Assembly: GCA_030425385.1 (NCBI GenBank) | Contig: JAUIAH010000001.1 | Location: 248,001 to 312,000, forward strand | Direction: 5' to 3' | DNA from: Verrucomicrobiia bacterium | GTDB taxonomy: Bacteria; Verrucomicrobiota; Verrucomicrobiia; Verrucomicrobiales; DEV007 | Length of the DNA: 64,000 bases | Shown here: piece by piece, positions 1-64,000 of the stretch | Layout: every line of letters begins with the position of its first letter | Numbering within the stretch: position 1 is the stretch's first letter | Notes under the pieces: generated by a model | The model's input: only the letters and a program-made list of their open reading frames with translations | Told to the model about the DNA's origin: nothing | The model's database searches: none | Translations under genes and position numbers: made by a program

Positions 1-3000
1 ATATTGCGCAAGGGCACGCAATTCAGGAACCGTGGTCCTATCGACTTTGCGGATCCCGATGTTCGTCGTGTCCGTCGCTGGCAGCACGCTATTGGCAAAC
101 AACCAATCGCAATAGGCGGCCGTGCCGTGGCGTTGCGCCGTTTCGAAGACACCCCAAGCGCGGTCCGCATCATTATCTTGATACCCTTGCCACTGCCCAT
201 TCGGATTCTCGGTGTAGGCCTGGCGATAAGTGAGATCGACCAATTCGGCGCCTGCCTGTGCCCGGGCACTTGCCGTCTTCGCAAAGGCGCGTTCATCTAA
301 ATAGTCCACATCGATGACAATGCCATCGATGGTCACTTTCTCACTTCGCGGGCTCCAGGTAAAGTTGGCTTGCTTGGCCAGATCATAATAGCCCTTCAAG
401 GCCATCGTATAATGCCCCCACGCATCACCATGCCCTTGCGGATAGAGCCGTCGTCCATCCTCCACGTCCAAGAAGCCATCGTTGGTCAAATCTTCCAAGC
501 CGTAGTTCAACACATAAGCGGCTTCGCCCGCACCATTGGTGAAATTCCACATGAGGCGGTTGTAAGCGGGACGCGCCCCGACTTCACTGCGTCCGCGAAG
601 CAAGGAAAGCTCTTCCTCTAGCAAGGTGGCGGTTTGATTCTGAAAGGCATGTAAGGTTGGGGCCAAACTGCCAAACTCCCCTCCGACCGTGCTAAAACCG
701 ATCATCGGATCCTGCGCATCCGCGTATGCTTCATTACCCAATAAGGTGTAAAGGCTGGCAATGCGGTTGGCCGCATTCAGCAGAGCGGTATTGACGCCAT
801 CTGTTCCTACCGATGACGCAATGGTGAAGTCTTCGGCGCGATCTAGAATCGTTTGATAGAGTTCAATCAGCCCCACATTCTCGATGGCATCCTTATTGGG
901 ATTGAACGCCACGGGACCTTCCCAACGCTGACCAGCTTGCTGAATCGCGCTCGTATACGTGGCCGGAGCGCTTTGATTGCCAAAGTCATCGAATCGGGCA
1001 TCGAATAAATTGATCGCCTCCGTCACACGCTTGATCCATCCCGGGACCAATTGAGCCACATAGGGAGGATCGGTCGCATCTTGCGGCTCACGGCTATTGG
1101 CAGCGCCTGCCCAAGCACTCCAGGCCGACGGCGCATCCCCATAACCATAGCGACAGAAGACGAGATTATCCGTGATCAAGGTCGGCCCTGACCCCACCAA
1201 CTGCACTTCGCTCAATCCTTTGCCCTCTTTAAAGACCATCCAGGACCCATCATCGCGCTTGGCCGGATCGGGCAGGTCGATGCCGGGAGGATTGAGATCG
1301 CGCCCGTCCTCCTCACGGAGATACCATTGGAAATAAAGATCATTCACATTGCCTCCGAAATCCGCGGTATGCCGCAGACTCACTTTCTCATCAAAGACAT
1401 TGCCAGGGGCCATCACCGCAACGGATCCCCGATATTTCTCCGTCGATACCTTGATCACATGCATGGCGACAGGGGCATCAGGCAGGTCCGCGTGATCATT
1501 CTCTGCGATCGTGATATACCCCCCAAGACTTGCCGGTTGCTGGAGCGCTGGATTGGTCACCACTGCCAAACCGGGACCAAAGCTATTGGCTAGCGCGGTG
1601 AGTCCCATGCCATCTCGCTCCAAACCAATAGCCGAAGGCACCGGAAGATCGGTGCCATTGGGATCTCGTGACCATTGACTCAACGTGGTCACCGCATTCA
1701 CCCAATCACTCCCCACATTCAGCGCCTTAATCAAGGCTTCATCTTCGTGCGTGAGCACATTGGGTTGGAGAATCGTTTGTGCTCCCGGAGCGGCGAGAAG
1801 GTCGCCATCGCCGAGGATCCGTCCATTCAATAGCCCGCGAACACCCAGCTTCTCATTCGCGGTATTGTAGTAGACACGATCTTGAAGACTTGCGGGCAAT
1901 TGCTTGAAACGCCAAAGCAGACCATCAACGATCACCTGCCCTGAAGCAGGTTGCAGATCCGTTGGCACACTGGTCAGCGCCAGCGGTACTTCCCGTGCTT
2001 CCAAGGCAGGAAACACGCGCGCCAAGTATTGGTTGGCATGCTGATTGGACGCCATGGCGGCATTGGCTTCATCAAAGACCATCTTAGCACTTTGCCAAGC
2101 GACCGCTTGTGGTAGCCCCTTAGGGCGAGGCGTGGCCTGAGCGTGATCACTCGCATATTCTCCCCCAGCGAACGTGAGCGTTTCGCCCGCTTTCAACACG
2201 GCGCTGTCCTCGGGCCAGACGCAATTGTATTTAAGATTGTAGCCACCTTCGGTCACCGTCCCCAGAGCCATGGGTGAATCGATCTCGGCCGAATGATGCC
2301 AGAAATCTGAGCGCAAAGGATAATAGAACGTTGCGCGGATGTCTTCAGCACTATCGGTATCCCCAGAGACAACCCAGGGGACATGGTTCTTATCTTCGTA
2401 ATAGCTATATCGATTATCCACCTGCTCCCCTCGTGTTTCCTCCGGCATGGGTGAGGACCCAAAGGCCGCGGCATAGGGATGGGGCGCGAGAAGAGGAAGC
2501 CCAGCCTCCACCTCGTAGGAATAGGTGTAGTGTTGATTGAAGAGCGGCAAGCGTCCATCCACCGTCAATGCATCTTCATCGATCACGGCATACACCCGCA
2601 TTCGAGGCACAGGGCTGTTTGGATTCGACCGGTCCACGTATTGAGTCAGAACATAGGGACGACTGGTGAAATGAGAGGCCAATTCGAACTGGTTGAGATC
2701 GCGCCGCAACGCAAAGGCCGCTTTGCGATCAGTATCCAGAAACGACGGGGCGAGAAGCGCATGCTCTTCATTGGGATTGTATCCCATGCCACTGGGTGAT
2801 GGTTGATGATAGATGGCCAAGTCCCTGTAGGCTTCGCCTTCATAGAGGGGTTGAATGTGGCCATCCGCAGCATTCAATCCTTCACTTCCGAGGCGGCTTG
2901 CAATCACGATACGGTCTGGCGATACGGGCCAATGAGGCACAAAGGTTTCCGCGATATAGGGCCAATAAATCGCGTCTTGCTCTTCGTACCAGGCGATTGG

Positions 3001-6000
3001 AAAACTCCCTCGCGGGCCGTGAAAGCGGAAATCGTCGACGAGAAGCGCATTGTCCCCATGGCCGGCGGCGCTCGTGACTTTGAATCCCATGGAAGCAGCC
3101 GTCGCGGTGAACGAGAACGTGACCGTGTGATAGGCCTTATCGTCCCCCACTGGATCAATGAGCGCATGGAAGTCTGAAGCGTTTCCATTAAGTGAGATCC
3201 CGATGTCTTGATCGTCTATCTGAACACCCAGCGTTGCCGCAGATCCAGAACGCGCATTCACTCGGAATGATGCTTGATACGTGCCCCCTACGAACAGCCC
3301 ATTCAAGGAAGAGACCAGGTTCCCCTCTCCCTGGATGAAAGCCACATTATCGCCGTGGGGCGTTCTTCCATTATCCGCGAAGGGACTGTCACCGGCAGGA
3401 TTCAACCCTGCCCCGAGGCTAGATGTCCAATAGGAGATCGCAGGGTTCCATCCCACATATCCAGGAGATTCGGTGAAGTGATTGCGTTCAAAGCTCGGGT
3501 TGCTCAGTGGATAAACCGGCCCGGTGATTGGCTGCACCTCGTTGACCGCAAAGATCATCCCCTGTAGGTTCTCACGATCATAAAAGGTCGGATTCACGGG
3601 CGCCAGAGGGTCGATCACATAACCACTCATTTCAGACACTCGATGCGCTCCCGAGTCAATCTCGGACCCAATGGGCACTGTTCTCGGGTTACCGGCCGAG
3701 TTGCGCCAATAAACGGATTCTACCACTTTCACGCTCAGCGTCTCTTTCTCAAGATTCCCCGTCGCGATTCCCCCAGACCGATCCGCGAAGACCAGGACGC
3801 TACGGCCGTCCTCCTGGGTAGAGAAATGACGATCGGTCTCCGAGGCACGACTATCCGTATAGACTAGCTCCACAAACGTCCGCTCATCGGTGGACGAGCG
3901 ATCCAAATCCACGGGTGGTGTCTCGACGATATGCGTGTAATCAGCGACGCTCGGCCACTGCGACTCGATGCGAAGAATGATGTTCTGCGCGGGATCATCC
4001 GGATCGGACTGATTCTTGAATTCCACGGTGAAGGTACCCGGCACGGTAGGATAGAGTTTGTTGCGAACCGCATCCCAACGCCACATGCCATCCCAAGAAA
4101 TGCCCGAAGGCCCGGCCAAGATATTGCCGCCTTCGGGCTTGGTATCTTTCATCACGCGTTCCTCATCGGTGCCGGTGATACTATGGAAGGTCACGGCGTG
4201 TCCAATCGTCACGGTTTCAACATAGATCCGATTGGCATAGTCCCAGACAATGGTAGAGGGCCGAGTGAGCGCGAAACTCTTGCTTTGGACGTCTTTCTCA
4301 GAAAAGGGCACCACCGCACCACTGCCACCGGTATACCCTTTCAACGCCTGAGTGCTGCGACCACTATCAATGCTCGCAGGTGCGGAGACGGTCACCGAGG
4401 TATTGGGCGCAAACCAGAACTCCCCTATCCCTGAATGGCTCACACCGTTGCCTGACGTCGTGGGTGCCTCTTCCGCGATGCTTGAGTTCACCCCCACGCG
4501 CACACTATATTCCTTGCGCCATTGCCAAACGATCCGCCCTGGAGATCCCACCGTAATCTTATTCGTCTGTTGGCGTGGTTGATTGGAGGCCCAGTGGTAA
4601 GTGCCTCCCGAAGCGATCCCTTGTGCCTGGGCGACGCACCCTTCGGCCAGAAATCCAAGAGAACGCCAACGCGTGCCAAACGAGGTCACATCCAACGCAA
4701 CCCCGTCAATCAACGCGGTGAATTGATCATTCTCCTTAATCCAATGTTTCTGCACGGAAGGCACAGGATTCCCCGCCGCTGTCGACGTGAGCCCTTCGGT
4801 TCCTTCCAGGTTCGATTCCACCTCAACGGCATGTTCGGTTCGCCAAAGAAAGGTCAATTCCGTATCGCCCTTCGCCACAAACGTCACGGTGTTAGCGGTC
4901 CCATTGACTTCTGAATTCTTGAATTGATAACCCACGCAGACATGCCGCGTCACCGCATGCTGGCGAATGCTATCGGCATTATCAGAAGAAATGACGTTTC
5001 CTTCGCGATCTTTGAACACTTCTTGCGGCACTGAAGCCACAATCGTTTTCCCAGCCGCGACGGTATTCACCCCCAAATGGGGCTGAGGGGTGATCCCATG
5101 GTCCGAATTGATCTTAATTTGCACCTCTTCGAGAAAGACACCCGATTGATTGAGGAAGCCCACAAAGCCAAGCCATGCTCCATAGACAGTGGGAAGGGCC
5201 TTCCTGCGATCGGCATCAGGCCCCATGACCAAGGTACCATCTGTCCAAGCGCCAGTGATCAAGACCGTCTCTCCGATGATTCCTGCACCATTGGCTTTCT
5301 GCGATCCGGGTGGAGTGATATCACCCCCTTCGTAAGGGGTGACATGCCAGTTCGCGATAGGGTCAAGCGTTGCGGTACTGAGCTTCTGCCAGAAGAGATG
5401 GTTTAAAGACGAATTGCTCGCCAGCGGCCCCGTGGGATCGGACTCCGTGCTGCTACTAAGCGTGCGCGTTTTGAGAGCGCCGCCAGCAACACCGGCAAGG
5501 ATGACCGAACTGTCCGGGCCTACCGTAAGACTGGAAGCGTAGTCATCTCCCGTGGATGCATAGAGTCGCCATTGTTCATGCGCAAGATCTCCTGCACCCA
5601 ACTTCGCTACCCAAATATCGTTGTTGTATGCGTCACCAGCATACTTGCTATAGATGCTGCCATGGCTGGCTGAGACTGTCGTGGAGGTCGGCCTAAGGCT
5701 CTTCTCCCATTCCCCGGCAACAAATAGACTACCATTGGCATATACAATATCGGTGACACGGCTATGCGACTGCCCTTCGTCCCGTTCAAGTTTGCAAGGA
5801 AAGAAATGATGAGTAATTTCTCGACCTCGCCAACTTGAGTCGCCACTTCGTACCGGTTTGATTCGATAGATCGCACTCACCGAGCCATAGTGAGGATCGA
5901 AATCATTCCCGTAGGCACCATCATCAATCCCAAGCGGTCGCTTGACCGTCGTGCCTGTGTGTGTGCGATAGTAGACTTGGCGGTCGCCAACGCTGTGACC

Positions 6001-6816
6001 ACGGAAGATCTGCCGCGTCTGCTCACCTGAAACCGTCGCATCACCATCCATCACCATGCCCACAAAGAGAGCACCGGTATTATCAGCTTCTACCGCGGTG
6101 GCATAGCAGTTCCCCTCGATGTCATTTCCAAGGGTTGTGCTCCATACAGCCTGCAAGTTGGCATCGAAACTCACCACAAACACATCGCGCTGCGTGGGAT
6201 GATCGTTGTGGTGCAAGAGCGGCAAGCCATCAAAGACACGGCCGCCTCCGGACCGCTGGCGCTCACGCACGCTCAGTTTGTCACCATAAGCGTCACCAAC
6301 CACGGTGACGACGGGTTGTCCCGCATCACTGCCCAAGGCGAGGCTGGTCGCGCGGGCATTGCCGTTGATGCCATCAATATAACTGTAGTCTTGAATGGTC
6401 CCTTCGAGACTTAATCGAGCGACGTAAGCAGCGGTGTCATTGTGCGTTCCGCAAACATAGAGGCTCTCCCCATGGATTGCGATGTCATTCACTTTCCAAT
6501 TGCCACCTCCCATGATGACACCCATGGGGCGCTTCCAAAGAATACCCCCGACGGCATCCACCTTCATGACGAGGCCATCATCGGCACCGTGACTGCCATT
6601 GGTCCAACTCGTGATGAAACACGCATTGGCTGTGGAAGCCGTCCGGAATCCGCCACTCCATCGGTGGGGCTCTAAGGCAAAGAGCTCTCGTGCTGCCCCG
6701 GAATAGACCGAGCCGCCAATCTCTTTGAGCAATACTTGCGCCGCCTTGGCTGAGAATGTGCCTAAGAGTCCCCACGCACCCACAACGGAAAGAAGAAGAA
6801 GTCGATAACGTTTCAT
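1..6816 (-). CDS. Giant secreted multidomain protein, 3' end beyond the left edge
   Basis: One uninterrupted minus-strand frame of 2272 codons runs from ATG at 6816 to base 1 with no stop, so the gene continues outside the window. The protein opens with a classical signal peptide (basic MKRYR, then a leucine-rich stretch, FSAKAA-type cleavage site near residue 25). Residues about 30-530 look like a beta-propeller: repeated blocks with short Gly/Asp-rich turns and phrases such as SLYVCGTHND and SLFVAGEWEK. Around 650-880 there are three related repeats about 100 residues apart with a W-x-W-R-x-E-Y-type core (FLWRTEHAVEV, WQWRKEYSVRV, WDYANRIYVE). Residues about 1105-1265 resemble a jelly-roll carbohydrate-binding module (NPSFE start). 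The rest is unrecognised. The start codon is 3 bases after the stop of the LamG gene, implying one operon. Export is well supported; function is unknown, possibly a surface or extracellular binding protein. Confidence 0.85.
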   Translation of the reverse strand, partial: MKRYRLLLLSVVGAWGLLGTFSAKAAQVLLKEIGGSVYSGAARELFALEPHRWSGGFRTASTANACFITSWTNGSHGADDGLVMKVDAVGGILWKRPMGVIMGGGNWKVNDIAIHGESLYVCGTHNDTAAYVARLSLEGTIQDYSYIDGINGNARATSLALGSDAGQPVVTVVGDAYGDKLSVRERQRSGGGRVFDGLPLLHHNDHPTQRDVFVVSFDANLQAVWSTTLGNDIEGNCYATAVEADNTGALFVGMVMDGDATVSGEQTRQIFRGHSVGDRQVYYRTHTGTTVKRPLGIDDGAYGNDFDPHYGSVSAIYRIKPVRSGDSSWRGREITHHFFPCKLERDEGQSHSRVTDIVYANGSLFVAGEWEKSLRPTSTTVSASHGSIYSKYAGDAYNNDIWVAKLGAGDLAHEQWRLYASTGDDYASSLTVGPDSSVILAGVAGGALKTRTLSSSTESDPTGPLASNSSLNHLFWQKLSTATLDPIANWHVTPYEGGDITPPGSQKANGAGIIGETVLITGAWTDGTLVMGPDADRRKALPTVYGAWLGFVGFLNQSGVFLEEVQIKINSDHGITPQPHLGVNTVAAGKTIVASVPQEVFKDREGNVISSDNADSIRQHAVTRHVCVGYQFKNSEVNGTANTVTFVAKGDTELTFLWRTEHAVEVESNLEGTEGLTSTAAGNPVPSVQKHWIKENDQFTALIDGVALDVTSFGTRWRSLGFLAEGCVAQAQGIASGGTYHWASNQPRQQTNKITVGSPGRIVWQWRKEYSVRVGVNSSIAEEAPTTSGNGVSHSGIGEFWFAPNTSVTVSAPASIDSGRSTQALKGYTGGSGAVVPFSEKDVQSKSFALTRPSTIVWDYANRIYVETVTIGHAVTFHSITGTDEERVMKDTKPEGGNILAGPSGISWDGMWRWDAVRNKLYPTVPGTFTVEFKNQSDPDDPAQNIILRIESQWPSVADYTHIVETPPVDLDRSSTDERTFVELVYTDSRASETDRHFSTQEDGRSVLVFADRSGGIATGNLEKETLSVKVVESVYWRNSAGNPRTVPIGSEIDSGAHRVSEMSGYVIDPLAPVNPTFYDRENLQGMIFAVNEVQPITGPVYPLSNPSFERNHFTESPGYVGWNPAISYWTSSLGAGLNPAGDSPFADNGRTPHGDNVAFIQGEGNLVSSLNGLFVGGTYQASFRVNARSGSAATLGVQIDDQDIGISLNGNASDFHALIDPVGDDKAYHTVTFSFTATAASMGFKVTSAAGHGDNALLVDDFRFHGPRGSFPIAWYEEQDAIYWPYIAETFVPHWPVSPDRIVIASRLGSEGLNAADGHIQPLYEGEAYRDLAIYHQPSPSGMGYNPNEEHALLAPSFLDTDRKAAFALRRDLNQFELASHFTSRPYVLTQYVDRSNPNSPVPRMRVYAVIDEDALTVDGRLPLFNQHYTYSYEVEAGLPLLAPHPYAAAFGSSPMPEETRGEQVDNRYSYYEDKNHVPWVVSGDTDSAEDIRATFYYPLRSDFWHHSAEIDSPMALGTVTEGGYNLKYNCVWPEDSAVLKAGETLTFAGGEYASDHAQATPRPKGLPQAVAWQSAKMVFDEANAAMASNQHANQYLARVFPALEAREVPLALTSVPTDLQPASGQVIVDGLLWRFKQLPASLQDRVYYNTANEKLGVRGLLNGRILGDGDLLAAPGAQTILQPNVLTHEDEALIKALNVGSDWVNAVTTLSQWSRDPNGTDLPVPSAIGLERDGMGLTALANSFGPGLAVVTNPALQQPASLGGYITIAENDHADLPDAPVAMHVIKVSTEKYRGSVAVMAPGNVFDEKVSLRHTADFGGNVNDLYFQWYLREEDGRDLNPPGIDLPDPAKRDDGSWMVFKEGKGLSEVQLVGSGPTLITDNLVFCRYGYGDAPSAWSAWAGAANSREPQDATDPPYVAQLVPGWIKRVTEAINLFDARFDDFGNQSAPATYTSAIQQAGQRWEGPVAFNPNKDAIENVGLIELYQTILDRAEDFTIASSVGTDGVNTALLNAANRIASLYTLLGNEAYADAQDPMIGFSTVGGEFGSLAPTLHAFQNQTATLLEEELSLLRGRSEVGARPAYNRLMWNFTNGAGEAAYVLNYGLEDLTNDGFLDVEDGRRLYPQGHGDAWGHYTMALKGYYDLAKQANFTWSPRSEKVTIDGIVIDVDYLDERAFAKTASARAQAGAELVDLTYRQAYTENPNGQWQGYQDNDADRAWGVFETAQRHGTAAYCDWLFANSVLPATDTTNIGIRKVDRTTVPELRALAQY

Positions 6817-6819
6817 GGT

Positions 6820-8151
6820 CTATTTCAGTTCGCCGGAAGTGGTCACACGGGTGAAGGCGATGGCCCCTCGGCATTCGAGCGTGTCTTGATGCAATCCATC
6901 GACGCTGTCCCAGAGGGTTCCCGTGATCCGGTGATCGTCCGGACCGTCCGATTCATCGATATCAAGGCGCAGCGTTCGCGTGATCTCCCAGGCAGTGCCG
7001 AGATCGGGATGGTATTTGTGCCTGAACGGATTGAGCGGGTGATTCGCCGACAAGGTGGACGTGGCGGCGAGCCAATCACCACTAGTTGCCAGGCTCACCT
7101 GCGCCTTCGGCAAAGGGAGCGACGCACTACTGAAGCGCTGCCCCACCCAGTGATTGCCGCGTTTCACGATACCGTCATAGTTGGGCACTTCTTCCAGTGA
7201 GGTCACAATGACAGGATCCGGTTCGTGCGGCGGGATGACGCGCGTCTTCATGACGATCGCCTCGCGCAAGAGGCGTGCGTTGCCATCAGTGTCCACGTGG
7301 AGGAGGACTTGTTTGCTGAAGGCAGGAGCAGCTCCCCAAGCGTCGCTTTGCACCTCTTTGACCTCGTTCATCGTCGCTTGTCCTACCCACAATCCTGTGA
7401 ACGCCGTGCCGAGATTGGCAGGGCTGAGTTCCGCCAGATCACTTGCGGTAAGGGCGCGGTTATAGACGCGCACATCACGAAGTTCGCCTTGGTAATGTTC
7501 ATCGCCGCCGGGAAGATCGCCGCCCAAGGTCAGAGCCTCGTCAATGGTGCCAAAGACAATTGCCCGTTCGTGCTCGGAGTCCAAGGCGCCATTGATATAG
7601 AAGCGCAATGTAGCGCCATCATACGTGACGGCCACATGGGACCAGGCGTTTAAAGGAACCGTTCCTGAGGTTTCCGCCGTCTGCCAACCATTGCCACCAG
7701 GCGGGCTGAACACATTGCAGCCAAAGATCAGTTTCCCCCCAACGTGCATGCCGAAGGTATAGGGTGACTTCTCTATCCCTTTCGTCAGAATGCCTTCCCA
7801 CGTATTGGCTCTTTCCGGTTTGATCCACGCAGCGATGCTCAATCGATTGCCTCCATTGAGATTGCCGACGTGATTCTTACTCTTCACATACTGGTTCGAT
7901 CCATTGAAGCGCAGACCCGTAGAGGTCCACGTAGGATCGTTGACGAGATCTGCGAAGGTAAGCGTGCCTCGATCAAAGGCGCTGGTGTCGCCCGGTCCTC
8001 CATTCAAACGAAAGTGAACAATCAGGCCATCTTCCAAATCTCCATAACCCGGCGCGACGCCAACCAGCAGGAGCCAAAGGAGGAGAAGGCATGGCCGACC
8101 GGCAGCAAACAACCGCTGGGTTTTCAGGATGCGAGATGGATAGGTGGACAT
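6820..8151 (-). CDS. Secreted LamG-domain protein
   Basis: A 443-residue protein. The N-terminus has a basic stretch and a leucine-rich hydrophobic core (residues about 20-37), consistent with a signal peptide. Residues about 40-240 match the LamG/concanavalin-A-like jelly roll: GLIVHFRLNG opening, LSIAAWIKP, WSHVAVTYDG, LRFYINGALD and the closing GELRDVRVYNRALTASDL are all typical. The C-terminal 200 residues are rich in beta-strand-forming sequence and not recognised. It lies between the Ser/Thr kinase (86-base gap) and the giant secreted protein (3-base gap), all on the same strand, so it is probably co-transcribed and may work with the giant protein at the cell surface. LamG domains bind glycans or proteins; the ligand cannot be told from sequence. 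Confidence 0.85.
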   Translation of the reverse strand: MSTYPSRILKTQRLFAAGRPCLLLLWLLLVGVAPGYGDLEDGLIVHFRLNGGPGDTSAFDRGTLTFADLVNDPTWTSTGLRFNGSNQYVKSKNHVGNLNGGNRLSIAAWIKPERANTWEGILTKGIEKSPYTFGMHVGGKLIFGCNVFSPPGGNGWQTAETSGTVPLNAWSHVAVTYDGATLRFYINGALDSEHERAIVFGTIDEALTLGGDLPGGDEHYQGELRDVRVYNRALTASDLAELSPANLGTAFTGLWVGQATMNEVKEVQSDAWGAAPAFSKQVLLHVDTDGNARLLREAIVMKTRVIPPHEPDPVIVTSLEEVPNYDGIVKRGNHWVGQRFSSASLPLPKAQVSLATSGDWLAATSTLSANHPLNPFRHKYHPDLGTAWEITRTLRLDIDESDGPDDHRITGTLWDSVDGLHQDTLECRGAIAFTRVTTSGELK

Positions 8152-8219
8152 GGTTCACGAGGCACCATGGATTCCATTTCGACTTGTTACGGAATTTATG
8201 AATATTTGGCATTCTGGTC

Positions 8220-8234
8220 GATTCTGAGAATCGC
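8220..8234. promoter_or_regulatory. Short palindrome between kinase and LamG genes
   Basis: Seven-base arms CGATTCT and AGAATCG flank a single G, just after the kinase stop codon. There is no T-run after it on the minus strand, so it looks more like a protein-binding site than an intrinsic terminator. No function is assigned. Confidence 0.25.
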
Positions 8235-8237
8235 GAA

Positions 8238-11200
8238 TCACCTTGCCAACCGGAATCGGCGGCGTTCGGCACCCGTCAGCTCGCGCCCCGCATCGCGGCG
8301 CGCTTGGCGGCTCAGCAATTCCACGTCGGTCTCCCATTGTGCCAAACGACCCGCGCCATCGCCGCAGAGGAGTTGGGTGTTGCGCAACCACACTAACGTG
8401 TTGATCACCTTGTCCGTGCTGATGGTACGGACATCGCCTTGCTGCCAATCCCACAAGTGCATCCTCCCGTCGCTGCCGCTGAACCCTAACCAACGGTCAT
8501 CTGGAGAGAAATCGATGCTTGTGATGAGGTGATCCGTGATGGGACTCACTCTGCGGCTCGCCACAATGTCAGGCGCGGTGAGATCCCAAACGGTCGCCCC
8601 ATTTCCCGCCCCATTGGCCGCCAGCCAACGCCCATCTTCACTGAAGGCCAGATCCGCGGCATGAAGGAAGTTGGCAGGCAACGCGGCCTCAAAGGAGAGT
8701 TCCTCTGGATTCGAGGCATCGTAGAGCAGAACCATATTGCCGTGCTGAACTTGATCCACCGAGGGTTGATCCCAGCCATGACGGGCGACGGCGAGCCAAC
8801 GGCCATCTTGAGAAACGGCCGCATCAGGAAGGAGAAACTGGATGCTGTGCATCTCATGCTGCCTCTCCGAAGCCATCGGATCGGGAGCCAGGAGATCCCA
8901 GTCAAAGAGCACCCCATCTCCACAGGTCACATAGAGTCGACCGTCAGGGTGGAACACAAGCTGACGCGCGTACGCTAACCGTTTCGCCGACGTGTCAAAG
9001 CGATAGTCTGGCTCGGGCATGCCGTCGCCCCATTCCATGGCGCTCACTAGACGCGCCACTTCCCAAACGAAGGCTATCCCGTCTCGGCCCACACTGGCGA
9101 GCCACCGACCCTCCTGGCTGAAGGCGCATGCCGTTGCTTGGTCATGATGATAGCCTATCGTCTGCACCTGACCATCTCGCAGGCGGACAAGTTTGACTGG
9201 AGCCCATTCAGCGTGAAGAGGCGCATCACAGGCGAGCAGACACCATGCTTTGTCAGGTGAAACCGCGATCTCATTGATGAGTTCGTTAGAGTGATGAGCA
9301 TAGAATGGCAGCGAACCGTGCGTCCCATGCTCGAATGACCAATGGCGCGCTCGCGCGGGTGCCCCATAGGCGATCATCCCCCCAGCATTACGGGTAAAGA
9401 TGATGTCTAGCACGGGCGCGTTGAGCCCCCGATAGTGGGTTGGCTTTCCTATAGGCATCGCTGTTTCCTCCGAGATCGGCCACAGAAAGGCGGTGGGACT
9501 CACGCCTCCCGCGCCTAGCCAGCGCCCATCTGGGCTAAAGCGCAGGCGATGCCAACGTTCCTCCCCCGTCGCCACCCACCGTGGGGCGGTTGGTTCTGTT
9601 AGGGACTTCACGAAGATCTCGCCGCGGTTATCAGCAAAGGCGAGCTGCCCTCCCTTGGCTGAGATGGCAAAGGCATGAATTCTTACCGGATGCTCGAAGA
9701 GTGGTGTCGAGGATGTGACCGCTTGGGAGAGGGATCCCGATCGGAGGTCGACCTGGCGGAAAGCACGATGGCTCGTCTGATGAATCATGGTGTGTTCATC
9801 GAGCGAGAAGGCGACGGCTTCATTCACGCTATGCTCTTTGGGAAGTGTTTCCCATTCAATGGCTTCTTTGTCAGGATCCATGGCCACGAGGCATACGCGA
9901 TCCAGATCCTGCAGATAGAACCAACGCCTCGAAGGCGCTGCGATCCAAAGCGCCCCTTTGAGCCCTTCCCAATCCATCAACGGTTGTGAATGCCCCAGTT
10001 GAAAGGGTGTGGCTGCTTCTGGAGTGACGGTGAAGAAGGTGGCGGTATTGATTGTGTGATCCCCTTCATTCGTATAGAACGCCACCCCCTTCAGCCTTCC
10101 GGCACGTTCATGGGGAAACCACCACACGCGAAAGAGGACCTCGCCAGGTCGGCTCAGATTTCCTAACACTTGCGACTCTGGCACTTTCCGATCGATGGCG
10201 GTCCACAGACGCACCTCGCCTTGGGGATCGGCGCTCACGAGTTGCTGACCATTCGGGTGCCATTCCACCGCTTGAAAGCGATGCAGGTCTTCCCGCTTCC
10301 AGATGGGAAATCGGAACAAACGACGCGGCGGAGTCGTCTGGAGATCGTAGCCCGCAGCGACCACATCCGGCTGTGCCTCGTGATCGAGGATCAACACCTT
10401 CTGCTGATCAGCGCTGAAGACCATGGGGTATTCCCGAGACGGCGCACGCGAGATATAGCCGTCGTCAGAACTCGCCCGCACGTGATCGGATACGGTGAGA
10501 TCATGGCCGCCAATCTCTTGAAGGGCCTGGTAGAGCGCCTCCGCAGTGGCGGGGAGGGCCTTGCCTTTGGAACGCTTCGACATGTCCACCGCTTCCGCCG
10601 CCAAGAGGAGTGCTCGCGGTGCATTGTTCGCCACTTCCAAGCGCGCGTGCATGGCCAGTTGGGTGGCGGTAGCGGTGGCTAGCGATTGCGTGAGCTGACT
10701 ATTGGTATCAGTGAGAGAATGCACCGCACGCTCCGCACGCTGCCAAGAATGGAGCGAGGTCAAACTAGCCAAGACAAAGACAACGGCCAAGGCCGCCCAA
10801 GCCGGATTGCGTTTCGCCCACTTACAGAGGCGTTCCCCCGTCGAAACCGGCCTCACCTGCAAGGGTTCCCGTCGCAGCCAGCGGCCTAACTCTTCTGCCA
10901 AGAGGCCTGCGGAGGCGACCCGTCGCTTAGGATCCTTCTCCAGACATCTCTGGGCCAATGTCAGGAGATCACGATCCACGGTCTTGTCACAGGACGGTTC
11001 CTGTTCGCCGATCAACCGCATCACCTCCAAAGGATCATCTGCCTGGAAGGGCAATTCCCCCGTCAGGCACTGCCATAACATCACTCCCAATGCCCACACG
11101 TCGCTGGTCGTCGATACCGCATGCGCGGTGTCACGGATCGTCTCTGGAGCCATGTAGTGGGGCGTACCCAAGCGATCCGACGACATGGTCAGACCGGACT

Positions 11201-11810
11201 CTTGATGCACCATCTTAGCCAAGCCAAAGTCTGTCAGCCAAGGTTTGCCCGACGCGTCGATGAGCACATTGCCAGGCTTGAGATCACGGTGGAGCACGCC
11301 CCGCTCATGCGCGTGGTGCACAGCCTCCGCAATCGCTTTGATCCATTTCACGAGCGTGTGAATGCTAGGGCGACCCGAGTCTCCACGGAGGCGCTCAGCC
11401 AAACTCTTCCCTGAAATCAGCTTCATCGTGAAGTAGGGCTGCTCGTCTAGCACACCCACTTCATACACAGGGATGATGTGAGGGTGATCCAGGGCGGCGG
11501 CCGCTTCGGTCTCGATCGTGAAGCGGGCGCGTTCCGCTTCGTTGGCGAAGGTGGCCCCGCGAATCATCTTGAGTGCGACCGTGCGCCGCAGCGTCTCATC
11601 GATGGCGCGATACACGACGCCCATACCGCCCGCCGCCAGCCGCTCTTTCAAGGTATAGCGCCCAAAGCGCTGCTCCAACGCGGTCGACGCGTCCGGGAGC
11701 GATTGATCAGGAAGGAGATCCGAGAGGGCACAGGCAGGACAAATCCCGCGCGCCAGCGACGCCCCACACTGGGAACAAATTTGTGGAGTAGCGACGGGCA
11801 TGCCCATCAT
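8238..11810 (-). CDS. Transmembrane Ser/Thr protein kinase with zinc ribbon and WD40 repeats
   Basis: A 1190-residue protein with four parts. Residues 12-27 form a small zinc ribbon (C12, C15, C24, C27). Residues about 50-310 are a Hanks-type kinase: glycine loop AAGGMGVVYRA, ATP lysine in VALKM (K81), HRDLKPGN catalytic loop (D176), DFG (D194) and GTPHYMAPE. A single membrane helix follows at about 337-354. The remaining 800 residues carry WD40-like repeats (FSPDGRWL, FSQEGRWLASVGRDG, FSPDDRWLGFSGSDGRMHLWD), which would lie outside the cytoplasm. All catalytic residues are present, so it should be active. It starts 54 bases after the ECF sigma gene on the same strand. Paired ECF sigma factors and Ser/Thr kinases are a known arrangement in Planctomycetes and relatives, so the kinase probably controls that sigma factor; this is inference. 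Two ATGs lie at 11810 and 11807; the choice is not critical. Confidence 0.93.
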   Translation of the reverse strand: MMGMPVATPQICSQCGASLARGICPACALSDLLPDQSLPDASTALEQRFGRYTLKERLAAGGMGVVYRAIDETLRRTVALKMIRGATFANEAERARFTIETEAAAALDHPHIIPVYEVGVLDEQPYFTMKLISGKSLAERLRGDSGRPSIHTLVKWIKAIAEAVHHAHERGVLHRDLKPGNVLIDASGKPWLTDFGLAKMVHQESGLTMSSDRLGTPHYMAPETIRDTAHAVSTTSDVWALGVMLWQCLTGELPFQADDPLEVMRLIGEQEPSCDKTVDRDLLTLAQRCLEKDPKRRVASAGLLAEELGRWLRREPLQVRPVSTGERLCKWAKRNPAWAALAVVFVLASLTSLHSWQRAERAVHSLTDTNSQLTQSLATATATQLAMHARLEVANNAPRALLLAAEAVDMSKRSKGKALPATAEALYQALQEIGGHDLTVSDHVRASSDDGYISRAPSREYPMVFSADQQKVLILDHEAQPDVVAAGYDLQTTPPRRLFRFPIWKREDLHRFQAVEWHPNGQQLVSADPQGEVRLWTAIDRKVPESQVLGNLSRPGEVLFRVWWFPHERAGRLKGVAFYTNEGDHTINTATFFTVTPEAATPFQLGHSQPLMDWEGLKGALWIAAPSRRWFYLQDLDRVCLVAMDPDKEAIEWETLPKEHSVNEAVAFSLDEHTMIHQTSHRAFRQVDLRSGSLSQAVTSSTPLFEHPVRIHAFAISAKGGQLAFADNRGEIFVKSLTEPTAPRWVATGEERWHRLRFSPDGRWLGAGGVSPTAFLWPISEETAMPIGKPTHYRGLNAPVLDIIFTRNAGGMIAYGAPARARHWSFEHGTHGSLPFYAHHSNELINEIAVSPDKAWCLLACDAPLHAEWAPVKLVRLRDGQVQTIGYHHDQATACAFSQEGRWLASVGRDGIAFVWEVARLVSAMEWGDGMPEPDYRFDTSAKRLAYARQLVFHPDGRLYVTCGDGVLFDWDLLAPDPMASERQHEMHSIQFLLPDAAVSQDGRWLAVARHGWDQPSVDQVQHGNMVLLYDASNPEELSFEAALPANFLHAADLAFSEDGRWLAANGAGNGATVWDLTAPDIVASRRVSPITDHLITSIDFSPDDRWLGFSGSDGRMHLWDWQQGDVRTISTDKVINTLVWLRNTQLLCGDGAGRLAQWETDVELLSRQARRDAGRELTGAERRRFRLAR

Positions 11811-11864
11811 TGGAAACCACTGAGTTCATCAAATCAACACAAACCATAATTTCAAGCAATCCAA

Positions 11865-12611
11865 TCAAGCAATGATGGAGATGAGATAGCGCAGCTCGTC
11901 CTCCGCCTCCTCATTGCTGCGCACCGTTGCCCGAATCTCGTCGCGTAGAGCTTCGGCAAAGCCCTTACGCAGATCGTGAACGCCCTTTCGCACTGCGCCT
12001 TCGGAGGTATTGAGTATCGTTGCCGCATCCTTGTTGGAGATGCCCGCGCCTCCTGGCAGGCTAGGGCGCAGGGTGAGGAACCACTCAGCGCGGCCGCGTT
12101 GTTCGTAACGCGCCTCCAAGGTAGTCACCGCTCGCTCCACGATCTCAGTCGCCCATTGCTGATCGTAGGCCATTTCCGGAGATGCCTCGGTTTGCAGACT
12201 TTCGTGTTCGCAGCTGCCAAAGGCATCAATCTCCTGGATCGGAACGTGTGCCAGAAGGCCTCCCCGCTTTAATGCCGTGCCTTTGCGCCAGAGATTCTGT
12301 CGCCAGCGATCGAGCGATTTCAGGAGATACGAACGAAATCGTCCGCCCTCGCGATCCACGTAGGTGAGGAAATGCCCAGAGACCACATGCTCAAAGAATC
12401 CCTGAACGATGTCACAAGCATCAGCATGGGAATCGCCCCGCTTGCGCAGGTAGAGATAAAGCGGTTTCCAATAGCCGATCGCCAACTGATGCAGGCCTTC
12501 AAGCGTGGCCTCATCATCCCCACGCGCCATGGAAATCATGGACCACTGTGTCTGAGGAAACAACGCTCCCTTAGCACCGGAGGACGAGTCTGTGGATGAT
12601 GGGTGTGACAA
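11865..12611 (-). CDS. ECF-type RNA polymerase sigma factor
   Basis: A 248-residue protein with the layout of an ECF sigma factor. Region 2 is at about 20-110 (FPQTQWSMI, YLRKRGDSHADACDIVQGFF, and GRFRSYLLKSLDRW for core binding and promoter melting). Region 4 is at about 150-225, ending in a helix-turn-helix (SNKDAATILNTSEGAVRKGVHDLRKGF). The opening and the DIVQGFF phrase fit the kinase-associated ECF groups common in Planctomycetes and Verrucomicrobia. No anti-sigma factor gene lies next to it; the neighbour is instead a transmembrane Ser/Thr kinase 54 bases downstream. This suggests control by phosphorylation, with the LamG and giant secreted genes as possible targets in the same transcript. 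Direct targets cannot be shown from sequence. Confidence 0.9.
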   Translation of the reverse strand: MSHPSSTDSSSGAKGALFPQTQWSMISMARGDDEATLEGLHQLAIGYWKPLYLYLRKRGDSHADACDIVQGFFEHVVSGHFLTYVDREGGRFRSYLLKSLDRWRQNLWRKGTALKRGGLLAHVPIQEIDAFGSCEHESLQTEASPEMAYDQQWATEIVERAVTTLEARYEQRGRAEWFLTLRPSLPGGAGISNKDAATILNTSEGAVRKGVHDLRKGFAEALRDEIRATVRSNEEAEDELRYLISIIA

Positions 12612-12667
12612 GACGGCGACCCTATCAGGAGGTCACGACCAGTCCAAGTCGCAAGTCACCGCCTTTC

Positions 12668-12691
12668 CTTCTCTGCCTTTAGGCAGAGAAG
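12668..12691 (-). terminator. Hairpin after recA, possible terminator
   Basis: A perfect 10-base stem (CTTCTCTGCC against GGCAGAGAAG) with a 4-base loop lies 14 bases beyond the recA stop codon. The stem is strong, but no T-tract follows on either strand, so efficient intrinsic termination is uncertain. It also separates recA from the ECF sigma gene. Confidence 0.5.
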
Positions 12692-12705
12692 CCGCCCATC
12701 GATTC

Positions 12706-13791
12706 TCAGGCCTCTTCTTTGGCAGGCGTTGACGCGGAGACCGTGTCCGCTTCCTCCGTCTGGTAGCGTTCGGGATCCATCTTCTGCTTCACCGCAAGTT
12801 CGACTTCCTTGTAGAGCGCTTCATCGGCTTTGAGGGCTTCTTTAGCGGCGTCGCGACCCTGTGCGAGCTGAGATCCATTATAACTAAACCAGGAGCCGCG
12901 CTTCTGCAGGACATCATATTCGAGCGCCAAGTCTAACAACGACCCTACAGCGGAGATCCCTTCATTATACATGATGTCGAACTCGGCCTCAGTGAAGGGC
13001 GGGGCGACTTTGTTCTTCACGACCTTGATACGTGTGCGACTGCCTGTCACCGTCCCGTCCGTATTCTTGATCATCCCAATGCGGCGGATATCGACCCTGA
13101 CACTGCTGTAGAACTTCAAGGCGCGTCCCCCTGGAGTGGTTTCCGGATTGCCAAACATGACTCCGATCTTTTCGCGGATCTGGTTGGTGAAGATACACGT
13201 GGTGCGGGCCTGAGAGATGAGACTGGTGAGCTTCCGCAAGGCGGCGCTCATGAGGCGGGCCTGCGCCCCCACGGTGGCGTCCCCGATCTCGCCTTCGAGT
13301 TCTGCTTTGGTCACAAGGGCAGCGACGGAATCCACGACGATCACATCGAGCGCATTGGAGCGTACGAGCGTCTCACAGATGCGTAGCGCTTCTTCACCCG
13401 AGCTGGGCTGGGAGACCAGAAGGTCATCCAGGTTGACGCCCAAACGACGCGAATACTCCGGATCCAGGGCATGCTCGACATCAATGAATCCAGCGAGTCC
13501 ACCCATCTTCTGCGCTTGGGCGATGGCGGTCAGGGTGAGCGTCGTTTTCCCGGAGGACTCTGGGCCGTACACCTCAACGATCCGTCCGCGCGGGAAACCG
13601 CCGACTCCGAGAGCCCGATCAATGAGAAGATTACCCGTAGGAATGACGTCCACATCTGCGCGCTCCGTATCTCCCAGACGCATGATGGCGCCTTCGCCAA
13701 AGTCCTTCTGGATTTGCGAGATGGCGAGATCCAGATTCTTCGCTCGTGGATCATTCTTTGGACCTGCGGATTCTTTGGGTTTCTTAGCCAT
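12706..13791 (-). CDS. recA: Recombinase RecA
   Basis: A 361-residue RecA of normal length. It forms ATP-dependent filaments on single-stranded DNA for homologous recombination and triggers LexA self-cleavage in the SOS response. Walker A is GPESSGKT at residues 76-83; other landmarks are [18 protein letters not shown], the Walker B region [33 protein letters not shown] (loop L2) and ALKFYSSVR. The C-terminal tail is acidic and variable, as is usual. It starts at ATG 13791, with a LexA-type box 14 bases upstream, so it is probably SOS-induced. It is divergent from rseP. Confidence 0.98.
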
Positions 13792-13804
13792 GATGTTTGT
13801 TTAC

Positions 13805-13818
13805 TGTTCAAATGAGCA
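13805..13818 (-). promoter_or_regulatory. LexA (SOS) box upstream of recA
   Basis: The plus strand reads TGTTC-AAAT-GAGCA, one mismatch from the perfect palindrome TGTTC-N4-GAACA. That motif has been reported as the LexA-binding sequence in Verrucomicrobia. It lies 14-27 bases before the recA start codon, where repressor binding would block transcription. The flanking bases extend the symmetry to CTG...CAG. Confidence 0.7.
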
Positions 13819-13919
13819 GTCGTTTCTCGCTTATGCAAGCAAATTCCGGTAGTCGCGTCGCAATTGTTGTGGGACTCCGGAAATCTCCTCCGTCGGCTCT
13901 CTCCTTCCCTAACCGTTGA

Positions 13920-13947
13920 TTGCAGGCCCACAAGGTCAGGTTATACT
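13920..13947 (+). promoter_or_regulatory. Possible sigma-70-type promoter for rseP
   Basis: TTGCAG (13920) and TATACT (13942) are separated by 16 bases and lie just upstream of the rseP start at 13958. A transcript from here would begin within a few bases of the ATG, giving an almost leaderless message. Pattern match only. Confidence 0.3.
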
Positions 13948-13957
13948 CTCCGCAGCT

Positions 13958-15391
13958 ATGCACGCTCTTACAGTTATTGGAATCATTATAGAGATCATCA
14001 TTCTCTTTAACTTTGTGATCCTGATCCACGAGTTGGGGCATTTCCTGGCGGGTCGATGGCGCGGCCTGAAGATCGAGAAATTTCAAATCTGGTTTGGCAA
14101 GCCAATCTGGTCGAAGACGATCAATGGGGTGCAATGGGGCATTGGTTGGATCCCAGCAGGCGGTTTCGTCGCGCTACCGCAGATGAATCCCATGGAGATG
14201 CTCGAAGGGCCCTCCACTTCTTCGGAGCCATTGCCGAAGGTGAAGCCGATCGATAAGATCATTGTAGCAGCAGCCGGCCCTCTCTTCAGCTTTGGCCTGG
14301 CCATCATCTTTGCCTGCGTCGTGTGGTGGGTGAAACACCCCGTCAGTGATTCAGCAATCAATACGAAGATTGGTTACATTTCCCCCTCGGCAGTCGAGGG
14401 TGCTGACCAACTTCAGTTAGGCGATGAGGTCATTTCCGTCGATGGAAAGCGCGTCGATACCTGGAGTGGTCTGGTTGATAGCGTGGTGTGGAATGTGGTG
14501 AGCAGCGGCGGCGATACGATCCCCTTCACCGTGAAGCGCGAGGGTGAAGCCGAGCCGATCACCATTCCACTGGCGGCTCCCGAGATTCCCGATACCAAAG
14601 GGGGCGCTCTGGGTGGTTTCTTCAAACGTCCAGAACTGCGACAAGTGGGTCGCATGGGTATCGCCTCGGAGTCACAGCCCATGGTGGGTCAGCTGTTTCC
14701 TAATGGGCCAGCAGAGCAGGCTGGCCTGCAACCAAGTGATGTGGTGGTGGAAGCCAACGGCCAGCGGGTGACGAGTCCCATCATGATCAGTGATGTGATC
14801 AAAGCTCAGCCTGACCAACCCATCAATCTCGGCATCGAGCGTGATGGGAAACGGTTAGACATCGCCGTGACTCCGCGTCTACCCAAGAATGCCGAAGAGA
14901 TTGAAATCGAGTCTCCCATGCTAGGCATCCGCTGGGACGATACTGGCGTGACCGTGCTCAAGCGCACTCCCCCCATGGAGCAGATTCAGGATGCGACCAA
15001 GACCATGTACAACACGCTGTCCGCAGTGGTTTCCCCGTCTTCCGATGTAAGTGCCAAACACTTGGCAGGGCCTGTGGGAATCATGCGGCTCTACTATCGC
15101 CTCTTTGAACACAAAGATGGCTGGCGCCTCGCCCTCTGGTTCAGTGTGATTCTCAACATCAACCTCGCCATCCTCAACATGCTGCCTCTGCCAGTGCTCG
15201 ATGGCGGACACATCACGATGGCCATCATTGAGTCCATCCGCCGCCGCCCGCTGAGCAAGCGTTTGTTAGAGATCGCCTATGGCGGTTGCGCCATCTTGCT
15301 GATCGGCTTTATGCTCTACATCACCGGCTTCGACGTGACGGAGATCTTCGGAGGAGGTGGCGGTGCCCCAGGCAAAGCGCCCGTCTTCTAG
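13958..15391 (+). CDS. rseP: Site-2 membrane metalloprotease RseP
   Basis: A 477-residue intramembrane zinc protease that cuts membrane-bound regulators such as anti-sigma factors or signal-peptide remnants. The zinc motif HELGH is at residues 24-28 inside the first membrane helix. Two PDZ domains follow (about 125-210 and 240-310, each with GDEVISVDGKRV- or SDVVVEANGQRV-type strands). The third zinc ligand lies in NMLPLPVLDGGH near residue 415, followed by the last helices. I chose the ATG at 13958: an upstream in-frame TTG (13916) would add 14 residues unlike any RseP N-terminus. Common bacterial neighbours of rseP (dxr, bamA) are not here; it stands between recA and ruvB. Confidence 0.94.
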   Translation: MHALTVIGIIIEIIILFNFVILIHELGHFLAGRWRGLKIEKFQIWFGKPIWSKTINGVQWGIGWIPAGGFVALPQMNPMEMLEGPSTSSEPLPKVKPIDKIIVAAAGPLFSFGLAIIFACVVWWVKHPVSDSAINTKIGYISPSAVEGADQLQLGDEVISVDGKRVDTWSGLVDSVVWNVVSSGGDTIPFTVKREGEAEPITIPLAAPEIPDTKGGALGGFFKRPELRQVGRMGIASESQPMVGQLFPNGPAEQAGLQPSDVVVEANGQRVTSPIMISDVIKAQPDQPINLGIERDGKRLDIAVTPRLPKNAEEIEIESPMLGIRWDDTGVTVLKRTPPMEQIQDATKTMYNTLSAVVSPSSDVSAKHLAGPVGIMRLYYRLFEHKDGWRLALWFSVILNINLAILNMLPLPVLDGGHITMAIIESIRRRPLSKRLLEIAYGGCAILLIGFMLYITGFDVTEIFGGGGGAPGKAPVF

Positions 15392-15740
15392 ATCTATTTC
15401 TAGTCGCCTTCCACTGCAGGAACTCCATTCTCACGGCAGCAAATCAGCCACAGCGAGCTGGGCGTCGGCCTTTGCTAGGGGAGCGATCACGGCGTCTCGT
15501 TCCAACACCTGGCGATCCCTGTAAGTCTCCGCATCTCCGTCAGGATCCCGGCACACTTCGAGCCGCTCCCGATAGAGATCGAGGATCCCGTTAGGCTTTC
15601 GGTAAGGGCTGTGGCCATGGTGGTCAGCACACATACACACGCAGCGACTGACAACCGCCGGGAACTCTCACTCTCCGAGGTTGGGGTGGATTTCCCAGAA
15701 TGCCGGGGTTATGAAGCGATGACCTTGATTCCTCCTGCTT
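15392..15740. other. rseP-ruvB intergenic region
   Basis: A 349-base stretch with no plus-strand gene. It contains one minus-strand reading frame (15431-15634, listed separately) and no clear terminator or RNA. The ruvB promoter must lie in its right part; no LexA-like box was found there. Confidence 0.5.
15431..15634 (-). CDS. Small hypothetical protein
   Basis: A 67-residue frame from ATG 15634 (or 69 residues from GTG 15640). It starts MCADHHGHSP-like after an initial Met-Cys pair and is rich in charged residues, with the phrase LYRERLEVCRDPDGDAETYRD. The composition is protein-like and the frame fills most of an otherwise empty gap, but there is no Shine-Dalgarno sequence and I recognise no family. 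It may be a genuine small gene or a chance frame. The Cys and His cluster at the start could suggest metal binding; that is speculation. Confidence 0.3.
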   Translation of the reverse strand: MCADHHGHSPYRKPNGILDLYRERLEVCRDPDGDAETYRDRQVLERDAVIAPLAKADAQLAVADLLP

Positions 15741-16766
15741 TTGTCTGACAATTTCTACAACGAATCCAATGACACGCCTGATCAGGCGTTCGAGCAGTCC
15801 TTGCGCCCGCCGGGATTTGAGGAATTCTGCGGTCAGGAGAAAGTGAAAGATCGCCTCATGCTGATGGTGGAGGCAGCGAAGCGACGCGGCGATGTCCTGG
15901 GACACATCCTCCTCAGCGGCCCACCGGGACTCGGCAAGACGACCTTGGCCCATATCATTGCGGCGGCGGCAAACTCCAAGATTCATATCACGAGCGGTCC
16001 CCAGATTGAGAAGGCCGGCGATTTGGCAGGAATCCTCACCAATTTGCAAGAAGGTGATGTGCTCTTCATCGATGAGATCCATCGCCTCCATCCCAGCGTG
16101 GAAGAGTATCTCTATCCCGCCATGGAGGATTTCAAATTGGACATCATCATTGATCAGGGCCCTAACGCACGCACCATCCGCCTCGCGCTGCCGCCTTTCA
16201 CTCTGGTGGGTGCCACGACCCGGGCCGGCATGCTGACGGCTCCCCTGCGGTCACGATTCGGATTGACCGATCGGTTAGATTATTATCCCGTCAACGAGCT
16301 GGCTCAGATCATCCAGCGTTCTGCCCGTTTGTTAGACATCGAGATCGAACCAGCAGGAGCGAAAGAGATCGCCATGCGCTCCCGCGGGACCCCACGCGTC
16401 GCTAACATGCTCCTCCGTTGGGCGCGTGACTTCGCTCAGGTGAAAGCGGATGGCGTGATTCGACCCCAGGTGGCGCGCGATGCCTTGGCCATGCGTGAGA
16501 TTGACGAAGATGGTCTCGATGAGATGGACAAGCGGATCTTGGAATTCACCATCCACAAATTCAGCGGAGGTCCGGTGGGGCTGAGCTCGCTTGCGGTAGC
16601 CGTGGGTGAGGACGCCTCAACGTTAGAAGATGTTTACGAACCGTATTTGATCATGCAAGGATTCCTCAAGCGCACTCCCCGCGGACGGGTCGCGATGCCG
16701 GCAGCCTATGCCAAACTCGGTCTCAACCCTCCGCGCACGGCCTACGAACAACCGGACTTATTATGA
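15741..16766 (+). CDS. ruvB: Holliday junction branch migration helicase RuvB
   Basis: A 341-residue AAA+ motor that, with RuvA, drives branch migration of Holliday junctions. It shows [11 protein letters not shown] at the start, Walker A GPPGLGKT (60-67), Walker B FIDEIHRL (D111, E112), the [21 protein letters not shown] sensor/arginine-finger stretch and the C-terminal winged helix ([12 protein letters not shown]). The start is TTG at 15741, since no ATG lies near the family start. The last codons overlap the next gene by 4 bases (ATGA). ruvA and ruvC are not in the window. Confidence 0.97.
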
Positions 16767-17323
16767 TCGGAGATTTCTTACACTTTATCCGCGATAGCCG
16801 CTCGCTCATTCAGATGTTCCGAGAGGATGGCTACCTCCATTTGCTGATGGAGCCTCTGTTCACCTACGGCATCGGCTTCAGTCTCCTGCTCTTCATCGTC
16901 GCCTTTGTGGCCAAGGAGAACAAATGCCGCACACTGGCGCTTCTCCTCCTCATCACCTCCTCCATCTTCATCTATCCCTACCAACACAAACGCAATCAAG
17001 GCGGGCCACGCCCGGGCTATAACCCGTATTGGACGGCAGAGAATCAGAAACTGTGGGATCGTCAGACCCAGCGACGGCGCCATTTCCAGTATGTGTATTA
17101 CCTGCTCGCCGCCGCTGCCCTTCTCAATATTGTCATTTCACCAGAGACACTCCTTGGCAAGGGCCTTTCCGTTGGTGTGTTAGGATTGGGTGCCTTCGTA
17201 CTCGCCTGCGGACTATGGCTGAATTTGCACGAGAAACGGATCTTCCACCCCGAACTCCGTACTGAACGCCCCATTGGAGGTCCCTTGACTGAAGTGGTCG
17301 TGTACCGTTCAGGCATCACCTGA
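16763..17323 (+). CDS. Four-helix membrane protein of unknown function
   Basis: A 186-residue protein whose ATG overlaps the ruvB stop (ATGA), so the two are probably translationally coupled. Hydrophobic segments at about 32-50, 57-73, 109-126 and 132-153 predict four membrane helices. A polar linker at 74-108 is rich in Arg, Gln and Tyr. No family is recognised. It meets the epimerase gene tail to tail with only 3 bases between. Confidence 0.8.
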
Positions 17324-17326
17324 CCC

Positions 17327-18196
17327 TCACAGCTTTTCACGAATGGACGGCACCAACGCGAGATCCTCCCGCACGGCCGTTTGGAAGGATGGATACCGAG
17401 GGATCCAGCCCTCTTGCCGCAGTTTCTCATTCGATACCCGCTTGTGCGTCCACCCGCGTTTGCGCTCATAATCAGGAGGCGCCTGGGGCGGCAAGGAGCC
17501 GTCGAAATGTTCCGCCAAGAACTGGTAGATCATCCGTTGCGTTTGCGGTGTGGTATCCACCACATTGTAGATCCCGCGCGCACCGGACTCTAACAGCAAC
17601 TGCAACCCCTGCACGATGTCGTCGACATGTGCTTGATTGAGGAAACGTCCGCCATCGCCTTCGATGACCGCTGTTTCATTGAGGTATTTGAGGAGAATGA
17701 ATGAACGTCCCGGACCATAGATGCCAGCAAGGCGCGCGACGATACCCTCTGCCTGCAGGACCAAATCTTCCGCCTCCCTGAGAATCTTACCCGTCTCTCG
17801 GTCAGGATCCGCCGCACTCGTTTCACCCACCCACGAACCATCCGTTTGAGCGTAAACGCTTGTGCTGCTCGTAAAAAGCAAGCGTGCTTGCGGACAAAGC
17901 GCGAGCAAATGCCTGACACCATCACGATAAACTCGCCGATACTGCTCGCTACCGCCGCGCCCGGAACTCGCACAATGAATGACCCAATCCACGGCCGGCG
18001 CGTCTTGCCCGATCGCATGATGCAACGATTGCGAACAAGCGACATCTGCCTGCCGAACATCGATCGGCAAGCATGCACTCAGGCGCTCTCTGGAACTCTC
18101 TGAATGGGTGATCCCACACACATGATGCCCCGCAGCATGCAGGGCCTTGGCCAGCGGCTCGCCGACGAATCCGAGACCGATTAGGAGGATTCTCAT
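17327..18196 (-). CDS. NAD-dependent epimerase/dehydratase family protein (YeeZ-like)
   Basis: A 289-residue extended short-chain dehydrogenase/reductase. The Rossmann motif GLGFVGEP starts at residue 7. Other landmarks are DWVIHCASSGRGG, TSSTSVYAQTDG, ARLAGIYGPGR and FLNQAHVDDIVQGL, as in sugar-nucleotide epimerase relatives of the YeeZ type. The usual YxxxK pair is not obvious: Tyr in SVY is followed by QTDG, so the catalytic mode may differ from classical epimerases. Its ATG overlaps the amidase stop by 4 bases, so it is co-transcribed with that cell-wall gene. The substrate is unknown. Confidence 0.85.
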   Translation of the reverse strand: MRILLIGLGFVGEPLAKALHAAGHHVCGITHSESSRERLSACLPIDVRQADVACSQSLHHAIGQDAPAVDWVIHCASSGRGGSEQYRRVYRDGVRHLLALCPQARLLFTSSTSVYAQTDGSWVGETSAADPDRETGKILREAEDLVLQAEGIVARLAGIYGPGRSFILLKYLNETAVIEGDGGRFLNQAHVDDIVQGLQLLLESGARGIYNVVDTTPQTQRMIYQFLAEHFDGSLPPQAPPDYERKRGWTHKRVSNEKLRQEGWIPRYPSFQTAVREDLALVPSIREKL

Positions 18197-19470
18197 GGCG
18201 TTTGAGAATCGCCCTCCGGTCCATAATACGCGACCAATCCCTTCACCACGCCCTCAGCATATTCGTGGAAGATGCTTGGCCGTTCCAGGCCATGAACGAG
18301 GCGTTTCCCTTCGTAGAGACCCGCCTGGACGCGCTCGTAGACGTCCTCACAATTCATCACATACGGCTCGAAATACAGCACGGGACATTCGAAGAGTCGG
18401 TTGGCGAGCAAATTGCGCGCATAAATGTAAGGATTCTTGAGCGGCCGCTTCACGTTATTCGTGGTATAATGATAGGCGGGCAACTGCGTGACGCGCGCCA
18501 TGTGCGTGGCCATCACTTTCGCCAAGGCGCGCTCCTCGGCATGGGTGCCCTGCAGCAGACGCATCAGCAATTGATGCCGTTCGTCCTCTCGCGCCATCTC
18601 AGCCATGTTGTAGGCCCCGTTGATCAGAAAGTGCAAGTGATTGCGCGGCACAAAGGCGGGCTCGGACGGATCGCCCCAGGCTTCCGCATTGAAATGAAGG
18701 CAGAGGACGACGTCCGGCTTGAGTTGTTGATTCACCTTCCTGGCCCGAGCTCGGATCTCGCTGAGCCGATAGAAATAGCGCTCTTGGTGCCATTGCAAGG
18801 TCTTGCGACGCTCAGCAGGCGGCGCCTCTGGCGCGTAGGTCTTTTCAGGTTCTGTCAGACCCATGACCGCCAGATCCTCCTTCGCCAAAGCCAGAAAGTC
18901 CTTGGGACGGCGCGATGTGGTCGGTTTCGTCGTGCCGCGCACCGGAAGCACGGTGGCTCCCAGCGCCGTCAACCGAGGTGCCAGAAGTTGCGCTACTAAC
19001 AATGTCATGTCCCCCTCAGTCACGGCTTTCCCTCCATCATCCATGACATACCAGCGCTCCTCCATCCGCGCCCATTTCCCACCCAAATGGCCCGGATCCA
19101 AGGCAATGCGCAGCCCTCCGAGGGGTCGATCAGCCGTCCGATCCGCGATGATTTCTGCTCGTGGGCGCCAATAGCGTTTGGGCGCTTGTCCCTGCTCACC
19201 AGCTTGACGAAAAGCCAGTTCCATCCAGGCATCGTCCCCCGTCCTAATCCTGACAGAGGCCTCATTCACCTTGAACTGGCGTTGATAGGCATCCCCGATC
19301 GAATACACCTCGCGCATTTCTTCGAGGAAAGCTTCGCGCGTGATCGTGTTGGCATACGCGGACACACGCGACCAATCGGGCACCGTTCCGAGGGCGCTGA
19401 GATTCTGAGCAAACGTGAGGCTCGGGCCCAGACCGATTGCCACCGTGAGCAGGAGGAGGGGAAAACGCAT
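18193..19470 (-). CDS. N-acetylmuramoyl-L-alanine amidase, Amidase_3 family
   Basis: A 425-residue exported peptidoglycan hydrolase that cleaves the bond between N-acetylmuramic acid and the stem peptide. A signal peptide covers about residues 1-21 (LTFAQ cleavage). Zinc ligands fit H128 in IALDPGHLGG, E152 in VTEGDM and H259 in LCLHFNAEA; the catalytic glutamate fits E368 in VLYFEPYVMN. The protein is longer than stand-alone Amidase_3 domains because of a 100-residue N-terminal region and an insert between the second and third ligands. First gene of a two-gene operon with the epimerase. Confidence 0.87.
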   Translation of the reverse strand: MRFPLLLLTVAIGLGPSLTFAQNLSALGTVPDWSRVSAYANTITREAFLEEMREVYSIGDAYQRQFKVNEASVRIRTGDDAWMELAFRQAGEQGQAPKRYWRPRAEIIADRTADRPLGGLRIALDPGHLGGKWARMEERWYVMDDGGKAVTEGDMTLLVAQLLAPRLTALGATVLPVRGTTKPTTSRRPKDFLALAKEDLAVMGLTEPEKTYAPEAPPAERRKTLQWHQERYFYRLSEIRARARKVNQQLKPDVVLCLHFNAEAWGDPSEPAFVPRNHLHFLINGAYNMAEMAREDERHQLLMRLLQGTHAEERALAKVMATHMARVTQLPAYHYTTNNVKRPLKNPYIYARNLLANRLFECPVLYFEPYVMNCEDVYERVQAGLYEGKRLVHGLERPSIFHEYAEGVVKGLVAYYGPEGDSQTP

Positions 19471-19556
19471 GAGGACAACCTAGGCCCAGCCTTGGGACTC
19501 AAGCAACTCACGGAATTTCTCTAGGCAATGGGCTGAACTTCAGTCAGGATACTGCT

Positions 19557-20015
19557 ATGCCTCCCTCTTTCTCCAAGCGCTTCTTTCTTTCCATCGCCGC
19601 AACGACACTCGCCGTTGCTGGTTGCCAAACGAAACTCGCAGACCCCTCACTAGCACTCAGCGCCAAACACTTTCACGGCCCCGTGAAGAACCTGCTCGAG
19701 CATCGGTGCATCCATTGCCACCATGACAATCAGCCCAACGCCGGTCTCAATTTCCAAGACCGCCGCACCGTCTTTGATAAGGCAGGCAATGGCCCCTTCG
19801 TCGTCCCGGGCGATCCCGAGGCGAGCAAGGTGTGGAAAGCCGTGTCGCTACCGAAGCATCACGCGCGCTTCATGCCAGGCGATGGCTGGGACCTGAGCCA
19901 ACGGCATCTCCAAGGAGTACGCGAATGGATCGAGAAGGGCGCCTACTGGCCCGAAGGACGCCAGGGCAAGTTGCGAGTAAAGAACTACGAAGTCGAACTC
20001 GACGACTACCTTTAG
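19557..20015 (+). CDS. Planctomycete-type cytochrome c lipoprotein
   Basis: A 152-residue protein with a lipoprotein signal (AVAGC, lipidated Cys at 23) and one covalent haem motif CIHCH at 51-55. The sequence after it (NAGLNFQDRRTVF, VPGDPEASKVWKAV, MPGDGWDLSQRHLQGVREWIEKGAYWPEG) matches the short PSCyt1-like domain usually fused to large secreted enzymes in Planctomycetes and Verrucomicrobia. Here it stands alone. It could pass electrons in the periplasm; the partner is not known. It ends 10 bases from the convergent stress-protein gene. Confidence 0.88.
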   Translation: MPPSFSKRFFLSIAATTLAVAGCQTKLADPSLALSAKHFHGPVKNLLEHRCIHCHHDNQPNAGLNFQDRRTVFDKAGNGPFVVPGDPEASKVWKAVSLPKHHARFMPGDGWDLSQRHLQGVREWIEKGAYWPEGRQGKLRVKNYEVELDDYL

Positions 20016-20025
20016 CCTCTAGGCT

Positions 20026-20934
20026 CTAAATGGTGGGAATGTGGTAGTGAAAGTCTTTCGGCTTCACTGCTAGCGTCGAACAAGGGATCTTGTGGAAGAC
20101 GTGTTCCGCCGTCGTGCCCAAGAGGAGCCCGCGCCATCCTGTCCGCCCATGCGTGCCAAGGACGAGAAGGTAATTGGAGGCTTCCTTGAGGTGACTGACA
20201 ATGCCACGTCCCACACTCATGTGATCCACGACCGAGTAGATCACCTCGTTCACCCCAGCATCCTTGAGATACGGTTCGACAAAGCTTTCTAAATTCTCAC
20301 GCACCACCCGCGGATAGTCCGCAATGCCTTCAAAGCCCACGAGCATCACGCCACTCTCAGGGTCCTGAAAGGCTGAAGGAGGCGAGTAGACGTGGACGAA
20401 ATCCAACGCGGCTTGTTCCAATCGCGCAATGTGAATGGCATACTCGACCACATCCGCGCTCGTGTCCGAGTAGTCGATGGCGCAGACCACTTTCTCGAAG
20501 TTCTTGGGCTGCGATTCATCCACGACCAAGAGAGCGCACGGCGCTTTGCGGAGACATTTCGACGCTATTGCCCCCAGTTTGTTGGGATGATCATGCGTGC
20601 CCGCAGATCCTAACACTACCAAATCAATGTCGGTGTCATTGATGACGCGGATGAACTCGGCAAAGGGATGCCCGATGACCACTTCCGTTTCGATCTCTTG
20701 ATAGCCACCCGCGTGCTCCTTGATGAAATCAGCCAAGCGGCTTTCCGCTTCGTTGATCGTGCGATCTGCATCAATCACTACCTCTTCGCCGAAGCTTTCC
20801 AACACCCGCTTGTCGACCACATGCAACAGGTGCACCTTCGTCGAATCATAGGAAGCGAGCCTAACCGCTTCCGTAAGCGCTTGGCTGCAAGAATGTGAAA
20901 AGTCGATGCCGACCAGGATCCGTTGGAATTTCAT
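20026..20934 (-). CDS. Tandem-domain universal stress protein
   Basis: A 302-residue cytoplasmic protein made of two UspA domains (about 1-143 and 145-302). Each starts with the typical strand (RILVGIDFSHSC, KVVCAIDYSDTS). The second ends with LGTHGRTGWRGLLLGTTAEHV, a good match to the G-2x-G-9x-G-S/T ATP-binding motif; the first has the weaker GSAGTHDHPNKLGAIASKCL. Such pseudo-dimeric Usp proteins act in stress and low-energy survival. A second, single-domain Usp and the cbb3 oxidase operon lie just upstream on the same strand. Confidence 0.93.
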   Translation of the reverse strand: MKFQRILVGIDFSHSCSQALTEAVRLASYDSTKVHLLHVVDKRVLESFGEEVVIDADRTINEAESRLADFIKEHAGGYQEIETEVVIGHPFAEFIRVINDTDIDLVVLGSAGTHDHPNKLGAIASKCLRKAPCALLVVDESQPKNFEKVVCAIDYSDTSADVVEYAIHIARLEQAALDFVHVYSPPSAFQDPESGVMLVGFEGIADYPRVVRENLESFVEPYLKDAGVNEVIYSVVDHMSVGRGIVSHLKEASNYLLVLGTHGRTGWRGLLLGTTAEHVFHKIPCSTLAVKPKDFHYHIPTI

Positions 20935-21010
20935 AGAGACACAATGCGTTGGTTAAGGTGATGATACAGCGTCCGGTGGTGAAGGCTTTGCATGGGTTGC
21001 GGCAGAACGG

Positions 21011-21475
21011 TCACTTGTTGATGACAGGCTCCTCTTCTTGCACGGTGGGGACGACAATCACTGGAATCACCGATTTCCGGATGACCCGCTCCGCTGTGCT
21101 GCCGAGAAAGAGGCGATCGCGCAAGCGCTGGCTATGCGTGCCCATGACGATGGCATCGGCACCAATCTCCTCGGCATGGTCGAGCAGCCCTTGCATAGGT
21201 TTCTCGACCACCATCTTGCTCTCGACCGCGATTCCTTCCCGCGTGGCAGCGTCTTCCGCCAGTCGCTCCAATGCTCGTTCTTCTTCCAGAAACTGCGCAT
21301 TGCGCTGCTCAGGATCCTCCGGCAAATAGGCGACATAATCGATCGGCGTGATCTCTGGCGGAAACACGTGCACCAGGTGCAACACCCCGCCAAACGCTTT
21401 GACGACCTCCACGGCTTTCGCCAGCACGACATCATCCGCCTCGGTGAAATCAATGCCTACCAGGAAAGTCTTCAT
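21011..21475 (-). CDS. Single-domain universal stress protein
   Basis: A 154-residue UspA-family protein. It begins MKTFLVGIDFTEADD and ends with MGTHSQRLRDRLFLGSTAERVIRKS, keeping the final G-S-T of the nucleotide motif while the first glycines are replaced by Ser and Arg, so ATP binding is uncertain. I chose ATG 21475 over an upstream frame start at 21511, because the 12 extra residues do not fit the family. It lies 74 bases after ccoI and 76 before the tandem Usp gene. Confidence 0.9.
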   Translation of the reverse strand: MKTFLVGIDFTEADDVVLAKAVEVVKAFGGVLHLVHVFPPEITPIDYVAYLPEDPEQRNAQFLEEERALERLAEDAATREGIAVESKMVVEKPMQGLLDHAEEIGADAIVMGTHSQRLRDRLFLGSTAERVIRKSVIPVIVVPTVQEEEPVINK

Positions 21476-21549
21476 GAGAGAAAGATAGGCTACACCATCG
21501 CCATGCCGCATGGCAACCCTTGCGTATCATGCGCACATCTTGCTATCTG

Positions 21550-23895
21550 CTAGGCCGTGCCCGCGCCTCGAAAACCCAGAGCGACAATCCCTGTCGTCAT
21601 CACAGAGCTGATCGGCATCAGAAAGGCGGCCAAGAGCGGGTTCATATGCCCAGTCAGACAAATAGCAATGGCCACGACATTGTAGATCACGGCGAAAGTG
21701 AAGACCTGCCGGATGACCGAAGACCGCGTGTGCGCCAATCGAATCAGCGGGGTGAGGAAGGCCAATCCGCGCGTGACGAAGTAGGCATCCGCTTTCTCTC
21801 CTAACAAATTGCGATCGAAGGCCGGCGTCAAGGTTGCGAACGCCCGATCGAAGGCCAGGCTATCATTCACCCCATCACCCACATAGAGCGTGTCTTGGTT
21901 ATCGAGCTCAGCCACCCGCTCAGCCTTCTCATCTGGGGTCATCCGAGCTTGCCATTGATCATCCTCCAGCCCTAACGCTCTTGCTAATGGGCCAACCTTT
22001 CCTTCCCGGTCCCCACTAAGAATGTGACTCACCAAGCCACGTCTTCGCATCCCTTCGATCTCCTCAGCAGCTCCTTCCCGTAGCGTGTCGCGGAAGCGCA
22101 AGCGCGCCTTGACCACCTCATTACAGGTGAATTCCACATCCGCTTGCAGGCCTTCTCGTGGACGTGATAGCGCCCACCGCCGCCCTTCTGGATCCACCCA
22201 CCGAAGGCCCACTCCGGGAAGTTCCTCGATGGATGACGTCCCCGCTGGGCGAATGCTGGCTGCCGCTAAAGATGCGGTGAGACTGCGACTCACAGGATGA
22301 CTGCTACTTCCTGCAAGTGTCGCCAGTGCCTGCCGGGCATCCGCGTCCAGATCCTCCAGTGCCTCAGGATTGACCAGGGTAGGTGTTTCCATCGTCAACG
22401 TACCTGTCTTATCAAACAGCAATTTCCGTACGCGCCGCAGGCGTGGCCAGAAAGTGAGCTGCTGCACGAACACCCCCAATCGACGCGCGGCCGACGCGGC
22501 AAATTCATCCGCTAACGGAATCGCCACCCCGAGTGCGCAGGGACACGAGATGACAAAGATCGATAGCGTGACTTGCAACCCAGTGATGGCGTCGCCACTC
22601 GAAAGCCACCAAGCCATGCCGCCGAGGAGGCCCACCGCGAGGACCACCCACAGATAGGCTTTGAGAATCTGTTGGAGCAACGGGTGCTCCTTGCGTGACG
22701 CTTCATTCTTCACCAGCCGCTGCAGCAATGACTCTGCCCAGGTTTCGCGCGCCTCTAACCGCAACGGCGTTTGCCCGCGGTAGATCGCTCCAGAAGCGGC
22801 CACCCCACCACGCTTCTCTTCACGCGTGTCGGATTCCCCCTGGATCCATTCCATGCCTAACAACGCCGCTTCCGACTCGATCCGGCTGGCCACCGGCACG
22901 ATCTGGTTCGGCTCAATTTCATAACATTGCCCTTGTTGCAACTCGGCGAGGGCGACCGGCTCGCCATCCACACGCACCATGGAGGGGACCGCATCCTGTT
23001 CCGTCAGATGCCGCTGATTGCGTCGCATGGCCACCTCTTGCACCCATCGACCGCCTAACATGAGGAAAACAAAGATCGCGACGAAGTCGAAATACAACAT
23101 GGCTTCCGCACCCGCCAACCATCCGATGAGCGAACCCACATAGGCCAAGCTCACGCCGAGAGCAATGGGCACGTCCACATGAAGGACGCCGTGTTGGAGC
23201 GCCTGCCACGCGCGTCTGATGAAATAACTTCCACCCACCGCCATGGCGAGCGTGGCTGACAACGCTGTGATCATTTGGAACAATCCCGCGAACATGAAGT
23301 CCGCTGGCATTCCCAAATAGCTCGGCAAGGTGAACGCCATGCCATTCATGGCAAATGCCGCACACAGCCCCACCCGACCGATCAAGGGATCGCGTGCTTC
23401 TCCTCTCGCCGACTTCGATGGGCACAGCCGATACCCAAATTGCTGCAACGTCTCCGCAAAAGTGACAGGATCGAAGGAACCCGGCTCCCAGTCCATCTCT
23501 AACTGTCCCTGCACGGGATCGGTGAGGACCTGGAGAGCCCCCGATTGCTGCGCGAAGAGGCGCTCGATCAGCCAGATACAACCCGCACACGTGGCGCCCT
23601 CCAAGCCCAAGACGAGTCTCGCGGATTTCCCATGCGCGTCTCCCTCCGCTTGAGTCACGCGTTCACGTAACCATCCATAGTCACGCTGCTCGAAGGCCAA
23701 ACCCTGCACCGGCGGAGTCGTTTCCTTTCCCTTGAGGTCATAGAAGCGATCCAGGCCCTCATTGGTGATCATGTCATGCACATAGGCACATCCCGCACAA
23801 CAGAAACGGTCTGACTGAGGATTCGCAGGAACAAATGCCGTCCCGCAGTGCACACAGGACTGCTTTTGACGCACTTTGTTAGGACTCAGTGACAT
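21550..23895 (-). CDS. ccoI: Copper-transporting P-type ATPase, CcoI/FixI type
   Basis: A 781-residue P1B ATPase that exports copper for assembly of the cbb3 oxidase. It has an N-terminal cysteine-rich metal domain (C14, C17, C32, C33, C36), an HMA domain with GATCAGC (C103, C106), membrane helices, the CPC motif in ISCPCALG (about 453), the phosphorylated aspartate in DKTGTLT (about 495), an HP motif in SSSHPVSRSL and GDGVNDS (about 672). ATG 23895 overlaps the upstream gene by 10 bases; a longer frame to 24162 is an artefact inside that gene. Last gene of the cco operon. Confidence 0.95.
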   Translation of the reverse strand: MSLSPNKVRQKQSCVHCGTAFVPANPQSDRFCCAGCAYVHDMITNEGLDRFYDLKGKETTPPVQGLAFEQRDYGWLRERVTQAEGDAHGKSARLVLGLEGATCAGCIWLIERLFAQQSGALQVLTDPVQGQLEMDWEPGSFDPVTFAETLQQFGYRLCPSKSARGEARDPLIGRVGLCAAFAMNGMAFTLPSYLGMPADFMFAGLFQMITALSATLAMAVGGSYFIRRAWQALQHGVLHVDVPIALGVSLAYVGSLIGWLAGAEAMLYFDFVAIFVFLMLGGRWVQEVAMRRNQRHLTEQDAVPSMVRVDGEPVALAELQQGQCYEIEPNQIVPVASRIESEAALLGMEWIQGESDTREEKRGGVAASGAIYRGQTPLRLEARETWAESLLQRLVKNEASRKEHPLLQQILKAYLWVVLAVGLLGGMAWWLSSGDAITGLQVTLSIFVISCPCALGVAIPLADEFAASAARRLGVFVQQLTFWPRLRRVRKLLFDKTGTLTMETPTLVNPEALEDLDADARQALATLAGSSSHPVSRSLTASLAAASIRPAGTSSIEELPGVGLRWVDPEGRRWALSRPREGLQADVEFTCNEVVKARLRFRDTLREGAAEEIEGMRRRGLVSHILSGDREGKVGPLARALGLEDDQWQARMTPDEKAERVAELDNQDTLYVGDGVNDSLAFDRAFATLTPAFDRNLLGEKADAYFVTRGLAFLTPLIRLAHTRSSVIRQVFTFAVIYNVVAIAICLTGHMNPLLAAFLMPISSVMTTGIVALGFRGAGTA

Positions 23896-24584
23896 AGCGG
23901 ACAAGATGTAGCCGCAGCCTCTGTGAATGGCAGCGTTCCCTGCAACCGCCAAGCGATGACCGCTGCACTGACCAACGCCACCCCGCCGCGCAAACGATTC
24001 AACGTGGATGGCTGCAGGCGCTGCCGCCAATGCGCCAGGGGCATGTGCGAGAGCCAAAGAAGTGGAATTGTTCCCAAGGCAAACGCCATCGTAAACTCCA
24101 TCCCCGCCACCGCCGATCCCGTGACGGCGGCCAAGCCCACCATGAGATAGAGTGGTCCACAAGGCAGCAATGGCGTGAGCAATCCTAACATCGCCCCAGA
24201 TACCACAGGAGGACGTTGCGCCAACTTCAGCTTAGAGCGGAACAGCCATTTGGTGAGGAACTGAGGACGCGGCAATTTCCGATCGAACCCCAATCCGATC
24301 ACCACCAATGCGATCACGAGGAACCAAGGCAAGAGAACGAGCGGCGATTCTAACATCGATTGCAAGGGACCCCTCCCTAGAAATCCTGCGATGGCCCCCA
24401 AGGCACCATAAGCCAATAGACGCGTCGTATGATAGGCTCCAAAGGCCCACTGCGGTGACATCGCCGAGGGCCGTCCTCCCAACAGACAACCGAGTGGACC
24501 ACACATGCCAACGCAGTGCACACTCGTGAGGAGACCGACCACGAAAGCACCAGCAGTCGTATTGACGGTCATGTCCGCGTTCAT
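23886..24584 (-). CDS. TauE/SafE (UreH-like) family membrane protein of the cbb3 operon
   Basis: A 232-residue membrane protein with about six helices. The opening GLLTSVHCVGMCGPLGCLL, with its paired HC and MCG motifs, is characteristic of the SafE/UreH_2-type domain often encoded beside ccoGHIS genes. Later segments include LLTPLLPCGPLYLMVGLAA. It is thought to help copper or cytochrome oxidase maturation; the exact role is not settled. Its ATG overlaps the stop of the 48-residue gene (ATGA), and its end overlaps ccoI, so the three are tightly coupled. Confidence 0.85.
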   Translation of the reverse strand: MNADMTVNTTAGAFVVGLLTSVHCVGMCGPLGCLLGGRPSAMSPQWAFGAYHTTRLLAYGALGAIAGFLGRGPLQSMLESPLVLLPWFLVIALVVIGLGFDRKLPRPQFLTKWLFRSKLKLAQRPPVVSGAMLGLLTPLLPCGPLYLMVGLAAVTGSAVAGMEFTMAFALGTIPLLWLSHMPLAHWRQRLQPSTLNRLRGGVALVSAAVIAWRLQGTLPFTEAAATSCPLCH

Positions 24585-24727
24585 GGTGTCCCCTTTGGTG
24601 AGGTCAACTCAATGGTCTCAGGAGTATTCTGCACGGCAATGGTGATCAGGAAGGACCACCCCGTGATGAGCACAAGGAAAGCTACCACTATCCAGATCCA
24701 CGGGCGTTCTCGAAGAAATCGTTTCAT
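24581..24727 (-). CDS. 48-residue single-helix protein, CcoH/FixH-position
   Basis: A small gene. ATG 24727 shares its A with the ccoG stop (TGATG) and its TGA overlaps the next ATG by 4 bases, so it is locked into the operon on both sides. I read every codon: there is no internal stop. The peptide starts MKRFLRERPWIWIV, has one membrane helix at about 10-31, and a short polar tail (NTPETIELTSPKG). It occupies the place of ccoH/fixH between ccoG and ccoI, but normal CcoH is roughly three times longer with a periplasmic domain. It may be a minimal CcoH or an unrelated assembly peptide. Confidence 0.8.
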   Translation of the reverse strand: MKRFLRERPWIWIVVAFLVLITGWSFLITIAVQNTPETIELTSPKGTP

Positions 24728-26151
24728 CAGGGTGTCGGGGTGAGTTTAGGAGCTTGCAGCGATTCTGGCGAAGGGCCTAACAGACGCAGCGGGAGCACCA
24801 CTTCCGAGGCTCCAGGTTCGGCTTGCACACGGAGATTGACCGTGATCGGACCTTGATAGGTCTCTTTCGGGATCACCACAATGATCGGATGCTTCGACGA
24901 CGATTGACCTTTCACCACAATAGGCTGACTCAACCCACCCGTCTGCAGGTCCGAAGGCGCGTCCACTAGTTGCGCTTGGAAGGTCGTATCGTCATTGCGC
25001 TTCGTCGTCAGCGCCATGGTGAATTGATTGCGAACGCCCGCCTCATCCACATAGAATGTAGAGCCGCGCATGCGAAGGACGGACACGTTCACATCTTGCA
25101 CGCGCGAAAGGGAGAAGGTGACGGCCACTGCGCCAATGACCATGAGGAGCGAATAGATGATCGTCCGCGGACGGATGAATTTGGTGGGATTTCCCCCCAA
25201 GCCATTCATGGAATCATACCGGACCAACCCTTTCGGACGATCCAACTTTTCCATGATCTCATTGCACGCATCCACGCATGCCGCACAGCCGATACACTCC
25301 ATTTGCAAACCATTTCGGATATCGATTCCTGTGGGACACACCTTCACACAGCGCTGGCAATCAATACAATCTCCATTGGACGGATCCTTCGCTTTCCCCC
25401 GAGGCTCTCCGCGTTTCTCGTCATACCCGATCACCACTGTGTTATCATCCGTGAGCGCTGATTGAATCCTCCCATAGGGACAAAGAATGATGCAAAACTG
25501 CTCCCGAAACCACGAGAAGCAGAAATACAACGCCACTGTCAGAAAGGCCACCACCCCAAACGCTTGCACATGCTCCAATGGCGACGTCCGCATATAGGAA
25601 TAGAGACGCGGCAACGAGATGAAATAAGCGAGGAAGATATGGGCAATCGTCGTCGCGCAGAGAAAGAAGAGCGCGTGCTTGAGCACGCGCTTCCGAATCT
25701 TCGTCCCATTCCAAGGCGCCTTCTCCAACGCCCGTCGTTGAGGCGCATCACCATCAATGAACCGCTCAATTCGACGGAACACATGCTCCAGAAAGACCGT
25801 GTACGGACACGCCCACCCACACCACAACCGCCCAAAGAGCGAGGTGAGATAGAAGAGCAGAAAGCCCAGCCCGCTCACAGCGAAGAATCCCAACCAAAGA
25901 TCCTGCGCCAGAAAGGTCATTCCAAAGAGATGGAATCGCCGATTGGCAAGATCCAGGAAGACCGCGGGATGCCCATTGATCGGAATCCACGGGAGGATCA
26001 CATAGATCAATAGCAACGCCAGGCCAAACCACCGCCGATAGCGGGTAAAGAAACCTCGCACATCAGCCGGATGAAGGATGTAATGGGATCCATCACGATT
26101 GATCGTCGTGACCGACGTCAAATTGGGTTTTTTATCAGCGGTGCGAGGCAT
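24727..26151 (-). CDS. ccoG: Cytochrome c oxidase accessory protein CcoG (FixG/RdxA)
   Basis: A 474-residue polyferredoxin-like membrane protein needed for cbb3 assembly, thought to reduce copper during insertion. Five or so helices lie in residues 30-250. Two 4Fe-4S motifs follow near 260-300: CIDCQRCVKVCPTG and CIGCAACVDACN. The C-terminal third is an exported Ig-like FixG domain (FSLSRVQDVNVSVLRMRG, IVVIPKETYQGPITVN). It starts at ATG 26151, 16 bases after ccoP. Confidence 0.95.
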   Translation of the reverse strand: MPRTADKKPNLTSVTTINRDGSHYILHPADVRGFFTRYRRWFGLALLLIYVILPWIPINGHPAVFLDLANRRFHLFGMTFLAQDLWLGFFAVSGLGFLLFYLTSLFGRLWCGWACPYTVFLEHVFRRIERFIDGDAPQRRALEKAPWNGTKIRKRVLKHALFFLCATTIAHIFLAYFISLPRLYSYMRTSPLEHVQAFGVVAFLTVALYFCFSWFREQFCIILCPYGRIQSALTDDNTVVIGYDEKRGEPRGKAKDPSNGDCIDCQRCVKVCPTGIDIRNGLQMECIGCAACVDACNEIMEKLDRPKGLVRYDSMNGLGGNPTKFIRPRTIIYSLLMVIGAVAVTFSLSRVQDVNVSVLRMRGSTFYVDEAGVRNQFTMALTTKRNDDTTFQAQLVDAPSDLQTGGLSQPIVVKGQSSSKHPIIVVIPKETYQGPITVNLRVQAEPGASEVVLPLRLLGPSPESLQAPKLTPTP

Positions 26152-26167
26152 GGCTTAGAGGGGATAA

Positions 26168-26749
26168 CTATTGAGGTTTGGTATGGTGGCTCATAATATA
26201 GGCCACCACCTCGGCCACTTTCTTTGGACCAAGGAGCGGCTCCCAAGCAACCATCCCCTTTGTCGCGTCCGGTGAACCATTCTTGACGATCTGAAACACG
26301 TCCATGGGGTTACCGCCATATTTCCAGGTCTCATCATTCAAGGGCTCCCCTGGCAGTTTCACCCCATTCAAGGTCGCTGAGAGATCCGTGCCGTGACAAG
26401 CGACACAGGAACTTTGGAAAGTGGCTTCACCTGCAGAGACAATCTGCGTGTTCTGACTCATTTCCCACAGCGTGTCGTTGTCCAACGAGGTCATCAATTT
26501 CTCCAACTCGGTTGCCTTACGAGTATCGATTTCAGCAATGGCAGCTTCCAATCGCTCCGAATCTTCCGGAAAGAAATTGAATTGGTAATAAAGCACCCAG
26601 TAGACGACGAAGAGCACGATGAAGATATACCAAGATGCCAACCACCAGTTCGGCAGCTTCTGGTCGTATTCCTGAATCCCGTCGTAGACATGGTCCCGAA
26701 GGACAGGACCGCCTTCGACACTCTTGTTAGATTGATCGTTATCTGGCAT
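26168..26749 (-). CDS. ccoP: cbb3 oxidase subunit III CcoP, short monohaem form
   Basis: A 193-residue membrane-anchored cytochrome c. The N-terminal phrase DGIQEYDQKLPNWWLASWY followed by a membrane helix is typical of CcoP. Only one haem motif, CVACH (about 115-119), is present, whereas classical CcoP is about 300 residues with two. The axial methionine may be in KGMVAWEP. ATG 26749 fits the family and overlaps the ccoQ end by 11 bases; an upstream frame start at 26782 adds non-family sequence. The lost haem domain could alter electron entry from the donor cytochrome. Confidence 0.9.
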   Translation of the reverse strand: MPDNDQSNKSVEGGPVLRDHVYDGIQEYDQKLPNWWLASWYIFIVLFVVYWVLYYQFNFFPEDSERLEAAIAEIDTRKATELEKLMTSLDNDTLWEMSQNTQIVSAGEATFQSSCVACHGTDLSATLNGVKLPGEPLNDETWKYGGNPMDVFQIVKNGSPDATKGMVAWEPLLGPKKVAEVVAYIMSHHTKPQ

Positions 26750-26927
26750 GTTCGTTCTGGTTGGTGGTTGTGGACTCCTCAAGAGGTAGCTTCGAGAGAT
26801 GATCAGCGCGTTCGCGACGCATGAGCAGCGCCCGCACCAAGAGGACGAGGAAGACGATGAACGTCAGCACGAACGCTATGATCGGGACGACCGACGTCCA
26901 TTCATCGTATATGAGGCGTTTAAACAT
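26739..26927 (-). CDS. ccoQ: cbb3 oxidase subunit CcoQ
   Basis: A 62-residue protein with a single membrane helix at about 13-36 and a polar, charged tail. MFKRLIYDEW, the size and the place between ccoNO and ccoP fit CcoQ, the small stabilising subunit. It ends 11 bases inside ccoP. Confidence 0.85.
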   Translation of the reverse strand: MFKRLIYDEWTSVVPIIAFVLTFIVFLVLLVRALLMRRERADHLSKLPLEESTTTNQNEHAR

Positions 26928-26949
26928 GAGTTAATCTCCTTTCGGTAAG

Positions 26950-29403
26950 TTAGCGAGCTGCCACGGGCTCGGCCTCAATGGCTGCAGGTTCATCCTCGTC
27001 ACGGCGTTCGTCAGGCACCTCGAAAGGTCCCAACGACTTCGGACCACGGGGATCCAAGACCTCATGGGCACCCAGTTTCTGAAGATAGGCGATGAGCGCG
27101 ATGATCTGTTTATCCGCCAATTCAGAAATCTTCACGGCCCGCACCGTCGGCGGATTCTCTCCTGGCAGGATCACACCTTCGTCAATGAGACCAGTGGCAA
27201 TCTTCGTCGCCTGTTCGAGGGCCCCTTGGGTGATCTCATGTTTCGTCATGGGCTCATAAGGAACGCCCAATCGCCGTTGCACAAAGATCTTCCGAGGAAG
27301 CGCATCCATATCCGTTTCCTTCTCGAAAAGCCATGGATACGCTGGCATGTTTGATTTCGGCTCTAGCTCGCGGGGATTCATCATGTGCTGATAGTGCCAG
27401 ACATCATTCCGGCGCCCGCCTTCGCGCGCCAGGTCTGGCCCCGTCCGCTTCGATCCCCATTGGAAGGGATGATCATAAATGCTTTCCCCAATACGAGAGT
27501 AGGCGCCATACCGCATGACATCGGGAACCATTGTCCGAATCATCTGCGAGTGGCAGTTGTAACAACCCTCACTCACGTAAATGTCGCGGCCAGCAAGTTC
27601 CAAGGGAGTATAGGGAATTTGCAGACGGTCCTCCACGTTATCAGCGCGATTCACCGTCACAGCGGGAATGATCTGCACTGCGCCACCAATGGCGACCGCA
27701 ATAAACGTGAGGATCGTGAACGGCATCCAGTTCTCCAACAGGCGGTCATACCAGTGAGACCAGCCATGCTCGCTCCGCTTGAATTTCTGCAAAGCGAGTA
27801 ATCCGCAAATGACCACACAGACCAATGCCGCCACATCCGCACCCGAGGGCAAGAAGAACCACAGGCACATAAAGGCAAGCGCGACAAAGGTGTAGGCAAC
27901 AGGGTCCGCTCTCCACGTCTCTCCCCAAGTCATCTTATCAGTCTTCGAGGTCTTCCGATCAATCAGAGCCACTTCACGCGTCTCATCAACCGGCTTCCCA
28001 GACTTGATCGTCATAAAGAAGTTGTAGGCCAAGATCAAGAAACCAACCAAGTAAAGCGCCCCACCAAAGACTCGCGTCAACATCAAGGGGCGAATGGCTT
28101 GCAAGGTTTCGACAAAGTTAGGATTCGCCAAGAGCGTGCCCGACTCATCGATATCATTGAGCATCAGGCCCTGCATGATTCCTGATATCCACATCGAGGA
28201 GACGTAAAGGAGGATACCAACGAGCCCGAGCCAGAAATGAATGTTAGCCAGATTAATGGAATAGAGTTTCGTTCCCCAAAGGCGCGGTGCCATCCAGTAA
28301 ATCATCCCAGCCGCCATGAACCCATTCCACCCCAAGGTGCCGCTGTGCACGTGCCCAATGGTCCAATCGGAGTAATGTGAGAGCGCATTGACCGCACGAA
28401 TAGAAAGCAGCGGCCCTTCGAATGTCGACATGCCATAAAAGGTAATACCCACCACGAAGAACTTGATCACCGGATCTGTGCGCAGCTTGTCCCAGGCGCC
28501 TCGCAACGTTAGCAACCCATTCAACATCCCGCCCCACGAAGGCGCCCACAACATCAAGCTGAAGAACATGCCCAGCATCTGCAGCCACTTGGGAAGATCG
28601 GTATTCAACAAATGGTGGGGTCCCGCCCAAATATAGATGAAGACCAGCGACCAGAAGTGCACGATCGATAGGCGATAGGAATACACCGGCCGCTCGGCGG
28701 CTTTGGGCATAAAGTAATACATGATCCCAAGAATGGGCGTCGTGAGAAAGAAGGCCACCGCGTTGTGGCCATACCACCACTGCACCAGCGCATCCTGCAC
28801 GCCACCAAAGATGGGATAGCTATGCGTGATCGTTGTCGGCAATGAAAGGTGGTTGACGATATAGAGCATCGCCACCGTCACAATCGTGGCGATGTAGAAC
28901 CACAAAGCCACATAAAGGGAAGGCTCATTCCGCTTTGCCAAGGTCCAAAAGAAATTCCACGCAAAGACCACCCAAATCACCGCCACCGCGATATTGATCG
29001 GCCAGATCAGTTCGGCGTACTCTTTCCCCCGCGTGAGTCCAAGCGGCAAGGTCACGGCCGCCGAGACAATGATCCCCTGCCAGCCCCAGAAGTGGATCTT
29101 GGAAAGCAGATCAGACGCTGTTCGCGTCTTACAAAGGCGCTGCGTGGAGTAGTAGATGCCGGCAAACATCATATTGCCCACGAACGCAAAGATCGCCGCA
29201 TTCGTGTGCAGAGGTCGCAACCGACCAAAGGTCAGATACTCCAGGTTGAGGTTGGCTTGCCAGAAGTTGAGTTGGGAGGCGACAAGGACACCTACAAGCA
29301 TGGAGACCAAGGCCCACACCACCGTCGCGATGAGAAACAGTCGTGGGGTCTTGTCATCAAACTCGATGGTGGCCTTGGTAAGCGGCTGTGTATCGGTTGT
29401 CAT
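26950..29403 (-). CDS. ccoNO: Fused cbb3 oxidase subunits I and II (CcoN-CcoO)
   Basis: An 817-residue fusion. Residues 1 to about 490 are CcoN, the haem-copper core: haem-b histidine in RPLHTNAAIF, copper-B histidines in WWYGHNAVAFF and AGPHHLLNT, and GHVHSGTLGWNG for the high-spin and low-spin haem ligands. After two or three further helices, residues about 575-817 are CcoO with one c-type haem site CYNCHSQMIRTM (about 614) and MPAYPWLF. CcoN and CcoO are separate genes in proteobacteria; the fusion is seen in some other phyla. It reduces O2 at low concentrations. Starts 10 bases after ccoS. Confidence 0.96.
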   Translation of the reverse strand: MTTDTQPLTKATIEFDDKTPRLFLIATVVWALVSMLVGVLVASQLNFWQANLNLEYLTFGRLRPLHTNAAIFAFVGNMMFAGIYYSTQRLCKTRTASDLLSKIHFWGWQGIIVSAAVTLPLGLTRGKEYAELIWPINIAVAVIWVVFAWNFFWTLAKRNEPSLYVALWFYIATIVTVAMLYIVNHLSLPTTITHSYPIFGGVQDALVQWWYGHNAVAFFLTTPILGIMYYFMPKAAERPVYSYRLSIVHFWSLVFIYIWAGPHHLLNTDLPKWLQMLGMFFSLMLWAPSWGGMLNGLLTLRGAWDKLRTDPVIKFFVVGITFYGMSTFEGPLLSIRAVNALSHYSDWTIGHVHSGTLGWNGFMAAGMIYWMAPRLWGTKLYSINLANIHFWLGLVGILLYVSSMWISGIMQGLMLNDIDESGTLLANPNFVETLQAIRPLMLTRVFGGALYLVGFLILAYNFFMTIKSGKPVDETREVALIDRKTSKTDKMTWGETWRADPVAYTFVALAFMCLWFFLPSGADVAALVCVVICGLLALQKFKRSEHGWSHWYDRLLENWMPFTILTFIAVAIGGAVQIIPAVTVNRADNVEDRLQIPYTPLELAGRDIYVSEGCYNCHSQMIRTMVPDVMRYGAYSRIGESIYDHPFQWGSKRTGPDLAREGGRRNDVWHYQHMMNPRELEPKSNMPAYPWLFEKETDMDALPRKIFVQRRLGVPYEPMTKHEITQGALEQATKIATGLIDEGVILPGENPPTVRAVKISELADKQIIALIAYLQKLGAHEVLDPRGPKSLGPFEVPDERRDEDEPAAIEAEPVAAR

Positions 29404-29413
29404 GGATGATCAA

Positions 29414-29596
29414 TCAGTTCGGTTCGTTATCAGAGTTTTCGTGAGGGTGATCTTTCGGAGCATCATCAAGGGGCAGGAGAGAGTCCCGCTGCCAATGGGA
29501 GACCCCGCGTCGGCTGCGGCGGTCGAAGCTGAAGGCCGCCACGAAGAATCCCGCTAAGAGAAGGCTGCCGAGAATGGTGAGGAGCAAGATCTGCAT
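29414..29596 (-). CDS. ccoS: cbb3 oxidase maturation protein CcoS
   Basis: A 60-residue protein with one membrane helix (about 4-24) followed by FDRRSRRGV. The short periplasmic start, the helix and the basic patch fit CcoS, needed for cofactor insertion into cbb3 oxidase. In many bacteria ccoS is the last gene of the ccoGHIS cluster; here it leads the whole operon, 10 bases before ccoNO. Confidence 0.83.
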   Translation of the reverse strand: MQILLLTILGSLLLAGFFVAAFSFDRRSRRGVSHWQRDSLLPLDDAPKDHPHENSDNEPN

Positions 29597-29822
29597 TGGC
29601 GATTCGAGATCTCATCCCTACCGCCTCCCATCAAGCCCGCTTTGCATATCCAGCACTGCCTTACGCAGATCATGCACAGGATCCGCATAGTCGGCTGATC
29701 GATTTGATTGCCCAAACCTATATGATTCCACGGGATGGGCAGAATCAGCGCAAACCAGACCAAGCCATGCGCAACACAGCCCAAGAAGTCTGCCTACCCT
29801 CTCTCGCACTCAAACAAATCCC

Positions 29823-30809
29823 ATGATGCGAAACCTTAAATCATTCCTTCTTCCCACGCTCACCCTCGCCACTGCCAGTCTCATTCACCTTCAAGCAGGG
29901 GAATACTACCCACCGGCACCGGTTCCCGCTCCCGATGGCACCCTGCCCACCCTGACGGAAGACCCGTTTGAACGCGCCATCCGCCCGATCACGAATCCCA
30001 CCCTCTTCGATCTCGCCGTGCCGCGCACCCAACTGCACGCCATCTACATGCACCAGCAGTTTCCAAGCTCGCTCAACACCGCGATCGGAAGCGTTCCCGC
30101 AGACGGGAATTTCAACCTCGGTGCCCTCCAGCTCGAATACGCCTTTTCCGATCGATTCTCGCTTGTGGCCATGAAAGACGGCTACATTGACCTCAATCCA
30201 GACGAGACCCTCTCCGAAGAATCCGGATTCGCCAACCTCGCCGCCGGCTTCAAATGGGCCTTCCACTACGATCCCATCAACGCCTTTGCCGCCAGCATCA
30301 CGGCCCAAGTCGAGATCCCTACCGGAAACAGCGATGTCTTCCAAGGCACGGGAGACGGCGCTTTCATCCCCTCCCTCAACCTCCTCAAACTCTGGGATCG
30401 CTTCCAATTCGCCAGCACCGTCGGACTCCACGTCCCCTTCGATAATGACGAGGAAAGCACCACCTTCTTCGGAAGCGCTCACCTCAGCTACGCCCTGACA
30501 GACCGCATCTTCCCACTCGTCGAGCTCAACTACTTCCGGGTCCTTGACGAAGGCGACGGCGGACGCCGGTTCAATGACCAAGTGGGTGGCCTCGTGCCAG
30601 CCGTGGCAGAATTCGAAGGCGGCGACCTCATCAACCTCGGCGCCTCCAATGCCGACGAAAGCGGCGACCTCATCACCCTCGGACTAGGCCTCCGGTTCCG
30701 CCTCAATGACAACGTCGATCTCGGTGCCGCCTACGAAATCCCCCTCACCGACGAAGAAGACAATCTCATGGACTCGAGGATCACCCTCGACCTCGTCTAC
30801 AGATTCTAA
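29823..30809 (+). CDS. Outer-membrane beta-barrel protein
   Basis: A 328-residue exported protein with a signal peptide ending near residue 25 (LIHLQAG). The rest is alternating beta-strand sequence with Gly/Asp turns (FNLGALQLEYAF, FAASITAQVEIPTG, LGLGLRFRLNDNVDLGAAYE), ending in aromatic phenylalanine (LDLVYRF), the usual signal for outer-membrane barrel insertion. It is divergent from the cco operon and followed by a strong terminator. It resembles outer-membrane transporter-like barrels; the substrate is unknown. Two ATGs are adjacent at 29823 and 29826. Confidence 0.83.
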   Translation: MMRNLKSFLLPTLTLATASLIHLQAGEYYPPAPVPAPDGTLPTLTEDPFERAIRPITNPTLFDLAVPRTQLHAIYMHQQFPSSLNTAIGSVPADGNFNLGALQLEYAFSDRFSLVAMKDGYIDLNPDETLSEESGFANLAAGFKWAFHYDPINAFAASITAQVEIPTGNSDVFQGTGDGAFIPSLNLLKLWDRFQFASTVGLHVPFDNDEESTTFFGSAHLSYALTDRIFPLVELNYFRVLDEGDGGRRFNDQVGGLVPAVAEFEGGDLINLGASNADESGDLITLGLGLRFRLNDNVDLGAAYEIPLTDEEDNLMDSRITLDLVYRF

Positions 30810-30836
30810 CCCTAAGCCAATCCATCCTTGATTCCG

Positions 30837-30870
30837 AGACGCTTGCGGAAGTCCCTCCGCAAGCGTCTTT
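30837..30870 (+). terminator. Intrinsic terminator after the outer-membrane protein gene
   Basis: A perfect 13-base stem (AGACGCTTGCGGA with its complement) and a 6-base loop, followed by TT. It lies 28 bases beyond the stop codon. Confidence 0.85.
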
Positions 30871-30906
30871 GGGTAGGTATCCATCAACGACAACCTAGCT
30901 CCCATC

Positions 30907-31167
30907 ATGAATCCTAAAATCTGCCGCATCCTCTCCACCATCTGCTTCCAAGCAGGCATCCTTTCCATCATCCTCTCCATCGGTATTTGGTGGTTCAAGC
31001 TCGCCGACGACCCCGATCAACAAGCGCACGCCGAGCGGTTTGGCATCTTCGTGGGCCTCTGGGCCCCCACCCTTCTCATCCTCTCCAACCGGTTTGACCG
31101 CTATGCTGACAAAGCCCGCAACGTCCCCGGCGCCCAAGAAGACCTCCACGACGACAGCCAGGCTTAA
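30907..31167 (+). CDS. Small two-helix membrane protein
   Basis: An 86-residue protein with hydrophobic segments at about 13-30 and 44-60 and a charged tail (NRFDRYADKARN). It has its own position between a terminator and tRNA-Leu, and the composition is convincingly protein-like. No family is recognised. Confidence 0.65.
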   Translation: MNPKICRILSTICFQAGILSIILSIGIWWFKLADDPDQQAHAERFGIFVGLWAPTLLILSNRFDRYADKARNVPGAQEDLHDDSQA

Positions 31168-31242
31168 AACGCCCCCCATCATCGCCGACATCTGCCGCTT
31201 GACTCTTGGCACAGCAAGCGGCACTCCTATGCCAGCACACAA

Positions 31243-31325
31243 GCCGGTGTGGCGGAATTGGTAGACGCGACGGATTCAAAATCCGTTGTCCTTTGGACGT
31301 GTGGGTTCGAGTCCCACCGCCGGTA
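31243..31325 (+). tRNA. tRNA-Leu (anticodon CAA)
   Basis: A complete class II tRNA of 83 bases. The acceptor stem pairs GCCGGTG with CGCCGGT (G-U at the end, A as discriminator base). The anticodon arm is ACGGA-TTCAAAA-TCCGT with anticodon CAA, the variable arm is long, and the T-arm is GTGGG-TTCGAGT-CCCAC. CCA is not encoded. Small reading frames crossing it on both strands are spurious. Confidence 0.96.
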
Positions 31326-31673
31326 CTCTCCTCGTCGTAAACGAGTTACACATGTCGCTTTTAATGCGATTGTAACGGTGAGAATGACTGGCTGTGCACT
31401 AATCAGGTTCACGTCTGAGCCGAAACTTAGCTCCGGCCGCTGTCAAAACGAGGCCGAAAAACGCTCCCAATTCCGGGTTGAGTAGCCCTTCGCGTTCCCG
31501 ACGCTTGATCGTCTCCTTCTTTGGAAGCACCCCAGCGTGGGGCAGCCGGTGATGATGAAATGCTGTTCATCTTGAGTCTCCCGATCTGGATACACGCCAT
31601 TCATCTTCCCTAGCTATAGCTAGCAGAAAGACGATATAGATACCGAGGACAGCCGGAACTGGGCCGGGGTCTG
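31326..31673. other. Non-coding stretch after tRNA-Leu
   Basis: No gene is supported here. It holds a hairpin (GTTACA-catg-TCGC with complements, 31345-31376), a 5-base stem hairpin just before it that might end the tRNA transcript, and a perfect 14-base palindrome CTAGCTATAGCTAG at 31610-31623. The 3' side of a tRNA gene is a common integration site, but no integrase or copy of the tRNA end was found. Confidence 0.5.
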
Positions 31674-31934
31674 AACATTGCCAGCGCCACCGCCGAGCCG
31701 TGGGAGCCCGGAGGCATCTGGGATGGCCAAGGCCGAATGGTCACGCAACTCACCACTGCCCGCGACTTGCTCGATCAAACCCGCGCCCACATGGGCCAGT
31801 TCCTAACAGCACACCCAAACCAGGCAGGCCTCGTCGCCCAATTGAATGCCATCCAAGGCGACTTAGTCACCCTTCAGCGCTCGACTGCTGCGCCGGTGCC
31901 AGTTCGCTTCAACATCCAACGCCTCGACAAATGA
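31674..31934 (+). pseudogene. Probable 5'-truncated gene remnant
   Basis: An open frame runs from after the stop at 31617 to TGA at 31934 and becomes convincingly protein-like from about 31674 (EPWEPGGIWDGQGR, then helix-forming ARDLLDQTRAHMGQFL and AQLNAIQGDLVTLQR). The only internal ATG (31737) gives 65 residues, starting in the middle of this coding-like stretch. This looks like the C-terminal end of a larger protein whose front has been lost. Its stop overlaps the next ATG by 4 bases, an ancestral operon-type junction. An intact small gene with an unusual start is the alternative. Confidence 0.45.
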
Positions 31935-32713
31935 ACGCGTTTAATGATCTCACCATTTATTCCGGGATATCCGCGGTCGTCTTGATCCGGTATCTGATCT
32001 TCGCCGGGATCGCATGGCTTCTGGCTTATGTGCTCTTTCGCCGGAAGTGGTTTCACCGAAAGATCGTGCAGAAGCTGCCGAGTTCCAAAGATGTCCGACG
32101 CGAAATGTGGCATTCCCTTCGTACTGTCTTCCTTTTCTCAGCGGTCGGCTTGGTCACCATCTGGGCCGCACGGCGAGGCTGGACACAAATGTATTTCGAT
32201 ATCGATGCATTCCCTCGCTGGTGGTTTGCGGTGAGTATCATTCTAACAATCTTCCTACACGACACCTGGTTCTATTGGACACACCGCCTGATGCATCACC
32301 GCCGATTGTTCCGAATCTTCCACCGCACGCACCACCTCTCGACGAATCCAACGCCTTGGGCGGCATTCGCGTTCTCACCTTGGGAGGCGATCATCCAAGC
32401 CGCCATCTTTCCTCTGGCCGTATTTCTCATGCCCATTCATCCCATCGCCTTTGGCCTGTTCCTCATGTGGCAAATGCTCTTTAATGTGATTGGACACACG
32501 GGATACGAATACAACTCTTCGCGTCTCATGCGCTCGCCCCTGCGCTACTTGATCAATACGCCGACCAATCACGCCATGCATCACGAATCCATGCGGGGCA
32601 ACTTTGGACTATATTTCAATTTCTGGGATCGACTGATGCGTACCAATCACGATGATTACGAAGCCCGGTTCACCGAGGTCACCACGCGTCCTCGACCCGG
32701 TCATGATCATTGA
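31931..32713 (+). CDS. Sterol desaturase/fatty acid hydroxylase family membrane enzyme
   Basis: A 260-residue integral membrane di-iron oxygenase. The histidine clusters are clear: HDTWFYWTHRLMHH (H110, H118, H122, H123), HRTHH (H131, H134, H135), GHTGYE (H189) and NHAMHHES (H214, H217, H218). Four or so helices anchor it. The substrate is a lipid, but sterol, fatty acid or carotenoid cannot be told apart. I placed the start at ATG 31931; a longer frame from 31700 adds 77 residues of Pro/Arg-rich non-family sequence. Confidence 0.92.
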   Translation: MNAFNDLTIYSGISAVVLIRYLIFAGIAWLLAYVLFRRKWFHRKIVQKLPSSKDVRREMWHSLRTVFLFSAVGLVTIWAARRGWTQMYFDIDAFPRWWFAVSIILTIFLHDTWFYWTHRLMHHRRLFRIFHRTHHLSTNPTPWAAFAFSPWEAIIQAAIFPLAVFLMPIHPIAFGLFLMWQMLFNVIGHTGYEYNSSRLMRSPLRYLINTPTNHAMHHESMRGNFGLYFNFWDRLMRTNHDDYEARFTEVTTRPRPGHDH

Positions 32714-32759
32714 ATTCCTAGCAAATCGTCGATCCAACAGTTGAACAGAGTGACCCCGG

Positions 32760-33779
32760 CTAAGGCTTCTTGATGTCACTAAGCTTGTCGAACAACACAC
32801 GGAAGATCTCGTCTCGGTAGAGTTTCGTGGCGACTCGGATGGAATGCCTCTTGGGATCCGCTTGCCATTCGCCTTTGCTTGTGAGGATGGGACTGGGAAC
32901 GACCTCCGTCTGGGCGAGAGCTTCCGGTTTGAGGAGCCAAGCAACAGTGGCGATATCCCAGATCACTTTCTGCCAGGCGCCTTCTCCAGATCGCGGGGCT
33001 TTCGTTTTCCCTTTGATCTCAGTGTAGTAGTCTTCGACGTTTTGATAGAGTGCCTGGGCGATGGGCGACTTTTCCTTCAGGCCTGCTTCCAATTCGGGGA
33101 GCGTGATCTTCAGGGTCGCCGCGACATCTCCGGCCGGCACATGGATCAAGGGCGCTTTGCTGTCGAATAGCACCTGCGCCGCTGGGATGTCTTGATTCAA
33201 ATTGAAATCGCGTGCGTGCGGCCACGAATGGGGATGGCCTCCAATCCACACGATGACGATTTGGTCAGCTATGGCAGGATCTAACAGAAGCGCGGAAGCA
33301 ATGTTCGTGGCAACACCGAGCCCCACCACATAGAGTCGCCCCTCACGCTCTTCGTGAGCCAGCTCGATCAGACGTCGAGCTGCTGGGCTGTCGACCGGTG
33401 TTTCGCGATCAGTTAGGAAGGTCTTGCTGCCTCGGAAAACCTTCCCCTCTGTGGGCTGATCGAGCAGTTTCAGCACACGCAGCGTTTCGTGATAACTCTT
33501 CTCCATGCCATCTCCCGGCGAAGTTGATCGATGGTTCCGAAACGGCGCGGCATTGATGGCTTTAAGGCGAATGCGTTCCGGAGAGCGGACGGCAAATGCC
33601 AACGTGAATTGGTCATCCACCTCGTTGTACATGTCCGAATCGAGCACCATGTCGATCACGCCTTCTGGTGGGCTCAGCGCCTGAAGTCGCGCCGATGGTT
33701 GGCCTTCTTCTTCTCCCCGGCTTAGGTTTCCCATTAGGCAAACGCCGACGATGGTTAGGATCATTCCCGTTCTCATCAT
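32760..33779 (-). CDS. Nucleoside hydrolase (IUNH) family protein
   Basis: A 339-residue protein with a probable signal peptide (about 1-22). The calcium-binding ribose pocket of inosine-uridine nucleoside hydrolases is seen as LDSDMYNEVDD at 46-56, a variant of DxDxxxDD. LYVVGLGVATNIASALL and VWIGGHPHSWPHARDFNLNQD fit the later family motifs. Exported members of this family occur in polysaccharide-degrading bacteria and may act on other glycosides. Its ATG overlaps the CE15 stop by 4 bases (ATGA), making it the last gene of a three-gene operon. Confidence 0.88.
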   Translation of the reverse strand: MMRTGMILTIVGVCLMGNLSRGEEEGQPSARLQALSPPEGVIDMVLDSDMYNEVDDQFTLAFAVRSPERIRLKAINAAPFRNHRSTSPGDGMEKSYHETLRVLKLLDQPTEGKVFRGSKTFLTDRETPVDSPAARRLIELAHEEREGRLYVVGLGVATNIASALLLDPAIADQIVIVWIGGHPHSWPHARDFNLNQDIPAAQVLFDSKAPLIHVPAGDVAATLKITLPELEAGLKEKSPIAQALYQNVEDYYTEIKGKTKAPRSGEGAWQKVIWDIATVAWLLKPEALAQTEVVPSPILTSKGEWQADPKRHSIRVATKLYRDEIFRVLFDKLSDIKKP

Positions 33780-36268
33780 TCTCCTTTCGGTTTCGCGGTG
33801 GCAGCAAAGTGGTTGTCGGCGAATTCAAGGAACAATCGCCAATCTTCCGGCACGGCATGGTGGCCTTGCGAGTGGTAGTGAAACGCCAGGCTTTGGGAAA
33901 TGATCGGTTGATCCAACTCCGGCACCGTCTCTGTGCCGAGATCGCCAGCGCCAAGCAGGCGATACACGGGCCCGGCGGCAGCCATGGCGAGAAACTCGCC
34001 TTTCGGATCGCTCCATTGATCACTGAGTCCTCCATTCACGTAGACTGCGCGGGGAGCGATCAACGCGATGAGCATGTGTTGGTCAACGGGCAACGCGTCC
34101 CATTTGCCCACCCAATTCTGCAAGTTGCCCGCAAACTGCCAGGGGAAATTCTGCGCCATGTCGTCTAACGTTTCCCCCCAATCTCTACGAATCAACGAAG
34201 CGCCCATCTCGCCGGGCACCGCACTGAAGACGGCCGCAATCCGACTGTCATTAGCCGCCGCCCAGAGTGACGTTTTCCCGAGGCGTGACGTTCCTGTGAG
34301 GGCGATGCGTTTCCTATCAATCGCCTCAAGCGTTTCCAGGTAATCGATGACGCGACTGGCTCCCCAGGCCCAGGCGCTGATCGTCCCCCACTCGCCTTCT
34401 GCGGGACGCTCTTGATTCTCTGCTAGGGTTTGGCCGATGACGCCCTCGTGCCAGTGATCCGCCCGATCGGGTTGAATGTCGCCATAGCCGATCTGCGCAA
34501 AGGCCCAGCCATGCTTGAGCACTGCGGCCCGCTGATCGAAGGAGAGATGATTGCGATTCGTTCGCTGTAAGAATCGCTCCCGCGCAGCTTCGCTCGTGAA
34601 GAACGACAAGTGTAACAGGACAGGAACGGGCCCTTCTGCACCTTCGGGCAAATGCAAGTCGAGGCCGATCTTCGGGCCGCCAGGCTTGGAACCGATGCGG
34701 CCTAAGATACGTTTCTCGCCCTGCTCTCCATCGGCCTGCGCTTCCCAATGAACCTCTGGCGCGTTGTCTGGAATACGACCATAGATCTGGGATTCATAGA
34801 ATGCTAGGATCTCCTCTCGTCGTTCCTTGTGCCACTGCTCAGCCGAATCGACCGCGCGTCCATCTGCCATCTTGAGAGGATCCGGCAGCGTGTAGGGCTT
34901 CACTTTTGACTCGTCGTAGTTAGACACGTGACCGGTCTGTCGCGCAAGCCTCACCGGATTGCCCCCAGGATCACGACCGCCAATGTGAGGCACATTGGCG
35001 GCGTTGCCAGTGGTTCCGGGAGTGGGATTAGAGTCCTGTTGGCGTTCTTGAAGCAACTGTGGGAGCAACTCCCATTTGGGAGTGTCAGCGTCCTGATGCT
35101 GCCAGAGGATCCACAACGGCTTGCTCCCATCCAGCAGCGTGAGACGCAGCCCTTCGTCCACAGCGCGGCGAGCGGCTTCCCCGTCCAGTTGGAGACTGAA
35201 CGGTTGGAATGCTTTGGCATTGGCCACTTTGATCGATCCGGCGCTTCTGCCACTTTCGCCAAAGGTGACTTCGATCGTGCGTTGTTCGTCGTCGTCTGCG
35301 GCGATAGCAAAGCGCAATTGGGCCGGGCTCTCGGTAGCAAGTGGCGTCCACCACTTCAGCCTTGCTGCGCTCAGGGTGTTCCCCGGGAGCAGGCCAAAGC
35401 ACGTCCATCCGTCCGGCAAAGTCGGCTTGTCTTGGTGCGCGTTCCAAACGGCGTCCTCCACGGTGGCGAGATGGTGCTTGAGCGGCACGGCGGGCGCATC
35501 AGCAGCGGCGTCCTCGGCCAACACGGTGATCTTAACATCGTCATAACGCGTCCCGCGTTCGTAACTCTGACGGATACCGAACCAGCCACCCGGGCGGAGT
35601 GTGGAGACGGATCCTGCGAGAAGCACTTCGCCGTCCTGACTCCAGGAGACATGTTGACCGCGCACTTCGAATCGATGCTCGACCCAACGTCGCCTCTTCG
35701 CCTTGCCATCGATCCGCCCCCGCCCAAACGGCCCTCGATAGTAGATGTCATCGACCGTGTCATCCGTGCCGGGAATCTGACGCATGTAGCCGATTTCAAC
35801 ACCATCGTGTGTGATCACCGGCTTCTGAGCCCCTAAGACAAACCCAATGTAGTCGTTGTCGTTGGCGCGCTGTTTGAATTCCACGACGTAATGGGTAGCC
35901 TTGTTAGGAATGGGCTTGCCCGCATAGGCAATCGAATTGCGTGAACGCCCTGCCTGTTCGGCAAAGCCATCCACTTCGCCATTGGCCCGCTGAGGAATAA
36001 CCCAGAATGAACGCCGTGGCCCATCGGCTTCAACGTCGGCAATGATCCAATGTTTCAACGCAAAGCCTGCCGGAACCTCGGTGGTGTATCCCATGCCAGC
36101 TGGTGGTGCTTCTGTGATGGTGTTCGGCTTCAGTTCGCCTCGTGATTCGCTGCCGAAAGCATCTTCGAAGATCACGGTTTGCGCGTGCGAATGGAAGGGA
36201 ACGAGTGCGCTTCCGGCAAGAAAGGCTACCGTTAAAGCGATGAAAGATCGGACAATGTGAGGGTTCAT
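33776..36268 (-). CDS. Glucuronoyl esterase-like protein (CE15) with N-terminal lectin-like domain
   Basis: An 830-residue exported protein: signal peptide about 1-30 (AGSALVPFHSHAQ), a jelly-roll domain of the 3-keto-disaccharide hydrolase/LamG kind (about 30-235), a linker, and a C-terminal CE15 alpha/beta hydrolase. The nucleophile is the serine of LTGTSRLGKTSLW (about 660), the acid fits SAVPGEMGAS, and the histidine fits SQGHHAVPEDW. CE15 enzymes cut esters between glucuronic acid and lignin alcohols, or related uronic esters. ATG 36268 overlaps the upstream stop by 4 bases; the longer start at 36310 would extend into that gene. Confidence 0.88.
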   Translation of the reverse strand: MNPHIVRSFIALTVAFLAGSALVPFHSHAQTVIFEDAFGSESRGELKPNTITEAPPAGMGYTTEVPAGFALKHWIIADVEADGPRRSFWVIPQRANGEVDGFAEQAGRSRNSIAYAGKPIPNKATHYVVEFKQRANDNDYIGFVLGAQKPVITHDGVEIGYMRQIPGTDDTVDDIYYRGPFGRGRIDGKAKRRRWVEHRFEVRGQHVSWSQDGEVLLAGSVSTLRPGGWFGIRQSYERGTRYDDVKITVLAEDAAADAPAVPLKHHLATVEDAVWNAHQDKPTLPDGWTCFGLLPGNTLSAARLKWWTPLATESPAQLRFAIAADDDEQRTIEVTFGESGRSAGSIKVANAKAFQPFSLQLDGEAARRAVDEGLRLTLLDGSKPLWILWQHQDADTPKWELLPQLLQERQQDSNPTPGTTGNAANVPHIGGRDPGGNPVRLARQTGHVSNYDESKVKPYTLPDPLKMADGRAVDSAEQWHKERREEILAFYESQIYGRIPDNAPEVHWEAQADGEQGEKRILGRIGSKPGGPKIGLDLHLPEGAEGPVPVLLHLSFFTSEAARERFLQRTNRNHLSFDQRAAVLKHGWAFAQIGYGDIQPDRADHWHEGVIGQTLAENQERPAEGEWGTISAWAWGASRVIDYLETLEAIDRKRIALTGTSRLGKTSLWAAANDSRIAAVFSAVPGEMGASLIRRDWGETLDDMAQNFPWQFAGNLQNWVGKWDALPVDQHMLIALIAPRAVYVNGGLSDQWSDPKGEFLAMAAAGPVYRLLGAGDLGTETVPELDQPIISQSLAFHYHSQGHHAVPEDWRLFLEFADNHFAATAKPKGE

Positions 36269-38799
36269 TTCAATGAGGATAGGAAAGCTACGAGGTTTCG
36301 GAAATCGCAAACGGGCATGACGTTCTCCAGACCTTGAGGCATCAGTGAATGCGGTGAGGCTTCGTAGTTCTCGATCTCCTCAGCCGCAAAGTGCCTCACT
36401 TTGGAATCGAGCCCGAGGAGATTAATGGCACCACCGGCCTTGTGATCCAGTTGCAGGCCCATGTGCGCTGCCCCGTCTTTGGTGTGCACGATCCAGGCCT
36501 GGTACTGCGGCGGGAAATGATCTGATGGGCGCAGGATGGAATGAATGATCTGTTCACGGCTCACCGATTGCGCGATTCCAGCAAGGCTCGGGCCTAGCAG
36601 AGCAACACTACCGTCAACGGTGTGGCAGCTGGCGCACATGTTCTGCGTGGTGTGGAAGACGCGTCGACCGCGGGCTGGATGACCACCCGAGGCAAGGACG
36701 CGCTTCCAATCGTCGACCGTCGTCGGGCGTTCTACGGTGGCAGGATCCAGAGCAAATCGCAGTTGTTCCGCCAGTTCGGCTTCTGCATGTGTTAGCTTTT
36801 GGGAAAGAGCCTCCCTGACAGGTGCCTCCGCAACATGCCCTCGCAGAACGCGCACGGCTTCGATGACCACATCGGGATCCGTATCGTTGAGCAGAGCCAG
36901 CAGCGGCTCGGGATCCGCGGGCAGCTTGGATAAGGCTAACAAGGATTCGCATCTCGCCGTCGAGGACATGGTGGTGTCATTGGCGAGATCGGTGAGAAAG
37001 CGGATGGTCGAGGCCTCGTTGAGCGTTGCAAGTAGGCGAATCGCCGCGACGCTGAGTGCGTCATCGGCTGAACTTGCAAGCGGGGAGATCCACGCGTGCG
37101 CCGGCTTCGGTATCTGTGAGAGTTCGAGTCGGCTCAAGGCGATTGCCCGTACGGTTACCGATTGATCCGGATCCTCCGCCAGCCGCACGAGCACGTTGGG
37201 ATCGAGCTGGCGCTTCAATTTGTTCGCTGCTTTGGCCCTACGCTTCCGCCAATCCTCGGCGAAGGAGCCACTCAAGTTCTCAACGGCTGCCAGGTAGGCT
37301 TCGAACATCGGCGCATCGATCTCGCCACTCAACGAGCGATCTAACAGAGCACGGAAATCGCTGTCTAACGTTTCTCCAGCCCAAATGAGCGCGGCTCGTT
37401 TCACCTCAGGTGAACTGTCGGCGAGGCACCTTGCTAGCTGTTCCGTATCTCCCGCCAAGCGATCAGAAAGCAAGGCGGCAAGGCGGAGAGCCGCTTTCGG
37501 CGATTGCCGGGCGACGGCACGGTCGTTCGACGTTAACTGGCGGATAGCTGTATGCTTGGTGAAAGCAGACTCACCTTCGAGAGCCTCTAACGGATGCTCG
37601 TGTGGTTCAGGAGTCAACGCAGCGTGCACATGATAGGCGGCAGGCGTGGATCTTTCAGCCGTCGGTTTCGGCCGAACCCGCCAGAGACGTCCACGCCCAT
37701 GATTGGGGTAATCGACCAGCACCCAATCGGTAATATAGAGGTTGCCTTGACTGTCGGTTTCCAGGGCAACTGGCCGGAAATCTTTGTCGCCGGATAGGAA
37801 GATCGATTTGCGTTTCAATCCTAACGTTGCGCCCTTTGCCTCCAACTCGAAGCGCTCGATCGTGTTCTCATTCCAAATCGTGGCAAGCACGCTAGCATTG
37901 TACGATTCCGGAAAACTGGTTCGCCGGCAATCGATGAGATCACAGGGTGCTTCTCCGGTGCCAGCAAGGTAGGGCAAGGTTCCTGGCAGAGACCCATCCC
38001 AACCTTGGAAGGGATGGTTGCCACCGCCACCATAGAGTGATTTGTAGCCGTAGTCACCGTGCTCTATCACATGGAGAAGACGGTTTGGCCCTCGCGCGTC
38101 CGGGTCGTTATCAACCAGGAGCAGCTGACCATCCATGGCGAACTTTAAGTTGAACGGATTCCAGAACCCGGTCGCCAACTCGGACACTTGCGTGCCATCT
38201 GGTCGACAGCGAATGATGTTTCCGCCATCGCCATAACCAGCGATTTCAGAGCCGTCCTTTCCGCGCACAGCCCAGGCATCACTCCCCACATTGCCCCGAC
38301 TCACATACAGCCAGCCAGCGCGATCAAACGTGATGCCCAGAAGAGAATTGTGGGCGTAGCGCTGGGTCGTCTCAAGCGTGAAGACCTTCTCCACACCATC
38401 ACAAACGCCATCGCCATCACGATCGGGCAACGCGAGCACCTCCCTCGCGCAAACGACATAGAGGGTGCCGTCGGGCGAGAACGCGAGGTTCATGCCTTGG
38501 TCAATGCCTTCGACAAAGATCGTCGGTGGATCTGCTTTCCCATCCCCGTCACGGTCGGTGAATACCTTAACGCGATCCGCCTTGGGCCCACGGTAATCTT
38601 TCGGCGGGTGGTGCGTGTGTGACTCCAAGACGAAGACGCGATCCTCGCGGTCGATCGCCATGCCAATGGGAGTCACAATGTCAGGATCTTCAGCAAAGAG
38701 GTTGATTTCCAGGCGCTCATCGTGAAGACGCGGAGGCGCTGCCTGACCCACAGCCATCCACAACACTGTCAGCAGCAGTATGAGGTGGCTAGCTTTCAT
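36265..38799 (-). CDS. PVC-type membrane-bound dehydrogenase with HEAT repeats and cytochrome c
   Basis: An 844-residue exported protein. After a signal peptide (about 1-20) comes a beta-propeller of the PQQ/sugar-dehydrogenase kind (about 20-380; SPDGTLYVV, LLGITFDRAGWLYVSRGN, GNIIRCRPDGTQVSELATGFWNPFNLKF). HEAT-like helical repeats fill about 420-660 and a single c-type haem site MCASCHTVDG lies near 723. This architecture is typical of and abundant in Planctomycetes and Verrucomicrobia. It probably oxidises a sugar in the periplasm and passes electrons to the fused haem. I chose ATG 38799 (MKASHLILLL) because it starts the signal peptide. First gene of the CE15/nucleoside hydrolase operon. 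Confidence 0.9.
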   Translation of the reverse strand: MKASHLILLLTVLWMAVGQAAPPRLHDERLEINLFAEDPDIVTPIGMAIDREDRVFVLESHTHHPPKDYRGPKADRVKVFTDRDGDGKADPPTIFVEGIDQGMNLAFSPDGTLYVVCAREVLALPDRDGDGVCDGVEKVFTLETTQRYAHNSLLGITFDRAGWLYVSRGNVGSDAWAVRGKDGSEIAGYGDGGNIIRCRPDGTQVSELATGFWNPFNLKFAMDGQLLLVDNDPDARGPNRLLHVIEHGDYGYKSLYGGGGNHPFQGWDGSLPGTLPYLAGTGEAPCDLIDCRRTSFPESYNASVLATIWNENTIERFELEAKGATLGLKRKSIFLSGDKDFRPVALETDSQGNLYITDWVLVDYPNHGRGRLWRVRPKPTAERSTPAAYHVHAALTPEPHEHPLEALEGESAFTKHTAIRQLTSNDRAVARQSPKAALRLAALLSDRLAGDTEQLARCLADSSPEVKRAALIWAGETLDSDFRALLDRSLSGEIDAPMFEAYLAAVENLSGSFAEDWRKRRAKAANKLKRQLDPNVLVRLAEDPDQSVTVRAIALSRLELSQIPKPAHAWISPLASSADDALSVAAIRLLATLNEASTIRFLTDLANDTTMSSTARCESLLALSKLPADPEPLLALLNDTDPDVVIEAVRVLRGHVAEAPVREALSQKLTHAEAELAEQLRFALDPATVERPTTVDDWKRVLASGGHPARGRRVFHTTQNMCASCHTVDGSVALLGPSLAGIAQSVSREQIIHSILRPSDHFPPQYQAWIVHTKDGAAHMGLQLDHKAGGAINLLGLDSKVRHFAAEEIENYEASPHSLMPQGLENVMPVCDFRNLVAFLSSLK

Positions 38800-39057
38800 A
38801 CGGATGAAAGAGTTCGCCCGAGGAGGCATCGCCCAAGACGCATTGTGAGTGAGGTAAGATTGTGAGTCATACACATAGCGCTCCAATATGCTAACCACTC
38901 AGGCCTTTGCTCCAAGATCAAACTGGCCCATTCCTTCGTACGCACGCGCTTCAGTGCCTAGCATTACCAGAGGACGTCGCCTGGTTCACAGCCCCCCGGA
39001 TAAGCAGATCGAATTCAACACGAGAAATGCGCACGGATTTCTTCCTGATCGCGTCAG

Positions 39058-39543
39058 TTAGTCTTCAGGTTTCAACCGATATGTCAGAATCTGGAGCGCA
39101 TCTTCGGCGGTGAATCGGCCGATCGCACCGCAACTGTAGACGGAGATATCGACAAGACCTTGGGGATCGATCAGAAAGCCGGTGGCATGGAGATAGGTGC
39201 CGTCGTCAGAGTAGAAAGCCCCAAACCGCTTGGCAAATGCTTCGGGGCGAATCCCGTAGCCGACTGGGAACACCACTCCGGAAGCATTCACTGTCTTGCG
39301 GGCGTCTTCGAGCGTTTCTGAAGAGGCAGCCACAACCTGCACCCCTTGCGCTTCGAACTCGGCGTGGCGTTCTTTGAAATCAGCCAACTGCTGACGGCAG
39401 AAAGGTCACCAATAGCCACGATAAAGGAGCAGCACCGTCCATTTGCCGGTTGGCAATGTTAGTTGCTCGCCATTTGTGAGATCAAGGTTAAGAGACGGAA
39501 AGTTATCGTCGGAATCGAGTTTGCGGGATTCTGTCTGAGGCAT
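39058..39543 (-). CDS. Peroxiredoxin-like selenoprotein (in-frame TGA as Sec46)
   Basis: A 161-residue AhpC/TSA-fold protein if TGA at 39406-39408 is read as selenocysteine. Before it: TVLLLYRGYW. After it: PFCRQQLADFKERH in the same frame. Relatives have a cysteine at exactly this position (YRG-x-W-C-PFCR), so the TGA replaces the peroxidatic Cys, giving a U-x-x-C redox motif (Sec46, Cys49). The rest (VVAASSETLEDARKTV, GFLIDPQGLVDISVYSCGAIGRF) is intact to TAA. A hairpin with GU in its loop begins 10 bases after the TGA. ATG 39543 is chosen by family fit. It lies 20 bases after the alcohol dehydrogenase stop, so both probably share TetR control. Ordinary gene callers split it in two. Confidence 0.88.
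39372..39405 (-). promoter_or_regulatory. SECIS-like hairpin for the Sec46 codon
   Basis: Directly after the TGA: an outer stem CTTT/AAAG, an internal loop, and an upper stem GTCAGC/GCTGAT (one G-U) closing the loop AGTTG. The loop begins 17 bases after the TGA, within the 16-37 base range usual for bacterial SECIS elements, and contains GU as SelB needs. Drawn by hand, not folded by program. Confidence 0.6.
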
Positions 39544-39562
39544 GGTGTATTGCAGGTGAGTG

Positions 39563-40576
39563 TTAGTTGTCCAGAACAATGCGATACCGTGCCTTGCCAG
39601 AGCGGAGGTGCTCCATGGCATCGTTCACTTTCGCCATCGGGAAGTGTTCCGTCACCGGGGTGACATCATGACGGGCGGCAAACGCTAACATCTTGCGCAT
39701 GACAGCTGGACTCCCAACCGGGGAAGCCGTCACAGCTTGTTGGCCAAACATCATCGGAATCACATGGATACCAAGCGGTTCGGTCACCGCTCCGAGGAAG
39801 TGGAGGCGCCCGCGAGATTTGAGCGTGGCCATGTAGGCATTCCAATCGAGTGACACATTGACGGTGTTCAGAATGAGATCGAAACGTCCCGCCGCCGCTT
39901 TGATGGCATCCGGATCGCGCGAATTGATGGCGTGATGGGCGCCTAACAATTTCGCCTCCTCTTGTTTGGATTCGCTTGAGGTAAAGGCCGTCACTTCGCA
40001 TCCCCATGCACGAGCGAACTTCAACGCCATGTGTCCGAGCCCGCCGATACCGATCACGGCAACACTGCCAGTGGGTTCAATACCGAGTTCGACGAAAGGG
40101 CTGAACACCGCCATGCCACCACACAAGAGCGGCCCTGCTTTTGACGCATCGAGTCCGTCGGGAATCTTGGCGACGCTCGCGGAATGCGCCCGCACCACGT
40201 CGGCAAAGCCTCCGTGACGTCCGGCGATGGTGGGCTCCGCGGAGGAGCAGAGATTGTGATGCCCAGAGAGGCACTGGTCACAGAACATGCAATAGCCCGC
40301 ATGCCAACCGAGCCCGACGCGATCGCCGACGTCCACGTGTGACACGGCTTCACCGGTGTTGATCACCTTGCCGATCACCTCGTGCCCCGGCACCAGTGGG
40401 AAGGCGCTGATTCCCCACGCATCCTCCAGCATACTTAGATCGCTGTGGCAGATCCCGCACGACTCCACAGCGATGTCGACCGCGTTGGGTGCGGCCTCGC
40501 TCAGTTCGTACTCAAAGGGCTCGAAGGAACCGTTGGCTTCCGTGGCGGCGTAGGCGTGGACAGTTGTTGTATTCAT
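39563..40576 (-). CDS. Zinc-dependent NAD(P) alcohol dehydrogenase
   Basis: A 337-residue cytoplasmic medium-chain dehydrogenase of the CAD/YahK type. The catalytic zinc site shows [11 protein letters not shown] and GHEVIG; the structural zinc uses [15 protein letters not shown]; the cofactor loop is [13 protein letters not shown]. It should interconvert aldehydes and alcohols. ATG 40576 fits the family; a longer frame reaches 40630 but would place the palindromic operator inside the gene. It is divergent from a TetR gene with two operators between them and is followed 20 bases on by a peroxiredoxin-like selenoprotein, suggesting a response to aldehyde or electrophile stress. Confidence 0.94.
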
Positions 40577-40596
40577 GGGAATGGAATTTCCCCCGA

Positions 40597-40612
40597 CCAA
40601 CCGATCGGTTGG
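40597..40612. promoter_or_regulatory. TetR operator 1 (perfect palindrome)
   Basis: CCAACCGATCGGTTGG is a perfect 16-base palindrome, 20 bases before the alcohol dehydrogenase start. A second, imperfect copy lies 55 bases away before the tetR start. Confidence 0.8.
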
Positions 40613-40651
40613 GAGAGTATGGATGCTCATATACGAGGATCATTTGACTGT

Positions 40652-40666
40652 CAACCGATCGATTGG
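40652..40666. promoter_or_regulatory. TetR operator 2 (imperfect copy)
   Basis: CAACCGATCGATTGG differs from operator 1 by one core substitution and lies 14 bases before the tetR ATG, consistent with autoregulation. Confidence 0.75.
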
Positions 40667-40680
40667 TAGAATCTTGGATA

Positions 40681-41238
40681 ATGCGTGAGAAACTACTCGA
40701 TGCCGCTCAGACACTTGTTCAAGCGCGCGGCCTAAACGCGGTTAGTTTTCAGGATTTGGCGGATGCGGTCGGCTTGAAGAAGCCCAGCGTGTTTCATCAT
40801 TTCCCCACCAAGGATGCCCTTGCGCAGTCCTTGCTAGAGCGATGCCGTACGACTTACGGAGCACGCTACGGGGAGATCCTCGCGCACGAGGATCTCACGG
40901 CGCCCGACAAACTACGGGAGATCGCTCGCGTTTTCGATGAAGGCCTGAAGGACGACCACCTCTGCCTGCTGGGTGCCCTTGCGAACACCTGCGGGGACTA
41001 CTCCGGTGATTTGAAGAAAGAAATGCGCGAGACCGCACGTCTCAGCATCCAGCGCTACGCCGACGTCTTTGACGATGGCCGGGAATCGGGAGCACTCGAC
41101 TACAAGGGAACGGCACAAGCAGCGGCGGCGGCTTTTCTCGCGATGCTACAAGGGCTGCAAGTCCTAGCGCGGGCAAAAGGCGAAGTGGACTCATTCCTTC
41201 CAGCCGCCGAGTCCTACATTGACTCGATCTCGGCGTAA
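40681..41238 (+). CDS. TetR-family transcriptional repressor
   Basis: A 185-residue regulator. The N-terminal helix-turn-helix is clear: LLDAAQTLVQARG, then FQDLADAVGLKKPSVFHHFPTKDALAQSL. The C-terminal ligand domain (about 75-185) is variable, as in the family. ATG 40681 is chosen over the in-frame start at 40663 because it fits the family and leaves operator 2 outside the gene. The paired palindromes in the divergent promoter suggest it represses both itself and the dehydrogenase-selenoprotein operon. The ligand is unknown, possibly an aldehyde or quinone. Confidence 0.93.
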   Translation: MREKLLDAAQTLVQARGLNAVSFQDLADAVGLKKPSVFHHFPTKDALAQSLLERCRTTYGARYGEILAHEDLTAPDKLREIARVFDEGLKDDHLCLLGALANTCGDYSGDLKKEMRETARLSIQRYADVFDDGRESGALDYKGTAQAAAAAFLAMLQGLQVLARAKGEVDSFLPAAESYIDSISA

Positions 41239-41299
41239 GCGAAAGAGCATCCAGATAGCCGAGGGCCTTCAGAATGCGCCACGAAGATGGGCAAGTGCC

Positions 41300-41734
41300 T
41301 CATTCGCAGCCCGTGACGTAGATAAGGAGGGCCAATCGGCCTGTCCAGAGGATGGTGCGGATCCAGTTGGTCCTGATCAGTATTCGGATGTGGGGCTCCG
41401 ACCAACCGCCTTCCAATTGCCGATGCAGGGGCACCTGCACAAGGAATGTCGAAAGCCAAAGAAGAAGGGTGATCGATGCTGCCACGGCCAGGGGAAGCCG
41501 AAGACCATGCTGATCAAGCTGCCATACGGACCATCCCGAGAGGATCAGTTCCACGATCATCAGAGGAGCGACGATACATCCGATGCCGAACGAATGATGT
41601 TGGTGATATCGTGAAAAGTCCGCAGGCCTCACATTGAGAAATTGTGGATACACCACCAACTGAACAAGCCAGATGATTCCCGTCATGGCCGCGGCAACGA
41701 TCACTTGAACCTGCAAGAGGATAGTCGATTCCAT
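41300..41734 (-). CDS. Four-helix membrane protein
   Basis: A 144-residue protein with predicted helices at about 8-27, 45-68, 75-95 and 120-140 and a conserved-looking loop (YHQHHSFGIG). It starts at ATG 41734, 28 bases after the stop of the membrane selenoprotein on the same strand, so the two are probably co-transcribed. An upstream frame start (41803) overlaps that gene and adds sequence that is not membrane-like. No family named. Confidence 0.75.
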   Translation of the reverse strand: MESTILLQVQVIVAAAMTGIIWLVQLVVYPQFLNVRPADFSRYHQHHSFGIGCIVAPLMIVELILSGWSVWQLDQHGLRLPLAVAASITLLLWLSTFLVQVPLHRQLEGGWSEPHIRILIRTNWIRTILWTGRLALLIYVTGCE

Positions 41735-41762
41735 CAAATCCAGTGACAATGTCAGGCTGATG

Positions 41763-42707
41763 TCATGAGGCAATCTTCGCGGCAAATGATCGCACGTCTC
41801 CATGATCGGCTACGTGCGCCGCCCGATGCGCGTGGACGATTCGCTCCTTAGAAACGAGAAACATGCCTGGCATCTGTAAACCATCACCACGGAGCTTCCC
41901 TCCTCGGTTCCCTTTGAGCATTGCTTGAATCCCTCTCCACCATACCGGCAACCCTAACAATTGCCTTAGAGTTCCTTTCGCGAGGTCAAAGCTGCGGTAG
42001 AGTTCGCAGTGCGGGTCACTGATGTGATCGATGTAGCCGTAGTCGATGCCCTGGATCAATGGAGGAAGCTCTTGATCATGATTCATGTGCACCAGGACAA
42101 GGCGCCAGCCCTGTTTCTCAATCCACTCTCGTTGCTCGGTCAACTGAACGAGCTGCTCGCGGCAGAAGATTCAGCCATAGTGTCGTAGGAAGCACAAGAG
42201 GACAGGCTGCTTATGCGAGGCTTCTGCCAGTGAGTCTCCGTTTGCCAAGTGATAGGAATGGAGCGCCTCTTTCATCGGCATGGCTTCAGCTCTTTGGTAG
42301 GCTCGCGTCACCATTCGACGAAACGCCGCCAGGAGGATGAGACCAAAGGGAATCCACCAGATGAGATCGTTGCTAAGAATGATGAGCCCCGCCTTTGGGG
42401 TGAACGTGCCATCATAGAGGGCCTTGGCGAACCCGAGCGGCCCGAACACTTTTCCCATTAGGCCGACGAGGACGATTGGCCAATGGCGCATAGGGTCAAC
42501 GGCCGCAATGGCGTAACCGACTCCGTAAACGCCAACGATCATCCCCACGCACTGCCAAATCTCCGGATACATTGGCCGAGGCATGCCTGCCCAATTGAAA
42601 TAGGCGTTTGGGAATAGCACGACCCAAGCTCCCCACAGGAGATTGTAGAAGGCCGCCGCCAGCAATACCCAAGTCATCCAACGGGGGGGTCTCGGTTTGG
42701 TGTCCAT
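41763..42707 (-). CDS. Membrane-anchored peroxiredoxin-like selenoprotein (in-frame TGA as Sec179)
   Basis: A 314-residue protein if TGA at 42171-42173 is read as selenocysteine. Residues 1-132 form a four-helix membrane domain (AAFYNLLWGAWVVLFP, MIVGVYGVGYAIAAVDP, NDLIWWIPFGLILLAAF). Residues about 155-314 are an AhpC/TSA_2-like domain: PVLLCFLRHYG, the TGA, then IFCREQLVQL, in one frame. Relatives carry FLRHFGC-x-x-C here, so Sec replaces the first Cys of the C-x-x-C motif (Sec179, Cys182). Downstream landmarks PGMFLVSKERIVHAHRAAHVADHGD are intact. The chosen start is ATG 42707; an upstream in-frame start (42740) is less likely. A second selenoprotein lies 2.2 kb away. Gene callers split this gene in two. 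Confidence 0.85.
42134..42153 (-). promoter_or_regulatory. SECIS-like hairpin for the Sec179 codon
   Basis: Eighteen bases after the TGA, GCTCGTT pairs with GAC-C-GAGC (one bulged C, one G-U) around the loop CAGTT. GU lies 27-28 bases after the TGA, within the bacterial SECIS range. The loop shares AGTT with the hairpin of the other selenoprotein. Drawn by hand. Confidence 0.5.
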
Positions 42708-42821
42708 GATTGGTCGTCGCACCGGCACCCTGGCCAGCATTGGATCGTTCGCATCTCATTTCGTGCGCCGACCTCACGCGCACTCGATTTGACGCCTTCG
42801 CATACAGGGTGAGAGTGGCTC

Positions 42822-43571
42822 GTGCGTTTCCTTCAGTCCATGACCGCCGCGGGCGGTAGCGACGGCTTTCCCTTCGACCTCCCGAGTGTGGCTGCCTTGG
42901 CTGATTCCCTGTCATTTCACCCAAAGGTCACATTCTTTGTGGGGGAGAATGGCACTGGCAAATCCACGATTCTGGAAGGATTGGCGGATAAATGGGGTTT
43001 CAGCATGCAAAGCGGCAATCGGAGCCAAAGCCTGCATTCTCGAGAGTACCAGACGGCTTTGGCGCCGCACCTTACCTTATCAAGATCTCCCAACCGTCCA
43101 CTGGATGGGTTCTTTCTGCGCGCCGAAAGTTTCTATAACTTCGCCAGCGAGTTGGACGCATTGGAGAACGAACCCTTCTGCGGGACGGGCTATTTCAACT
43201 ATGGTGGGAAATCGCTGCATCAGCAATCGCATGGAGAATCCTTCTTTGCCGTCTTCAATCACCGCCTGGGAGATCATGGTTTCTACATCCTTGATGAGCC
43301 GGAAGCGGCGCTTTCTCCCTCACGACAACTCGCTTTCCTCGTTCGGCTGAATGATTTGGTCCAAGACGAACTCTGTCAGTTTGTCATTGCGACGCATTCC
43401 CCCATCATCATGGCCTACCCGGATGCCTGGATCTATGAAGTTTCCGAAAGGGGCATTAAGCGTGTCACCTATGAAGAAACCGCTCACTATCATCTCACCA
43501 AACGTTTCTTGGATCATCGCGAACACATGTTCGCACAGCTCTTTTCGCGCGAAGAGGAGGAAGAAGAATAA
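42822..43571 (+). CDS. AAA-family ATPase (COG3910-like)
   Basis: A 249-residue ABC-type ATPase. Walker A GENGTGKST is at 41-49; Walker B with catalytic glutamate is FYILDEPEAALSPSRQLAFL; the switch histidine is in FVIATHSPIIMAYP. The short coiled region between is typical of single-gene predicted ATPases, related to the ATPase part of OLD and RecF-like proteins. The start is GTG 42822, before the family-typical DGFPFDLPSV. It ends in a run of glutamates. No nuclease or toxin partner is adjacent, so it is not evidently a defence system. Function unknown. Confidence 0.87.
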   Translation: MRFLQSMTAAGGSDGFPFDLPSVAALADSLSFHPKVTFFVGENGTGKSTILEGLADKWGFSMQSGNRSQSLHSREYQTALAPHLTLSRSPNRPLDGFFLRAESFYNFASELDALENEPFCGTGYFNYGGKSLHQQSHGESFFAVFNHRLGDHGFYILDEPEAALSPSRQLAFLVRLNDLVQDELCQFVIATHSPIIMAYPDAWIYEVSERGIKRVTYEETAHYHLTKRFLDHREHMFAQLFSREEEEEE

Positions 43572-43600
43572 CCGACTAACAACCAAACAAACCCGTCAAT

Positions 43601-44662
43601 TTAAGGCTCCACTGGCGGTACGGGTGTGTGCCAATGGTCCGCAACCCATTCGGTGATCACGGGTACGCGGCGATAGGGCCGCAGACCTTGGCGGTAGGCC
43701 GCCGCAAACATGACGCGGGCTGATTCCGTCTCCTCCTTCTCCCATTGCTCTTGGATCCATGCATACTGCGGCCTGGGGAGATAGACCACTCCTCGGACCA
43801 CGCCTTCCAAGTCTGACACCTGCACACGAGCATGCGTGGCAGGATCCATGTCCCAGGACTGCCGTTCGCCTCGCAACGGTCGGACCGCTCCTGCCAGAAC
43901 CACCGGGTCTTGAGGCCGTTGGGCAAAGAACACGTCCAAACGCTCTTCACCCATTCCCACCAGCGAGCACCAATCGAAGCGTGCCTCATGCGGCATCCCA
44001 TGCACGCGAACGGAGACCGGAAAGGACGCTCTCGGCCATAATGTGAGGACTCCAGACGAATCGTCCGCAGCCACATCCCAGCGATGACGCATTTCCGTGA
44101 GACTCCGAGGCCCCAACCATCTCGGTAGGATCGGCTCTCCGCGATAGAAACGGTCCATTTGAGGACGGACCACTTCAGGACTCCACGTGTGATCCAATTT
44201 CGCCGCGACCGTCGGCGCCCGTAGGAATCGATCGAAGGACTCTAGCATTGCCAGCGGCGCCTTCGGCACAGGCGGCGGGGCAGGCCCACGCTGCGGGAAG
44301 ATGGCAACTCCAGCAACCAGGCTCGTCACCATCACCAGCCCCAACCCCAGGGCGACCATGCGGCGACCGGACGAACCAGCCGGAATCGCCGACGGCCGCT
44401 CATCCCAGCGGGCGGGCTCACCTCCCGATTCAGGGATCACGAGGGGTTGGAACACAGGTTGCCGCGAACCCAAATCTGCTCGCCGATCAGGGATGGCTTT
44501 CGCTTCCGCCACCGGTGGGGTCTTCGTCGGAGCCACTCGGAGGCGGATCTTCGGACGCATCTTCTTGGCGGTCCGCCCGGGTTGACGCACCACAGCAGGG
44601 GTGGTCACGGGACCACCCTGAGGCGTCCGTTTCTTGCGGGATCGGCGTCTCTTTCGAGCCAT
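43601..44662 (-). CDS. Hypothetical single-helix membrane protein with basic N-terminus
   Basis: A 353-residue protein. Residues 1-45 are extremely basic (MARKRRRSRKKR start), 46-100 are Pro/Ala-rich and probably unfolded, one membrane helix lies at about 102-122, and a periplasmic domain follows (LDHTWSPEVVRPQMDRFYRG, FDWCSLVGMGEERLDVFFA). This layout and the W/R-rich core resemble the protein at 56323-58011 loosely, so they may be distant paralogues. ATG 44662 is chosen because the longer frame starts in the AT-rich promoter region. Divergent from the CPXCG gene. No family is recognised. Confidence 0.75.
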   Translation of the reverse strand: MARKRRRSRKKRTPQGGPVTTPAVVRQPGRTAKKMRPKIRLRVAPTKTPPVAEAKAIPDRRADLGSRQPVFQPLVIPESGGEPARWDERPSAIPAGSSGRRMVALGLGLVMVTSLVAGVAIFPQRGPAPPPVPKAPLAMLESFDRFLRAPTVAAKLDHTWSPEVVRPQMDRFYRGEPILPRWLGPRSLTEMRHRWDVAADDSSGVLTLWPRASFPVSVRVHGMPHEARFDWCSLVGMGEERLDVFFAQRPQDPVVLAGAVRPLRGERQSWDMDPATHARVQVSDLEGVVRGVVYLPRPQYAWIQEQWEKEETESARVMFAAAYRQGLRPYRRVPVITEWVADHWHTPVPPVEP

Positions 44663-44760
44663 CCTGAAATATATATTAATTATTGATAATGGCAAATATT
44701 CGCGCCAGAACGGGCATTTGTATGGAAATTATGTGTGGCACGTTGGCATGATCCCCACCA
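44663..44760. promoter_or_regulatory. AT-rich divergent promoter region
   Basis: About 35 bases (44665-44700) are almost free of G and C, unlike the rest of the window, and sit between two divergent starts. This fits promoter elements for one or both genes, but no confident -35/-10 pair was found. Confidence 0.4.
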
Positions 44761-44961
44761 GTGAGGTGTGTGAACTGGCTTCCTGTGACCTGTCCCACGT
44801 GCTTTGAGACCTTCGAGATTCCCGCTCCCGATCGCCAAGAGGCAGGATCTCAGATCGACTACGATTGCGAGGTGTGTTGCCGCCCCATGGTGCTCACCAT
44901 CGTGGAAGAGGCGCCTGGCGAACTCTCCGCCCACGCCGCGAGTCTGGACGATCTAAGCTAG
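44761..44961 (+). CDS. CPXCG-motif cysteine-rich small protein
   Basis: A 66-residue (or slightly shorter) protein with two cysteine knuckles: CPTCFETFEI and DCEVCCRPMVLTI. The spacing and the CEVCCRP phrase match the small CPXCG-motif proteins found in many Gram-negative bacteria; here the glycine of CPXCG is replaced by Phe. It probably binds one zinc ion. The role is unknown. GTG codons at 44761 and 44770 are both possible starts. Confidence 0.78.
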   Translation: MRCVNWLPVTCPTCFETFEIPAPDRQEAGSQIDYDCEVCCRPMVLTIVEEAPGELSAHAASLDDLS

Positions 44962-45036
44962 CGCTTTGTTGCTCTGTGAGGGCCGATTCAAATCGTTTGC
45001 CAAATGCCCCCAAGCTTGCTTGTTACCCGCCTGCTT

Positions 45037-46587
45037 ATGTCCGCCTCTAAATCCAGTTCCGACAACGCGCGCAACGTGCTCATGGACAAGATCGTGAGCC
45101 TCTGCAAGCGCCGTGGTTTCGTCTTTCAATCCAGCGAGATCTATGGAGGCCTCAACGGCTGCTGGGACTATGGCCCCCTCGGCGCCGAGCTGAAGAAGAA
45201 TCTCAAAGACTACTGGTGGCGGCGCATGGTGCGCGACCGCGATGACGTCGTGGGCATGGACGGCGCCATTCTCCAGAATCGTTCCGTGTGGCAAGCCAGT
45301 GGCCACGAGAAGACTTTCAGTGACCCATTGGTCGATTGCAAAGAAACCAAGGCACGCTTTCGCGCGGATCAGATCTTCTACACGCCAGCCATCATCGGCG
45401 GGGACTCACACGGCTACGTCTCGATCACGGAATCGCCCAGCATGGAGGAAGAGGCCCAGCAGAAGATCCGCAAGATTCAGAAGAAAGGTGGGATCAAAGG
45501 AGAAATCGCCCCGCTCGATCTCAAACCCCTGACCGAGGCCACCGCTGAAGAACGGGCCCAAATCCCGAGTCCCAATGCGACGGAGCCCGGCACCCTGACA
45601 GAACCACGGCAGTTCAATCTGATGTTCAAGACCTACGTCGGCCCAGTCGAGGACGATAAGAACGTCACCTATCTCCGCCCGGAAACGGCTCAGGCCATCT
45701 TCGTCCAATTTAAGAATGTGTTGGAAACCTCGCGCGTCAAGCCACCCTTTGGCATCGCCCAAATCGGCAAGGCTTTCCGGAATGAGATCAATCCACGCAA
45801 TTTCACTTTCCGCTCGCGGGAATTCGAGCAGATGGAAATCGAGTATTTCTGCCGCCCAGAAGATGGCATGCGCTTGCTCGACGAATGGCTGGAGACGCGT
45901 CTCAAGTTCTATGAGGAAATCGGCATCCCACGTGATAAACTTCACATCCTGGATGTCCCGGAGAAAGAAAGAGCCCACTATTCCAAAGGCACCTACGATA
46001 TCGAATACGAATTTCCTTTCGGTGTGCAAGAGTTAGAAGGAGTAGCCTATCGGACAGACTACGACTTGACCAAGCATCAGGAACACAGCGGCAAGCCACT
46101 GGAGTATTTCGATCCCAACACCAAGGAGAAATTCATTCCCCATGTCGTCGAACCCAGCGCTGGGGTCGACCGCACTGTGCTGGCACTCATTTGCCAAGCA
46201 TTCGATGAAGAAACCGTCACCAATGACAAGGGCAAAGAAGAAACGCGTACCGTTCTCCGCTTTGCCCCTCGCATGGCTCCCATCAAATGTGGCGTGTTTC
46301 CGCTCCTCAAGAACAAGCCTGAGCTCGTGGCCAAAGCGCGCGAAGTGCAAGAAATGCTACGCGTCCATATGAACGTCTTTTATGACGAAGGCGGCGCCGT
46401 CGGTCGGCGCTATCGTCGCCAAGATGAAATTGGCACGCCCTTCTGTGTCACCATCGATTTCGATACCCTTGGTGAGAATGGCGACGAGACGAAAGACACC
46501 GTCACCGTGCGGGAACGCGACGCCATGACGCAAGAGCGTATCGCCATCAAAGATCTGCTCGGCTACCTCCTGGAAAGGATTTCCTAA
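45037..46587 (+). CDS. glyQS: Glycyl-tRNA synthetase, dimeric (alpha2) type
   Basis: A 516-residue class II synthetase of the single-chain alpha2 type. Motifs: MDKIVSLCKRRGFVFQSSEIYGGLNGCWDYGPLG at the start (split here: it begins MDKIVSLCKRR), YLRPETAQAIF, motif 2 in FRNEINPRNFTFRSREFEQME, and motif 3 near PSAGVDRTVLALI. The C-terminal anticodon domain (about 400-516) contains FYDEGGAVGRRYRRQDEIGTPFC. It charges tRNA-Gly. ATG 45037 is used; the in-frame start at 45004 adds 11 non-family residues. It is followed 3 bases later by scpA. Confidence 0.96.
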   Translation: MSASKSSSDNARNVLMDKIVSLCKRRGFVFQSSEIYGGLNGCWDYGPLGAELKKNLKDYWWRRMVRDRDDVVGMDGAILQNRSVWQASGHEKTFSDPLVDCKETKARFRADQIFYTPAIIGGDSHGYVSITESPSMEEEAQQKIRKIQKKGGIKGEIAPLDLKPLTEATAEERAQIPSPNATEPGTLTEPRQFNLMFKTYVGPVEDDKNVTYLRPETAQAIFVQFKNVLETSRVKPPFGIAQIGKAFRNEINPRNFTFRSREFEQMEIEYFCRPEDGMRLLDEWLETRLKFYEEIGIPRDKLHILDVPEKERAHYSKGTYDIEYEFPFGVQELEGVAYRTDYDLTKHQEHSGKPLEYFDPNTKEKFIPHVVEPSAGVDRTVLALICQAFDEETVTNDKGKEETRTVLRFAPRMAPIKCGVFPLLKNKPELVAKAREVQEMLRVHMNVFYDEGGAVGRRYRRQDEIGTPFCVTIDFDTLGENGDETKDTVTVRERDAMTQERIAIKDLLGYLLERIS

Positions 46588-46590
46588 CGT

Positions 46591-47358
46591 ATGAGCGACA
46601 CCGACGAGACCGAAGAATACAAGGTCCGGCTCGATATCTTTGAAGGTCCGTTAGACCTTCTCCTCTATCTCATCAAACGCGATGAGATCGATATCTATAG
46701 CATTTCCATCGAGCGCATCACCAAACAATACCTTGAATACATCGACACGTTCAAGCTCCTGAACATCGATCTCGCCAGTGAGTTCGTCGTCATGGCGGCC
46801 AATTTGATGTATATCAAAAGCCGCACGCTCCTGCCCAAACCCGAGCAACCGCCTGAGGAAGACGCAGAAGAGGATGACCCACGATGGGATCTCATTCGGC
46901 AATTGGTCGAATACAAGAAATTCAAAGACGCCGCCAACTATCTGGGGCAACGCGAACTGGAACAAGGCGAGCTCTTTGAGCACATCCCCGAAGCACCCAA
47001 GCTCCCCACCGGCCCGCCACCGCCACCGAATGTCAATATCTTTGACCTTATCCGGGCATTTCAGAATGTCCTCAAGCGCTTCCAAGAAGAACTCGAACTC
47101 GGCGAGATCCACGACGATCCCTTCACTGTCAGTGACAAGATCGACTATCTCATGGAGCGCTTCCAGCCGGGCACGCGCATGCCCTTCACCAGTCTCTTTG
47201 ACAAAGCGAGTTCACGCACGGAAGTCATTGTCACTTTCCTCGCCATGCTCGAACTCATTCGCCTCAAGCAATTCCGCTTCGAGCAGAAAGACCCCCTTGG
47301 CGACATCGAGGTCATTCGCCGCGAAGTCACCGGCAACAGCGGCATCGCCGACGTGTGA
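46591..47358 (+). CDS. scpA: Segregation and condensation protein A
   Basis: A 255-residue kleisin that bridges the SMC ATPase heads for chromosome condensation. The family start is clear (YKVRLDIFEGPLDLLLYLIKRDEIDIYSI), followed by FVVMAANLMYIKSRTLLP, an acidic/proline linker at about 88-150, and the C-terminal winged helix (TEVIVTFLAMLELIRLKQF). It is 3 bases after glyQS, so co-transcribed. scpB, the usual partner, does not follow; a REP-associated transposase gene does. Confidence 0.95.
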   Translation: MSDTDETEEYKVRLDIFEGPLDLLLYLIKRDEIDIYSISIERITKQYLEYIDTFKLLNIDLASEFVVMAANLMYIKSRTLLPKPEQPPEEDAEEDDPRWDLIRQLVEYKKFKDAANYLGQRELEQGELFEHIPEAPKLPTGPPPPPNVNIFDLIRAFQNVLKRFQEELELGEIHDDPFTVSDKIDYLMERFQPGTRMPFTSLFDKASSRTEVIVTFLAMLELIRLKQFRFEQKDPLGDIEVIRREVTGNSGIADV

Positions 47359-47388
47359 GCCAATCAGCGTTTTGAGACATCGATGATG

Positions 47389-47415
47389 AGCACCCCAACC
47401 AGCAAATGGGGTGCT
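47389..47415 (+). terminator. Hairpin after scpA
   Basis: A 9-base stem AGCACCCCA/TGGGGTGCT with a 9-base loop lies 30 bases after scpA. A second stem AACCGATAA/TTATTGGTT (47416-47444) follows at once. No T-run is seen. It may end glyQS-scpA transcription or belong to the flank of the transposase gene. Confidence 0.5.
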
Positions 47416-47455
47416 AACCGATAAGATAAGCTTCCTTATTGGTTCCTCTCGTTGG

Positions 47456-48493
47456 CTACGAGATCTTCGGTCGCCTTTCCCGCAAATCCACCAGCCCGCG
47501 CCATTTCTCCATCCCCGCCGCCTTCACCGGGCGCGCCCCACGCGCACGCTTCACCCGCATCCCCTCCCGATGCCGCGCAAACACCTCCTCAATGAACGCC
47601 TCGCTCCCCAATGCCAACCCCTCACTGAAATAGCGCACCCGCACCCGCACCACCTGCGCCAGACTCAACTGCCCTCTCTGTCGCGCCACTTTCTCCACCG
47701 ATTCCGCCCGAATCCCTGCGCGCCTTCTGTCCCCTTCTTCAGGCTCCGGCGTCTCTACTTCCCCAAACCCATACAGATAAAGCCGATACTGCGCCTGACA
47801 CGTTCGCCATTGCTGCGGACTCCCATGCTCCACCCCTAACACCCGCATCAACCCGCGCCGCCGCGCCCTATTCCCCGCCACCGCTTCCCCATACCCACTC
47901 CACCGATAATCCTTCGGATCCTCCACGATCCCCGCCCGCACCGGATTCAGGTCAATGTAGGCTGCCATCGTCAGCAACACCGTCTCGTCATTCTCTAACA
48001 ACACACTTTTAAACCGATCCTCCCAAAGCGGCCCCTTGCGCTGAACCTGGTTGTTATACCACTGGGTGAACCGCTGCTTCAGTTCCTTCATGAACATCGA
48101 CACATCCGCCATCCGATTCAGAAAGCGTTGCCGATACTCGGGATACCCCTTCTCAGGACACTGTTCTTTCATCCGCGCTAACATCTGCCGCACCCCAATC
48201 AACTGTTCCTCGGAGGTGGTCACCAACGCCAACCGTCGCAGCAACTCCGCATCATCAATCGCCGCGCGATGTTCCTCCGCATTCGGCACCTCGATCAGCA
48301 AATGGATGTGATTCGACATCAAGCAGAACGTGATCAACTCCACTCCCGCAAATCCGCACTGAATCTCCAAGAGTTCCCGAAACTTCTCCTTCACGGGCCC
48401 CTCCAGCACAAAGCGCCCCTCAATGATCCGCGACATCACGTGGTAACAGTTCGAAGCCGCTCCAGGTTCCCCTTTGATTCGAATCGCTCTCAT
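47456..48493 (-). CDS. REP-associated tyrosine transposase (RAYT), IS200-like Y1 family
   Basis: A 345-residue protein. The Y1/HUH transposase domain occupies about 1-200: ASNCYHVMSRIIEGRF at the start, HUH motif in CLMSNHIHLLIEVP, catalytic tyrosine in FMKELKQRFTQWYNNQ, and GPLWEDRFKSVLLEND-AYIDLNPVRAGI, typical of RAYTs. A long C-terminal extension (about 220-345) has a basic helix-rich end. RAYTs are single-copy domesticated transposases that process small palindromic REP repeats. GTG (48496) precedes the ATG (48493); a GGAGG lies upstream. The gene separates scpA from the aldolase gene. Confidence 0.93.
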   Translation of the reverse strand: MRAIRIKGEPGAASNCYHVMSRIIEGRFVLEGPVKEKFRELLEIQCGFAGVELITFCLMSNHIHLLIEVPNAEEHRAAIDDAELLRRLALVTTSEEQLIGVRQMLARMKEQCPEKGYPEYRQRFLNRMADVSMFMKELKQRFTQWYNNQVQRKGPLWEDRFKSVLLENDETVLLTMAAYIDLNPVRAGIVEDPKDYRWSGYGEAVAGNRARRRGLMRVLGVEHGSPQQWRTCQAQYRLYLYGFGEVETPEPEEGDRRRAGIRAESVEKVARQRGQLSLAQVVRVRVRYFSEGLALGSEAFIEEVFARHREGMRVKRARGARPVKAAGMEKWRGLVDLRERRPKIS

Positions 48494-48533
48494 CACCCAT
48501 CCCTACCTCCAACACCGCCACCCCGTCAATATA

Positions 48534-48568
48534 TTTGTGGTCGGACCCTTATTAGTTTGTGGTGCGGA
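48534..48568. repeat. Short direct repeat upstream of the RAYT gene
   Basis: TTTGTGGTCGGA (48534) and TTTGTGGTGCGGA (48556) repeat with a one-base difference in length, 22 bases apart. The first is followed by CC, making the small palindrome GGTCGGACC after GTGG. GT-A/G-G next to a small palindrome is the known layout of REP ends recognised by RAYTs. Confidence 0.35.
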
Positions 48569-48600
48569 GGAACTGTTTCTCTGACCTCAGCTTGGCTTAT

Positions 48601-49647
48601 CTATCTATCGATCAGTGCGTTGACGTCGCTGATGAAGGCATCGATGTGATCTTGGGTAGTGGCCCAGGAGCACATGAGGCGGGCGTCGCCAACGCCGGCG
48701 AGTTCGTAATAGTGCCAGCCTTTGGCCTGGAGGCCTTCATGAACGATGGCTGGAAAGCGGGCGAAGACAGCGTTGGCTTCGGTAGGGAAGAGAAGTTCGA
48801 TTCCGGGAATCTCCCCGAGCCGTTGGCGGAGCTGAGTCGCTTTGGCATTGGCCTCGGTGGCAAGGGCTCGCCAGGCGTCGTCGCGAAGCAAGCCGCACCA
48901 GGTGGCGGTGAGAATCCGCATCTTAGAGGCGAGTTGACCGGCCTGTTTGCAGCGGTAATCAAACTCCTGAGCGAGGTCGGCGTCAAAGAAGAGAACGGCT
49001 TCCCCCACCCCAGCACCCAGTTTGGTGAGCCCAAGGCTCATGACATCGACCCCGACACGCCAACTCAGATCGGCCGGGGAGAGATCGTGGTGGACAAGGG
49101 CATGAGTGAAACGCGCCCCGTCGAGGTGCACGCGGAGCCCAAGCGACTGGGCACATTGGCTCAAAGCCTCCATCTCGCCTTTCTCGTAGGTGGTGCCAAA
49201 TTCAGTGGCCTGGGTGAGGCTGAGAGCGCGCGGTTTGGGAAAGTGCAAGTCGCGTCGCTTGGCAACGGCATTCTCGACAACGGCAGGCGTCAGCTTTGCG
49301 TGTTCGCCCGGACAGGGAAGAATCTTGGCGCCACCGGTGAAATGCTCAGGGGCGCCGCATTCATCGGTCATGATGTGGGCCTTCTCATGCGCGATGATGG
49401 CGTGGTAACCCTGACAAATAGCCGAAAGCGCAAGGGCATTGGCGGCGGTGCCATTAAAGACGAAGAAGACCTGGAGCGCATCGTGCTCGAAGAACTCGCG
49501 TAGGCGTTGGCAGGCTTCTTCCGTGTAGGGATCGTCACCGTACGAGCCGACAGTGGACGCGTTGGCTTCTTGGAGGGCCGCCCAAGCAGGCGGGGCGATT
49601 CCCGAGGTGTTGTCGCTAGCGAAAGCGTAAGCGTGGTCTGCCTCCAT
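48601..49647 (-). CDS. Low-specificity threonine aldolase / beta-eliminating lyase
   Basis: A 348-residue PLP enzyme that splits threonine into glycine and acetaldehyde, or acts on similar beta-hydroxy amino acids. The start FASDNTSGIAPPAWAALQEAN, the VGSYGDDPYTEEACQRLREFF segment, LRVHLDGARF (the PLP aspartate) and SLGLTKLGAG (PLP lysine) match the family. ATG 49647 is fixed by a good Shine-Dalgarno GGGAGG at 49652-49657; a frame start at 49659 would place that site inside the gene. It lies 30 bases after the HlyD-like gene. Confidence 0.92.
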   Translation of the reverse strand: MEADHAYAFASDNTSGIAPPAWAALQEANASTVGSYGDDPYTEEACQRLREFFEHDALQVFFVFNGTAANALALSAICQGYHAIIAHEKAHIMTDECGAPEHFTGGAKILPCPGEHAKLTPAVVENAVAKRRDLHFPKPRALSLTQATEFGTTYEKGEMEALSQCAQSLGLRVHLDGARFTHALVHHDLSPADLSWRVGVDVMSLGLTKLGAGVGEAVLFFDADLAQEFDYRCKQAGQLASKMRILTATWCGLLRDDAWRALATEANAKATQLRQRLGEIPGIELLFPTEANAVFARFPAIVHEGLQAKGWHYYELAGVGDARLMCSWATTQDHIDAFISDVNALIDR

Positions 49648-49676
49648 GCTGCCTCCCACTGCGCAAATACTCGACC

Positions 49677-51158
49677 CTAACTGGCGTTCATGTCATTGTC
49701 CCGCATGACCACGCGTTCTCCTTCGGCGAGGCCTTCCAGGATATGGATGTACTGATCCGTGAAGGCTCCCAGAGTGACTTCTCGCATAGCGCTTTCACCA
49801 TTGGCACCTTGCACTTCTACCAATGACTGCCCCTCAACCGTGGACACAGCTTCGAGGGGAATGGCGATGGCATCTTGGACATAGTGAACAATCACTTGCG
49901 CTTTGCCAGAAGCTCCGGGAGGCACGTCTTCGCCGACTTGGTCTCGCAAGGTGATCTCAGTCTTATAGACCCGGGCATCACCCGAAGACCGACGGCGATT
50001 CCGCTCAGGAAAGATGGCTACCTTGCTCACTTGTCCCGCAAGGCGTCGGTCGGGGGCCGTGTCGAGCGAAACGACGGCGTCCTGACCGATTTCCAATTCA
50101 TTCACCTCAGTCTCGTGGACCTTGATCACAATCTTCATCGCCGACGTGTCAGGAATGGTGATGATTTCTTGCCGCTGCCGAATCATCGCGCCCTCTTCGA
50201 TCATGGATTCACGACTGGAGCGACTCCCCGATCCCCCGTAGACCACCATGCCCGCGTGCGGTGCGTGGAGTTTAGTCGCGTCCAACTGGTCTTCGGCTTC
50301 TGTGAGGGCTTCCTTGGCGAGATCCAGAGCAACCTTGGCGCTGGACTCTTTGGCCACAGCCTGGGTGACTCGATTCTCCCCTTCGCGCTTCGTCCTCATG
50401 AGAGCTTTCTGACTCTCCACGAGATCGGCCGCCAATTTCTGATACCGCTTGATCACGTCAAATTTCCGAGCGGCAGTTTCGCGATTGCTAGCGTTCTCCA
50501 ATCGCGCGGAGCCTGAGGTGACGGCGAGCCGGTCCCGGTTGAGGACCGAAGTCGTTTCGAAGCCCGCGGCCGCCAGGGTTTGGGAATTCCGAAAACGCTC
50601 TTTGGAAAGTTGCAGCGACGCATCCGCCAAGAGTCGGTCCAACTCGGCTTCACGGAGAAGATGTGCTTTCTCCACTTTCTCGAATTTCTCCATGTCCATG
50701 CGGGCGAAATCCACGGCGAGTTGTGCTTTGCGGATCTCGCTCTCGACATCACTGGTCACGATGACGAGTCTGGACTCGGCTGCGGCATGATTGGAAAGAC
50801 GCGACTCATAGGCGAGTTGGCGGCGCTCTAGGCGCTCCTCAAGGCTTGAGGCGTCCAGCTCCACCAAGAGATCCCCTTCCTCCACGAAGGTGCCTTCAGG
50901 TACGAGGTAGACGATGCGGCTGGTGCCCGCCACTTCGTTGCGAATGGTCGTTTCGCGCACGGGCTCCAGGGAGCCGTTCTCTTCTACGCTGACTACGAAA
51001 TCCTTCCGGGCCACCTCATAGATCGCGTAGCCCTCGCCAGCATCAGCAGGCCCACGGACGGCGCGGAGGAGTCCCATGCCCCCTACGAGAACGAGGAATG
51101 CGAGGACGCCGAGGACCACACGGGACTTCGGGAGACGATGTTTGAGCAAGGCAACCAT
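49677..51158 (-). CDS. HlyD-like efflux periplasmic adaptor
   Basis: A 493-residue membrane-fusion protein. One N-terminal helix (about 13-30) anchors it. The barrel-sandwich/lipoyl halves are at about 70-110 (GTSRIVYLVPEGTFVEEGDLLVELD) and 300-330 (LHAPHAGMVVYGGS), separated by a long coiled coil (about 105-295). Beta-barrel and membrane-proximal domains follow (VHETEVNELEIGQDAVV, IPLEAVSTVEGQSLVEV). No ABC or RND transporter gene is adjacent, so it is an orphan adaptor here; the next gene is the aldolase. Confidence 0.9.
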   Translation of the reverse strand: MVALLKHRLPKSRVVLGVLAFLVLVGGMGLLRAVRGPADAGEGYAIYEVARKDFVVSVEENGSLEPVRETTIRNEVAGTSRIVYLVPEGTFVEEGDLLVELDASSLEERLERRQLAYESRLSNHAAAESRLVIVTSDVESEIRKAQLAVDFARMDMEKFEKVEKAHLLREAELDRLLADASLQLSKERFRNSQTLAAAGFETTSVLNRDRLAVTSGSARLENASNRETAARKFDVIKRYQKLAADLVESQKALMRTKREGENRVTQAVAKESSAKVALDLAKEALTEAEDQLDATKLHAPHAGMVVYGGSGSRSSRESMIEEGAMIRQRQEIITIPDTSAMKIVIKVHETEVNELEIGQDAVVSLDTAPDRRLAGQVSKVAIFPERNRRRSSGDARVYKTEITLRDQVGEDVPPGASGKAQVIVHYVQDAIAIPLEAVSTVEGQSLVEVQGANGESAMREVTLGAFTDQYIHILEGLAEGERVVMRDNDMNAS

Positions 51159-51292
51159 GGACGGATAAAAAGAACACCGGACCCGAATTTCGGTCTTGCC
51201 AGAGGCGAAAGTTTCTGATTATCCGCTCCGACAGCGACGTTTCCGAGTCTCTGGGGTTGCTTTCGGCTGGGGGTGGGCAAGTTGGACTAGAA

Positions 51293-53956
51293 ATGAGTCC
51301 GACCAGAGAGCACGAGCGCCTGCGCGAGAATGCGGAAAGGAAGCGCCACTGGCTGCGCTGGGGTCCTTACCTTTCGGAACGACAATGGGCCACGGTACGG
51401 GAGGACTACTCACCGGACGGCAATTGCTGGCGCTACTTCCCGCATGACCACGCGCGGAGTCGGGCCTACCGCTGGGGGGAAGATGGTTTGTTAGGATTCA
51501 CTGATACCAAGTGCCGTCTGTGCGTGGCACTGGCATTATGGAATGAGCAAGACACCATCCTCAAAGAGCGCCTCTTTGGACTTACTAATCCGGAGGGCAA
51601 TCACGGGGAAGATGTGAAGGAGCTCTATTACTATCTCCAATCATCACCGACGCATTCCTATGTGAAGCAGCTCTACAAATATCCGCATGCGGCATTTCCC
51701 TATTCCGAACTGGTGCGGCAGAATCGCAAGTTCACGACGGACGACCCTGAGTACGAGTTATTAGACACAGGAATCTTTGATGAGCACCGCTACACCGATG
51801 TGTTCGCCGAGATTGCCAAATATGGTCCCAATGATATCGTCATCCGCTACACGGTGATCAATCGCGGTCCTGAACCCGCGCCGATTCATGTGATTCCACA
51901 GGTATGGTTTCGCAATAACTGGACCTGGCAATGCACCCATGAAGGCTGCACGGCAAAGCCCATGCTTGAACGCGTCGGTGACACCACCCTTTCATTAGAG
52001 CACGAAGAACTCGGCTCATTCCGCCTCGAATGGGAAGTGCCGGATGGCTTTAAAGAAATCCTATTCACAGAGAACGTCACTAACGACCAACGAATCGTCG
52101 GTGCGAAACAGAATCGGTCGGCCTATGTGAAGGACGCCTTTCATCGGTATCTCGTCGATGGGGAGGAAGATGTCATCAATCCGCGCGAACGAGGCACGAA
52201 AGCGGGGATCCATTATCATTTCATGCTCGCCCCAGGTGAATCCCGCTCCGTGTGCCTGCGGCTTTATGAACCCAATGAGCCGCCGTTGGGCGAACCCTTC
52301 GGGGCTATTGATGCGCTCATGCAGAAGCGCCAAGCGGAATCTCAAGCATTCTACGATTCGGTCCTCTCACCGATGCACACGCCGGAGGAGCGCCAAATTG
52401 CGGAGCAAGCCTATGCCGGACTTTTATGCAGCAAGCAATTCTATCACTACGTCGTCAGTGATTGGCTCAAAGGCGACATGGCGATTTCCAAGCCCCCAAC
52501 TCTGCGGGCCAACGGGCGGAATTCGCAGTGGGAACATGTCTATAGCCGCGATGTCATTTCGATGCCGGACAAGTGGGAGTATCCATGGTTTGCCGCATGG
52601 GACCTAGCTTTTCACATGGTGCCAATGGCGAAAGTGGACCCTGAATTTGCCAAATACCAAATGGGTATCTTTCTGCGGGAATGGTACATGCACCCCAATG
52701 GGCAAATACCGGCCTACGAATTCAAGTTCGATGACGTCAACCCGCCCGTCCATGCCTGGGCGGCTCGGCGCGTCTACGAGATTGAGAAGGAGAACGGGAC
52801 GAAAGACCGATCCTTCCTCACCAGTATCTTCCAGAAATTGCTCCTTAATTTCACCTGGTGGGTGAACCGCAAGGATGCCGAGGGTAAGGGCATCTTCGCG
52901 GGCGGCTTCCTGGGGCTCGATAATATCAGTGTCTTTGATCGATCCAGCGATATTCCCTCCGGTGGCGAGTTGCAGCAGGCAGACGGCACGGGCTGGATGG
53001 GATTCTTCTGCTCGAATATGCTGCAAATTGCGATCGAGCTCGCTCGCGATGGCGATCGTCTCGCGGTCGCCTACGAAGACATGGCGTCGAAATTCTTCGA
53101 GCATTTCGTGCAGATTGTGGATGCCATTAATACCCATGGCGGCACCGGTTTGTGGGACGAAGAGGACGGCTTTTATTATGATCAAGTACTCCTTGATCAC
53201 CAAGTCATCCCCATCAAGGTGCGATCGCTCGTAGGTCTCTTGCCGTTGACCGCGGTCACTGTCATTGATGAAGATCAATTAGCGCGTTTGCCAGGGTTTC
53301 GAAAGCGCTTCGAATGGTTCTTGAAGAATCGTAAAGACCTCGCGCGCTACATCATCCACAGCCGGACAGGGAAGAAACAATGGCTCCTTTCCTTGGTACC
53401 CTATGAACGGTTGAGACAAATCCTTCCTCGCCTCATGGATCCCAACGAGTTTCTGTCGCCGTTTGGCATCCGCTCGTTGTCCAAGTATCATGAAGCCCAT
53501 CCGTTCACCGTGGATCTCAAAGGCAAGAGGCAAAGCGTCTCCTACACGCCTGGCGAATCACGCACGCTTTCCTTTGGTGGCAATTCTAATTGGCGCGGTC
53601 CCATCTGGTTCCCGACCAACCACCTGTTGATTGAGGCGCTGCGTACCTATCATCAGTTTTATGGTGATCAGTTAGAAGTGCGCCATCCCAGCGCGCCTCG
53701 CGTGGGCATGACGCTCGACATGGCGGCGGACGACATCACCAAACGTCTCACCAAACTCTTCCGCCCAGGACCAGAGGGCAGACCTGCTCACGGCGCTGCC
53801 AAGATCTATCATGAGGATGCGCACTGGAAAGATCTCGTCCTCTTTTATGAATACTTTCACGCCGATACCGGCCGTGGTTTAGGAGCGAGCCACCAAACCG
53901 GTTGGACCGCGCTCGTGGCTCTCTACTTCGATCAGATCGCTCGGCAACGCGATTGA
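51293..53956 (+). CDS. MGH1-like (GH63-type) glycoside hydrolase
   Basis: An 887-residue cytoplasmic-looking enzyme (no signal peptide). It matches bacterial GH63-like glucosidases: RWGPYLSERQWATVREDYS at the start, VIPQVWFRNNWTW, a long (alpha/alpha)6 barrel with SKQFYHYVVSDWLKGD, PWFAAWDLAFHMVPMAKVDPEFAK, QADGTGWMGFFCSNMLQIA and NSNWRGPIWFPTNHLLIEAL, and ASHQTGWTALVALY at the end. Relatives hydrolyse mannosylglycerate, glucosylglycerate or other alpha-glucosides, which would fit compatible-solute turnover. I placed the start at ATG 51293, before SPTREHERLRENAERKR; a frame start at 51257 is less likely. Confidence 0.9.
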   Translation: MSPTREHERLRENAERKRHWLRWGPYLSERQWATVREDYSPDGNCWRYFPHDHARSRAYRWGEDGLLGFTDTKCRLCVALALWNEQDTILKERLFGLTNPEGNHGEDVKELYYYLQSSPTHSYVKQLYKYPHAAFPYSELVRQNRKFTTDDPEYELLDTGIFDEHRYTDVFAEIAKYGPNDIVIRYTVINRGPEPAPIHVIPQVWFRNNWTWQCTHEGCTAKPMLERVGDTTLSLEHEELGSFRLEWEVPDGFKEILFTENVTNDQRIVGAKQNRSAYVKDAFHRYLVDGEEDVINPRERGTKAGIHYHFMLAPGESRSVCLRLYEPNEPPLGEPFGAIDALMQKRQAESQAFYDSVLSPMHTPEERQIAEQAYAGLLCSKQFYHYVVSDWLKGDMAISKPPTLRANGRNSQWEHVYSRDVISMPDKWEYPWFAAWDLAFHMVPMAKVDPEFAKYQMGIFLREWYMHPNGQIPAYEFKFDDVNPPVHAWAARRVYEIEKENGTKDRSFLTSIFQKLLLNFTWWVNRKDAEGKGIFAGGFLGLDNISVFDRSSDIPSGGELQQADGTGWMGFFCSNMLQIAIELARDGDRLAVAYEDMASKFFEHFVQIVDAINTHGGTGLWDEEDGFYYDQVLLDHQVIPIKVRSLVGLLPLTAVTVIDEDQLARLPGFRKRFEWFLKNRKDLARYIIHSRTGKKQWLLSLVPYERLRQILPRLMDPNEFLSPFGIRSLSKYHEAHPFTVDLKGKRQSVSYTPGESRTLSFGGNSNWRGPIWFPTNHLLIEALRTYHQFYGDQLEVRHPSAPRVGMTLDMAADDITKRLTKLFRPGPEGRPAHGAAKIYHEDAHWKDLVLFYEYFHADTGRGLGASHQTGWTALVALYFDQIARQRD

Positions 53957-53965
53957 CCATCCACC

Positions 53966-56209
53966 TCATCGCGGGAGGTGCTGATGAAGAAATCGCGTCA
54001 TTAGCCCATAAAGGTGGCGCGTGGTGTTCTTACCCTCTTTGATTGCATGCGTCCCGCGCGGGTAGGTCATCATCGTGAAGGGCTTGTCGTGCTGGATCAA
54101 CTGATCGACGAGCTTCTCAAATGTTTGATAGTGACAATTATCATCCGCAGCTCCGTGCACGATCAATAAATCGCCTTCCAATTGATGGGCGAAATGAATG
54201 GGAGATCCGTCGCGGTATCCATCCACGTTATCCCCCGGGAGGCCCATGTAACGCTCCTGATAGATGGTATCGTAATACCGTTGGTTGGGAACCGAGGCCA
54301 CCGCAATGGCGGTTTGATAAAGATCCGGGTATTTGAAGATCGCATTGAGACTCATGGATCCACCTCCACTCCACCCCCAGACGCCGACGCGCTCCGGATC
54401 GAGGTAAGGGCGCTCTTTTAAGACAGCGCGAACCGCTTGGGCCTGTTCCTCAGGTGGCAGAATTCCGAGCTTGCGGTACGACGCTTTGCGAAACGCGCGT
54501 CCGCGCGGAGCAGCCGTCCCTCGGTTATCGACGCTCAAGATGACATATCCCTGTTGCGCTAACATCCAATGCCACAGATGGGTCCGCCCGCTCCAGCGAT
54601 CCGTCACCACCTGTCCTGCGGGTTCTCCATAAACATACACGAGCAAAGGGTAGGATTTGGTGGCATCGAACCCAGGCGGCTTCAAGCAGCGCGCGTGTAG
54701 TGAATGGGACGCACCGATATCCACATAGAAGAATTCTGACGAGACCGGATCGAGCGCGTCGATCTTTTCGCGAAGCTCATTGTTGGTTTCCAATTCTTTC
54801 ACTACTTTGTGCTTTGGCAATCGCACCAAGCGAGTCACAGGGGGATCGTCAAAAGTGGAAGCCGTCCAGATCGCGAACTCGCCATCGGGAGAAATGGCAT
54901 ACGCGTGCGAACCGCGTGTCTGATTCCTAGGAGTAAGACGTTCCAGTCCATTTCCTTCCAGATCGACCCGATAGAGATAGCGCTCTGCTGGATTGTCTGG
55001 GGAAGCGATGAAATACACCCACTGATTGGCGCGATCCACCATGAGGACGCGGATGATATCAAATGCACCCGGCGTCAGGCACGTTTGTTCACCACTCTCT
55101 TTCGAGACAAGAAACAATTGGCGCCAACCATTGCGCTCGCTGATCCAGGTGAAGGCTTTCCCATCGTCGACCCAGATAAGGTCATCGTGCACATCCACCC
55201 AGCAGTCATCACGCTCCGTGAACAATCTTCTGACCTCACCGCTGATGATGTTCGCAAGATAAAGTCGATTCTCATTCTGTGCGCGATTCAATTGTTGAAT
55301 CAGCAACTCCTCATCGTTGTCTGTCCAATCCATGCGCGCGAGATAATGGTTTCTTGGGTCGCCGGGAATTGGGACCCAGAAAGTGTTTCTATGGTTGACT
55401 GAAACGACGCCAATCCGGCAGGAAGCATTCACCTGACCCACTTTCGGATATCCAAACGTCTTCAATCGCGGATAGAGACCGCTTACATGATCGACGAGTG
55501 TGTAGTGGCGCACGTCACTTTCGTCAAACTGCCAGAAGGCAATGGACTCGCTATTGGGACTCCAACGAAAGCCGTCTCGAACCCCCAATTCTTCTTCATA
55601 AACCCAATCCGAGGTACCATTGATGATGTGGTCCGTTGGTGTTTCTGTCAGACAGGTGATCTCATGGCTGGCGAGATCCTCGACATAAAGATTGCGCTCC
55701 ATCACATACGCCACGTGCTGACCGTTCGGCGAAATCTTGGCAAACATGAGGGACGCCTCGGGCGCGTTTCCGCCCAGTTGGCGCAATTCGCCACTCCCGC
55801 GATCGAGGATCCAATAGTCGCCACGCGTATGGCGCCTCCAAACGCGTTTCGAGTTGGTGTAGATCAGGAGCAACGATTCATCATCGGAAAAGGCATAGCC
55901 ATCGAGCGCCAAGGGCTTCTCAGTGGCGGTGGGGGTGAGTTCCTCCACGCGCACCATGATGGTGGGCTCTGCCTCACCCGGCAGATATTTCCAGATAGCC
56001 GTGCCATCTGCACCCTCTGGGCTTTTGAGAAAGGTGTATCCTGGTCCCTTCGTTCGCCAACGCGCCGAGAAGGACTCGGACTTGTAGGCATTCTCTTTAA
56101 AGATGAGATCCAGAGTCAGGGCACTTGGATGCGACGCTGACGCTTCGTCTTCAGCTTGTGTTAGGAGAATGGGAAATAGAAGCGCAATGAGGAAGGATAG
56201 CCATCTCAT
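53966..56209 (-). CDS. Dipeptidyl peptidase IV-like prolyl peptidase (S9B)
   Basis: A 747-residue exported serine peptidase with a signal peptide (about 1-19). An eight-bladed propeller (about 50-500) carries the DWVYEEE glutamate pair that holds the substrate amino end. The C-terminal alpha/beta hydrolase has the nucleophile in GVWGWSGGGSMS (about 618), aspartate in HGAADDNCHY (about 686) and histidine in YPRGTHAIKEG (about 721). All catalytic residues are present. It removes dipeptides after proline from peptides in the periplasm. Tail to tail with the glycosidase, 9 bases apart. Confidence 0.94.
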   Translation of the reverse strand: MRWLSFLIALLFPILLTQAEDEASASHPSALTLDLIFKENAYKSESFSARWRTKGPGYTFLKSPEGADGTAIWKYLPGEAEPTIMVRVEELTPTATEKPLALDGYAFSDDESLLLIYTNSKRVWRRHTRGDYWILDRGSGELRQLGGNAPEASLMFAKISPNGQHVAYVMERNLYVEDLASHEITCLTETPTDHIINGTSDWVYEEELGVRDGFRWSPNSESIAFWQFDESDVRHYTLVDHVSGLYPRLKTFGYPKVGQVNASCRIGVVSVNHRNTFWVPIPGDPRNHYLARMDWTDNDEELLIQQLNRAQNENRLYLANIISGEVRRLFTERDDCWVDVHDDLIWVDDGKAFTWISERNGWRQLFLVSKESGEQTCLTPGAFDIIRVLMVDRANQWVYFIASPDNPAERYLYRVDLEGNGLERLTPRNQTRGSHAYAISPDGEFAIWTASTFDDPPVTRLVRLPKHKVVKELETNNELREKIDALDPVSSEFFYVDIGASHSLHARCLKPPGFDATKSYPLLVYVYGEPAGQVVTDRWSGRTHLWHWMLAQQGYVILSVDNRGTAAPRGRAFRKASYRKLGILPPEEQAQAVRAVLKERPYLDPERVGVWGWSGGGSMSLNAIFKYPDLYQTAIAVASVPNQRYYDTIYQERYMGLPGDNVDGYRDGSPIHFAHQLEGDLLIVHGAADDNCHYQTFEKLVDQLIQHDKPFTMMTYPRGTHAIKEGKNTTRHLYGLMTRFLHQHLPR

Positions 56210-56322
56210 AGTCTACCGTTGAAGGGGCCGCGTGGTTGGTCAACGAAGGGCGATCCTTTCGAAATCGGCAAGTGATCGTTGAGACACATCCATCGTCTCT
56301 GCGACTCATCCTACGACCGATT

Positions 56323-58011
56323 CTAGAATGGGAGATTTCCTTGGGGCATTTCCCCAAATTCAGAGGGGATCACTGCGGCGAAGGGAGAGTCTTCGAAATC
56401 GACCTCGCCCACCACCCAGCCAAGGCTGATGACCTTGGAAATGAGAAATTGCCGATGCTGCTCGCTCCCCTCGATCGCTTGCAAGCGCAGCGCCAAGCGA
56501 CGCTTGGACCCAGGAAAGACGGCACTGGCGACAATCAATTCGCGATGCAGGCCTTTCCTGACATAACCATAAACGGGCTCTTCCAAGTCCGGCGAGGTGA
56601 TGGCGTAGGCTCGGTAATGCTCCTCGTCGAAATCGAAGTTGAAATACTGACACTCCTCCACAAGGCAACGCACGTCACCTTCTTCAACCTCATTGGAAAG
56701 CAAGTCCTGCCAGGTCGCATTGCCATGCCGTTCGTAAGCGCGCCAATCAACCTTCAACGACTCGCCCTCCTGCACAAGTGCTAGGAGTCGATCCCGCCCA
56801 TCGTCGAATCGCACATGGAACCGATGGACGTTCATGCCTTGAATGATGGCTGGACTCACTGGACGGAGGTGGTCGACATTCTGTTCCTGACCGGACGCCT
56901 TCATCGCTTCGAAATGCGCATGCATGAGCCGAGCATCCTGTGGGTGGCGCAGCAGGGGAACGCGTTCAGCATGATGCGCTGCATAGACAAATTTCTCGGC
57001 AATCTCCAGGGGATCCTGATGGTGAATGACCTCAGGACGTTGCAGGCTCTGAGAAGAGGCCGAGCGGTCCCGACTTCCTAACAACGAACTTAACAACACC
57101 GCAAGCAGGAGACCCACTGCCGCCGTGACGACGATGGGGACCTGATAGTGACGGCACACCGCCAAGGCGCCATTGTCCGCCGTCCACCCCTCTTCCGTGC
57201 GCTCCAATCGCTGGCGGCGCAAAGGGGCAAACTTGGGGGCACTGTCAGGGGCGAAGCGATGCAGTTGAAGCGTATTCTCTTGGCTCGGCCGCATGCGCAC
57301 CACCTTACTCGCCTCTTCCGGTGCTCCCGGAGACTGGAGCGCATCCGTGGAGGCGACCAAGGCATCCGTAAAGGCGCGAATCAAGCCTTCAGGCGAATGC
57401 GCGTCATCCCCTTCGCGATCCAGTATTCCATCGTGACGATCGCGATGATTTCCTTGGAACCAAGCCACAAGCGGCGAATCCTCAAGGGCGAGGAGATAGC
57501 CCAACTCCCCCATGCGCGTGCCTTTGAGGTCTAACAAACAACTCGCCATGGTCCGACGTTTCTGATCATCGGCCAGTTTGAAAGTTCCCAGAGTCACTTC
57601 AACCGCTGGCGGATGCGCATGACGCGGGAAAGGCTGCTGATCCAGAAAGCCCGCAATCGCATCGAGAAGTGCTAGCGTATCGGCCTCGCTATCCTCTTCA
57701 CGCGCCTGACCGGATTTCTTCAGGAGGTCGCGTGCGACACGACCGAGGGCGAGCAAGCCGTCTTGATCATCGGTGAGAGCGCGATCATCAGCAAACGCTA
57801 ACAGACATCCAGCAGCGTAGAGATGGGGGCAATGGGAGAATGCGCGCTCGCTTCGCTCCATGGCTTCATGAAGCTGTCGAAGAGAAATGAGACTGAGCGC
57901 GAGAGTACCATCACTGAGGAGATCGACCCTCGGCCCTGTGGGGACCGGCGGGGCCGCTTCTTTGATTCGCGGCTTTCTCCGGGACTTGGCGGCCACTGCG
58001 GGAATAGGCAA
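56323..58011 (-). CDS. Hypothetical membrane protein
   Basis: A 562-residue protein. Residues 1-280 are cytoplasmic-like and helical (SLISLRQLHEAMERSERAF, TLALLDAIAGFLDQQPFP), with an early basic/proline stretch. A membrane helix lies at about 290-312, then a periplasmic domain of 250 residues (GMNVHRFHVRFDDGRDRLLAL, VDWRAYERHGNATWQDLL, YGYVRKGLHRELIVASAVFPG). The periplasmic part resembles the protein at 43601-44662 loosely. It lies 9 bases before the PEP-CTERM gene end. No family is recognised. Confidence 0.75.
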   Translation of the reverse strand: MPIPAVAAKSRRKPRIKEAAPPVPTGPRVDLLSDGTLALSLISLRQLHEAMERSERAFSHCPHLYAAGCLLAFADDRALTDDQDGLLALGRVARDLLKKSGQAREEDSEADTLALLDAIAGFLDQQPFPRHAHPPAVEVTLGTFKLADDQKRRTMASCLLDLKGTRMGELGYLLALEDSPLVAWFQGNHRDRHDGILDREGDDAHSPEGLIRAFTDALVASTDALQSPGAPEEASKVVRMRPSQENTLQLHRFAPDSAPKFAPLRRQRLERTEEGWTADNGALAVCRHYQVPIVVTAAVGLLLAVLLSSLLGSRDRSASSQSLQRPEVIHHQDPLEIAEKFVYAAHHAERVPLLRHPQDARLMHAHFEAMKASGQEQNVDHLRPVSPAIIQGMNVHRFHVRFDDGRDRLLALVQEGESLKVDWRAYERHGNATWQDLLSNEVEEGDVRCLVEECQYFNFDFDEEHYRAYAITSPDLEEPVYGYVRKGLHRELIVASAVFPGSKRRLALRLQAIEGSEQHRQFLISKVISLGWVVGEVDFEDSPFAAVIPSEFGEMPQGNLPF

Positions 58012-58020
58012 AGACGCGGA

Positions 58021-58671
58021 TCAAGCCCGGCGACGGCGAGCTATGAGACAAACGCTTCCTAACACAAGCAAACCAGTCGTGCTGGGCTCAGGGACGACAT
58101 AGGTCCCAAAGGTGCTCTGCAAGGCACTATCAGAATACGCGATCATGTTGAAGTTACCGGCATCCATGACGCCCGTCGCATTGGGAGCCGTTCCCGCCAT
58201 GCGATACGCGATGCTGTCGGCCGCGAAATCCGTGTCTCCTTGGCCAAGCAAACCAAAGGCATCCGTGAAATCAGCGACCGAACTCGGATCGCTGGAAGTG
58301 GACACGGCGAAGATGTCATCTCCATTCTGCCCAGCAATGGAATCAACCGAGCCTGAGGAGAATCCAAGACCGGTCAGAGCCGTTTCGGAATCGGCATTTC
58401 CATACAGGTAGTAGAAGTCCCCTGGGCTGAGCGAAAGGGACGGCAACTGGCTAGTTTGCGCGACCGTGAAGGGCCCACCCTCGGTGCCATTCGTGTCCCG
58501 ATGGATGTAATAGGTTGAGAGGTCGGCAATGGTGCCAAGGGCCACCAGTTCGATCGCCTTCGGATTGCCGCCTGCGTTGGTGCCATCGACGACCCCGCTA
58601 ATCACGAGAACGCCCAGGCAAGGCTTGGAAATAAGGAGGCACGCAGCAAGGAGGGGAAGCAGAATCTTCAT
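58021..58671 (-). CDS. PEP-CTERM sorting-domain protein
   Basis: A 216-residue exported protein. It has a signal peptide (about 1-20, MKILLPLLAACLL) and a C-terminal sorting signal VPEPSTTGLLVLGSVCLIARRRR: PEP motif, short helix, arginine tail. Such proteins are cut and anchored by an exosortase and are often part of extracellular polymer or biofilm. The central part (GVVDGTNAGGNPKAIELVAL, LPSLSLSPGDFYYLYGN) resembles the lamin-tail type beta domain found in other secreted proteins. ATG 58671 fits the signal peptide. Confidence 0.88.
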   Translation of the reverse strand: MKILLPLLAACLLISKPCLGVLVISGVVDGTNAGGNPKAIELVALGTIADLSTYYIHRDTNGTEGGPFTVAQTSQLPSLSLSPGDFYYLYGNADSETALTGLGFSSGSVDSIAGQNGDDIFAVSTSSDPSSVADFTDAFGLLGQGDTDFAADSIAYRMAGTAPNATGVMDAGNFNMIAYSDSALQSTFGTYVVPEPSTTGLLVLGSVCLIARRRRA

Positions 58672-58909
58672 ACTGAGAATCAAATGTGAACGCATTCTTA
58701 CAGTAGAGACTTCCAGAGTGACAAGCACGATTCCGCTCGGCCGCCATCATTTGCACGGATTTCTCGATGCGCTTTCCAGGAAATTTGGTAGATATGGAAA
58801 TGACTCTTCTCAGAGTTGCGAGATAATTAGGAGAGGCTTACTTTCACCTTGTGGCGAGAGTTGCCGACTCGTAGCGTTTCCTCTGAGAATCTTCTCAATT
58901 CTGAATCTC

Positions 58910-61900
58910 ATGCCGGCGACTACTGACGAAAGCACCCACACGCAGACGCTTAAGGCCCTCCTGGTCGCGAGTGGCCCAGCCATGCTCGAGAAGATGGTGC
59001 GTCCGATCAAGGCAGCTGGATTGAGCGTCAACGCCTGTGAGAGTTTCGAAGACGCCGAACACCTCTATGATTCTCAGTCTCTGGTAGTTCTACCCATCAA
59101 GGAGGGCGAGCAAGACGAGGCCAAGAGCTTTGTCGACTGGCTGCGTAGCCAGAAGCATGCGCCCTACATCCTTGGGGTGGGGCGGTGCGAACCTGCTCAG
59201 CGGCAAGGGCTTGTGGCAAAGATGGGTTTGAATGATCTTATCGCACTCCCTTGTGATTCCACGGAGGTCGAGGACCGCTTGGCCTCCTTCACTCGGTGGC
59301 AGCAACAGGGACGCTTTGCCGCGACGAGCGATTCCATTTCCTCGGGACCTACCCTCACCCCACCCATTCCCAAGAGCCTCACCGATCTGCCCACCTCGCT
59401 TTCCCAGACCACCCGTGTCACGCTCTTTGCCGGAGCAGAATCCAGTGAGGGGGAGAAGGAAGCGCCCGAGGTGATCTTTTGTCGAGAAGCGCCTGTGGGG
59501 ATCGCCATGTTCGATCGCGAGTTGCGCTATGTGCTCGCCAATCCCCGTTGGCTCAAGCAATTCGGGCTTGAGGACAAGAAAGTCATCGGCCGCAGTCAAT
59601 TTGAGGTATTTCCCAAGCTCCACCCAAACTGGCGCAAGATCTACGAGCGTTGCCTGGAGGGGGAAACGCGGCGCGGTCGAGAAACCGTGGACGCTGTGGA
59701 GATGCGGTGGGAAGTACGGCCCTGGCATCACCGCGCCGGCCAGGTCGGCGGCGTGACCATCGCCTTCGATGAGGCCTGGAAATCCGATGAGTCCAAGCCT
59801 GCCCCTCTCCGCACGGAAGCTGTCCCAGCCCTGCTGGACGGTCCCGCCATGCTTCTGTGCCTCAAGGGCACCGTGGTCGAATCCAACGCCGCCGCTCGGG
59901 AATTGGGCTTGGATACACCGGAGGATGCTTTCTTGGAAGCTTTGCGCGCCTCGCCAGAGAAATTGCCGCTCACCAACCTGGTCGATATGCCCGAAGGGCG
60001 CCTGGCCTGGAGCAACACCCTCCAGCGCGATGCCAAGGGGAACGCCCACCAAGTCCTTCGGGTGGGTGCCTTCCTCCCGGAGGCACTCTTGCCGAAGCCA
60101 GGCGAAGCGCCATCCGCGCGTGAAGCCACTGTCGAGTTGGTCGCTGAGGAAGCCAAGGAGCCCGAGATCCCCGCCTTTGACGAAGAGACACTGAATGGCC
60201 TAACTGAACTCGTGTGGAAAGCAAACCCACGCGGCGAGATCACCTTCTTCAACCAAGCCTGGCTGGAGTACCGTGATCGACCTCTCAAGCGCGAAGTGAA
60301 TGGCGGTTGGCTAGATGGACTCCATGCCTCGGATGCCCAAGCCACCAAAGCCGTGGTCGCCGGAGCCATCCGTGAACAGAAGTCACTGGAGCACCGTTTC
60401 CGCCTGCGCTCGGGAGACGGCGACTATCAAGAGATGGCCATGTGGGTGCGGCCATTTCACAGCGACGATGACCAGTTGTTAGGTTTCTACGGGGCCTGCC
60501 GCCCAGCGGAGGCCGCGTCCGGCGATGGTAAGCAAGATTCCAGCATCTGGACAACGGCTTTGTTAGGAGATGGAAATGCGAAGGATGCCGCTGCTCCAGA
60601 TGCCCACGCCGCGGCCGAGTTGGAGGAAGTGAAGCGGGAGAATGCCGAGTTGATGGAGGCCCTCGCCGAGGCCGAATCATCCACGGGTTCCGCCCATGGC
60701 ATCTTGGCGAAATTGATAGGCGCCCTTGGCAGCGAAGAAATCTATGCGGATGACGTCCCCTTGGGAGAGCTGATTCAACAAGCCAAGGAACGCTTGCCTC
60801 AGTGGCAACAACGTCAGAGCAAGAACGCGGAAGATCTGGAAGCCTTTCGAGAAATCTTTGATCATGTTTCCTCCGGCATTGTCTTGTTAGACGATGCGGG
60901 CAAGCCCCTCTTCGCTAACCAAGCCACGGATCATGTGTTAGGCTTTGGGATCCAGGAAACAGGCGATATCGAGTCGTGGTTGCGCCGAGGCGCCGGAGAG
61001 GAGCACGCCAAGCCCGTGCTCCGTATTTGGCAGGAAGACGTGTGGCAACGGCAACTCACCAAGGTGCTCGCCCTGAAGAATAGCCAGGGCGCTCTTCGAG
61101 AGGTCCGCTTTGAGCCTCAACTTTTGTTAGAGGACAACCGTTTGCTCCTCACCTTGCAGGATGTCACCGATTCCAAGCGCGGAGAGGAAGCCATGCGCGA
61201 TAGTGAATTGCGCTTTCGTGCGCTCTTCCGCGAATCCCTCATGGGTATCGCACTCATCGATGCCGAGCAGAAGATCTACGACATCAATCCCGCCTTGGAG
61301 CGCGTCCTCAAGGTGCCTCGCCGCCAGATCATCTGCCGGCCCTTTGACGATTGCCTGCACCCCGCTGATCGCGAGCGGAAGGCTGAGGTTCTCAAGGAAC
61401 TCTTACAATCCCCCAAACGCAGCGCTTCGTTAGAGTTGCGCATGCTTTCGAAGGAATCCGCGGACGGCACGCCCAACGAGGAAACGTGGGTGCGCCTGCA
61501 CATTTCCCTCGTCCGTGACGTGGATCAGCGCGTGCTGTTCACGGCCTATTTCATTCAGGACGTCACCGAGCAGAAACGCGTGCGGGCCGAGCTACAGATC
61601 AGCCAGGAACAGAATCGCGCTTTGCTAGAAGTGATTCCCGATCTGATCTTCCTAACGGATCGCCGCGGCCATGTGATTGATTTCATGCCAGGTGAGGACA
61701 CGCCTCTGGCTCTGCCGGAAGAAGGCGTCATTGGCCAACGCCTGGAGGAAGTGCTGCCGCCTTTCGGGGGCGAATTGGACCGCCTCATCCAGGAAGCTTA
61801 CGCAGAGGAAGACGTGGTCACCCATGCCTTCACTTGGCAAGAGCGCGACTACGGCGCCCGTCTCGTCGCGTGTAAGCCAGACAGCACCGTCATCACCATC

Positions 61901-62992
61901 CATGTCGCCACCACAGCAGAGACGCCCGCGCCACCCGCCGCGGAAACGACTCCTGAGGTGCCACCCGCTCCCGAGATTCCCGAGGCGACGGTGCTCCAAT
62001 CGCTGAGCTTTGAAAGCGCTCCAGAAGGCATGGTGATCACCGACTACAGCGGATCGATCAAGGCCTGGAACCACGCGGCGACTCGCCTGTTCGGCTATTC
62101 GGAATCAGAATCTCTCGGCCAACCGTTTCCGGCTCTCTTCGGTGTGGAATCGATCGAGGGGCTCACCCGGCGCCTTGAGCAGGTGGACGGGCACTGGTAT
62201 CGCGGCGAATTGCCCTGCATCCGCAAAGACCAATCCGAGGGCTTGGTGGAACTCACCTTTGGTGCCGTCAAAGATGACGAGGGCCAACTGCAGGGGCAGT
62301 TGATTACCATTCGTCCTTCAGCACCAAAGCCACCTGCGCCTGCTGCGGAGCCTCCGGTCGATCGCAAGGCTTTGGAGGAGCAGTTGCGTCGGGAAACCAT
62401 GGCCGATCTCGTCCCGCAAATGCATCAGCGCTTGCGAAACAACCTCCAGATCATCGGCACGCTTCTCAATCTGCAATACAAAGCGCAGGTGGAGCCCACC
62501 ACGCGCGAAGCGCTCCGCACCAGTCGGAACCGCTCCCACGCGCTCATGATCCTGCATGAGCAGATCCACAATGAGCACGACGAGCAAGCGATCGACTTCG
62601 GCAAATTTGTGCAAGCCCTTGCCGCGCACCTCCTGGCCAGCTACGAGGCCTCCGAGCGCGTGCAGACGCGTCTGCTGGTGGAGGGCTCGCTCGATCTCCA
62701 AGCCGCCAGTCCGTTGGCCTTGATCACGAATGAACTGCTCAGCAACGCCATTCACCACGGATTTCCCGATGATCGGAGAGGTGTCGTGCAAGTTGCCATG
62801 AGGCTCACCACCGGAAGCGGAGAGCTGACGGTGACTGACAACGGAATCGGGCTTCCTTCCGCCCACAAGGGCGCAGGGATGGGTCTGCAAATTGTGAAAA
62901 CTCTCGCGAGCCAGATTGGCGGGACTCTGGAAAAAATAGATTCTACGGAAACTGAATTTCGAGTTTACTTTAAGACCTCGTTGCGGCAATAG
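58910..62992 (+). CDS. Large multi-PAS sensor histidine kinase (HisKA_2 type)
   Basis: A 1360-residue cytoplasmic kinase with no membrane helix. A degenerate receiver-like domain (about 10-130) comes first, then several PAS/PAC modules separated by acidic linkers (for example FCREAPVGIAMFDRELRY, FRALFRESLMGIALIDAE, LLEVIPDLIFLTDRRGHVID, FESAPEGMVITDYSGSIKAWN). The kinase core is at about 1160-1360: MHQRLRNNLQIIGTLLNLQY, the N-box ITNELLSNAIHHGF, DNGIGLP and GAGMGLQIVKTLA. In HisKA_2 proteins the phosphorylated His directly precedes R in HR-x-x-NN; here that residue is Gln, with His one place earlier. ATG 58910 is used; upstream codons to 58529 lie in the divergent promoter. It is 8 bases before a second sensor gene. 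Confidence 0.9.
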   Translation: MPATTDESTHTQTLKALLVASGPAMLEKMVRPIKAAGLSVNACESFEDAEHLYDSQSLVVLPIKEGEQDEAKSFVDWLRSQKHAPYILGVGRCEPAQRQGLVAKMGLNDLIALPCDSTEVEDRLASFTRWQQQGRFAATSDSISSGPTLTPPIPKSLTDLPTSLSQTTRVTLFAGAESSEGEKEAPEVIFCREAPVGIAMFDRELRYVLANPRWLKQFGLEDKKVIGRSQFEVFPKLHPNWRKIYERCLEGETRRGRETVDAVEMRWEVRPWHHRAGQVGGVTIAFDEAWKSDESKPAPLRTEAVPALLDGPAMLLCLKGTVVESNAAARELGLDTPEDAFLEALRASPEKLPLTNLVDMPEGRLAWSNTLQRDAKGNAHQVLRVGAFLPEALLPKPGEAPSAREATVELVAEEAKEPEIPAFDEETLNGLTELVWKANPRGEITFFNQAWLEYRDRPLKREVNGGWLDGLHASDAQATKAVVAGAIREQKSLEHRFRLRSGDGDYQEMAMWVRPFHSDDDQLLGFYGACRPAEAASGDGKQDSSIWTTALLGDGNAKDAAAPDAHAAAELEEVKRENAELMEALAEAESSTGSAHGILAKLIGALGSEEIYADDVPLGELIQQAKERLPQWQQRQSKNAEDLEAFREIFDHVSSGIVLLDDAGKPLFANQATDHVLGFGIQETGDIESWLRRGAGEEHAKPVLRIWQEDVWQRQLTKVLALKNSQGALREVRFEPQLLLEDNRLLLTLQDVTDSKRGEEAMRDSELRFRALFRESLMGIALIDAEQKIYDINPALERVLKVPRRQIICRPFDDCLHPADRERKAEVLKELLQSPKRSASLELRMLSKESADGTPNEETWVRLHISLVRDVDQRVLFTAYFIQDVTEQKRVRAELQISQEQNRALLEVIPDLIFLTDRRGHVIDFMPGEDTPLALPEEGVIGQRLEEVLPPFGGELDRLIQEAYAEEDVVTHAFTWQERDYGARLVACKPDSTVITIHVATTAETPAPPAAETTPEVPPAPEIPEATVLQSLSFESAPEGMVITDYSGSIKAWNHAATRLFGYSESESLGQPFPALFGVESIEGLTRRLEQVDGHWYRGELPCIRKDQSEGLVELTFGAVKDDEGQLQGQLITIRPSAPKPPAPAAEPPVDRKALEEQLRRETMADLVPQMHQRLRNNLQIIGTLLNLQYKAQVEPTTREALRTSRNRSHALMILHEQIHNEHDEQAIDFGKFVQALAAHLLASYEASERVQTRLLVEGSLDLQAASPLALITNELLSNAIHHGFPDDRRGVVQVAMRLTTGSGELTVTDNGIGLPSAHKGAGMGLQIVKTLASQIGGTLEKIDSTETEFRVYFKTSLRQ

Positions 62993-63000
62993 CTGAGGCG

Positions 63001-64000
63001 TTGATACCACAGCCTACCATTCTGGTCGTCCAGCACGAACAGACCGTGTTGAGGGCGCTTGAAGAGAGCCTATCCAGAATGGGGTACACGGCTCGTGGCT
63101 TCCATTCGGGAAATCGAGCCCTGGAATGGCTGGAAGAACAGGGAGATCATCACGGAATTCTTGGGCTGGTGGATCTCCGACTTCCCGGCGATCCAGGTGG
63201 TCTGCAGCTCGGCCATCAATTGTCTGCTGTCTACCGGCTTCCATATTTCTATCTCGCTCAGAAAGCAGAAGACCTTCAGGACCCCAAGGTCGTGCTTTCG
63301 CAGCCAGCAGGCTATTTCACCTTTCCGCTGGATGACGCGGAACTGCATGCCTCCATCGCGCTCACGTTGGAATCGCAGAAAGAGCGCCAGCCAGGAGGCG
63401 AGGCTCTCCTCGCTCCCGCGTCTACTGACGAAGCCATCCTGGTGACGGATCTGCATGGTCGGATCACCTACATGAACACGCTGGCGGAAGATCTGACTGG
63501 CTGGAGTTTGAACGAGGCTCGCCAGCGCCCCTACCATCAGATCTTTGAACTGTTAGATGTGAACGGTGCGCCCGCCCATCATCAGCCCTTCAACGAAGAC
63601 CGCGTGGCCTCCAAAAGTTACCCCGCCATTCTCAAGCGACGCACGGGCGAACGCGTGACCATCTTGGAGCGCACCACCAGTCTCATGGATGGCAATGGAA
63701 GCCTCGCTGGACTCCACCTCGTCTTTCATCGTGGCTCCCCTTTCCAAGCCGACGATCAGGCAGCGCCCGCTGAAGCAGCGCCAACAGGGAATGCCCCGAA
63801 ATTTGGACAACCCCTGAAGGCCATTGTGAGTGCGATCACGGACCCGCTCTTCGCCATGGATCCCAGCTGGTGCCTGACCTATGTGAACCGCAGTGCCGAG
63901 CAGCACCTGGGGCGCCCCTCCAAGGCCCTTCTTGGGAAGAACTTCTGGGACACCTTCCCGGATTCGATCCACACGAAATACTATCATGAATACCACAAAG
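63001..64000 (+). CDS. Receiver/PAS-domain sensor protein, 3' end beyond the right edge
   Basis: An open frame with no stop before the window ends, so at least 333 codons are present. The start is probably TTG 63001, 8 bases after the histidine kinase. The N-terminal 130 residues have the receiver fold (TILVVQHEQTVLRALEESL, GILGLVDLRLPGDPGG, YFTFPLDDAELHASI). The acceptor-position Asp is kept (VDLRLPG), but the acidic pair is Gln-His and the conserved Lys is Phe, so it is probably a pseudo-receiver. Two PAS-like domains follow (EAILVTDLHGRITYMNTLAEDL, SAITDPLFAMDPSWCLTYVN). It probably works with the preceding kinase. Confidence 0.8.
   Translation, partial: MIPQPTILVVQHEQTVLRALEESLSRMGYTARGFHSGNRALEWLEEQGDHHGILGLVDLRLPGDPGGLQLGHQLSAVYRLPYFYLAQKAEDLQDPKVVLSQPAGYFTFPLDDAELHASIALTLESQKERQPGGEALLAPASTDEAILVTDLHGRITYMNTLAEDLTGWSLNEARQRPYHQIFELLDVNGAPAHHQPFNEDRVASKSYPAILKRRTGERVTILERTTSLMDGNGSLAGLHLVFHRGSPFQADDQAAPAEAAPTGNAPKFGQPLKAIVSAITDPLFAMDPSWCLTYVNRSAEQHLGRPSKALLGKNFWDTFPDSIHTKYYHEYHK

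Follow-up and report, generated by a model that had tools for sequence, protein, structure and literature searches.

The 64,000-nt window analyzed here, taken from contig JAUIAH010000001.1 of a Verrucomicrobiia bacterium, contains on its minus strand a peroxiredoxin-like (Prx-like) gene whose reading frame runs through a single TGA in the active-site motif and which very probably encodes a selenoprotein. The gene, the elements within it, and its neighbors lie at the following window positions:

39061..39543, minus strand: coding sequence of the putative Prx-like UxxC selenoprotein, 161 aa, open when TGA is read as selenocysteine (Sec, U), with the stop codon TAA at 39058-39060
39406..39408, minus strand: in-frame TGA at codon/residue 46, the presumed Sec codon, TGA in 7/7 clade genes and Cys in more distant homologs
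39397..39399, minus strand: codon of Cys49, second residue of UxxC, invariant in the alignment and matched by phmmer to AhpC's peroxidatic Cys
39379..39395, minus strand: apical hairpin GUCAGC-AGUUG-GCUGAU, a putative bacterial SECIS found by folding, kept in 7/7 genes and lying at a peak of synonymous conservation
39563..40630, minus strand: upstream neighbor, Ahr-like NADPH-dependent aldehyde reductase (NF047908, 1.9e-151, over the cut-off)
40663..41238, plus strand: divergent TetR-family regulator (PF00440, 6.3e-13)
41766..42740, minus strand: second selenoprotein candidate, SelL-related (NF040769, 144 bits, cut-off 120), with a TGA at 42171-42173

Translated with TGA as Sec, the frame reads MPQTES...TVLLLYRGYW-U-PFCRQQLADF...RLKPED, with one TGA over 161 codons and the active-site motif RGYW-U-PFC (U46-P-F-C49). 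The original prediction had described a frame continuous on either side of one TGA and a hairpin downstream; all of these are present, on the minus strand, which it had not named. Its proposal that the two joined halves would align with AhpC/TSA family members was borne out by a match to Pfam AhpC-TSA (PF00578; 1.3e-20; 74 bits, cut-off 26) that spans residues 13-131 and, thus, both sides of the TGA. The sequence comparison also supports the assigned start codon, as an N-terminal MPQ is found in 6 of the 7 genes. In the mechanical ORF list the locus appears as 109 aa starting from a TTG just past the motif; automatic annotation would give either a 45-residue fragment or a start beyond the active site, and the catalytic center would be lost.

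The same prediction placed the TGA exactly at the peroxidatic Cys. This placement is not correct: in the alignment with AhpC, which is gap-free here, LLYRGYW-U-PF-C falls on FFYPADF-T-FV-C, so that Sec pairs with the Thr of TxxC, and it is Cys49 that pairs with the peroxidatic Cys. Judged from this alignment, Sec46 opens a thioredoxin-like UxxC and does not occupy the peroxidatic position. This arrangement agrees with published descriptions, in which TxxU marks Sec-containing Prx and UxxC marks Prx-like selenoproteins (PMC1088965), and in which the peroxidatic residue of PRX-like proteins is considered to be the second Cys of CxxC (PMC3514251). The PxxxT/SxxC motif of Prx is absent, the aligned positions being R42-x-x-x-U46-x-x-C49. 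The catalytic Arg of peroxiredoxins is Arg119 in AhpC; by sequence alignment only, its place is occupied by an invariant His119. Because neither the Prx motif nor the catalytic Arg is conserved, we regard the product as a Prx-like UxxC oxidoreductase rather than a true peroxiredoxin. The five aligned proteins share no redox residues besides Sec46 and Cys49, and Cys138 is not conserved.

The AF2 model (pLDDT 79.6, pTM 0.80) has the Prx fold, with Bcp, Prx, and AhpE chains superimposing at Z 17-19 and 2.2-2.8 Å over 143-151 residues and the closest Bcp and Prx chains reaching Z 18-19, while its best Foldseek match is ResA. Together with the thioredoxin-like UxxC and the loss of the PxxxTxxC motif and Arg of Prx, the ResA match is consistent with a selenoprotein that acts as a ResA/TlpA-like thiol:disulfide oxidoreductase instead of a peroxidase. 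The extent of the fit to Prx, Bcp, and AhpE chains speaks against this, as does the stretch before the last strands, LHATGF, which appears to lack a Pro where thioredoxins have their cis-Pro. We consider the disulfide oxidoreductase a tentative but quite possible assignment; it is a sub-question that leaves the reading of TGA as Sec unaffected, and the sequence would suit either substrate, peroxide or disulfide, without separating the two.

Homolog searches covered the phylum (387 genomes) and the order (386 genomes). Six further homologs from other Verrucomicrobiota genomes (45-66% identity) all have TGA at the same codon, as do all distinct clade genes (7/7). Scanning genomes turned up a gene of 65% identity in a MAG of the Verrucomicrobiales (L026), and close copies occur twice in genome G237 and once each in G240, G475, G455, and G408, with the G455 copy specifying the same protein as L026 and the G408 copy showing 45% identity. 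Within the clade, no Cys form was found among the 386 genomes sampled from the order. In homologs from outside it, Cys occupies the TGA column in a plasmid gene of Deinococcus aetherius (45% identity, LLYRGDWCPYCRTQL), in plasmid genes of Mycobacterium kansasii and Lichenihabitans, in several Verrucomicrobiota paralogs, and in further genomes of the order. Three congeners (G453, G472, and G490) gave no match at E 1e-12, so the distribution is patchy. In every gene pair pN/pS stayed below 1 upstream of the TGA as well as downstream of the hairpin, which indicates that the sequence following the TGA is both translated and subject to selection; for most pairs dS was high or at saturation. A tree of homologs, built to see whether Sec had a single origin, shows alternating Sec and Cys rows that need at least two changes (three on the best tree); two of the more distant Sec rows sit on long branches, and their placement is unsure. 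A more distant TGA-containing Prx-like gene (L068, genome G516) has the motif RGYW-U-PFC and a different hairpin after the TGA. A homolog on a plasmid of Deinococcus sp. QL22 (L077, ~2483-2975) looks broken: the first Cys of its CxxC is Arg (GDWRPFC), its reading frame shifts within the second half, and it is annotated as two genes.

From the TGA onward, the sequence reads UGACCUUUCUGCC-GUCAGC-AGUUG-GCUGAU. The hairpin, claimed earlier to start 10 bases past the TGA with GU in its loop, does so: it has a 6-bp stem and a 5-nt loop (AGUUG) with GU at loop positions 2-3, and the loop begins 16 nt after the UGA. The published bSECIS model specifies a loop of 3-9 nt, an upper stem of 4-16 bp, a G in the first two loop positions, a UGA-to-loop distance of 16-37 nt, and an MFE no higher than -7.5 (PMC13188914). 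Here the loop, the stem, the spacing, and the G (second in the loop) all lie within these ranges, and the model fits all seven genes. The energy limit is reached when folding begins at the UGA (MFE -8.3 for 39 nt and -8.8 for 45 nt), the bare hairpin having -6.6 kcal/mol here and between -7.3 and -7.9 in the six homologs. Across eight neighboring ORFs, a hairpin of at least this placement and of -6 kcal/mol or better occurs after 7% of codons; by itself the hairpin is not distinctive and is little proof. None of the single-sequence folds clearly stood out against shuffles, and an Rfam search of 39300-39560 returned nothing meaningful.

Conservation is the more telling evidence, and synonymous sites were compared among five diverged genes. 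Where the amino acid is shared, codon identity was 0.89 at codons +3 to +14 versus 0.42 for codons outside the TGA neighborhood; this peak was the best of 152 windows, and 0 of 100,000 permutations was as high (p about 1e-5). The closing pair of the hairpin is GC, GU, or AU across the 7 genes, and the most distant gene has A-U for G-C with pairing kept, a single event. Covariation analysis found one pair changed on both sides, which was no better than shuffles and too sparse for proof. A SECIS-like hairpin, for which the original prediction had proposed a search, is thus present and conserved.

The genome itself (8.0 Mb, 74 contigs) encodes a complete Sec machinery. Specifically, tRNA-Sec scored 65.1 bits (cut-off 47) and was called by ARAGORN as tRNA-SeC with anticodon tca, and SelB, SelA, and SelD scored 283 (cut-off 242), 491 (268), and 361 bits (125), respectively. 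Every component that the original prediction had named for checking (selA, selB, selD, and tRNA-Sec) is, therefore, found in the same genome above curated cut-offs. Among the 386 genomes of the order, selA is present in 117 (about 30%) and in all of the TGA-form carriers found there (7/7), an association with a hypergeometric probability of 2e-4, a figure that ignores relatedness. The selD gene of the same genome (L018, G000:C23) itself has an in-frame TGA (CG-U-AAK), and a HAD-type hydrolase-like open frame ends in TGA just upstream of it. The tRNA-Sec gene (L001, 1501-1594) lies directly before an oxidoreductase gene matching TIGR03169 'Nterm_to_SelD' (L001, 1661-2827), a domain that owes its name to SelD fusions elsewhere.

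It is very unlikely that the TGA is read as a residue other than Sec, be it Trp in a recoded genome or the product of misreading. UGA read-through into other residues does occur in some systems. Here, however, TGA ends three of the eight long neighboring ORFs and is, thus, an ordinary stop in a code that has not been reassigned; moreover, homologs have Cys at the site, SelA, SelB, SelD, and tRNA-Sec are present, and each carrier of the TGA form also has selA. Still less probable is a pseudogene in which a Cys codon mutated to nonsense and the remaining frame has not yet decayed. Such a mutation takes only one base (TGC/TGT to TGA), and three genus mates gave no match at E 1e-12, but the same TGA recurs in seven genes down to 45% identity with high or saturated dS in most pairs, purifying selection acts on both sides of it, the hairpin is kept at synonymous sites, and the genome has the full machinery. 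A chance nonsense mutation had been judged improbable in the original prediction, and the six other genes with the same TGA and the synonymous sites kept exactly over the hairpin agree with that judgment. A sequencing or assembly error for TGC/TGT, conceivable in a draft of 74 contigs, has a negligible probability and is excluded by independent assemblies from other genera that show the same TGA (JANQMB010000252.1, G237 twice, G240, G475, and G408). A reassigned TGA, a pseudogene, and a sequencing error were, therefore, rejected on the use of TGA as a normal stop, on the conserved TGA and purifying selection, and on the independent assemblies, respectively.

The candidate selenoprotein reading is, thus, supported by tRNA-Sec, selA, selB, and selD, by the PF00578 match of the joined halves, by the conserved hairpin, and by the same TGA in other genera. 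Because the TGA is conserved, the machinery is present, synonymous sites are conserved, the hairpin fits the bSECIS model, and selA occurs in all carriers of the TGA form, the gene very probably encodes a selenoprotein with UxxC, and we infer that Sec is inserted at the TGA in the cell. In the proposed mechanism, the hairpin just 3′ of UGA46 would recruit SelB with Sec-tRNA(UCA), which would insert Sec, giving a 161-residue protein of peroxiredoxin fold with a UxxC active site. The catalytic cycle is much less certain than the selenoprotein itself, though more probable than not: most likely it would begin with attack of the Sec46 selenolate on an oxidized substrate, either a hydroperoxide or a disulfide. 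Cys49 would then resolve the selenenic acid or mixed selenosulfide so formed as an Se-S bond, to be reduced by thioredoxin or a reductant like it.

Prx-like UxxC selenoproteins were described by 2005, and the protein is a new and well-supported member of this known kind. Known representatives are the Prx-like or 'Prx-like 1' UxxC selenoproteins with PF00578 (PMC1088965, PMC2398784), also named 'Prx-like thiol:disulfide oxidoreductase' (PMC13188914). With these the protein shares PF00578, Sec in UxxC rather than TxxU, Cys homologs, and a hairpin past the UGA, a likeness drawn from published descriptions. It also resembles PRX_like2 (cd02970), i.e., Prx-like CxxC proteins that lack the rest of the Prx catalytic triad and whose second Cys is said to be peroxidatic (PMC3514251), in its Prx-like sequence and CxxC-type motif, again as judged from the published description. 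It differs in that the first Cys is replaced by Sec, and the known Sec form of the PRX_like2 family is UxxS (PMC13188914), whereas the present protein has UxxC. PrxU (TxxU) has the same fold and PF00578 domain, but Sec lies three residues earlier here and the PrxU model NF040737 scores only 30.7 (cut-off 270). ResA/TlpA proteins have CxxC at the same place and a related fold; in contrast, our protein seems to have no cis-Pro at the expected place, and no ResA model scores above its cut-off. None of the NCBIfam models scores the protein above cut-off, and the SelL-related model NF040769 reaches 35.5 bits, below its cut-off of 120.

A more speculative and rather unlikely reading is that, in Verrucomicrobiota, these genes constitute a subfamily of Prx-like oxidoreductases that uses Sec only, carries an invariant His where Prx have the Arg, and has a tightly fixed SECIS and a reaction of its own. 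If true, it would amount to a selenoenzyme with its own chemistry in organisms that keep several Prx-fold selenoproteins.

The Ahr-like gene and the selenoprotein gene lie on the same strand with a 19-bp gap from stop to ATG and are possibly co-transcribed. In the 1.5-3 kb surrounding the homologs, there was no match to any of the five neighbor proteins, and the context, therefore, offers no functional clue. The second candidate lies ~2.2 kb from the Prx-like gene, on the same strand within the window, and has a hydrophobic N-terminal part that continues in frame into a SelL-related redox domain carrying HYG-U-IFCREQL. Three genus mates (67, 61, and 49% identity) retain its TGA, and in most other orthologs of the order no stop occurs at this place. 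The lineage is little mentioned in the open selenoprotein papers searched, and it very probably uses Sec in several peroxiredoxin-fold proteins. At least three more redoxins of the same genome have one TGA in the active-site motif; three such genes have RGHW-U-PFC (L034, G000:C28), RGGW-U-PYC (L035, G000:C19), and ASW-U-AGC (L044, G000:C58).

Follow-up and report, generated by a model that had tools for sequence, protein, structure and literature searches.

A predicted selenoprotein joining a four-helix membrane domain to a SelL/SelU-like redox domain in a Verrucomicrobiia bacterium

The 64,000-nt stretch of Verrucomicrobiia DNA analyzed here (the window) carries a minus-strand gene that forms a single 314-residue frame, from an ATG at 42707 to a terminal UGA at 41765-41763, with an in-frame UGA at codon 179 as its sole interruption (Table 1). 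The codon lies in the context FLRHYG-U-IFCREQL, and the coordinates, the frame and the placement of TGA at the first Cys of a C-x-x-C motif are as a preliminary description of this DNA had them. That description had also placed the UGA in an AhpC/TSA_2-like domain, which agrees with matches of the sequence after it to PF13911 and PF00578 and with a score above the curated cut-off for NF040769 (SelL_rel_redox). A small membrane protein encoded directly downstream probably belongs to the same operon, and a companion AhpC/TSA-type gene with its own in-frame UGA lies farther along the same strand.

Table 1. Features of the fusion gene and its surroundings, in window positions.
Feature	Position	Strand	Basis or remark
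Fusion of four-helix membrane domain and SelL/SelU-like redox domain, predicted Sec at codon 179	41763..42707	-	Full-length homologues
UGA predicted to be read as Sec179, first position of U-x-x-C	42171..42173	-	Cys here in homologues
Four-helix membrane domain, residues ~9-133	42309..42683	-	AlphaFold pLDDT 88; conservation in 79 sequences
Redox domain NF040769 SelL_rel_redox, residues 157-308	41784..42239	-	144.1 bits; curated cut-off 120 bits
SECIS-like hairpin GCUCG-U-UC-AGUU-GA-C-CGAGC, loop AGUU, starting 17 nt after the UGA	42134..42153	-	
Small membrane protein, 28 nt downstream of the fusion	41312..41734	-	Homologues adjoin Cys fusions in other phyla
Companion AhpC/TSA-type protein, separate gene, UGA at first position of U-x-x-C	39058..39543	-	

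Homologues at 74% (the orthologue in genome G002) and 51% identity align with the frame over its entire length, and Cys occupies the Sec179 column in 77 of the 77 aligned fusions from outside the genus. A comparison of the region after the UGA between the window gene and the G002 orthologue gave a dN of 0.206 and a dS of 3.36 (dN/dS of ∼0.06, NG86), and by this measure the sequence beyond the UGA is under purifying selection. The UGA is shared by three separate assemblies of one genus (the window genome, G002 and G001), with intact frames in the window and G002. We reject sequencing error because the same UGA recurs in separate assemblies; the second UGA gene nearby, from which the preliminary description argued against such an error, is confirmed here. 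We likewise reject a split into two genes at this point, since the Cys homologues read continuously through the site.

The genome from which the window derives (8.0 Mb, 95.5% complete) encodes what is needed to decode UGA as selenocysteine. It contains a tRNA-Sec with anticodon UCA (65.1 bits; called tRNA-SeC (tca) by ARAGORN) together with SelA, SelB and SelD, each scoring over its cut-off, and these make up a complete Sec decoding set. The SelD gene itself has an in-frame TGA, in CG-U-AAK, and the companion gene in the window places its UGA in the motif YRGYW-U-PFCRQQL. Two additional open reading frames (G000:C28:21929-22225 and G000:C19:14452-14745) have weak matches to SelL-related/AhpC families and one in-frame TGA each, suggesting from sequence that the selenoproteome of this organism is larger. 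Elsewhere in the genome, ∼20 tRNA genes, many of them low scoring, are densely packed on one strand (G000:C38:43578-50804) in a run that resembles a tRNA array or a degenerate tRNA cluster.

A hairpin with a 5-bp stem, a bulge, a 2-bp stem and an AGUU loop begins 17 nt after the UGA in both intact fusion genes (window and G002) and in three genes for related stand-alone redox proteins. G028, a genome from another family, has an equivalent hairpin built from other base pairs and three nucleotides closer to the UGA. When these hairpins were aligned, 83.7% of cells were paired and three pairs had changed on both sides, compared with 22 to 41% paired in slid controls. The covariation score was matched by 1 of 500 shuffles. 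In this analysis G028 is counted at the common columns and not at its own shifted position. Relative to synonymous recodings, the hairpin was stronger than average in six intact genes (fractions of 0.007 to 0.10, modest for any one gene); in the companion gene it was not clearly stronger (fraction of 0.16). A scan of the window at Rfam gathering thresholds returned one tRNA only and no match to a SECIS family.

The two fusion copies in G001 (L027/L028 on G001:C414 and L019/L033 on G001:C218) are damaged: one is frameshifted near its start, the second is broken by stops, with an in-frame TAA recorded, and both have lost the hairpin, which is not stronger there than in synonymous recodings (fractions of 0.73 and 0.85). 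Either pseudogene decay or assembly error could account for them. These copies, and the occurrence of the membrane domain by itself in open frames of 174 codons in genomes G015 and G028, are what might be expected if the UGA were a real stop, the membrane protein the sole product and the downstream part a decaying remnant or a separate gene. We consider this highly improbable, given the purifying selection past the UGA, the complete Sec machinery, the precise coincidence of the UGA with the catalytic Cys column, and the many uninterrupted Cys fusions alongside intact frames in the window and G002. By all the computational tests applied, the product is a true selenoprotein.

All 79 of the aligned fusion members match NF040769. 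The closest solved fold to the predicted structure is human prostamide/PGF synthase (PRXL2B, SelU3; Z of 16.2, rmsd of 2.7 over 154 aligned residues), followed by ordinary peroxiredoxins (Z of 13.6), and a profile search of the PDB recovered prostamide/PGF synthase as the sole family (HMM E of 2e-8). The G[C/Sec]-x-x-C of the query superposes on the GC-x-x-C of this enzyme, aligning the two active sites, and we set aside a classical peroxiredoxin identity in favor of the better-fitting PRXL2 fold. Position 1 of the motif is invariably C or U, whereas position 2 is C or T and, in stand-alone Sec forms, also V or R; this pattern indicates that position 1 is the conserved nucleophile and that resolution can come from elsewhere.

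Several described families resemble this domain in part. The NF040769 model covers the ∼170-residue redox domain alone, whereas the window protein adds the four-helix membrane domain and Sec. SelU3 is the prostamide/PGF synthase that reduces prostamide H2, and in animals SelU alternates between Sec and Cys (PMC3473315); the window protein shares the catalytic C/U-x-x-C position but is bacterial, membrane-fused and only 16% identical in the structural alignment. SelL, to which the redox domain is related by its NCBIfam name and through a thioredoxin fold, contains a pair of Sec residues with two residues between them (PMC3316567). The window protein instead has a single Sec, with C at the second motif position (V, R or T among its stand-alone relatives), and no U-x-x-U of the SelL type was present among the redox domains found. 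Prx-like prokaryotic selenoproteins (PF00578 with UxxC or UxxU; cd02970 with UxxS) likewise combine Sec at the first motif position with a peroxiredoxin-like fold, but none of the 119 prokaryotic selenoprotein families inventoried in 2026 (PMC13188914) has an entry that mentions this membrane domain.

The preliminary description proposed one polypeptide with an N-terminal four-helix membrane domain, and both the structure prediction and the continuity of the Cys homologues bear this out. AlphaFold, run with 79 sequences, modeled the whole protein with a pLDDT of 87.9 as helices at residues 9-31, 49-70, 76-99 and 104-133 followed by a thioredoxin-like domain. A structure search with the whole model returned matches to the redox domain alone. 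The membrane domain was also folded separately (pLDDT of 88.1). Foldseek found no match to the isolated membrane domain at an E value of ≤0.001, and the top rows of a PDB fold search were assorted four-helix proteins (CD9, EBP, NACHO, sigma-2 receptor, VKOR-like), from which, with no confident match among them, we do not read kinship. For the DoxX/BphX-like membrane family there were weak profile matches only, with BphX in 13 of the 79 members at E values no better than 0.013. Mean K+R counts were higher at the N terminus (0.92), in loop 2 (1.25) and after helix 4 (1.48) than in loop 1 (0.65) and loop 3 (0.37), a bias that favors an N-in/C-in topology and probably puts the redox domain on the cytoplasmic face.

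The membrane domain is the better conserved half of the protein (mean majority of 0.69 versus 0.62 for the redox domain). More than 30 of its residues are invariant across 79 sequences, including the polar residues Y21, N22, Y47, Q52, Y65, H75, K86, N113 and D114, and C53 is near-invariant. The domain could be a mere anchor for an ordinary peroxiredoxin-like enzyme, with no ligand or catalytic role, and the existence of stand-alone redox domains does imply that the redox domain can work without a membrane part. We regard this as unlikely: so many invariant residues, Q52, H75, K86, N113 and D114 among them, are unexpected of a simple anchor, as is the occurrence of the membrane domain by itself.

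VKOR-thioredoxin fusions also combine a four-helix membrane bundle with a thioredoxin-fold domain. The protein could be a selenium-dependent thiol-disulfide oxidoreductase in which the membrane domain trades electrons with a quinone or a partner in the style of VKOR or DsbB and the U-x-x-C handles protein disulfides. The U-x-x-C/C-x-x-C motif, the greater conservation of the membrane domain and the weak VKOR-like matches of the bundle (Z of 7.8, among other folds) are compatible with such an enzyme, and the title of Shchedrina et al. 2007 (cited in PMC3473315) refers to a diselenide bond in the redox motif of the SelL family. Against it, the membrane bundle has neither a conserved C-x-x-C nor a conserved cysteine pair in the 79 sequences, C53 being the one conserved Cys, and it has no confident structural match to VKOR; relatives have T, V or R in place of the second Cys of the redox motif; and the nearest fold is PRXL2B/PGF synthase, which is neither thioredoxin nor DsbA. 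On balance, this activity is a possible one that we hold less probable than a peroxidase.

A homologue scan that used one genome per species recovered at least 566 relatives. The best 80 of these are loci that span the fusion completely or for the greater part and belong mainly to Verrucomicrobiota, Planctomycetota and Acidobacteriota, with single contigs labeled Bdellovibrionales and Chitinophagales. Among the matches listed, the Cys forms are continuous without a stop (the G001 contig aside), and the 95 distinct fused rows comprise 78 with CxxC, 13 with CxxT and 3 with UxxC, while one matched the pattern elsewhere in the domain. Both Cys and Sec occur at codon 179; among these fused rows Sec is confined to the three from the window genus, with Cys in homologues outside it, making the fusion common and its Sec form rare. 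In a sample of 388 genomes of the phylum, the family was present (E of ≤1e-22) in 23 and the UGA form in the window genome only. One locus (L057) carries a second, partial redox domain (CxxC) in frame with the fusion.

UGA occupies the corresponding position in stand-alone relatives encoded in G001 (UxxR), G002 (UxxC), G003 (UxxV) and G028 (UxxT), and stand-alone Cys redox proteins were also found. In a tree of 110 redox domains, all of them non-eukaryotic, the Sec-containing members from the window genus, fused and stand-alone, grouped together on a zero-length branch (support of 95/0), which fits either loss of the membrane domain by the Sec stand-alones or its gain by the fusion. Phage records yielded no match and plasmid records a single partial one: an unannotated stretch of a Streptomyces chartreusis plasmid (L170 3001-3348; NZ_CP108841.1) matches only the membrane domain, at 37% identity, so that the membrane family may reach Actinomycetota.

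The suggestion that a membrane-anchored, selenium-dependent architecture may be undescribed holds in part. The Sec form is supported by the sequence tests, the architecture is absent from the 119-family inventory (PMC13188914), and our search of open-licence papers, where absence is not proof, found none on the fusion. Selenium is not a defining feature of the fusion, however: versions with Cys are widespread, and further relatives with Cys are stand-alone proteins. What is already known is the redox domain, as a curated NCBIfam family, and Sec in such a fold.

The neighborhoods of relatives give some indication of physiological context. Of 70 loci, 12 have a renalase-like FAD oxidoreductase (Pfam Amino_oxidase/NAD_binding_8) immediately beside the fusion, and genes of the photolyase family (10 of 70), TIGR03643 (7 of 70) and DPRP (6 of 70) occur near it, with at least one of these four within 3.5 kb in 19 of 70 loci. 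Photolyase, SDR and FAD oxidoreductase genes are grouped in LitR-associated light-response regions of Pseudomonas (PMC9758184). Sigma-70-like genes are found near the fusion in 7 genomes; at six loci (L032, L091, L098, L108, L110 and L111, from several planctomycetes and the Sec-bearing G002) they lie directly upstream on the same strand. In G002 the Sec fusion directly abuts its upstream sigma-70 gene, and genes for DUF2071, SDR and FAD oxidoreductase come after it. Of the 70 fusion loci, 13 contain a homologue of the small membrane protein (the window member being assigned by eye), in 10 of them adjacent and on the same strand, and the small protein of the window has a weak, below-cut-off match to Anthrone_oxy (E of 0.0075). 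The neighbors of relatives suggest a role in light or photo-oxidative stress. The window locus has no photolyase or FAD oxidoreductase next to the fusion, and the link to light thus rests on relatives, with G002 the only one among the Sec forms.

We favor, with moderate confidence, the hypothesis that the protein is a membrane-anchored, cytoplasm-facing selenoperoxidase of the PRXL2/SelU type that acts on lipid peroxides or endoperoxides during photo-oxidative stress, for which we infer the substrate, reductant, topology and role of the membrane domain. SelB and Sec-tRNA(UCA) would read UGA179 as selenocysteine, aided by the downstream hairpin, to yield four membrane helices joined to a SelL/SelU (PRXL2)-type thioredoxin-fold domain, probably on the cytoplasmic side. 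Nucleophilic attack by Sec179 on a peroxide, or on a lipid endoperoxide of the kind handled by human PRXL2B/PGF synthase, would give a selenenic acid. Cys182 would then resolve this intermediate, a step for which relatives without that Cys would rely on an external thiol (thioredoxin or a low-molecular thiol). The conserved membrane domain, with its invariant polar residues, may present lipid peroxides or bind a lipid- or quinone-like ligand. Such a protein would form part of the light/photo-oxidative stress response of many bacteria, using Sec in the window genus and Cys in most relatives.

A bolder version, which we find doubtful, makes the protein a photo-stress selenoperoxidase that removes lipid hydroperoxides or endoperoxides directly in the bilayer, a bacterial functional counterpart of GPX4/SelU, and has the UGA double as a switch governed by selenium. 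When selenium is lacking, translation would stop at codon 179 and leave the membrane domain alone, a form known as a separate protein in other genomes.

The finding extends the bacterial selenoproteome by a membrane-anchored architecture. It also points to an uncharacterized family, common in Verrucomicrobiota, Planctomycetota and Acidobacteriota, whose conserved membrane domain has no confident known fold and whose possible part in stress from light or singlet oxygen, suggested by the gene neighborhoods of relatives, can be tested. The natural Cys/Sec pairs within this one family would allow a test of what selenium adds. Should the protein reduce lipid peroxides in membranes, it would count as a bacterial equivalent of GPX4 or prostaglandin F synthase in animals.
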